Assembly: GCA_021811935.1 (NCBI GenBank)
Contig: JAKAPW010000008.1
Location: 1-34,275, forward strand
Direction: 5' to 3'
Length of the DNA stretch: 34,275 nt
DNA from: an archaeon
GTDB taxonomy: Archaea; Thermoproteota; Nitrososphaeria; Conexivisphaerales; DTJL01
This document shows, piece by piece, positions 1 to 34,275 of this stretch. Position 1 is the stretch's first letter, and each line of letters starts with the position of its first letter. The notes under the pieces were generated by a model that was not told the DNA's origin, did no database searches, and worked only from the letters and a program-made list of their open reading frames with translations. The position numbers and the translations under genes are program-made.

Positions 1-102
1 ATCGGCCGTGACCCTCGAACCTCTGGCGACGTTGTCATGCCATCGCCTGATCTGCTGGTTCTCAAGCAGGTGCCTGTGATTGCTTCGCTCTACCTGTACC
101 AT
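1..102 (-). CDS. Tyrosine recombinase/integrase (XerA-like), N-terminal fragment running off the window edge
   Basis: Minus strand reads MVQVERSNHRHLLENQQIRRWHDNVARGSRVTAD... open to base 1, resembling the N-terminal core-binding domain of archaeal Xer/phage integrases; TATA-like 'gttaaaagg' (complement of 122-130) about 25 nt upstream of the ATG. Not in the supplied ORF track (short, partial). Confidence 0.6.
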   Translation of the reverse strand, partial: MVQVERSNHRHLLENQQIRRWHDNVARGSRVTAD

Positions 103-265
103 GCGCACATTGGTGCGTGTGCCTTTTAACGAAAGGGGACTTGGCACTTGTTGGTGCCAAATCCCACCGGGCCCGCCTCAAGATTACAGACCATCATCCC
201 GGGGTCATTGCCTTAACCATGCCAGGTTTAACAAAGTTTAATTGTGTGTAACTCCAAGGAGGACT

Positions 266-538
266 ATGGCGACAACGCTGAAGGTTAGGAAGAAGGGCAT
301 CTTGATTCTCCCCAAAGGATTGAGGGAGAAGGCAGGAATCAAGGAAGGATCCACAGTGGTTGCAACAGCTGTTGACGACGGGATAGTGTTGAGTCCGAAG
401 GAGAAGGACGTCGTGAAAGAGCTGCTTGGATTGGCCAAGGTGTCTCAACAAAACAGAGCTAATAGCATAGAGCGGGTGCGTGCCCTAAGACACGAAATTG
501 ACGAGCAACGAGCGTCCAGGGGCGGACGAGCCTCTTAG
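266..538 (+). CDS. AbrB/SpoVT-type antitoxin (VapB/MazE-like)
   Basis: MATTLKVRKKGILILPKGLREKAGIKEGSTVVATAVDDGIVLSP matches the swapped-hairpin AbrB pattern; followed directly by a PIN toxin. Confidence 0.85.
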   Translation: MATTLKVRKKGILILPKGLREKAGIKEGSTVVATAVDDGIVLSPKEKDVVKELLGLAKVSQQNRANSIERVRALRHEIDEQRASRGGRAS

Positions 539-559
539 ATTCGATGGATCCCCGAATCC

Positions 560-991
560 TTGACAATCACTTGTTATCTCGACACGAATATCTTCCTCAA
601 CGTGATTTATGAGGAACCACACCATGCAGGAGGCTCCAGAATTTTGCTTGAAAAGATAGAGAGGGGAGAGCTGGGAGGGATCACGTCATCGGTGACTGAA
701 ATCGAAATTGCGCTGGATATGGAGAAGACGGGCAACCGGGAGAATATAGACCGCGCGCTCAGACTTGTTGAGAGGATGAATAACCTCACAATATGCCCCC
801 TGGACTCTTGGACTGCGAGAATGGCAGCAAAGTTCGTCTTTGACTCTCACTTGACCGTCCACGATGCGTATCACGGAGCCACAGCTATGGTGAATGGTGC
901 CGGAGTCTTTGTAACACGGGATAGGACACTAGGAGACAGGCTGAAGAAGATGATCAAAGTGCTGTTGCCGGAGGCGCTTCAAGCGAGCTGA
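560..991 (+). CDS. vapC: PIN-domain ribonuclease toxin (VapC)
   Basis: YLDTNIFLNV, TEIEIAL, VHDAYH and FVTRDRTL give the four acidic PIN residues; TTG start. Confidence 0.87.
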   Translation: MTITCYLDTNIFLNVIYEEPHHAGGSRILLEKIERGELGGITSSVTEIEIALDMEKTGNRENIDRALRLVERMNNLTICPLDSWTARMAAKFVFDSHLTVHDAYHGATAMVNGAGVFVTRDRTLGDRLKKMIKVLLPEALQAS

Positions 992-1258
992 CGAAGTTGC
1001 GTGCAATCATGCTTCTGTCAAGCCGTTTCTCTAAACATGTATTTTCGTATATACGCCCGTTTTGGTGCTCAAGCTGTTAGCTACGTGCAGAGAGGCATCC
1101 GGCCAAATCTCTGGGGGCTCCGATAGACCGTCTTGGCCCTGAATTTTGATGCGCGAGTTCCGATACCCGCTTTTTGCCCAGCCATATCCCAAAAGTGGAG
1201 GGTTGATCGATTCAAACACCGAGAGCCGGCGTCAAAGCCACTTCTTGAACGCCTCCAA

Positions 1259-1608
1259 TTACTTGGAACCTTCCTTTTCGAAAACCGTGACCGTCGTGGC
1301 GTCAACCCTGTACTCGTTTCCTTCAATTTTGACAGTCGAGAGGAGAGCCGAGCCATATTTTGTAGTGTCGAATGCGATGAGCAATCCTTCCTTTCGATCA
1401 ACCCTGCACCTGCACGAAAATCTTATCTTGTCCCCAAGGCAGGCGCACCAAGCGCCAATCTGTTCGTATTCACCGTAAGCGTCAAGAGTTGCGTCTTCGG
1501 CAATTTTTTCCGGCCGGGTCTCTTGGTCTGTTCGATTTATCTTGGGACATCCAGCTGCTCACCTCGCGGCATGGACTGCGCGTCTGTCTGTATCACGACG
1601 GGCTCCAT
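1259..1608 (-). pseudogene. CcbP-like (calcium-binding protein family) gene, probably frameshifted
   Basis: Frame 1: MEPVVIQTDAQSMPRGEQLDVPR*. Another frame then reads DQETRPEKIAEDATLDAYGEYEQIGAWCACLGDKIRFSCRCRVDRKEGLLIAFDTTKYGSALLSTVKIEGNEYRVDATTVTVFEKEGSK*, with no ATG/GTG/TTG start of its own. Confidence 0.5.
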
Positions 1609-1668
1609 AGTGCAACAGTCCACAAATTCTGTGCATGGTTCTTATATACCAGTATACCATTATATAAA

Positions 1669-1887
1669 ATGGGGAAATTGCCCGAGGCCACAACCGTGAA
1701 GGTCTCCAAAGAGACGGTTAGGAAGCTCGTGGCCCTTCAACGCAGCCTTCATGCTAGAACACTGGACGAAACGATCAAGATATTGGTGAAAAGGCATAGG
1801 AAGGAAGTACTGGATGCAGCATTCGGAAGCGACAGGGCGAAGTCGAGGGTTTTCAAAGAAGGGGATCGGCTTGAAGACCGTAGTTGA
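1669..1887 (+). CDS. VapB-like antitoxin (RHH-like)
   Basis: MGKLPEATTVKVSKETVRKLVALQRSLHARTLDETIKILVKRHRKE...; TATA 'cttatata' about 24 nt upstream; overlaps the start of a PIN toxin. Confidence 0.75.
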   Translation: MGKLPEATTVKVSKETVRKLVALQRSLHARTLDETIKILVKRHRKEVLDAAFGSDRAKSRVFKEGDRLEDRS

Positions 1888-2281
1888 CTCATGGGCCTGG
1901 GTGGAGCTATTCAAGGGAAGCGCCAGCGGGAAGAAGGCGAAGGAACAAATGGAGAGGTCGGACGAAGTGTTCACTCCGAGCCTGGTTCTGGCGGAGCTTG
2001 CCAGGAAGTACTCGGGAGAGGGGGAGGAGCCGGCAACCGTCAGGCGGTGGCTCCAAACTGTAATTGAGGCAACGCAAGTCGTCCAGATCGATGTCGGACT
2101 GGCAGAAGAATCGGCGAGAGCGTCAATGCAGCTGGTCGAGAAGGCTCGAAAGGAGGGCCTGGAGAAGCCGGGTCTCGGCGACGCGATAGTTCTGGCTACG
2201 GCCAAAGTCAGCCGGGTTCGCGTCCTCACAGGCGACCCGCATTTCGGTGGCCTATCTGAGACTCTCTGGGTGGGAGACTAG
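1871..2281 (+). CDS. vapC: PIN-domain ribonuclease toxin (VapC)
   Basis: TVVDSWAWVELF, LVLAELARKY, GLGDAIVLATA and VLTGDPHF; start taken at TTG 1871, overlapping the antitoxin by 17 nt. Confidence 0.83.
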   Translation: MKTVVDSWAWVELFKGSASGKKAKEQMERSDEVFTPSLVLAELARKYSGEGEEPATVRRWLQTVIEATQVVQIDVGLAEESARASMQLVEKARKEGLEKPGLGDAIVLATAKVSRVRVLTGDPHFGGLSETLWVGD

Positions 2282-2507
2282 GCTGGCGCTGCCCAGAGCC
2301 AATGAAGAGAAGCTGGAGTGAACGAGCTGGCTCGGTCAGATCCCGATATTCGAGTTCCGCGGCGAAATCATTTTTCCAAACCCATTCAGGTCCTGATCCC
2401 GCCGGCCTCGTTGTTAATCAGCGCCGCTTGCGTTCAAGCTTTCCGACCGTTCTCCTTGAAAAATAACTGGTGGTATTTCGGATATGTCGAAACGTAAGGA
2501 AAGGTAG

Positions 2508-2751
2508 GTCGGGACAACGATCACGATACCCGCTTCGCCGAAGGGGAAAATGTCCCGGGCCGACGTGAACTGGAGCGAGGCGATCGGAGAGATGGCGACC
2601 GAGAAACCGGAGGATGAAGGCCAACCGGACACGGCAGAGGAAGTTATGCCCAATGAGCGAATCAGACGGCCTGCGCCCAGCGGTTGGAGCGAAGTGATCA
2701 GAGAGTGACGAATTCGTAGTCGATCCGTCCGTCGTTACAAGGTGGTTGTGA
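2508..2751 (+). pseudogene. Decayed vapBC relic: VapB-like remnant plus VapC N-terminus
   Basis: VGTTITIPASPKGKMSRADVNWSEAIGEMATEK...EEVMPNERIRRPAPSGWSEVIRE* resembles VapB ('DVNWSEAIR...NERIRRxAPxGWxSxEVIRE'); the following DEFVVDPSVVTRWL* resembles a VapC start. A stop lies directly before the VapB start and the VapC breaks after about 14 aa. Confidence 0.5.
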
Positions 2752-2845
2752 TGCGAGACTCCAGGAGCGCGCCAGAGGAACACTCCCAGACGACGGTCCG
2801 ACAGGGGCTTCCTGGCTCGGGCGACTTCGGCCCGGCCGGACCCGT

Positions 2846-3217
2846 TCAGACCCAGACTCTCTTCACTTCAGAGAAATGCGGGTCGTCGGTGACGCACGGA
2901 AGATTGTATCGCTTTGCCGTAGCCATTATGAGCGAGTCGGCCATCGGAACCCCCAGCCTGTGACTTATGTCCGCGCCTTCCTCGGCGACCTGCGCGTCGA
3001 CATCGATTATGTCGAACTCCCGCCTGATAGTCGCCGCACGGAGCGCTGCCACAGCCTTGTCCTCGTTGGCGAGCGTCTGCTTGTAGACCTCGTATACCGT
3101 GATGGAGGAGGCGTACGCGGACTTCGACTTTTCGAAGAGCGCCCTCAGCTTGCCGGTCGTCCCGGCGTTTCTCGAAGTGAAGACGGCCCAGAAGTAGCGC
3201 GTCTCGAAGAGCATCAA
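2846..3217 (-). CDS. vapC: PIN-domain ribonuclease toxin (VapC)
   Basis: FETRYFWAVF, ITVYEVYKQTL, PMADSLIMATA and CVTDDPHF; overlaps the upstream AbrB antitoxin by 4 nt. Confidence 0.85.
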   Translation of the reverse strand: MMLFETRYFWAVFTSRNAGTTGKLRALFEKSKSAYASSITVYEVYKQTLANEDKAVAALRAATIRREFDIIDVDAQVAEEGADISHRLGVPMADSLIMATAKRYNLPCVTDDPHFSEVKRVWV

Positions 3218-3435
3218 CCTTCCTCCCTCATTCTGTCGAGCTGCTCGAAGGCCCCTTCTCTGCTCAAATCGGACGTGCCCGCAAGGTCGAACAGGGACGG
3301 GACCTTCCTCAGGATGACCTTGTCACCTTCTGTCTCCACCTCCAGCCTCGAACCCTCCTGGATCCCCAGCCTCCTCCTGATTTCGGTGGGTATGGTTGTC
3401 TGTCCCCGTCTCGTGACCACCACCTCCTTGGTCAT
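3214..3435 (-). CDS. AbrB-type antitoxin (VapB)
   Basis: MTKEVVVTRRGQTTIPTEIRRRLGIQEGSRLEVETEGDKVILRKVPS, canonical AbrB motif. Confidence 0.9.
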   Translation of the reverse strand: MTKEVVVTRRGQTTIPTEIRRRLGIQEGSRLEVETEGDKVILRKVPSLFDLAGTSDLSREGAFEQLDRMREEG

Positions 3436-3553
3436 GTGGAAACGTGCAGATTCCTGATATTAAAGACTTCCTACCAGCTACACATTCCTATCGAGCCAGG
3501 AGTCCTATGGGGTAGGCGGGCGATTTTATATATGGCCCCACGAATCGACCTGC

Positions 3554-3973
3554 ATGACCGAAGACTGCATATTCTGCAAGATCGCCAAGGGAGAAGCGAC
3601 GGCGAGCGTCGTGTACGAAGACAGGGACGTCATCGCCTTCCTCGACATCAACCCGCTCGAAGAAGGGCATACTCTCGTGATCCCGAAGAAGCACTTCGTG
3701 GACATATGGGACATCGACCCCGACACGCTCGCGAGGGTGACAGCCGTGACGAAACAGGTGGCCCACAAGATGGCCGAGGTGCTGGACGCCCAAGGGATCA
3801 ACACGTTCAGCGCGAGCGGAAAGCCGGCCGGGCAGGACGTCTTCCATTTCCACATGCACGTCATCCCCCTGGCCGCGGGCGGAAGGACGAAGTTCTCCGA
3901 ATGGTGGCGTTCGAGCATGAGGAGGGCCGAGAGGCCGGAGCTGGAGTCGCTGGCGGAGAAGCTCAGCCTCTGA
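3554..3973 (+). CDS. HIT family protein
   Basis: CIFCKIAKGE...VVYEDRDVIAFLDINPLEEGHTLVIPKKH and the triad HFHMHVIP; TATA 'ttttatata' about 26 nt upstream. Confidence 0.95.
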   Translation: MTEDCIFCKIAKGEATASVVYEDRDVIAFLDINPLEEGHTLVIPKKHFVDIWDIDPDTLARVTAVTKQVAHKMAEVLDAQGINTFSASGKPAGQDVFHFHMHVIPLAAGGRTKFSEWWRSSMRRAERPELESLAEKLSL

Positions 3974-4018
3974 ACCCTTGGTCCGGGCCCTCGAAGCGTG
4001 CCCCACCGGTCGGCGGCA

Positions 4019-5641
4019 TCAATCTCCTTTGAGCCCCAGGCAGAGGAGCCTGTTCGTCGTCCCTCCGCTGACTGGCAGGAACATCCTCATCCTGCCGCCC
4101 TTCGTGGTGCCGACCGAGAGGCCGGCCCTGCCGACGCCGCCGGTGGCCATGCTCCTGATGAGCCTCCCGGTCTCGGCGTCGGCCATGTACAGCACCCCTC
4201 CGCGGTCCGTCGCGTACACCACGCCGCCGCTGACGGTCACCGCCGCGCTCTGGTACGCGTTCTGCATGGGGAGGTTCCATCTGACTTCGCCGCTCCCTGC
4301 GTCTATGGCGTACAGCGCCGAGCGCCGCGGCGAATCCGTGCCGCGCAGCTTGATCGTCTTCATGGGCTTCCCCCTGAACGTCCCCTCTTCGACCACGGCC
4401 TGCTGCTCCACCTTCTGGGTCGCCGCGTATATCGTGTTGTAGGCGAACGCGATGGGGGCGTTGATGCCGCCCAGGTGGCCCGGGCAGTACACGCCTGGCT
4501 TCAGCGTGGATGATACGTCCGCGTCGTTTCCCCTGTTCGCGTTGAGGAGGGTCGCGTTCTCCCCTATCCTGACCGGCTCGTAGACCGGCCTCCCCGTCTC
4601 CGCGTCCAGCACGTAGACGTGGTTGTTCTTGGCGCCAGCTATCACCGCCTTCCTCCTCCCTCCGCGCGTCTCTATCTCGGTCAGTATAGTGTTCCAGCCG
4701 ACGTCCCAGCCGAGCAGATCGTGCGGGGTCGTCTGGTGGTACCACAGCATCCGGCCGGTCGCGGCGTCGAGCGACACCAGGCAGTCCGTATATAGGTTCG
4801 GCCCGGGTATGGCCAGGTCGCTGTAGACGAACAGGTCGGGGTTGCCCGTCCCGAAGAAGACCCTCCCAGCTGCCTCGTCCACGGCCACCGTCCCCCAGAC
4901 GCTCCCGCCGCCCGCCTGGTCGGAGCTCCCCCAATCTCCGGCGTACGGCGCGATGTTCCCCTTGTGCGCCTCCTCGTCCCAGCCCTTCGCCCCTTCCTCG
5001 GCCGGCGGGACGGCGTACCACCTCCAGAGCAGCCGCCCCGACGCCACGTCGTAGGAAGCCACGAAGCCCCTGGCCGAAGCCTCGTACCCCTGCGCCCCCA
5101 CGCCCTGCGCCGCCAGGCCGAAGATGGCCGAACCCCCGCAGAAAGCAGGGGCCGCCCTCCCTGCGTAAGCCCCCACCGAGCCTGGGATGCCTGCCCCCGT
5201 GCCCTCTATCTTCCAGACGGGGGTGCCGTCGCCGGGGTCCAGCCCGTACAGCGTCGTGTCGTTGGCCAGCACATAGAGGAGGCCGCCCCGATGGTTCAGC
5301 GTGTGCGTCAGGCGCGGGTTGGGGGAGTCCTGCCCGGCGCACCGGAAGGACCACAACAGGCTGCCCGCGTCTCCGTCCACGGCGTACACGGTCCCGCCGC
5401 CGTCCGCCAGATACGCCGTCCCCTCCACCACGAGCGGGGTGGTCTGTACGCCGACCGAAGCGACGCTGCCCAGGTAAGATTTCACATGCGGGCTGGGCAT
5501 CGTTTCCGAGGGCCCCAGTTCGAGGGACCATTTGACCTCCAGGTCGCTCACGTTCTCCCTGCCGATGACGTCCTGGGGGGAGAAGCCGCAGTTCGACGGG
5601 TCGTGGTACGGGCTTCTCCATTCCGTCGGAAGAAGCGACAC
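4019..5641 (-). CDS. PQQ-binding-like beta-propeller protein (quinoprotein alcohol dehydrogenase superfamily)
   Basis: Repeats such as GGTVYAVDGDAGSLLWSF, LVSLDAATGRMLWYHQTTPHDLLGWDV and HVYVLDAETGRPVYEPVR; N-terminus SPQDVIGRENVSDLEVKWSLELG; GTG start at 5641 with a TATA-like box about 27 nt upstream. Confidence 0.85.
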   Translation of the reverse strand: MSLLPTEWRSPYHDPSNCGFSPQDVIGRENVSDLEVKWSLELGPSETMPSPHVKSYLGSVASVGVQTTPLVVEGTAYLADGGGTVYAVDGDAGSLLWSFRCAGQDSPNPRLTHTLNHRGGLLYVLANDTTLYGLDPGDGTPVWKIEGTGAGIPGSVGAYAGRAAPAFCGGSAIFGLAAQGVGAQGYEASARGFVASYDVASGRLLWRWYAVPPAEEGAKGWDEEAHKGNIAPYAGDWGSSDQAGGGSVWGTVAVDEAAGRVFFGTGNPDLFVYSDLAIPGPNLYTDCLVSLDAATGRMLWYHQTTPHDLLGWDVGWNTILTEIETRGGRRKAVIAGAKNNHVYVLDAETGRPVYEPVRIGENATLLNANRGNDADVSSTLKPGVYCPGHLGGINAPIAFAYNTIYAATQKVEQQAVVEEGTFRGKPMKTIKLRGTDSPRRSALYAIDAGSGEVRWNLPMQNAYQSAAVTVSGGVVYATDRGGVLYMADAETGRLIRSMATGGVGRAGLSVGTTKGGRMRMFLPVSGGTTNRLLCLGLKGD

Positions 5642-5753
5642 GGGCCGACTTCCGGCTTCTTCGTCTTAAGACTTGCGGTCATATTCGGATTATCCGAACC
5701 CATGCGACCCCGCGCAGACACGCTTTTATCGCGACGCCGCGGAGGAAGACCGC

Positions 5754-6125
5754 ATGGTCGTGGTCGACTGCTCGGGGGCGGAATCCGTGATGGCGGACCT
5801 GGCGTCGTATGTCTCCGAAAGGCTTGGCGGGAGGGCGCTCCCGATACTCAAGGGGAAAAAGATAGTGTTCGACCCCGTGTCCGGCGAAGGCCCGACCGTC
5901 CGAGAGGTGGCCTCCATCGTGGGATCGTTCCTTCACGAGAAGTCGCTGGAGGCGAAATACCGCGTGTCAGAGGAGGGAGAGAGCGTATGCGTGACGTCCG
6001 TCTCGGGGGGCGGGGAGACGGGAAGACGGGGCCTCCCCCCGAACCTGTTCATGTGCACCCATTGCGGCTTCGCCACCTCCTACGAGGAGCTGTACCAGCA
6101 GCACGTCAGGATACATTACGTGTGA
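5754..6125 (+). CDS. Conserved hypothetical protein with C-terminal C2H2-type zinc finger
   Basis: C-terminus FMCTHCGFATSYEELYQQHVRIHYV; start chosen from TATA 'cttttatc' about 27 nt upstream of ATG 5754. Confidence 0.65.
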   Translation: MVVVDCSGAESVMADLASYVSERLGGRALPILKGKKIVFDPVSGEGPTVREVASIVGSFLHEKSLEAKYRVSEEGESVCVTSVSGGGETGRRGLPPNLFMCTHCGFATSYEELYQQHVRIHYV

Positions 6126-6128
6126 GCT

Positions 6129-6281
6129 TCAGCCGTTGAAGTTTCCCCAGTAGAAGTCGGGCGTCGCCCCGTGCTCCACCAGCGGCCTGGCGCCGCTCTT
6201 GTGTTTCACGCCGCACCTCTTCTGGTGCCTCAGCCATTTCTTTTCGCTTATCTCCTTCCCGCACTTCGGGCAGAGGGGCAT
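6129..6281 (-). CDS. Small zinc-finger protein
   Basis: MPLCPKCGKEISEKKWLRHQKRCGVKHKSGARPLVEHGATPDFYWGNFNG: CPxCGKx8-9HQKRC motif. Confidence 0.65.
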   Translation of the reverse strand: MPLCPKCGKEISEKKWLRHQKRCGVKHKSGARPLVEHGATPDFYWGNFNG

Positions 6282-6392
6282 TCGGAAGCCTTCGGCGCCG
6301 CTCACGTTTAGGCATTTCCCTAATTCCGTCCGTTCCAAGGCCCCGGGCCCTCAGCTTTTTTATGGGCGCCGCGGCATACCGGCCGGCGGCAC

Positions 6393-7301
6393 ATGTCGTC
6401 CTGGGACCCAGGGGGGGTAGGTCGTGGCACCGGCAAGGTGCACATGCTGGTCAGGTTCATCAGGGTGGAGCACACCTTCCTGAGCCTGCCGATGGCATAC
6501 ACCGGGGCCTTCGTGGCCGTCCTCGGCGTCCCCCCGGTGGCCGTCCTCGTCCTGGTCTTCTTCGCCCTCTTCTTCCTCAGGGTCTCCGGGATGACCATAG
6601 ACAACATAGTGGACATGGGGGCGGACGCTGCCAACCCCAGGACCAGGAACAGGCCGCTCGTGACCGGCGCCATGTCCATGAAGGAGGCCAGGCTGCTGAT
6701 GGCCTCCGGCCTGCTCGGCTTCTTCGTTTCGGCCTACCTGATAAACCCGTGGGCCCTGGCCTTCTCGCCTCTGGTGGCCTTCTTCGTCATAACCTATCCG
6801 TACGTCAAGAAATACACTTCGGCGGGCGCCTTCCACATAGCCGCGATAGAGGCGCTCTCCGTCTTCAGCGGGGCGGTGGCCTCGGCCGGGCTGGCGGCTG
6901 GGACGCTGTACGAAGTCGCATACAGGATACCCTGGCTCTTCGTTGCCGCCACGCTCCTTTGGGCGGTTGGCTTCGACCTGTACAACCACATACAGGACAT
7001 GGAGTTCGACAGGTCGATGGGCCTGAAGAACCTCACGCTGCTGCTGGGCGGCGGTGCACTGCGCTTCGCCGGGATGAACCAGGTGGCGTCCGTGGCCCTG
7101 GCCTTCCTCGCCGATTACGCGTACGACCTGGGCCCGCTCTCCTACGGGGCCACCGTCGCCCACGGCATGGTGATGGCCCTGGCGTACCGCGCGGCCCAGA
7201 AGGGCGACTACGGCGTGGCGTTCAACTACAACATATATTCTTCCGTGGTGCTCGGCGTGGGCATAGTCGTCGACGTCGTCCTGGGCCGACCCTTCGCGTA
7301 A
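6393..7301 (+). CDS. UbiA-family prenyltransferase (membrane)
   Basis: NIVDMGADAANPRTRNRPLVTG and YNHIQDMEFDRSMGLKNL (two Asp-rich motifs) plus many hydrophobic helices; TATA 'cttttttatg' upstream. Confidence 0.9.
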   Translation: MSSWDPGGVGRGTGKVHMLVRFIRVEHTFLSLPMAYTGAFVAVLGVPPVAVLVLVFFALFFLRVSGMTIDNIVDMGADAANPRTRNRPLVTGAMSMKEARLLMASGLLGFFVSAYLINPWALAFSPLVAFFVITYPYVKKYTSAGAFHIAAIEALSVFSGAVASAGLAAGTLYEVAYRIPWLFVAATLLWAVGFDLYNHIQDMEFDRSMGLKNLTLLLGGGALRFAGMNQVASVALAFLADYAYDLGPLSYGATVAHGMVMALAYRAAQKGDYGVAFNYNIYSSVVLGVGIVVDVVLGRPFA

Positions 7302-7302
7302 G

Positions 7303-8202
7303 CTACATGCGCGACAGGAAGCCCATCTTCCCCTTCCTGATCATGTAATATCTCTCTATGAACCTCTTCATCAGCGACCTCATGCGAGAGACGCGCACGG
7401 AAGACCTTCCTCCCCCCCAGGGGACGTCGCTCCTGACGTGGGCCGCCCTTCCTGCGCCGTTGTCGAGTATGTAGACGAACCTGGGCCTGAAGGGCCCGGA
7501 CGATGTCCCGTCCATCTGGGAAGCCACGTACATCCCCATCCGCATGGCCATTTCGCCGAGCTTGGGCCCCATGTCCGCTATGTCCCCCGCCGCGTAGACG
7601 CAGTCCTTCACCTTCAGGTGGTCGTCCACCTTCAGGAAGGAGTCGAAGGGCTCGGCGGGCAGGGGGGGCGGCAGCTCGAACTCCGCGGCCTCGCAGCCGA
7701 CTATCCCCGCCTCCTCCGCCATCCTGGAGACGGCATCGCCGACGTCGTCCCCGAGCCACCGCATGTGCTCCCCGCGGTAGGCCACCTTCTTCCCCAGCGC
7801 CCTGAGGTAGAAGGCCGCCTGGAGGGCCAGGTAGTCGTCGTACCTGTAGGCGGCGGCCAGGCTCACGCTCTCCCTCCTGAGCGCCTCGTCGAACAGCCGG
7901 TCGACCCCGTCCCTCCTGCAGCCCTGCGCGAGCACCAGGACGTCCGGCTCGTGCCTCCCCGCGTCGGTCAGCACGACCCTTGCCCCGACGTCCACCTCCC
8001 TGACGCGCTCCCGCGCGACGAAGTCCGGCAGGCGGAAGGAGGACGGAACGCCGCCGAAGAAGGCGTCCCTCATCTTTGCCGTGTGGAAGACGAAGTCCGG
8101 CCCCGCGGACAGGATCTTCACCTCGTGTCTCCGCCCGAGCCGGTGGTAGGCGTTGATGCCCGCGTAGCCCGCCCCGACTATGAGAACCTTCACTTCGCGC
8201 AC
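7303..8202 (-). CDS. FAD-dependent NAD(P)H dehydrogenase (NDH-2-like pyridine nucleotide-disulphide oxidoreductase family)
   Basis: VKVLIVGAGYAGINAYHRL (Rossmann GxGxxG) and DCVYAAGDIAD; charged C-terminal tail. Confidence 0.85.
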   Translation of the reverse strand: MREVKVLIVGAGYAGINAYHRLGRRHEVKILSAGPDFVFHTAKMRDAFFGGVPSSFRLPDFVARERVREVDVGARVVLTDAGRHEPDVLVLAQGCRRDGVDRLFDEALRRESVSLAAAYRYDDYLALQAAFYLRALGKKVAYRGEHMRWLGDDVGDAVSRMAEEAGIVGCEAAEFELPPPLPAEPFDSFLKVDDHLKVKDCVYAAGDIADMGPKLGEMAMRMGMYVASQMDGTSSGPFRPRFVYILDNGAGRAAHVRSDVPWGGGRSSVRVSRMRSLMKRFIERYYMIRKGKMGFLSRM

Positions 8203-8277
8203 TCCTGTGCCGCACGCCGCAATATATCGCCATCCTTCCGCAATTTCTATAAGAACCCCCGGGCCAGTCCGGGGAAG

Positions 8278-9012
8278 ATGCGCCCCCAGCGCGGCAGGCC
8301 CCCCGGCCCGGGAGAGGCGGGTAGGCTACCGGCCAGGTCCCAGTTCGCCAGGCGGCTCGACGCGGCGGCCGAGGAAGGCTACCAGGACAAGCACCCGTTC
8401 GCGCTGCTCCTGAACGCCGGAAAGCTGACGAAACGGCAGCTGCGGGGATGGATAGTGAACTGGTTCTATTTCGAGAAGAGCGTCCCCCAGAAGGACGCCG
8501 CGATAATATCCAACTGCCCCCACCCGGAGGCGAGGAGGCTCTGGATGACCAGGATCCTGGAGCACGACGGCTACGGCAGCCACGAGGGGGCGCGGGAGGG
8601 CTGGATAAGGCTCGGCGAAGCGGCGGGGCTCGCCCGCCGGGCGCTGGAGGAGGCGGAGTACCTGCCGGGGGTGGTCGACGCCGTGGACGGATACATCCTG
8701 TTCGCCAGGCGGTCGACCTGGATCGAGGGGGTGGCCGCCTCGCTGACCCAGAGGAACCTTCCGAGGCTGATAGAGGCGAGGCTCGCTGCCTTCCGCGACC
8801 ACTACGCCTGGGTCCGCCCCGAGGGGTTGGGATACTTCCACTCCCTCAAGACCATAGCGAAGAACGAAAGCCGGACGGCGCTGAACCTCGTCCTGAGATA
8901 CGCCACGACCCCGGAGGACGAGCGGCGGGCCGTCGAAGCCGTGGCCAGGATGAACGGCGTGCTCGGGGCCATGCTGGACGCGATATACGAAGCCTACTGT
9001 CGCTCCGGCTAG
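8278..9012 (+). CDS. PqqC/TenA-superfamily protein (PqqC-like, catalytic residues diverged)
   Basis: QLRGWIVNWFYFEKSVPQKDAAIISNCPHPEARRLWMTRILEHDGYGSHEG...AVDGYILFARRSTWIEGVAASLTQ aligns by eye with PqqC; TATA 'ttctataag' about 28 nt upstream. Confidence 0.85.
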   Translation: MRPQRGRPPGPGEAGRLPARSQFARRLDAAAEEGYQDKHPFALLLNAGKLTKRQLRGWIVNWFYFEKSVPQKDAAIISNCPHPEARRLWMTRILEHDGYGSHEGAREGWIRLGEAAGLARRALEEAEYLPGVVDAVDGYILFARRSTWIEGVAASLTQRNLPRLIEARLAAFRDHYAWVRPEGLGYFHSLKTIAKNESRTALNLVLRYATTPEDERRAVEAVARMNGVLGAMLDAIYEAYCRSG

Positions 9013-9881
9013 CCCTTCCTGCGCCTGACACGGAACGCGCAGACGTCGGAGCCATGGTCGGCTTCCACGGACTCGTACCTGAGGCCGTACCTGGACTCCA
9101 CGACCCCGTCCAGCAGCCCCCTCGCGAAGGCGCAGGGCGCGTCCTCCCTGGCGCCGACCTCGAAGTACTCCGGGAACGAGACGACGAAGTCCGGACCCTG
9201 GTCGCGCGCGACGCCCATGGTACCCATCAGGTTCTCCTTCCAGTACGCCCCCATCCGGGCCAGCGTCTCTCCCAGGTTCCTCCCGCCGACCTTCGGCCCG
9301 ACGTCTTCTCGCCCCAGCAGCGCCCCGTATCTGTGCAGTATTTCGTCATGCTTCGTCCTGGAGGTCTTCCCAAGGGCGAGGAGGGCGTGGTACAGGAAGT
9401 TGACCGCCCATGGACCCAGCTTCGCGTCCCCTTCCAGCCTGAGCTCGAGCCTCTTCCTCTCGAAGAGGTCGGAGAGCGCGTCGACGTGCCTCCTGTCGGA
9501 CTCCACGGCGGGGACGGCCAGCAGCGCCCCCCGCTTCAGCGCATACGACCTGCTCTCCACCCCTCCCCTGACGGTGCGGACGGAGGCGGCGTCCACGACC
9601 CCCCTCTGCAGGAGCTTCTGCAGCTGGTAGTGGACCGTCGACTTCGATACGTGCAGCTTCCTTACGAGCTCCGTCAGGGTGAAAGGCTGCTCGAGCAGCA
9701 TGTTCACTATGGCGTCCCTGACCTCTCCCTTGGGCGTCGACCGCCCCGACCTCCTGGCAGGCCTTGGCAAGCCCCTCGCCTTTGGGCGGGCGGGCGTATA
9801 TGAGGGCTCCGCGGCCCGCGCCACCGGCCGGTCGAAGGCCCCGGAGGGCCGCCGTGCTTGGCCGTTCGTCTCCGTCGGCAC
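9009..9881 (-). CDS. ArsR-like winged-HTH regulator with C-terminal V4R-like sensor domain
   Basis: VRDAIVNMLLEQPFTLTELVRKLHVSKSTVHYQLQKLLQRGVV (wHTH); C-terminus ARGLLDGVVESRYGLRYESVEADHGSDVCAFRV resembles V4R. Start GTG 9881 is tentative. Confidence 0.65.
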   Translation of the reverse strand: MPTETNGQARRPSGAFDRPVARAAEPSYTPARPKARGLPRPARRSGRSTPKGEVRDAIVNMLLEQPFTLTELVRKLHVSKSTVHYQLQKLLQRGVVDAASVRTVRGGVESRSYALKRGALLAVPAVESDRRHVDALSDLFERKRLELRLEGDAKLGPWAVNFLYHALLALGKTSRTKHDEILHRYGALLGREDVGPKVGGRNLGETLARMGAYWKENLMGTMGVARDQGPDFVVSFPEYFEVGAREDAPCAFARGLLDGVVESRYGLRYESVEADHGSDVCAFRVRRRKG

Positions 9882-9945
9882 CTCGCCGTTCCGGGTACGG
9901 TGCTCGTGGCGCAGGCGACCGCCATGGGGGATATGACGAAGCCCT

Positions 9946-10833
9946 TCAGGCCGAGGAGAGTATCCTCCTGGCCAGCTTGTAGTGGAGCAGGTCGACCAGC
10001 TGGCCGTCCACCTTGACGGCCCCCCTGCCTCGTCCGGCTGCCTCCTCGTAGGCCGCCTTGACCCTCTCCGCCCACTCCCTCTCCCTTTCGTCCGCCCGGT
10101 AAAGCCTGTTCGCCGCGCCCACCTGGGCCGGGTGGACCACCATCCTCCCGGAATACCCGAGCCTCCTCCCCAGCCGGCAGTCCCCCTCAAAGGAGGGGGC
10201 GTCGGAGACGTCCATGTAGACGCCGTCGATGGCGGGGAGGCCCACGGCCCGCGCCTCCATGGGGATGAGGGAGCGGGGGAGGCCGTATTCCATGCCTTCC
10301 TTCGACCAGAGCAGCCCCATGTCCATAGCGTAGTCCCCGGGGCCGAGCCCCACCGCGGAGAGCCTCAAGGTCGACGAGCATATCTCCTTCAGGTTGCTGC
10401 ACCCGGCCGCGCTCTCCACCAGAGGCACGAGCGACACGCTCCCCTCCCGGAGCCCCTTGGCCGACTCTTCGCGCGCGATGCTGTCTGCGGCGCGCTTTGC
10501 ATCGCCTCCGTCCCTGGCCTTCGGCAGGAAGACGGCGCAGACCCCTTCCATCACGGCCTGGCGCACGTCCGCGTCAAAATGGGGAGAGCCGTACGGGTTC
10601 ACCCTCACCATCACCGGAAGGAGGCCGGCCAGCGCCTTAACGGACTCCTGGAGCTCGCCCCTGGCCCTGCCCTTCTCGGCTTCCGGCACCGCGTCCTCCA
10701 GGTCGACCACCACGGCGCCGGGCCTCTCCCCGGGGGGCATCTCCGACACCTTCGAAACGAACCTCCTGTTGCCGCTGGGGACGAACAGGTAACTCCTGAT
10801 CGCCCCGAAGTCCGGCCCGCCGGTCATCTTCAT
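9946..10833 (-). CDS. CitE/HpcH (HpcH/HpaI aldolase/citrate lyase beta) family protein
   Basis: RSYLFVPSGNRRFVSKV, GAVVVDLEDAVPEAEKGRAR, VMVRVNP, GCSNLKEI, GRMVVHPAQV; 4-nt ATGA overlap with lipB. Confidence 0.92.
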   Translation of the reverse strand: MKMTGGPDFGAIRSYLFVPSGNRRFVSKVSEMPPGERPGAVVVDLEDAVPEAEKGRARGELQESVKALAGLLPVMVRVNPYGSPHFDADVRQAVMEGVCAVFLPKARDGGDAKRAADSIAREESAKGLREGSVSLVPLVESAAGCSNLKEICSSTLRLSAVGLGPGDYAMDMGLLWSKEGMEYGLPRSLIPMEARAVGLPAIDGVYMDVSDAPSFEGDCRLGRRLGYSGRMVVHPAQVGAANRLYRADEREREWAERVKAAYEEAAGRGRGAVKVDGQLVDLLHYKLARRILSSA

Positions 10834-11438
10834 CCCCCCGCTTCAGGCCGCCGCGCGAAGACCGCGGGGAACTCCCGGGCCACGTCCCGCTTCACCCGGT
10901 CGAAGTCCTGCCTCTCCCCGAGCAGGTCCTCCATCGACGTCATCACCTCCGGGTCCAGGCCGCAGGGCATGATGAGCCGGAAATAGCTCAGGTCCGTGTT
11001 GACGTTGAGGGCGAACCCGTGGTAGGCCACCCAGTTCGTCACGGCCACCCCGACGGATGCGAGCTTCTTCTCCCCCGCCCAGACCCCCGCGTGCCCCTCC
11101 TTCCTGCCGGCCCCGATTCCGTACCCCTCCACGGCCCTGATCAGCACCTCCTCCAGCGCCCTCACGTGCCCTCTCACGTCCTGGTCCTTCAGCTTCATTA
11201 TCGGGTAGCCCACGAGCTGCCCGGGCCCGTGGTAGGTGGCGTCTCCCCCCCGCTCGACGGAGTAGACGGGTATCTTCTGCTCCCCAAGGTTCTGCCGGCT
11301 CGTCTTCCGGCCCAGCGTGATTACGTGGTCGTGCTCCACCAGGATGAGCGTGTCGGCCGCGGCGTCGGCAGAGCGCAGGGAGACCAGCCTCTTCTGCAGC
11401 TCCCACACCTCGCCGTACTCCCTCCTCCCCAGGTCCAT
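10830..11438 (-). CDS. lipB: Lipoyl(octanoyl) transferase
   Basis: TLILVEHDHVITLGRKTSRQNL, VERGGDATYHGPGQLVGYPIMKL, KKLASVGVAVTNWVAYHGFALNVNTDLSYFRLIMPCGL. Confidence 0.94.
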   Translation of the reverse strand: MDLGRREYGEVWELQKRLVSLRSADAAADTLILVEHDHVITLGRKTSRQNLGEQKIPVYSVERGGDATYHGPGQLVGYPIMKLKDQDVRGHVRALEEVLIRAVEGYGIGAGRKEGHAGVWAGEKKLASVGVAVTNWVAYHGFALNVNTDLSYFRLIMPCGLDPEVMTSMEDLLGERQDFDRVKRDVAREFPAVFARRPEAGG

Positions 11439-11449
11439 CGTGTCCAACC

Positions 11450-12835
11450 CTACTTCCCCCCCAGCCTGAGCTGGTGTATCGGCCTCCCGGCGGCCACCTC
11501 CGCCGCCTCCATCAGCGCCTCCGGCAGGGTCGGGTGGGGGTGGACCGTCGCCGCAATGTCTTGCACCGTCGCGCCCATCTGTATGGCCAGGGCGGCCTCC
11601 CCTATCAGGTTGGACGCGTCCGCCCCGACGATGTGCACGCCCAGCACCAGCCCCGTCCCGGCGTCGGAGATGACCTTCACGAAGCCCTCGGCCTCCCCGG
11701 CCGCCAGCGCCCTCCCCAGCGCTGCGAAGGAGAACCTCGTCCGCCTGACGTCCGGACCGTCCCTGAGGCCCGCGCTCGCTATCTCGGGGTCGGTGAATAT
11801 GGTCTCGGGCATGCACTTCCAGTCCGCCTCCGACGGGAGCCCGGCCGCCACCTCCGCGGCGACGATCCCCTCCCTGGACGCCTTGTGCGCCAGCATGGGC
11901 GGCCCGCGGACGTCCCCGATAGCGTATATGCCTTCGACGCTGGTCCTCATGCGCCCGTCGGCCACTATGAACCCGTTCCCGTCCGTCGCGACGCCCAGCT
12001 TCTCCAGGTTCAGCCCCTCGGTCACGGGACGCCTGCCCACGGAGAGGACCACCTTGTCGGCCGTCACCTCCACCCTCCCCTCCGGCGTCTCGACCGTGGC
12101 CCTGACTTCGTCCCCACCGCCGGCGGAAAGCACCCTGGACCTCGTGTAGACCCTGACGCCCTTCCCTTCCAGCCCGCGTTGTACCACCCTGACCAGCTCG
12201 CCGTCCGTCCCCGGGAGCAGCTGGTCCGTCAGCTCCACCACGGTCACCTCGCTGCCCAGCTTCTGGTATATCGTGGCCGTCTCCATGCCTATGACGCCGC
12301 CGCCGACGATCAGGATCCGGCGGGGCACCGACCGGAGCCCCAGCGCCTCCCGCGAGCTTATGACCCGCTTCCCGTCGAAGGCCAGCCCGGGCAGCTCCGC
12401 GGGCCGGCTCCCCGTCGCTATCACCATCTTCCCGGCAAGTATCTCCTCCCCGCCGCCTTCGACCGTCACCCTCCCCTTCTCCTCCACCCGGGCCTTCCCC
12501 CTGACGACCGAGACGCCGTACCCCCTGCAGAGCCGCTCGATGCCGGAGACGAGCGTGTCCACCACCCCCTGCTTCCACCCCTGGGCGGCGGCGAGGTCGA
12601 ACTCCGCCTTCCCGGCCTTCACCCCCATCCCCTCGGCCGACCTGGCCCTGTCGTACAGCTTCGAGACGGTCACCAGGGACTTGGACGGTATGCAGCCGTA
12701 GTTCAGGCACTCGCCCCCCATCCTGTCCTTCTCCACCACCGCCGTCTTCAGCCCGAGCTGGGAGGCCCTTATGGCGCAGACGTAGCCTCCGGGCCCACCG
12801 CCTATGACCACCAGGTCTACTTGCGTCATCTCCAA
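11450..12835 (-). CDS. lpdA: Dihydrolipoyl dehydrogenase
   Basis: VVIGGGPGGYVCAIRASQLGLKTAVVEKDRMGGECLNYGCIPSKSL (redox CxxxxC), ILIVGGGVIGMETA, C-terminal HPHPTLPEALMEAA. Confidence 0.97.
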   Translation of the reverse strand: MEMTQVDLVVIGGGPGGYVCAIRASQLGLKTAVVEKDRMGGECLNYGCIPSKSLVTVSKLYDRARSAEGMGVKAGKAEFDLAAAQGWKQGVVDTLVSGIERLCRGYGVSVVRGKARVEEKGRVTVEGGGEEILAGKMVIATGSRPAELPGLAFDGKRVISSREALGLRSVPRRILIVGGGVIGMETATIYQKLGSEVTVVELTDQLLPGTDGELVRVVQRGLEGKGVRVYTRSRVLSAGGGDEVRATVETPEGRVEVTADKVVLSVGRRPVTEGLNLEKLGVATDGNGFIVADGRMRTSVEGIYAIGDVRGPPMLAHKASREGIVAAEVAAGLPSEADWKCMPETIFTDPEIASAGLRDGPDVRRTRFSFAALGRALAAGEAEGFVKVISDAGTGLVLGVHIVGADASNLIGEAALAIQMGATVQDIAATVHPHPTLPEALMEAAEVAAGRPIHQLRLGGK

Positions 12836-12858
12836 CGACTTCCTGCGCAGGGCGCCTC

Positions 12859-13140
12859 TCAGGCGGGGCGGTCCGCCGGCGGCCCGTCGTCCGGCAGCAT
12901 CTCCGCCATGGCGTCGCCGGCCCTGGCCACCCTGCCCTCGCCCAGCAGTATGCGCAGCACGGTGCCGTCGCTCGGCGCGGGCACCTGGACGTTCACCTTG
13001 TCGGTCACCACCTCCACCATTGCCTGGTCCCGCCTGACCCTGTCACCTTCCCCCACGAGCCACTTCACTATCTCCCCTTCGCCTATGTCCGGCAGCTTCA
13101 GCTGGAACGTCGCTCCACCGCGGGGTCCAGGGGGCGTCAC
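12859..13140 (-). CDS. Stand-alone lipoyl-domain protein (E2-type lipoyl domain only)
   Basis: FQLKLPDIGEGEIVKWLVGEGDRVRRDQAMVEVVTDKVNVQVPAPSDGTVLRILLGEGRVARAGDAMAEMLPDDGPPADRPA*; GTG start with TATA-like 'tcttatttg' about 27 nt upstream. Confidence 0.85.
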   Translation of the reverse strand: MTPPGPRGGATFQLKLPDIGEGEIVKWLVGEGDRVRRDQAMVEVVTDKVNVQVPAPSDGTVLRILLGEGRVARAGDAMAEMLPDDGPPADRPA

Positions 13141-13692
13141 GAACGAAAGCTGCCCGGAGCAACAAATAAGAGTTTCCTTCTGTCCGAATGTCGGACAAAA
13201 CCATGCGATGTCGCCAGGCCCGATGGAGAATTGCGCGCTGTCCATCCTCTTCCGGGTTATCGACCGTCCGAGCGTCTTCTTGTCGGCCCTGACTCCGAAC
13301 TCTCCCATATCGCTCCTCCGGATAGCGCGCGCCGTCACGAACGCCTTCCTGATCGCGCCGGCGTTGCCGCCTCTCAGGTCTTTGGCGCCATGCTCTGGTA
13401 GCGCTTTGAAATCGGAAGGGGCTGGCCCTTGTCGTCCCGGGAGACGCCGCTTCGGCCAGATATGCTCCACATCCCTCGGCCAGAAACCAAACCATGCGTC
13501 CCGCATGTCGAGCTTGGAACGCTTGACTGCTGCAGACCGCGGACCGGCACACCCGCCTGGAGTCCGGCGACCGCGAATCTCAAAGGCAAGGACGAGAAGC
13601 AGGGTTGAAAAGGTCCGGGCGCATAGAAGCATCGTGCCGCAGAAGCCGGCAAGAAGCATAGACGCCTGCATTTCGGCCGTCCCAGAAAAAGT

Positions 13693-13803
13693 TCAACCGA
13701 AGCTGAGAGAGGTAAGGGCAGCCGTCAGGGAAGCAACTCCGACTGCAACCGAAAGCGTAAGCCACAGAATCCCCCACTGTAGTCGCATGTCCATTTCCGC
13801 CAT
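13693..13803 (-). CDS. Small predicted single-TM ORF (36 aa), possibly the 5' part of a disrupted gene
   Basis: MAEMDMRLQWGILWLTLSVAVGVASLTAALTSLSFG*; the same frame continues after the TGA. Confidence 0.25.
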   Translation of the reverse strand: MAEMDMRLQWGILWLTLSVAVGVASLTAALTSLSFG

Positions 13804-13886
13804 GTATGCAGGCGTTAAGACTAAACCCCCTTTTCTACGGGCACAGTTGTCGTCTTGTCCAGAAAAGTAGATTGGAAAGCCGAAGC

Positions 13887-15164
13887 TCAGGCTGCGCTGC
13901 CGTTGACCTTCTGAAATGCAAGATTTGTATCTGCCGTAGGTAGGTACATTACTTCCCTACCAGCTTCTTTCCTTCTGACCAAGTCGAAATAGCAAAGTTT
14001 CTCGAGCGCGTGCCTGAATGCCGGTTGGCTGTTGAAGTTGTAGTCCTTGAACTCTCCTTGATACACTTTCATTTTGCTTACCATTCTTTCGAGAACCCTA
14101 ATCCAATTTGTCTGTATGTTGAGCCCTTCAATCCTTCGCCTTGCCTCGCCTATCAAAATATTCCTTGCGGCGGTTCCGGTTATCGTCTTGGCGCTGGGAA
14201 CTGTCGCGTGATACTCGAAAATCATGTCGGTAAGCTTCTTGAATATCGCTCTCACCTCTCCATCTGACAATTTGTACAACCATGATACAATCTCGTCCGG
14301 AACCGGTGCTTTTGCGCCTCCTTTTCCATACTTGCTCGCACGTACGTCGATGGCTTTCTTGACCTCATCCAACGAAAGCGGATTCAACTTAACAGGCGGA
14401 CCGGTCAGGATTTCGCTGACTCGGTGTGCTCTATTCTCTAATGCGTGGACGAATCCCTCCTTGGCAATCAGAACCCACCAGACGCCTTTCTTGGCGAAGG
14501 TTATCATGTAGTCGCGAACCACGTTCATGAAGTTGGCGGCGGACTCGTCGTCCAGCATGTCGAGGTTGTTGACTGGTATTATGAACTTCGACCAGCCGAG
14601 CTTGCTGGCCGCATCGAACCATTTCCCTGCTGTGTTAAGTATGCTTGGCATTGCGGGAAGTAGCGGCGAAGACGGTGCGGCCGTTTTTCCAGCTCCCCCT
14701 TGTCCGCCCAACAGACCGACACCGAGACCGCCCGAAAAACTCCATCCGGAATTTAACATCTGTGTGACCATGGCTTTCCCAGCCTTCAAGTACGGGTCTC
14801 CGTCGGCCGCGCGGGGGTTGGACAGTTCAAGAGACCCCATGCAGGTAGAAAAGGCGGACAGTACGAAGCCTATTGGGTCGGTGTTTGGCAGGACTTGGAG
14901 TACCTGGAATGACGGGAGGCACGATTTTGACTGCCACCTGTCGTACTGAACTACGTTGACGAAACTTGTTTTTCCTACGCCTGCCCGCCCTTCGACAACA
15001 GTGACCCCCCCGGCGTCGCTTTCGATCGGCGCGACAAGCCTCGGAAGCTCGGCATCCCTTCCAACGAACAGAGCCCTGTCTTCCTTGTTCACTGCGAGCG
15101 GGAGGAAGTCATATGGGTTCTTCCTGAACCCAAACCATTCCCATACGTTCTCGCCTTCTGGCAT
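13887..15164 (-). CDS. AAA+/STAND-like P-loop ATPase with C-terminal winged-helix-like region
   Basis: LFVGRDAELPRLV, Walker A VEGRAGVGKTSFVN, Walker B-like KFIIPVNNLDML, Arg-rich ENRAHRVSEI; TATA 'tttatataaat' about 26 nt upstream of ATG 15164. Confidence 0.85.
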   Translation of the reverse strand: MPEGENVWEWFGFRKNPYDFLPLAVNKEDRALFVGRDAELPRLVAPIESDAGGVTVVEGRAGVGKTSFVNVVQYDRWQSKSCLPSFQVLQVLPNTDPIGFVLSAFSTCMGSLELSNPRAADGDPYLKAGKAMVTQMLNSGWSFSGGLGVGLLGGQGGAGKTAAPSSPLLPAMPSILNTAGKWFDAASKLGWSKFIIPVNNLDMLDDESAANFMNVVRDYMITFAKKGVWWVLIAKEGFVHALENRAHRVSEILTGPPVKLNPLSLDEVKKAIDVRASKYGKGGAKAPVPDEIVSWLYKLSDGEVRAIFKKLTDMIFEYHATVPSAKTITGTAARNILIGEARRRIEGLNIQTNWIRVLERMVSKMKVYQGEFKDYNFNSQPAFRHALEKLCYFDLVRRKEAGREVMYLPTADTNLAFQKVNGSAA

Positions 15165-15256
15165 ACGAGTGATTCAAACAGACCATTTATATAAAGTTTC
15201 CAACTTTATAAAATGGAAGACAGGCAATTGTTTATACCACGAGGGCAAGACTGGGA

Positions 15257-15385
15257 ATGAGGTCAAGGAAAATAGTCGGCTCGATCAGCGACAGGAGGGC
15301 GGAGGCAGAGATACGTTACATTTTCATCAAATCCCTTCCGGCCCATCCTGAAATAGCACGGAATGAGCTCCGGCCGGCCGAATAA
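15257..15385 (+). CDS. Small hypothetical ORF (42 aa) divergent from the AAA+ gene
   Basis: MRSRKIVGSISDRRAEAEIRYIFIKSLPAHPEIARNELRPAE*; TATA-like 'tttatacc' about 24 nt upstream. Short and unverified. Confidence 0.25.
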   Translation: MRSRKIVGSISDRRAEAEIRYIFIKSLPAHPEIARNELRPAE

Positions 15386-15505
15386 GCTCAGCTCTTGCTC
15401 CAGTGTGACGCACGCTCGGGCGCAAACCCTCATCCTGGAAAAAAGTCCCGGTGTCCACAGAACTTCCGGTAAAATGCCTGGACCCTTCGGCGAAGAGTGC
15501 GCGGC

Positions 15506-15825
15506 TTACTGGAGGAGCTGGTAGATGCTCAGGCGATTGCCATCAGGTCTCTGAAGTCGGCATACCGAACGACTCCTGGAACTTCTTGCACCTCGTCGAG
15601 TTCTGTCCCGAGCTTCTCCAGTCTCTCGCGGGCGAGGTCACCGACTCCAATGCGGAATGTCCGTCGGGTGGGAGCGACACTGCTCTGGCTCGGCTGTAGC
15701 CAACAGCCTCAAGAATGCTTGGGACGGGTTTGAGGTCCGGTTTCTTTCCCAGCAGATGTTCATACCACTTCTTGGATTTTGAAAGTTCGCGCCGGGATGC
15801 CGACGGTAACTTCAGTGACGTTCAT
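15506..15825 (-). pseudogene. VOC/glyoxalase family pseudogene with multiple frameshifts
   Basis: Successive frames: MNVTEVTVGIPA; SKSKKWYEHLLGKKPDLKPVPSILEAVG; RTFRIGVGDLARERLEKLGTELDEVQEVPGVVRYADFRD; PDGNRLSIYQLLQ*. Together they rebuild a VOC-fold protein. Confidence 0.75.
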
Positions 15826-15849
15826 GTCGGTACCGTTTTCTTCGCGGAT

Positions 15850-16782
15850 TTATTTGATGCTGACTGAGGTATGAGAGGATGCTCTTTGCGTACCAGTCTG
15901 GGGTTGCTCCCTACATGTCTGATGGCGGACGAAGAACTCCCCGGCCCTGTAACTGCTCCTGACCAGGGGGCCGGACGCGACATAGAGGAAGCCCATCCTC
16001 TCTCCCATCGCCCTGTACGCGTCGAACCTCTCCGGGCTCACGTATTCCGCCACGGGAAGGTGCCTTCTGGAGGGCCTCAGGTACTGGCCGACGGTGAGGA
16101 AGTCCACCCCGGCGTCCCTAAGGTGCTTCATCGTGAGCCGCACCTCCTCCTCCTCTTCCCCGAGGCCCACCATTATGGACGACTTCGTCATCATCCTTCC
16201 GTCCAGCTTCTTGACGTTCCTCAGGACGGAGAGCGACTGCCAGTACCCCGCCCGGGGGTCCCTGACCTTCGCTGTCAGGAACATCGTCGTCTCTATGTTG
16301 TGCGCCACCACGTCCGGCCCGGCGGAGACCACAGTCCTGAGCATGTCGATGTCGTTCTGGAAGTCGGGTATCAGCACCTCCACCATGATGCCCGGGCTGC
16401 GCCGCTTGACCTCGGTTATCGTCCTGGCAAAATGGGAGGCGCCGCCGTCCGGGAGGTCGTCCCTGTCCACGGACGTGAGTACCACGTAGGAGAGTTTCAT
16501 CTTCGACAGGGCGTATGCCACGTGCTCCGGCTCGAACCGGTCGACCAGGCCGTTTGGCTTGCCCGCCTTGACCATGCAGAACCTGCAGGCCCTGCTGCAG
16601 ACGTCGCCGAGCAGCATTATCGTCGCCGTGCCCGAGCCCCAGCACTCGTGCATGTTCGGGCAGCGAGCCTCCTCGCAGACGGTGTGCAGCCCCAGCTCCC
16701 CGAAGAGGCCCTTCAGCTTGGCGTACTCCTGGTCCTCCCTGGGCGTGACGGTCAGCCAGGCGGGTCTGGCCTCCCTCAGCAT
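15850..16782 (-). CDS. lipA: Lipoyl synthase (radical SAM)
   Basis: CEEARCPNMHECW, CSRACRFCMV (CxxxCxxC), TSVDRDDLPDGGA, GPLVRSSYRAGEF. Confidence 0.96.
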   Translation of the reverse strand: MLREARPAWLTVTPREDQEYAKLKGLFGELGLHTVCEEARCPNMHECWGSGTATIMLLGDVCSRACRFCMVKAGKPNGLVDRFEPEHVAYALSKMKLSYVVLTSVDRDDLPDGGASHFARTITEVKRRSPGIMVEVLIPDFQNDIDMLRTVVSAGPDVVAHNIETTMFLTAKVRDPRAGYWQSLSVLRNVKKLDGRMMTKSSIMVGLGEEEEEVRLTMKHLRDAGVDFLTVGQYLRPSRRHLPVAEYVSPERFDAYRAMGERMGFLYVASGPLVRSSYRAGEFFVRHQTCREQPQTGTQRASSHTSVSIK

Positions 16783-16861
16783 GGCCCGGACCTGGCGGGG
16801 CCGACCTTTAGCCTTATCGCGCCGCCAACGCTTATCAGCCCCGCCGCGCATCGGGCGGCTC

Positions 16862-17320
16862 ATGGATAAGAAGGTCTCCGACTCCGCCACCACGATGGTC
16901 AGGCTGATGATGCCGCCCGACGCCAACCCGTACGGCAACGTCTTCGGCGGGACCATAATGAAGCTCATGGACGAAATATCGGCGGTGGTCGCCCTCCGGC
17001 ACGCCAGGTGCAACGTCGTGACCGCCTCCATAGACAGGATGAACTTCTTCGCCCCCGTATACGTGGGGGACCTGCTGACGCTGAAGGCCTCCGTGAACTA
17101 CGTCGGGACCACGTCCATGGAGATAGGGGTCCGGATAGAGGCAGAGGACGCCGAGACGGGCAGGTCGAAACACACGGGGTCCTGCTACCTCACCTACGTG
17201 GCACTGGACAAGGACGGGAAGCCCGCCCCCCTCCCCAAGGTCGTGCCGGAGACCCCGGAGGAGAAGAGGAGGTGGGACGAAGCCCTCGCAAGGAAGAGGT
17301 CGAGGGAGGCGCCCGCCTAG
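16862..17320 (+). CDS. Hotdog-fold acyl-CoA thioesterase (YciA/BFIT type)
   Basis: RLMMPPDANPYGNVFGGTIMKLMDEISAVVALRHARCNVVTASIDRMNFFAPVYVGDLL. Confidence 0.93.
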   Translation: MDKKVSDSATTMVRLMMPPDANPYGNVFGGTIMKLMDEISAVVALRHARCNVVTASIDRMNFFAPVYVGDLLTLKASVNYVGTTSMEIGVRIEAEDAETGRSKHTGSCYLTYVALDKDGKPAPLPKVVPETPEEKRRWDEALARKRSREAPA

Positions 17321-17679
17321 GCCCGGCTCCTGAGAAGGCTGACGGACGCCAGCGCTATGACCACGACCTGCAGCGCCGAGCCGACCACGAAGGTGGCCTC
17401 CGCCAGCACGTCCCCCGACCGGGCGAAGGCATAGTGCTCCGGCTGCGGGAGGGAGACCGCCAGGACGAGCAGCGCCAGGACCAGGGCGAGCGCGTACCCG
17501 GACCGCCTGCCCTTGACGACGGCCGCCGCCGCGGCCACGTAGGCCAGCCAGCCGGCCAGGAGCGAATAGAGAAGCCATGACGGGACCGCACCGTAGACCT
17601 GCGCCAGCAGGAGCGGCCCCAGGGCCACGGTGGCGTATATCGCAGCGTCGAGCGGCTTCTTGAGCTTCGAGGAGGGCAC
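17317..17679 (-). CDS. Hypothetical membrane protein (about 4 TM helices)
   Basis: LDAAIYATVALGPLLLAQVYG...LLYSLLAGWLAYVAAAAAVV...YALALVLALLVLAVSL; start uncertain (ORF open to 17745). Confidence 0.55.
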   Translation of the reverse strand: MPSSKLKKPLDAAIYATVALGPLLLAQVYGAVPSWLLYSLLAGWLAYVAAAAAVVKGRRSGYALALVLALLVLAVSLPQPEHYAFARSGDVLAEATFVVGSALQVVVIALASVSLLRSRA

Positions 17680-17754
17680 GGGCTGTCCAGGCGGGGACGC
17701 CCTGATATCGTTTTCGGGCTCGACTTTTAAACGGGCGGGCTCCAAGAAGCGGGC

Positions 17755-19611
17755 GTGCCGAAGATCCTCGTCATGGTCAAGATGGTCCCGGACGTCTCCG
17801 CGCTGCGGTTCGACTCCCTCGAAAGGAGGCTCGTCAGGTCGGGGGTGAAGAGCTACATGAACCCGTACGACAAGAAGGCCGTCGAGGAGGCGTTACGGAT
17901 CAGGGAGAGGGAGGGAGGGGTCGTGTCTGCGGTGAGCATGGGCCCCCCGCAGGCCGAGGAGGTGCTCAGGGAAGGGTTGGCCATGGGCTGCGACGGCGCC
18001 TACCTGCTCACCGACCCCGCCTTCGCCGGGTCGGACACGCTGGCCACGGCCTCCGCGCTGGCCCTGGCGTGCAGGAAGGCCGGGTTCGACATCGTGCTGG
18101 CGGGCAGGTCAAGCGTCGACGCCGAGACCTCCCAGCTCGTCCCCGAAGTGGCGGAGCTCCTGGGGGCGAGCCTAGTGACGGCCGTTCGGAGGATGGAGCG
18201 CGTCGGGGAGGGGCGGTACGCGGTGGAGCGGGAGGACGAGGGCGGGACGGAGAGTTTCGAGGTCGCGGTCCCCTTCGTGGCCAGCGTCAGCGAGAAGATA
18301 AACAAGGCGCGGGCACCTACGCCCGAAGGAAAGGCAGCGGCTGCGAGGGCCGGCGTCACCCTCTGGTCCGCGGACGACCTGTCGCAGGACGCTTCCCTCT
18401 TCGGCGCGGCCGGCTCTCCCACCGTGGTCAGATCCCTCCACGATTCGTCGTACGAAAGGAAGCCGGCCATATTCCGCTCCGCCGACGTCGAGGAAGCGGT
18501 CTCCAGGGTGAGGGCGCTGCTCTCCTCCAAGGAGCGGCAGGTGCCCCCCGCCCCGGCCGGGTCCGCGGGCGGGAGGCAGGGATGGAGCGTCTTCGTGGAG
18601 GGGGAGGCGGAGACGCGGACCGCCCTGGAGGTCCTTGGCAGGCTCGGGTCGCTCGGCATGCACCCTGTGGCCGTCATCGTGGCCGGCTCCCTCGACGGGC
18701 GGGTGGCGAAGCTGGCCTTCGAAGCGGGGGCGGCGGACGTGCTCCACGTGCAGCTCGAAGCGGACAGCTCGTGGTCCTCCGCCGCCCGCGCCGCCGCCGT
18801 GTCGGAGGCCATCGCGGCCAAGGAGCCGGCCGCCGTCTTCTTCCCGTCCACCGTGAGAGGGAGGGAAGTGGCCGGCAGGGTGGCGGCGCGGCTGCGGCTC
18901 GGGCTGACGGGGGACGCGGTGGACCTGCTCGTCGGGGGCGGCGGGGAGCTCGTCCAGGTGAAGCCCGCGTTCGGCGGGAACATAATGGCCGAGATAGTCT
19001 CCAGGACGGAGCCCCAGATGGCGACCGTCAGGCCCGGGGTCTTCCCGCTGGCCGGTAACGCCTCGGACGTCGGGAAGGTGTCGACCTACGCGCCGAGCGC
19101 CAGGCAGTCGGAAGGGCTCAGGCACCTGGGCAGGACGGACGTCCCGGCCGGGCCGTTCGGCGACCTGGACAGGGCACCCGCGGTCTTCTGTGGAGGGCAG
19201 GGGCTGGGCTCCCAGGAGGGCTTCCTGTCCTTCGCCAGGTATGCGCTCGGGCTGGGGGCGTCGGTCGCCGCGACCAGGAAGGTGGTCGACCTGGGCTGGG
19301 CCCCCCAGAGCCTGCAGGTCGGGCTGACAGGCAGGTCGGTGTCCCCCGAACTGTACGTCTCCGTCGCCGTGTCAGGGGCCGCCAACCATGTGGTGGGGGT
19401 CAGGCGGAGCAGGGTGATATTCTCCATCAACAGCGACCCAAATGCCTTCATATTCAGGCACTGCGACGTCGGGCTGGTCGCCGACTACAGGGAGGTCCTC
19501 CCGTCGCTGGCCGACGGCCTCGGGGCGGCGGTCAGGGAAGCCTCGGGCGGCCGGGGAACGCCAGACACGTTTAAACGCCTGTCCGGGGGAGAAGCCGAGG
19601 CGACGGGCTGA
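17755..19611 (+). CDS. Fused electron transfer flavoprotein, beta-alpha (EtfBA)
   Basis: N-terminal EtfB (ILVMVKMVPDVSALRFD...NPYDKKAVEEALRI...GRSSVDAETSQLVPEVAELLG) and C-terminal EtfA (VGLTGRSVSPELYVSVAVSGAANHVVGVRRSRVIFSINSDPNAFIFRHCDVGLVADYREVLPSL) in one frame; GTG start. Confidence 0.95.
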   Translation: MPKILVMVKMVPDVSALRFDSLERRLVRSGVKSYMNPYDKKAVEEALRIREREGGVVSAVSMGPPQAEEVLREGLAMGCDGAYLLTDPAFAGSDTLATASALALACRKAGFDIVLAGRSSVDAETSQLVPEVAELLGASLVTAVRRMERVGEGRYAVEREDEGGTESFEVAVPFVASVSEKINKARAPTPEGKAAAARAGVTLWSADDLSQDASLFGAAGSPTVVRSLHDSSYERKPAIFRSADVEEAVSRVRALLSSKERQVPPAPAGSAGGRQGWSVFVEGEAETRTALEVLGRLGSLGMHPVAVIVAGSLDGRVAKLAFEAGAADVLHVQLEADSSWSSAARAAAVSEAIAAKEPAAVFFPSTVRGREVAGRVAARLRLGLTGDAVDLLVGGGGELVQVKPAFGGNIMAEIVSRTEPQMATVRPGVFPLAGNASDVGKVSTYAPSARQSEGLRHLGRTDVPAGPFGDLDRAPAVFCGGQGLGSQEGFLSFARYALGLGASVAATRKVVDLGWAPQSLQVGLTGRSVSPELYVSVAVSGAANHVVGVRRSRVIFSINSDPNAFIFRHCDVGLVADYREVLPSLADGLGAAVREASGGRGTPDTFKRLSGGEAEATG

Positions 19612-19639
19612 TCGTTTGTCGGAGAAAAGGGCGGCCGGG

Positions 19640-20134
19640 ATGGAGAGGCAGGAGGAGACCAGGCGCAGGGTGGAGAGGGCCGAGGACTTCGACGCGCTCT
19701 TCGAGCTGGTCAAGGAGGTGGTGGAAAGGGAGATCCGGGAGCACAGGGCGGGGCTCTCTCTGCTGCTCACCGACATGCCCCCCTACGTGGGCGCCTACCA
19801 CCCCTTCGGCTCGAACGCGATAGTGGTCAACAGGTCGCTGGTCAACGCGCTGCGCAAGGAGGTGACCGACCCGAGGGAGCTGAACTCGTTCATATTCACG
19901 CTGCTCATGCACGAGTACCTCCACAGCATGGGCCACCTGGACGACGCCGAAGTGCGGAGGATGGTCTCCAACATCTGCGGCAGGGCGCTGGGCGAGTCGC
20001 ACATGACGGTGAAGATGTCGAGCGCCGACTGGCTGGGCAGGTACCCCGGCCTCTCCTCGTTGAAGGACGCCTTCTCAGACTCCTTCGAGTCCGTCACGAA
20101 GTTCGACAGCTCGAGCAAGAGCTACATGGGCTGA
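19640..20134 (+). CDS. Predicted zinc metallopeptidase with HExxHxxGxxD motif
   Basis: FTLLMHEYLHSMGHLDDAEVRRM; in-frame TTG at 19616 is an alternative start. Confidence 0.75.
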   Translation: MERQEETRRRVERAEDFDALFELVKEVVEREIREHRAGLSLLLTDMPPYVGAYHPFGSNAIVVNRSLVNALRKEVTDPRELNSFIFTLLMHEYLHSMGHLDDAEVRRMVSNICGRALGESHMTVKMSSADWLGRYPGLSSLKDAFSDSFESVTKFDSSSKSYMG

Positions 20135-21144
20135 CGGGCGGCCTCCCTCCTCATCGAGCGGGCTATGGTCATGTCCACCACCGCCTCGCAGATGTCGGCC
20201 GCGTAGTCGGACACCCTCCATATGTGCTCCATCACGAGCCCGGTGGCCGGCCCCTTCCTCTCCCTCCCCGCCTTGACCCCCTCGTGCTCCATCAGCGCCT
20301 CCTCCGCCCGCCTCCCGTCGAACCTGAAGAACGAGGATATCGCGTTCTCGTATTCCGCGCTCACCTGCCCCGCCTCGTCCCTTACGAGCCCGGACTCCTC
20401 CGGCGTCAGCGCCGCGCCGGCGAGGGCCATCTCCGCTATGGACACCGCATGGTCCGCTATCCTCTCGACGCTCTTCACTATCGTCTTGGCCATCATCGCC
20501 TCCGACCTGTACAGGAGGCCCGTGTCCTTCAGCATGGAGGCGCTGTCGGCCGCCTGGTTGAGTATCCTCACCGAATAGAAGTGGAACCTGTCGACGTCGT
20601 CGTCCGTCCCGGTGACGGAGACCGCCTCCTCCCTGTCGCCGGACAGCAGCGAGGAGACGGCCTCCTGGAGCATGTTGGACGATATGAAGTACATCCTCCT
20701 CACGAGCGTCATGATGTCCGTCCGCGGCCTGGCGACCAGCGCCTGGAAAGTGAGCTCCTTGAGGCTGTCCTCTATCACCTCGAGCCCGATGGTCCTCCTC
20801 GCTATCTTCTGCCTGAGGTCTTCCTTGAAGGGGACGCCGAGCCTGCCTCCCTTCGGGAGGACCCTGATCACTTCGCACCCGGCGAGGTACGCGGACACCA
20901 CCCTCCTCGCGACCGTCTCGACGGGCTCCCCCGATTCGATCAGGTCCATCTGGTGGCCCGGCGGGGTGCCCGCCTTCAACGGCATGATCCTCAGCGCCTC
21001 TCCGTCCTCCTGGACGACCAGGGAGTCCTGCGGGTGCAGCCCCGCGGCCTCCACCCACGACTTCGGGAGGTTGACCGAATAGGAAGACTTGCCCGTGTAC
21101 TGGAGCTTCCTCACGCTCCCTTCCTGAGTGTCCATATGGTTCAT
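20122..21144 (-). CDS. AbrB-PhoU domain phosphate-uptake-type regulator
   Basis: N-terminal RKLQYTGKSSYSVNLPKSWVEAAGL (AbrB-like) plus PhoU helices (SVERIADHAVSIAEMAL, HIWRVSDYAADICEAVVDMTIA); TATA 'agtatatatt' about 22 nt upstream of ATG 21144. Confidence 0.9.
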   Translation of the reverse strand: MNHMDTQEGSVRKLQYTGKSSYSVNLPKSWVEAAGLHPQDSLVVQEDGEALRIMPLKAGTPPGHQMDLIESGEPVETVARRVVSAYLAGCEVIRVLPKGGRLGVPFKEDLRQKIARRTIGLEVIEDSLKELTFQALVARPRTDIMTLVRRMYFISSNMLQEAVSSLLSGDREEAVSVTGTDDDVDRFHFYSVRILNQAADSASMLKDTGLLYRSEAMMAKTIVKSVERIADHAVSIAEMALAGAALTPEESGLVRDEAGQVSAEYENAISSFFRFDGRRAEEALMEHEGVKAGRERKGPATGLVMEHIWRVSDYAADICEAVVDMTIARSMRREAARQPM

Positions 21145-21211
21145 GGCGAAGCATACGCACAATATATACTATCCCACCTTAAATAATCACGGCGGACAGG
21201 CCGTCCGAAGG

Positions 21212-22540
21212 ATGCCAGGCAAGTACTCCGTGCTCTCCGTCACCACGCTCGGCTCCCTGATGGCCGCGATAGACTCCACGGTGGTCTTCCTGGCCATACC
21301 CGCCATGGGGAGGTTCTTCGGCGCGGGCGTATCCTTTCTCTCCCTGGTGGTGGTCGCGTACCTCGTCACGTCCACCTCCACCATGATACCGGGCGGGAAC
21401 CTCGCCACGAAGTATGGCAAGAAGTCCTTCTACATGCTCGGCTTCGCCCTGTTCACGCTCTCCTCCGCGCTGATAGCCGCGTCGCCGGACATACTCTTCG
21501 TCATAGCCTTCAGGGCGCTGGAGGGGGTGGGCGCCGGGCTTCTCTCCACCTCGACGATCCCCATACTGCTCGACGTCTTTCCGCCGGGCGAGCGGGGGAG
21601 GGCAGTGGGGATAAACTCGGTATCGTGGGCCGTCGGCGCGCTGGCCGGCCCGGTCCTCGGCGGGCTGCTCGTGTCGTTCGACTGGAGGTACATCTTCCTG
21701 ATCAACGTCCCCATAGGGCTCTTCGCGCTGGCCGCCGGCTACTCCAGGATACCCAGGGACGAAGGGAAGCCGGGCGTCGACGTGGACCTGTACAGCATGG
21801 CGGGCCTCCTCATCTTCCTTGTCCCCCTGATCATGGGCATATCCTTCCTTTACCTGCCCTGGCTGTTCTTCGCGCTGGCCGCGCTCCCCGTCTTCCTGGT
21901 CGTGGAGCACAGGCGGCCGCTCATACCCCGCGCCCTGATCAGGAACGCGCGGTACGACTACATAATGTGCGCGTCGACGCTGCAGGCGATGGCCTTCTTC
22001 GGCACCACGTATTCGCTGAGCGTCTACCTGCAGGACGACCTGGGGGTCAAGCCGCTGCTGGCCGGGCTGCTGCTCGCCTCCTACCCCGTCGCGTCGCTGC
22101 TGGCGAACCCCCTGGGGGGCTATCTGCTGGACAGGACCCGCCGCGGAGCGGCCATCATGGCCGGCGGGCTGCTCCTCCAGGGCGGGTCGCTGGCCGCCCT
22201 GGCCTTCCAGCTGACCCGGTTCGACTATATGTCGGCGCTGCTCTTCCTGGCCGGCTTCGGCGGCTCCCTCTACTGGGCGTCGTCGTCTACGCTCGCCATA
22301 GACGCCAGCGGCGGGGAGCACAGGTCCCTGGCCAGCGGCGCCCTGTTCACGGTGAGGAACATCGCCCTGATCATATCCATCTCCGCCTTCCCGGTCTTCA
22401 TGGCCGCGACATCGCCCGGCGTCCTCCTGCTCCACGCGAACATCCACATCCAGGACGCGGTCATGTACTACCTGCTGACCGCCGGGACGCTGTCCTGCCT
22501 GTCCGCGGCGTTCATGCTGCCCTACCGGATGGCACCGTAG
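21212..22540 (+). CDS. MFS transporter (DHA2/EmrB-like)
   Basis: TTLGSLMAAIDSTVVFLAIPAM, LATKYGKKSFYMLGFALFTLSSAL, FRALEGVGAGLL, PPGERGRAVGINSVSWAVGALAGPVLGGLL; TATA 'ttaaataat' about 28 nt upstream. Confidence 0.92.
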   Translation: MPGKYSVLSVTTLGSLMAAIDSTVVFLAIPAMGRFFGAGVSFLSLVVVAYLVTSTSTMIPGGNLATKYGKKSFYMLGFALFTLSSALIAASPDILFVIAFRALEGVGAGLLSTSTIPILLDVFPPGERGRAVGINSVSWAVGALAGPVLGGLLVSFDWRYIFLINVPIGLFALAAGYSRIPRDEGKPGVDVDLYSMAGLLIFLVPLIMGISFLYLPWLFFALAALPVFLVVEHRRPLIPRALIRNARYDYIMCASTLQAMAFFGTTYSLSVYLQDDLGVKPLLAGLLLASYPVASLLANPLGGYLLDRTRRGAAIMAGGLLLQGGSLAALAFQLTRFDYMSALLFLAGFGGSLYWASSSTLAIDASGGEHRSLASGALFTVRNIALIISISAFPVFMAATSPGVLLLHANIHIQDAVMYYLLTAGTLSCLSAAFMLPYRMAP

Positions 22541-24588
22541 AGGCCCGGTTCCCCGACGGGGCGGGACGCGCCGTGCAGCCCTTCGAAGACGGTCTCCGCC
22601 GCCTTCCGCAGCATCCTGACGTACAGCCCCCTGTCGTAGCCGGCGGACCGGTGGTCCGCCCTGACCCTGCAGAGCGGGTTCCTGTGACCGTGGTCGGTGT
22701 AGACGAACCTTATGTCGTCGCCGACCACCACCTCCTTCCCCGAGCTCAGCAGCTGCAGCGCCGCGGAACCGTGCGCCACCCTGACCTTGTAGTCCTCCGG
22801 GGCCTTCCGCAGGCTCCTGCTGACCACGAGCCCCTCCGGCTCGGCCCTGCCCTCCTCTATCAGCCTGACGTATTCCGCCACAAGCCTCTCCGCCGCCGCG
22901 GGCCCCGGCTGGCCTTCGCCGCCCATCAGCGTCAGTATCAGCCTGGCCTGGAACTCCTTGATCAGCGGCGGGGTGTCGTCCCTCCTGAGCTCTATCCCCC
23001 GCGCCTCCACCTCCCCGTCGTAGGTCACGCCGAAGTACCTGTTCATCGCGGACGACGACTCGTCCCCGGCGAGGTTCGTGAACGCCAGGGACCTGAAGTG
23101 CCTGTCGAGCGACACGGGGAGCCCCGTCCTCCGGCCTATCTCCGACGCCAGGGCCTCGTAGTCCTGCCTGGCCGCGCCTTCCTTCTTCACGAAGAGGGAG
23201 TCCACCGCGCCGTAGACCAGCGTGTAACCATGGCACTCTGCCACCGTCTTGGCCTTCAGCATGGCCTCCCTCGACATCCTGTTTATCTCCTCGAAGGTGG
23301 CCACGTTGCCGAACCTGTTCCAGCAGCAGCCCGCTATCCCGTAGCTGCATACGAGGATCAGCTTCAGCGCGTCCAGCCTCTGCTCGCAGTACGCCCTCTC
23401 CCTGCTCCCCTTCGGCAGCCCGTCCCTGAGCTTCTTCAGCCTCATCCTCTTCTTCAGCCACGGCCCTATGACCGTGGGGATGAGGCCGGCGGGGGCGCCC
23501 GGGTCCTCCCTGGGCCTCTCATAGCTCAGGTTCCCGTTCAGCATTATGTTCGGATACTGGGAGTCGAAGTCCAGCGCCGCCACGTTGCTGTGCAGCACGC
23601 CCGTGATGGGCGTGAACGTTATCCCGCCCCTGTCCCTCTCCACCAGCTCGCGGAGCCCCCTGACCGGCTCGAAATACTCCTCCTCGGGTATGGCGTACCC
23701 GCCCTTCATCAGCTCGTAGCAGTTCCTCGAGTCTATCGTCTTGTTGCTGAGCCACTTCGCCGCCAGCCCCAGGGGGACGAAGCCGAACCTGCTCCTTTCG
23801 ACAAGCCCGGCCACCCCCCATTCCTCCGCGTCGTGCCCCATCACCCTGGCGTCTATGAATATCCGCCCGCCCCACGACCCCTGCCGCTTCACCTGCTCCC
23901 CGTCGCCCTCCCTGGGCAGCCGCTCCTGCCGTATGAGCGGGAACGTGGCGTCGCACCTGGGCAGCGCTATTATGTCGGGGTCGGCGTCCAGCACGCGGTC
24001 CGCGAGCTCCCTGCGCACCTCCTCCGGCCTTCCGGTCATCCGCCCCGCGCCGCACCTCGCCCCGGTCAGCACCCTCCTGCCCCCCTCCATCCTGTACTCC
24101 ACCTCCACGCGCATCATGCCGAACGGCGGCGGCTCCGCGGCGTCCTCCTCGTCCACCTTCCTCATCCACAGCAGCCTCCGCCCGTCGTCGGCGAAGGACA
24201 CCCTGCTCCCCGGCTCTATCCCGAGCCTGGCGAACAGGTACATCTGGACGTGCGTCAGGCTGGCGCCGTACAGCGAGGATACCAGGTGGCTCCGTTTCAG
24301 GTCTCCGACCAGCCCGTCGAACCCCTCCCCCCTGGCCTCGACCCTGACCAGCCTCTCCGCCGGCCCCCCTTCCAGCGAAGTCACCCTGCTTTCCGCCGCG
24401 GACGACACGACGGACGGGTGCTCCTGGAGCTCCTGGAGCAGCCCCCACTCCTCCGCCCAGCCCTTCGGCCTGACGTAGAAGGACGGCGCGTGCCTGTCCA
24501 GGAGCCTGACCACCCTCCCGTCGTCTCTCTTCACCCAGAGCACCGCGTCGCTCCCCTGCACGTAGACGTCCAGCAGCCAGCCTTCCAT
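22522..24588 (-). CDS. B-family DNA polymerase-like protein with degenerate exonuclease and palm motifs (PolB2/Dpo2-like)
   Basis: Motif A-like ALDFDSQYPNIM, motif B-like LKLILVCSYGIAG, motif C-like YGAVDSLFV; N-terminus EGWLLDVYVQGSDAVLW; overlaps the upstream ORF at TGATG. Confidence 0.87.
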   Translation of the reverse strand: MEGWLLDVYVQGSDAVLWVKRDDGRVVRLLDRHAPSFYVRPKGWAEEWGLLQELQEHPSVVSSAAESRVTSLEGGPAERLVRVEARGEGFDGLVGDLKRSHLVSSLYGASLTHVQMYLFARLGIEPGSRVSFADDGRRLLWMRKVDEEDAAEPPPFGMMRVEVEYRMEGGRRVLTGARCGAGRMTGRPEEVRRELADRVLDADPDIIALPRCDATFPLIRQERLPREGDGEQVKRQGSWGGRIFIDARVMGHDAEEWGVAGLVERSRFGFVPLGLAAKWLSNKTIDSRNCYELMKGGYAIPEEEYFEPVRGLRELVERDRGGITFTPITGVLHSNVAALDFDSQYPNIMLNGNLSYERPREDPGAPAGLIPTVIGPWLKKRMRLKKLRDGLPKGSRERAYCEQRLDALKLILVCSYGIAGCCWNRFGNVATFEEINRMSREAMLKAKTVAECHGYTLVYGAVDSLFVKKEGAARQDYEALASEIGRRTGLPVSLDRHFRSLAFTNLAGDESSSAMNRYFGVTYDGEVEARGIELRRDDTPPLIKEFQARLILTLMGGEGQPGPAAAERLVAEYVRLIEEGRAEPEGLVVSRSLRKAPEDYKVRVAHGSAALQLLSSGKEVVVGDDIRFVYTDHGHRNPLCRVRADHRSAGYDRGLYVRMLRKAAETVFEGLHGASRPVGEPGLYGAIR

Positions 24589-25544
24589 CAGTCGGTCCCC
24601 CCGGCGGCCCTCTCCAGCTTCTCCACCCTCTCCTTGAGCCTCTCTATCTCCAGCCTGTTCTCCACGTTCGCGGTGAGGTTCATCGCGTCCAGCGCCACGG
24701 GCAGCTGGGAGTTCGCCATCGCGGCGTGCTCCTCGTCCCACACCTTCCTCACCAGCGTTTCGAACGCGTCCCTGCGTTCCCTCCCCCTCAGCAGCGGCAG
24801 GTAGTTCTTCCTCAGCCCCTCCAGGACGGCCTGGTAGACCTGCCTGAACGACGGCGTGATCCTGCCCATCAGCGGGTCACCTGCAGCCGACACGGTCGCG
24901 TAGAGCGGCGTGGCCTTCTCCGGGTGCTTGACCAGGACGGCCTGCACCGCGCCGGGCTGCACGTCCCGAAAAAACACAGCCGTGTTGGCCAGGGCGTCCA
25001 TCCCCCTGGGCGTCTCCGCTGTCACCAGCATCGCGATGGATCGTTCGGCCGCCGTGCGCCAGAGCCTTGATACGGTCATCTCCACGGCCTTCATGGCGGC
25101 GCGCCTGTCCCCCGCGTCCTGGACGAACCTGGTCGCGCCGTGCACCACTATGAGCCTGGTGTCGTCCCTCCCTTCTATGCACAGGGCCAGCTCCTCGGCC
25201 GCCTTGGGCTGCCTGTACTGGTTGTACGCCGCCGCGAAATACACCCTTTCGAACACGACCATCGGGTCCATCCCCTCTTCCTTCGCGCACCCGGCTATCC
25301 TGTTGGTGTGCAGCAGCGTCTTCGCCGTGTGGTAGTTCGTGTTGTTCATGTACGCCACGGAGCCGGCCCTGCACCCCCTCACTATGACCCTGTGGACGAG
25401 CTCGTCGAGCATGCCCGACCTGCCGTAGAACAGGCAGAGTCCCCGTATCCCGCCGGTGAGCGCGTCCAGCCCGTCGAACCCGGTGTCCACCGCGGCGCCG
25501 CAGTCGACCATCTCCGACGCCTGGACGAGCGATACCTCTTTCAT
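24588..25544 (-). CDS. RecA/RadA-fold paralogue with degenerate Walker A and B
   Basis: TGFDGLDALTGGIRGLCLFYGRSGMLDELVHRVI and DDTRLIVVHGATRFVQD where RadA has GxxGxGKT and LVVVDS; 4-nt ATGA overlap with radA. Confidence 0.75.
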   Translation of the reverse strand: MKEVSLVQASEMVDCGAAVDTGFDGLDALTGGIRGLCLFYGRSGMLDELVHRVIVRGCRAGSVAYMNNTNYHTAKTLLHTNRIAGCAKEEGMDPMVVFERVYFAAAYNQYRQPKAAEELALCIEGRDDTRLIVVHGATRFVQDAGDRRAAMKAVEMTVSRLWRTAAERSIAMLVTAETPRGMDALANTAVFFRDVQPGAVQAVLVKHPEKATPLYATVSAAGDPLMGRITPSFRQVYQAVLEGLRKNYLPLLRGRERRDAFETLVRKVWDEEHAAMANSQLPVALDAMNLTANVENRLEIERLKERVEKLERAAGGTD

Positions 25545-26527
25545 CTCCCCCTCTCCTTCTTCGTGTCCGAAACGCCCGCGTCCGTCACCGTGAACCTGGC
25601 CTCCGAATACGGGTGGTGGGGGCTGTCCACCATGGCGGCCACCCGCTCGTCGCCGGACCTCCTCAGGTACACCCTGTACGTGGAGCTGTGGCCGAGCACG
25701 TGGCCCCCCGTCGGCCTCGTGGGGTCCCCGAAGAGCGTGTTTGGCGACGACTGCACCTGGTTGGTTATGATCACGGCTATGCCGTAGACCTCGGCCAGGT
25801 TGTGCAGCCTGTGCATCAGTATGTTGAGCCTCTGCTGCCTTTCGGCGAGCGTCTCTCTGCCTATGAACTCCGACCTGAACAGGTTTATCACGCTGTCCAC
25901 CACGACCAGCCTGGCGTCGTTCTTCCTGACGTGCCCTCCCAGCGACCTGACCACCGCCTCCAGGTGCGGGACGTTGAAGGCCCTGCAGTACAGTATGCTG
26001 TCCAGCGCCTCGTCCTTGTCTATCCCCCTGGACCGGACTATCTCGCCCAGCCTGTTGACCCGGAACGTCCCCTCCGTGTCGACGTATATGGCGCGGCCGC
26101 CCAGCCCCCCCTCCTTCGGCGGCAGGTGGCAGAGCGCCGAGGCGGTATGGCATATCTGGGACTTGCCCGAGCCGAAGGCCCCGAAGAACTCCGTTATCGA
26201 GCCCGTCTCCACCCCGCCTCCGAGCAGCCCGTCCAGGGACGCGGAGCCCGTGCTGCAGAATCCGACCCTCTCCTTGCTCTTCGCCACTTCGCTCGCGGTG
26301 GCGAACTCGCCGACCAGCCGGCCCCCCTTCACCAGGCGCGACCTGGCGTTGGCTATCAGCAGCGCCGCGTTGCGGGCGTCCCCGCCCACCACCTCCAGTA
26401 TCTCGTCGGGCATGGACGAGGCCAGCTCGAAGGCGGAGCCTATCCCGGAGCCGAGCAGCTTGTGCTCCGTCCTTTCTTCCATGCCGTCCACTTCGCTCAG
26501 GGGCATTTCTTCCGCCACCACGGCCAT
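25541..26527 (-). CDS. radA: DNA repair/recombination protein RadA
   Basis: STGSASLDGLLGGGVETGSITEFFGAFGSGKSQICHT, AIYVDTEGTFRVNRL, LVVVDSVINLFRSEFIGRETLAERQQRLN, NQVQSSPNTLFGDPTRPTGGHVLGHSSTYRVYLRR; TATA 'gttatatc' about 26 nt upstream of ATG 26527. Confidence 0.95.
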   Translation of the reverse strand: MAVVAEEMPLSEVDGMEERTEHKLLGSGIGSAFELASSMPDEILEVVGGDARNAALLIANARSRLVKGGRLVGEFATASEVAKSKERVGFCSTGSASLDGLLGGGVETGSITEFFGAFGSGKSQICHTASALCHLPPKEGGLGGRAIYVDTEGTFRVNRLGEIVRSRGIDKDEALDSILYCRAFNVPHLEAVVRSLGGHVRKNDARLVVVDSVINLFRSEFIGRETLAERQQRLNILMHRLHNLAEVYGIAVIITNQVQSSPNTLFGDPTRPTGGHVLGHSSTYRVYLRRSGDERVAAMVDSPHHPYSEARFTVTDAGVSDTKKERGR

Positions 26528-26634
26528 GAGGGCCCCGCGCCCGCGGGCGAGATATAACGAACCACGCATGGTGGACGGGGGGGAGGGAGGGGGGCCACGC
26601 AACGGAAAAGAAGGGCCGGCCCGGAGCCGTCGGC

Positions 26635-27192
26635 GTGGCCCCCGACAGGTACTTCCCCCCTCTCCTGATCGACAACCCGGTCAGGAGGCTCCTCTCGCCC
26701 CCCGGCAGGCTCGTCTCGAAATACGTCGAGGAGGGCGAGGCCGTGGCGGACATAGGCTGCGGGCCGGGCTACTACACGCTGGCGATGGCCGAGGCGGTGG
26801 GGGAGGGCGGGAAGGTCTACGCGGCCGACCCGGACCCCAGGGCGATAGAGGCGCTAGAGCGGAAGCTGGGCGACCGCCGGGGCGTGGTGGAGGCGAGGGC
26901 CGCCTCCGCAGCCGACCTGGGCTTCATACCCGACCGCTCGGTCGACTTCGTCCTGGCGAACGGGATGATCTGCTGCATGACGGAGCACTCGGCGGCGCTG
27001 CGCGAAATCAGGCGCATCATGAAGCCGTCCGGCTCCGCCTACATCAGCGTGTCAAAGATGTTCAGGAGGCGGGACCCCAGGGGGGTCGGCAGGGAAGAGT
27101 GGGAGCAGACGCTCGCCGGGTTCAGCGTGCTGGAAAGGGGGGACGGCCTTGCGACGAGATGGGCCCACGTGGCCCTGATCACCTTGACATGA
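26635..27192 (+). CDS. Class I SAM-dependent methyltransferase
   Basis: VADIGCGPGYYTLAMAEAVGEGGKVYAADPDPRAIEAL, IPDRSVDFVLANGM, REIRRIMKPSGSAYISV; GTG start. Confidence 0.88.
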   Translation: MAPDRYFPPLLIDNPVRRLLSPPGRLVSKYVEEGEAVADIGCGPGYYTLAMAEAVGEGGKVYAADPDPRAIEALERKLGDRRGVVEARAASAADLGFIPDRSVDFVLANGMICCMTEHSAALREIRRIMKPSGSAYISVSKMFRRRDPRGVGREEWEQTLAGFSVLERGDGLATRWAHVALITLT

Positions 27193-27907
27193 GACGCTTG
27201 GCGGTGGTCAGCCTCTTCCTCCTCGTGACGCAGGCCACCGCATCGTGCATGTGTATCGATTCCTCGCTCCTGGCCTCCACGAAATAGGCTCCGGGGAAGG
27301 CGCCCGCGGCCTCCCGGGCGACGTCCTCCACGAACCTCGGGTTCTCCTGGGCCTCGATTATCTTCATCGCCTCGTCCGACCTCTTCATCATCTCGGTCGT
27401 GGCCGCGCTGAAGCACCCCAGCATCCTGACCGCCATCTCCTCTATGTCGACGTAGTCCCTGCTCATCAGCTCGACGGTCAGCCACGCCCTCTGCATGTGC
27501 CCCACGCCCGTTATCTCCTTGCTGCAGGGGCAGGCGGTTATCCCGGGGACGCTCAGGGAGTACGCGTACCTGTTCCTGTGCAGCTCCACCCGCACCCGGA
27601 CGAAGATGTCCCGGAACGGGTATTCCAGGGAGCAGCCGACGCTCGCGTCCGCCTGCGAGCTCTCGACGTCGGAGACGATCCTCCTCAGCGAATCCTCAAG
27701 GTGCCCGTCTTCGGAGTTCCGGGCGGCCGCCTCGACCAGCCTGCTCATGTGCACCCCCCTGGTCTTGCTCGTCTTCGTCATTATGCGGAGCCTGACGGGC
27801 AGGGCGTGCTTCCCCACCTTGAACATCATCTTCAGGGAGTCTATCCCGCCGTGCACGTCCGTCGCGCTATATTCGCTCTGGACGTCCGCCTCAAGGTTGA
27901 GCTTCAA
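27179..27907 (-). CDS. GTP cyclohydrolase FolE2/MptA family
   Basis: CSLEYPFRDIFVRVRVELHRNRYAYSLSVPGITACPCSKEITGVGHMQRAWLTVEL; TTG start overlapping queC. Confidence 0.85.
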   Translation of the reverse strand: MKLNLEADVQSEYSATDVHGGIDSLKMMFKVGKHALPVRLRIMTKTSKTRGVHMSRLVEAAARNSEDGHLEDSLRRIVSDVESSQADASVGCSLEYPFRDIFVRVRVELHRNRYAYSLSVPGITACPCSKEITGVGHMQRAWLTVELMSRDYVDIEEMAVRMLGCFSAATTEMMKRSDEAMKIIEAQENPRFVEDVAREAAGAFPGAYFVEARSEESIHMHDAVACVTRRKRLTTAKRLMSR

Positions 27908-28548
27908 GCCGGCACCTCCAGCGGGTCGCGCATCCCGAGGGCGGCGAAGGCCCCTGCGCGGGACGTGCAGCCGTAGCATCCGCCGCACCGCGTCTTCCCG
28001 TTGTTGTAGCAGCTCCAGGTGAGCTCGAGCGGAACGCCGAGTCTGATCGCCTCGCCGACCACAGCCGTCTTGGTCATGTCCTTTAAAGGCATCTTCACCT
28101 CCGGGGCAGGCCCTTTCATCCCAAGGGAGAGCGCCCCGTTCATCGCTTCCAGGAAGGCGGCGCCCGCGTCCGGGAAGCGCCCCGCGTCCTGGCCGTTGTG
28201 CCCGGAGACTATCAGGCCGGCCCCGAGCGCCTCCGCGTACGCGGCGGCTATCCCGAAGAAGACCGCGTTCCTCGCCGGGACGTACGCGCTCGAGATGCCG
28301 GAATCGCCGTCCTCCAGTACCTCGTCGGAGGAGCTGGGGGACGAAGGCAGCGACTTGTAGAACGGGAGCTCCACCACGCTCTGGCTCACGCCGGCCGCCC
28401 TGGCTATCCTTTCCGCCGCCGCGAGCTCCGGGGACTGGCGCAGCTCGTAGTCGAAGGTCAGCGCGTGTGCCTCCGCCCCGCCTCTGACGGTGCTGTAGAG
28501 GGCGGTGGCCGAGTCTATCCCGCCCGACAGCAGCACTATGGCCTTCAA
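27904..28548 (-). CDS. queC: 7-cyano-7-deazaguanine (preQ0) synthase
   Basis: LKAIVLLSGGIDSATALYST (PP-loop) and zinc motif CYNNGKTRCGGCYGCTSR; TTG start. Confidence 0.93.
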   Translation of the reverse strand: MKAIVLLSGGIDSATALYSTVRGGAEAHALTFDYELRQSPELAAAERIARAAGVSQSVVELPFYKSLPSSPSSSDEVLEDGDSGISSAYVPARNAVFFGIAAAYAEALGAGLIVSGHNGQDAGRFPDAGAAFLEAMNGALSLGMKGPAPEVKMPLKDMTKTAVVGEAIRLGVPLELTWSCYNNGKTRCGGCYGCTSRAGAFAALGMRDPLEVPA

Positions 28549-29060
28549 GCCCTGGCCATCCTGAAGGCGGAGGCCCCCTTGTTGGTCCCCTCGAAGAAGA
28601 ACAGCTTGAGGGCGGAGACCTGCTTGGGCATGCTCGCCATCACCCTGTCGGCCGCCTCCCCGGCTATGTTCTCGCTTGTGGCCTCCTTGGGGAGGAGCAC
28701 CACCGCGTCCTCCGGGACGTCGAGGTGGAAGCGGCCCTTCGGCCCTTCGAAGTCTACTATGCACCTTCCGTTCAGGACGTGCGCGTACGAGCTCGACACT
28801 ATGAACTTGTGGTCGAACCCCTTTATCACCTCCTTGAGCCTTGCCTTGGCCTCCCCGAAGTCGAGGATCATGCCGTCGCCGCCGACGGCCCCGAACACCT
28901 CGGCCGATATCCTGGAGCTGTGGCCGTGGATGACGGAGCAGCTCTCGGAGTGGGGCAGGCAGTGGCCGTAGTCGAAGTGCAGGGAGTCGTCCTCGACGAA
29001 GAGGGAGCTCCAGCTGGCGGGGACGGGCGCGGGCCCGCCGCGCGAAAGTTCGAAGATCAT
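28545..29060 (-). CDS. queD: 6-carboxytetrahydropterin synthase/PTPS family
   Basis: LHFDYGHCLPHSESCSVIHGHSSRISAEVFG, GMILDFGEAKARLKEVIKGFDHKFIV; adjacent to queC; start tentative. Confidence 0.85.
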   Translation of the reverse strand: MIFELSRGGPAPVPASWSSLFVEDDSLHFDYGHCLPHSESCSVIHGHSSRISAEVFGAVGGDGMILDFGEAKARLKEVIKGFDHKFIVSSSYAHVLNGRCIVDFEGPKGRFHLDVPEDAVVLLPKEATSENIAGEAADRVMASMPKQVSALKLFFFEGTNKGASAFRMARA

Positions 29061-29133
29061 GGCTTTGTCCTTGGCCGTGCGAGCCCCCTTCATCCCTTTA
29101 AACCCTAGTGGAATTCCAGGCACCCCGGCACGT

Positions 29134-29877
29134 CTATATGCCGCCGTCCACCAATATCGTCTGGCCCGTGACGAACGAAGAGAGGTCGGAAGCCAGGAAG
29201 AGCACCGCGTTGGACACCTCCCTCCTGCTCCCCAGCCGCCCGAGGGGGGATTCTGACGCGAGCCTCCGTATCTGTTCCTTCGCGTACCAGCGTATCGAGC
29301 CCGCGTCTATGTTCCCAGGGGCGACGGCGTTCACCCTGACCCTGGGGGCGTACATGCGCGCCAGGCTCTTCGTGACGGCTATGAGGGCGGCCTTCGCGGC
29401 GGTGTACGGCAGACCTTCCGTGTGGCCCGTCACCCCCGCTGCGGAAGAGAAGTTGACTATGCTCCCTCCCCTCCCCCCGTTCATCAGCGCGGCTGCCTCC
29501 CTTGCGCAGTTGAACGACCCCACCACGTCCACCATGTAGACCGAGGTCCAGGCGCGGGGGTCCAGCTCTTCGGGCCTGCCGAACCATATCTCCCTGCTGG
29601 AATGGCCGGCGGCGTTGACCAGGATGTCGGGGCGGCGGGAACTCTCCTCCAGCGCGGCGAAGAACCTCTTCACCGCCGCCTCGTCGCCCACGTCGAGCTT
29701 CTCGGCCGTGATTCGGAGGCCCCTCCTCCCCTCCAGCTTCTCCGCTTCCTTCTTCCTGCTGTTGTAGGTGGCTATCACCTCCGCCCCCTCCTCCGCCAGC
29801 AGCAGCGCGACGTCTGACCCTATGTCGCCGCTCGCGCCCGTCACCACCGCCAGCTTCGAAGAAAGCAACTCTCCCAT
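29134..29877 (-). CDS. Short-chain dehydrogenase/reductase
   Basis: LAVVTGASGDIGSDVALLL, ILVNAAGHS, IVNFSSAAGVTGHTEGLPYTAAKAAL, VRVNAVAPGNI. Confidence 0.94.
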   Translation of the reverse strand: MGELLSSKLAVVTGASGDIGSDVALLLAEEGAEVIATYNSRKKEAEKLEGRRGLRITAEKLDVGDEAAVKRFFAALEESSRRPDILVNAAGHSSREIWFGRPEELDPRAWTSVYMVDVVGSFNCAREAAALMNGGRGGSIVNFSSAAGVTGHTEGLPYTAAKAALIAVTKSLARMYAPRVRVNAVAPGNIDAGSIRWYAKEQIRRLASESPLGRLGSRREVSNAVLFLASDLSSFVTGQTILVDGGI

Positions 29878-29904
29878 GCTTGGCGGATGGGCGGGTCCGT
29901 CCGT

Positions 29905-30555
29905 TTATAGAAATTGCGGACCGTTCGAAACTGCCGCAAAGCGGTGCTTCTGGCCCCTTATCTGGCGGAGGAAGTCGAAGACGCCGTCCGAGTGGACCAG
30001 CGGTATGCCTTCCGCAGATTCGGAGGGCGCCGGATGGAGGAGCAGCAGCGCCGGAAGGACTTCTCGCCCGGGCTGCGCATGCTGTTCCATCATCTGGACG
30101 CACCTTGAGCGCTGCTTGAGCGCCGCCTCCCTGAGCCTGGAGGGGGACGCGCAGTTCCAGTGCTTGCAGTCGAAGGCCACCGCGAAATCCCCCTGCCAGC
30201 CCACGACGTCTATCTGCCTTGTCGGACGGCGCAGCCTGACGTTGCTCCTGCACAGGTAACCGCATTCCTCCAGCGCGAAGCGCGCCAGTTCCTCGAAGTC
30301 CCTCCAGTCCAGCCGCCGGCAGACCTCGCTGAGCGAAGCCCCGCCGTTCACCAGGAGCCTGGCCAGCCCGACCTTCCCCCCTTGTCCCATGACGAAGTGG
30401 CCCTCCCCGGCCGAGACAAGGCCGCTGGCGCTCAGCTCCTCGACCAGCTCGCCGACCACGGTCCTCCCCATGCCCGTCCTCCTGCAGATTTCGTCAATGC
30501 CGTTCCTGCCGGCAGAGCATCCGCCGAGGAAGGACAGCAGGTCATGGGTGTTCAA
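29905..30555 (-). CDS. HTH plus PD-(D/E)xK (restriction endonuclease-like) domain protein
   Basis: EICRRTGMGRTVVGELVEELSASGLV (wHTH) and RRPTRQIDVVGWQGDFAVAFDCKHW (D...xDxK pattern); TTG start inferred from TATA-like 'gcttaaacg' upstream. Confidence 0.6.
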   Translation of the reverse strand: MNTHDLLSFLGGCSAGRNGIDEICRRTGMGRTVVGELVEELSASGLVSAGEGHFVMGQGGKVGLARLLVNGGASLSEVCRRLDWRDFEELARFALEECGYLCRSNVRLRRPTRQIDVVGWQGDFAVAFDCKHWNCASPSRLREAALKQRSRCVQMMEQHAQPGREVLPALLLLHPAPSESAEGIPLVHSDGVFDFLRQIRGQKHRFAAVSNGPQFL

Positions 30556-30875
30556 TGCCCAGGACCGGGCACAGGCGATGTCCGCGTTTAAGCATATGGG
30601 GCAAGGTGGGCGGCATCGGGTCCGTTTGCGGAAGACTCCGGCCGCCTGCAGGATATCACAGACGAGGTCGAAGAAGAGACCGAAGAGGAATGATGTGAGC
30701 GCATGGGTGATCGGCAAACCTGCGGGCGGTATGAAACCAAACAGACCACGGCGTATCAATTTCCATGAAACTATGGCTCGCACGCGACGGAGCGATATCG
30801 ACATGTCGGTTGCCGCGATGCAGCGAAAACCGGAAACATAGAGTTATAAAGCATGCACACGGACACGTACTCCCA

Positions 30876-32201
30876 ATGGAAAGTTCCGTTTCTGACGTAG
30901 TCGAAGAATCCAAATGGACGAGCACTCATACGTGGACCTTCATCTCATTCTCCTTCGGCATGCTGCTGGAGTCGTACATATACGGACTTGGGGCTTTCGC
31001 TCCCTACTGGTTCAACAACCTCCCGAAACTGCTCGGGACAGTCGCCCTTGTATGGTCTCCCCTCTTCCTGATATTGGGAATCGCCTTCGCAGGACCAGTT
31101 TCTGACAGGCTGGGCCGCAGGCAGACCTTCTTCCTCACTCTGTCGCTCTACGGGATAGGGGCTATCGGGATGCTCATCAGCAGCGCGTATCCACTCGTGT
31201 TGTTCTTTTTGGCCTTGCTGCTGTTCGCAGCAGGCGGCGAAATGAACACCATCATGGCAGCCAACCACGAGATAATGCCGCGAAAGTACAGGAGCAAGAC
31301 CATGTTCTGGGAGATCAACTTCATCAATGTAGGAGGCGTATTCCTGGCCGTCGTCGGGATAGCTGCGAGCGCGGAGTTCGGATCGCTTCTGTTCTCGCGT
31401 GAAATGATAGCTATCACATTCCTCCCTATATTGGTCGTCTTGGTTTACAGCAGGCTCAAGATGCCCGAGTCGGTAAGGTGGCTGGAGGCCAAAGGCAGGA
31501 AATCTGAAGCGACTTCGCTTGCGCATAGACTTCTCCCTACCGCGGCAGCTTCGAATCAGCCTTCCAGTGGCACCAGCGCGATCGAGAAAGCCGGTTCAAA
31601 GCACCCGTCCTTGGCGCTCAAGATTTTCGTCGTGACCGCGGTGGCGGGCGCGAACGCGGTCGGATATGGATTGATGACCTACTCGCTGGGGTACTTCTAC
31701 TACTACAGCCAAGTGGCCTACATAATCCTGACAGCTAACGTCGTGGGATTCGCCGTGGGCGCCGTGGTTGCCATAATGGCCGAGAAATGGAGCAGGAAGC
31801 TGCTCCTTACCTATTCCATGATAGGCACCTTCATCGTAACCTGGATCATCTATGCGGTGAACTTGGAAACCGCTCTCTTCACTTCCTCGATAACCGTCTT
31901 CTACGTCTTCCTCATAATCCTGAACGTATTCGTTGGGGTGGGATACCTGGCCGAGGATACGCTGAAGGGAGAGGTCTGGAAGACATCAAGCAGAGGGACC
32001 CTTACGGCGCTCACCCGGTTCATATCGATCGGGGCGGCCATACCGGCCTATTTCATCGGCGTCAGCCTTTCGGAGAACAACTACATCCTCTTCAACGCGC
32101 TGGTTTGGACCGTGGGCCTCATTGCAGTGTTCGTCTGGCAATTCAAGGGAATAGAGACAGGGAAGGGCATAAGCATCAAGGTCACCTCCGGCGAAGCTTG
32201 A
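30876..32201 (+). CDS. MFS transporter (sugar/organic-acid porter-like)
   Basis: GPVSDRLGRRQTFFLTLSLYG, PRKYRSKTMFWEINFINVGG, MPESVRWLEAKGRKSEA; TATA 'gttataaag' about 30 nt upstream. Confidence 0.9.
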   Translation: MESSVSDVVEESKWTSTHTWTFISFSFGMLLESYIYGLGAFAPYWFNNLPKLLGTVALVWSPLFLILGIAFAGPVSDRLGRRQTFFLTLSLYGIGAIGMLISSAYPLVLFFLALLLFAAGGEMNTIMAANHEIMPRKYRSKTMFWEINFINVGGVFLAVVGIAASAEFGSLLFSREMIAITFLPILVVLVYSRLKMPESVRWLEAKGRKSEATSLAHRLLPTAAASNQPSSGTSAIEKAGSKHPSLALKIFVVTAVAGANAVGYGLMTYSLGYFYYYSQVAYIILTANVVGFAVGAVVAIMAEKWSRKLLLTYSMIGTFIVTWIIYAVNLETALFTSSITVFYVFLIILNVFVGVGYLAEDTLKGEVWKTSSRGTLTALTRFISIGAAIPAYFIGVSLSENNYILFNALVWTVGLIAVFVWQFKGIETGKGISIKVTSGEA

Positions 32202-32483
32202 GCTCGCCGTTTTCTTTATTTCATAGACCCAGCGTGTGCTGTCCAAGCCAAGCCGACAGAGCGGTGCGCATGGTACAACCGGCTCAAGGAGAGCCTGAAG
32301 AAGCCGGGTTCAAAACCACGGGCGGTAAAGAGCAGTAGGTCGAGGGCTCCTCCGATTCGTGTTCGGCGTAGCGTCCCCTGCCGTTTTCGTGTTCATCGCC
32401 ACCGGGAGAGGCCATGGCATAGAACGCATGGGCGGGCATATGGTTGCGGAAAAGAAGTCGTCAGGTAATATGCCGGAATTCTT

Positions 32484-33788
32484 ATGTCGCCTGCTCGATT
32501 CAACATGGCCGGCAGCAGGAAGCCAAATAACTCCGCGTCGAAAGACGTCTGTCGCATGCCTATCAGCTTGCCTTCGGTCAGCGGGATCAACACCGAAGCG
32601 AGGACGCTCATATTCGTCGGTGCGATCATGAACTTCGGCTTTGCGTTCTACTTCGTAGCGCTGCCGGTTTATCTCTCGGTCGCCGGGTTCAGCCCGACCG
32701 TCATCGGTCTGCTGCTGGCCGTGGAGGCGGTGATCGGTTTCTCGTTGGCGATTCCTCTGGCGATGCTCTCCGACATCCGCGGAAGGAAGGGTTTCTTCAT
32801 CCTCGGGATTCTCGCCGCTTCCGTGGCGGGCGCGATTCTCTACTTCACTCTGAACCTCATCCTGATAGTCCTGGCAGCCGCCTTCTCGGGCCTCGCGAAC
32901 GCTCTGATGAGCGCTCCTGCGCTGGCGCTTTTGGCGGAGAAGGCCACAGACGACAGGTCTAGGAACGACATCTTTACACTCTCTTCTGCCTTCGGAGGAG
33001 TTGCTACGGCTCTCGGGGCCCTGATTTCAGGCATCCTCCCCGCGCTCTTCGCGGCCCGCTTCGGCTTCGGCGTCGTAGGCTCGTTCCGCCCGCTCTTTGC
33101 GCTCAGCGCGACGCTGGGAATCGTCGGGCTGGTGGTCGTCCAGCTGAAGATACACGAAGCGAGGCGTTCGAAGACGGAGGGCAGCAACGGCGGAGCTGCC
33201 ACTGGCGGATTCATGAAGATACCACGCAAGTCGCTGCCTGTTGTGATGAGATTCTCCATGCTCGGTCTCATAGGTTTCGGGGCCGGCCTCATCATCCCCC
33301 TCTTTCCGCTATGGTTCCACCTTCGCTTTGGCCTTGACATATCGGTTATCGGCCCGCTTTTCAGCGCGATGTTGTTCGTGACGGCTCTGGCCTCCCTGCT
33401 GACGCCGTACCTGGCGAGAAGAAGGGGGAGCGTCCTGACCATAGCGCTGACCCAAATATGTTCGATTCCCTTTCTGATTTTGATTCCGTTCTCCGGGAAC
33501 TACGTCCTGGCCGGTGTCGCGATGGTGGCCCGAAACATGTTGATGAACGTTTCAGGCCCGATACAGCACTCCTATCAGATGGGGGTCATACATCCGGACG
33601 AAAGGGCAACGGCATCGAGCATAATCCAGACCTTCGACGCCGTCCCGAGGGCGTTTGCACCCGCGATCGGAGGATACATGTTCTCCCTTGGTCTCCTGGA
33701 CTTGCCCTTCTTCTTCACTGCGGCGCTTTACACGACTTCTATACTGCTCTTCTACTTTATTTTCAGGGGCGTGAGACCGCTCGATTGA
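32484..33788 (+). CDS. MFS transporter
   Basis: YLSVAGFSPTVIGLLLAVEAVIGFSLAIPLAMLSDIRGRKGFFILGIL plus about 12 hydrophobic segments; start uncertain among early ATGs. Confidence 0.88.
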   Translation: MSPARFNMAGSRKPNNSASKDVCRMPISLPSVSGINTEARTLIFVGAIMNFGFAFYFVALPVYLSVAGFSPTVIGLLLAVEAVIGFSLAIPLAMLSDIRGRKGFFILGILAASVAGAILYFTLNLILIVLAAAFSGLANALMSAPALALLAEKATDDRSRNDIFTLSSAFGGVATALGALISGILPALFAARFGFGVVGSFRPLFALSATLGIVGLVVVQLKIHEARRSKTEGSNGGAATGGFMKIPRKSLPVVMRFSMLGLIGFGAGLIIPLFPLWFHLRFGLDISVIGPLFSAMLFVTALASLLTPYLARRRGSVLTIALTQICSIPFLILIPFSGNYVLAGVAMVARNMLMNVSGPIQHSYQMGVIHPDERATASSIIQTFDAVPRAFAPAIGGYMFSLGLLDLPFFFTAALYTTSILLFYFIFRGVRPLD

Positions 33789-34048
33789 GCACAGGCTCGA
33801 CCAGGAACCTCTTCGCAGGGGGGGCGCTCCGAATCTCCCGAAGGGGCCGGACCAGCGCTTCCGCGCTGACGCCCATCTCGACGACCTTTCCGAGGTACAT
33901 TATGCCCAGCCTGTCACCTACACGTTTTGCGAGCGCCAGGTCGTGCGGAAAGAAATGCCGGGCCTGTCGCACAGGTCCCACATGACGTTCAGGACTTCAG
34001 CTCTGATGGAGACATCGAGCATGGAAACAGGTTCGTCGAAGTCCGGCT
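33763..34048 (-). pseudogene. Decayed peptide/nickel ABC transporter ATPase (DppD/F-like), frameshifted C-terminal remnant
   Basis: Frame 1: FDEPVSMLDVSIRAEVLNVMWDLCDR. Frame 2: HDLALAKRVGDRLGIMYLGKVVEMGVSAEAL. The Walker A half is absent. Confidence 0.7.
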
Positions 34049-34137
34049 GTACGCAACTTCATGCTCAGGGATAACGTTTCATATGGGAAAGTATAAGAGC
34101 GCGACAACGGGGGACGGGAAGCCGGTGGAAAGCCCCC

Positions 34138-34275
34138 GTGGGTGGCCTGCTGAATTATATCATACGGCGCATCCTGTTCATGGTGCCGGTGCTCTTCGGC
34201 GTAACGATGCTCGTTTATTTTGTCGGCAACGCGGCCGGCAACCCGATAAACCTGATCTATCTGAGCCTGCGTCAT
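34138..34275 (+). CDS. DppB/OppB-type ABC permease, 5' partial
   Basis: GTG-initiated VGGLLNYIIRRILFMVPVLFGVTMLVYFVGNAAGNPINLIYLSLRH, open to the window end. Confidence 0.75.
   Translation, partial: MGGLLNYIIRRILFMVPVLFGVTMLVYFVGNAAGNPINLIYLSLRH

Follow-up and report, generated by a model that had tools for sequence, protein, structure and literature searches.

The window, the 34,275 nucleotide stretch of archaeal DNA analysed here, is contig 8 of a 1.46 Mb assembly (107 contigs, 85% complete, 0.3% contamination) and carries on its minus strand, at 22522-26527, three genes each of which overlaps the next. The first, for a Rad51-family recombinase of 328 amino acids termed RadA2, a second copy that is apparently active, runs from an ATG at 26527 to a TGA at 25541. 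Its stop shares the sequence ATGA (25541-25544) with the start of gene 2 (24588-25544), which in turn is joined via TGATG (24586-24590) to gene 3, for the translesion polymerase PolB2 of 688 amino acids (ATG at 24588 to TAG at 22522). A TATA box, TTATAT at 26557-26552, stands 24 nt before the RadA2 ATG and is kept in L039, L040 and L041. A first-pass annotation made from the letters alone had described this trio behind a single TATA box, and its coordinates and both overlaps proved exact. Two features escaped it. One is a PPB2 domain within gene 2, by virtue of which three genes encode four functions; the other is the C-box, CCCTCCCCCC at 26578-26587 of the minus strand, a conserved promoter element that precedes the TATA box and whose C-rich run reaches 26592. 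A scan for sigma-70 promoters gave no match, as archaeal DNA would predict. Since the same gene order is present in all four of the genomes searched from the window's family, a chimeric contig is unlikely, and the overlapping genes are, as in other mutasome operons, adjacent and of one orientation. Beside the operon, at 27182-29120, are genes for a FolE2-type GTP cyclohydrolase, QueC and PTPS, an archaeosine/preQ0-type cluster, and at 20122-21162 is one for a PhoU-domain protein with a MazE/AbrB-like DNA-binding domain at its N-terminus.

Profile searches of all three proteins, a check proposed with the annotation, returned Pfam Rad51 for gene 1 (E=1.8e-77) and weakly for gene 2 (E=2e-4), and the family B polymerases for gene 3 (E=9e-22). 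RadA2 scores 356.9 bits against the RadA model NF003301, above its cut-off of 259, and 326.5 against TIGR02236, below the cut-off of 361.15 as expected of a divergent paralogue, while its N-terminal HhH region (residues 3-55) matches HHH_5 at 20.2 bits, below the 27-bit cut-off. The Walker A and Walker B sequences already remarked on, GAFGSGKSQ and LVVVDS, are intact, as are the catalytic Glu (in DTEGTF), the TNQ motif, the L1 loop SEFIGRETLAERQQ and an FxxA linker, here FATA; a motif check finds that the sensor Gln, L1/L2 and the ATP-cap Asp-Pro are also kept. One point that counts against the reading developed below is that position 2 of Walker A is Ala, the usual residue there being Glu. 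With the motifs for ATPase activity, DNA binding and polymerisation all present, gene 1 reads as a second intact RadA, apparently an active one. The same genome has a separate RadA1 on contig 58 and also encodes a RadB-like protein. RadA2 shares with archaeal RadA (arCOG00417-type) the full motif set, the NF003301 score and the FxxA linker, but differs in falling in a separate clade, in evolving faster, in its linkage to polB2 and in its TIGR02236 score; it is 50% identical to RadA1, and comparison of the two gave just six separating residues and no interface prediction from them. The RadA1 genes L160, L161 and L162 (in G003, G001 and G074) are 596-854 codons long and split inside Walker A, following GEFGSGK or GEYGSGK, by an intein-like insertion; G001 and G003 have no such interruption in their operon RadA2.

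Gene 2 had been taken for an eroded RecA-like protein, and for its larger part this stands. At the places of Walker A and Walker B it has FYGRSGMLDE and LIVVHG, and its structural model (pLDDT 83.6) finds its best PDB matches in RadA/RAD51 (E=1.6e-13). This core, at 24870-25544, has a RadA fold from which the N-terminal helical domain and the ATPase residues are absent, the combination that characterises iRadA. What the description missed is that the last 93 residues (24588-24869) are PPB2 (arCOG07300), homologous to the separate PPB2 genes of L042-L044 and of Calditenuaceae. This part starts with MGRITPSFRQVY at gene-2 residue 226, the MGRT N-terminal arm, and is modelled with three helices at gene-2 residues 233-316. 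It also has a start of its own. An AGGTGA at 24877-24882, 7 nt before the internal ATG at 24869, matches the organism's own 16S 3' end, GATCACCTCCT; across 29 fused homologues the median binding of the 16S tail at the internal PPB2 start is -10.4 kcal/mol, versus -2.75 at other in-frame ATGs (n=294, p=1.5e-11), with the window's own site at -8.2 kcal/mol, a value to which 3.7% of the background is equally low. Gene 2 joins an ATPase-dead RadA to PPB2 and has a conserved internal start that would serve PPB2 by itself. Fusions of iRadA to PPB2 with Shine-Dalgarno motifs ahead of PPB2 were reported earlier (PMC11791011). Inspection by eye of the C-termini of iRadA and PolB2 found no QxxLxxFF-like PCNA-binding sequence, a feature of only some members.

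For gene 3 the earlier description, PolB-like with damaged motifs, was right about the damage and less so about what it implied. The ExoI Asp/Glu are lost, on an alignment read by eye, leaving no proofreading motif, and motif C reads YGAVDS, the first Asp of DxD gone and the second kept. Motif A (DFDSQYP), however, is intact, and the model (pLDDT 89) matches archaeal family B structures, with a family B polymerase as best PDB match (E=7e-39). The first Asp of DxD was lost once in the window's genus (the window and L069 are sisters, 97/93), with a separate loss in L062, and sister genera retain the full motif as YADVDS or YSDVDS. Present too, as ERDRGG at residues 317-322 and kept in nearly all close homologues, is the D(K/R) loop motif, which marks members of the mutasome, precedes the palm and contacts PPB2/iRadA. 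Sulfolobus Dpo2, in which PolC is altered too, is a robust polymerase and extender required for damage-induced mutagenesis (PMC8764526), and for that reason the window PolB2 is probably active, a specialised enzyme rather than a dead one. By this analogy 'degenerate' polymerase motifs are not to be equated with inactivity, homologues with that change being active. In G039 a PolB2 with an intact YGDTDS (L045:8147-10762, the same as L081) bears a C-terminal LigD 3'-phosphoesterase domain (PF13298, E=7e-23), so that there the polymerase is fused to a 3'-end-processing enzyme inside a RadA2-linked mutasome operon.

These properties bear on an arrangement that the first-pass annotation had in mind, a stable complex built around RadA as its catalytic ATPase, in which the RecA-like and the PolB-like protein would both be inactive scaffolds. 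Translational coupling and the lost ATPase motifs of gene 2 are what it would predict, but polymerisation by PolB2 homologues whose DxD is altered (PMC8764526) speaks against it, as do the intact motif A, the remaining second Asp of motif C and the confidently modelled polymerase fold of the window's own PolB2, and the full DxD of sister genera; that arrangement is very improbable. Its more general idea of a single complex has in silico backing for PolB2, iRadA and PPB2; RadA as a further subunit is unsupported, AlphaFold pairing of PolB2 with active RadA having scored poorly, at 0.28 (PMC11791011).

The suggested kinship to PolB2/Dpo2 and to a translesion module was well founded: between them, genes 2 and 3 encode the PolB2, iRadA and PPB2 mutasome predicted from genomics (PMC4104785) and modelled with AlphaFold as a heteropentamer with a PPB2 trimer, in which PolB2 grips iRadA via a RadA-like oligomerisation motif (PMC11791011). 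The window shares with the described system (Makarova 2014; Timinskas 2025; the Sulfolobus Dpo2 experiments) its three components, coupled same-direction genes, the MGRxT arm, the D(K/R) motif, exonuclease loss, an altered DxD and the iRadA-PPB2 fusion with its internal Shine-Dalgarno sequence. It differs in opening with an extra intact RadA paralogue, and in its C-box as against the Sulfolobus DDRE element, ANTTTC, which is bound by Orc1-2 (PMC9738581). The mutasome is already known; new here are the C-box and a dedicated RadA2 that is co-inherited with PolB2. The main texts on the mutasome, to which the comparison was confined, mention none of this, though their supplements may hold prior notice, and literature searches directed at RadA paralogues within PolB2 operons, at iRadA and at the C-box brought up no description.

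Is the RadA gene merely a spare copy that happens to sit beside an ordinary PolB2 mutasome operon? The described form of the mutasome has three components and no RadA (PMC4104785, PMC11791011), which would suit such an accident. Conservation of the trio, the absence of which had been named as what would tell against its significance, turned out to be extensive: iRadA(-PPB2)-PolB2 is immediately preceded by an intact RadA in 25 operons from 24 genomes of Conexivisphaerales, other Nitrososphaeria, Calditenuaceae, Geothermarchaeota, Brockarchaeota and Bathyarchaeota, counting three Nitrososphaeraceae with a gap of ~1.8 kb and L095, whose Walker A is masked (its apparent lack reflects masked sequence (N), and erosion was rejected). 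Nearly all 24 genomes have a separate RadA besides the operon copy. A tree of 85 RadAs contains a branch, supported 99/96, that divides all RadA1 rows from the 25 RadA2 rows (Nitrososphaeria, Geothermarchaeota, Brockarchaeota and a single Bathyarchaeote), which puts RadA2 in an ancient clade of its own, distinct from RadA1. Other RadA lineages occupy the same operon place in Calditenuaceae and some Bathyarchaeota. Since the RadAs found there derive from three separate lineages, an intact RadA was recruited to PolB2 operons at least three times. Within the RadA2 clade, the PolB2 distances among 11 genomes track those of RadA2 (Spearman 0.956; partial correlation 0.958, p=2e-4) and not those of RadA1 (0.146), though joint operon inheritance alone raises the RadA2-PolB2 correlation and joint function is not thereby proven. 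Adjacency and co-divergence together indicate that the pair moves and evolves as a unit, RadA2 being co-inherited with PolB2 across archaeal classes. Cross-class adjacency, a separate clade and co-divergence, together with retained catalytic residues and a C-box that is common even to unlinked copies, leave an incidental neighbour scarcely credible.

Co-occurrence by genome was set aside as main evidence, given its confounding with lineage: ~23 genomes without PolB2 all hold one RadA and many with PolB2 hold two, but the distribution lies mostly within one family. The Bathyarchaeote G066 has two complete RadA-iRadA-PPB2-PolB2 operons (L150, L098) whose RadA sequences differ. As for genomes with two RadA clades, a second one has been described in Asgard archaea (PMC12722695); its gene context is unreported, and 'PolB' is absent from that paper's text.

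Combined with the TATA box, the C-box pattern matches a single site in the window's own genome, at this operon, against 0 for the reversed control pattern; relaxing the pattern added 4 sites with no long C run and not above control (11), and a wider regulon in that genome was rejected. The element precedes the operon in 9 of the 9 Conexivisphaerales genomes with a visible operon promoter (family f1, and genera g6/g9 of f4), whether RadA2 is present or absent. Of the RadA2 genes that could be tested, 12 of 23 have C-box and TATA box upstream; of 46 RadA1 genes, none does (p=1.5e-7, indicative as the genes are related). The two boxes also precede iRadA where RadA2 is absent (L047, L050, L051), stand-alone PPB2 (L284 on contig 59 of G290 and L289 on contig 42 of G001, both genomes having an iRadA-PPB2 fusion as well) and one NurA gene (L290, Pfam E=4.6e-17). 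In G001, of the window's genus, the fusion lacks the MGRT arm and the separate, C-box-driven PPB2 has MGRIT, in agreement with the published rule whereby the arm is retained in one copy of PPB2. RadA2 shares this putative promoter element with other mutasome genes. The C-box was not found in Calditenuaceae or at about half of RadA2 genes. Several C-box and TATA combinations in relatives have no ORF behind them and were treated as chance.

Taken together, the favoured reading, and probably the correct one, is that this is a PolB2 mutasome operon with its own recombinase, a unit inducible by damage whose RadA2 filaments recruit or activate iRadA-PPB2-PolB2. The linkage of RadA2 to the mutasome is observed; from it we infer the complex and the induction. 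DNA damage would switch on the C-box promoter, and translational coupling would then yield RadA2, iRadA-PPB2, free PPB2 and PolB2, the fusion and free PPB2 providing each PolB2 with one iRadA and a trimer of PPB2. PolB2 would assemble with these as in the models of others, while RadA2 would polymerise with ATP on the single-stranded DNA exposed at a block. The end of its filament might then recruit or activate the mutasome via the Rad51-type interface of iRadA, as RecA* does with Pol V, the least certain step; PolB2 would extend beyond the lesion and RadA1 would remain for general recombination. Since modelling of PolB2 with active RadA is poor, any contact of RadA2 must run through iRadA or DNA.

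That modelling counts in favour of the main rival, in which RadA2 and the mutasome are simply damage-response genes regulated together without direct contact. Translesion synthesis would fall to the PolB2 complex alone and gap protection or recombination repair to RadA2, with a promoter in common because both are needed simultaneously. Many PolB2 operons have no RadA2, among them those of Methanomethylicales, of several Bathyarchaeota and of part of family f4 as well as divergent ones in ammonia oxidisers, so the mutasome works without it. Nitrososphaeraceae, G064 and G079 have their second RadA away from polB2, and such unlinked copies are still C-box-driven in G130, G157, G064 and G079 (L151, L216, L296, L298); NurA, a general end-resection nuclease, has the C-box once. 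Yet co-regulation does not require RadA to be first and adjacent, as it is in three separately derived cases, nor does it call for so tight a correlation between the divergence of PolB2 and that of RadA2, and on balance we think it rather unlikely that co-regulation is all there is to the association.

The favoured reading, of a mutasome recruited or activated by its own recombinase, has an obvious counterpart in the Escherichia coli Pol V mutasome (UmuD'2-UmuC-RecA), where an error-prone polymerase of a damage regulon likewise engages a RecA/Rad51-family subunit via an oligomerisation motif. This is analogy only. The polymerase here is of family B and Pol V of family Y, there is no LexA or UmuD homologue here, and the recombinase built into the complex is a dead paralogue, the live one being the product of a separate dedicated gene; profile searches with the three proteins gave no Y-family match that would place them with Pol V or ImuABC-DnaE2. 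The co-inheritance of RadA2 with the mutasome and their shared promoter element suggest, in archaea, a pairing of dedicated recombinase and error-prone polymerase much like that of RecA and polymerase V in bacteria. A bolder version is offered tentatively, at somewhat less than even chances: an SOS-like regulon in Nitrososphaeria and related archaea, marked by a C-box starting ~25-35 nt upstream of the TATA box, in which RadA2, co-expressed with the PolB2 mutasome, acts on it as RecA* does on Pol V, recombinase-controlled mutagenesis having evolved in parallel with the live and dead recombinases encoded side by side.

Why is an ATPase-dead RadA part of PolB2 mutasomes, and how are these controlled in archaea other than Sulfolobales? 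An apparently live RadA2 that is inherited, and probably regulated, with the mutasome bears on both questions, as a direct candidate for the controller and in its parallel to RecA and Pol V. Second archaeal RadA copies may more generally be mutasome partners, and are best kept apart from RadA1 in recombinase phylogenies. The C-box for its part offers a handle on a candidate DNA-damage regulon of Nitrososphaeria, soil ammonia oxidisers included, for which no described element was found. Among the latter, family f10 of Nitrososphaeraceae type (L296, L298, L300, L302, L304, L306, L308, L312) has an unlinked RadA2 plus RadA1. In G291 a small winged-helix-like ORF without a Pfam match (L273, ~460-900) lies directly behind a C-box and TATA box, and is a candidate regulator of the element.
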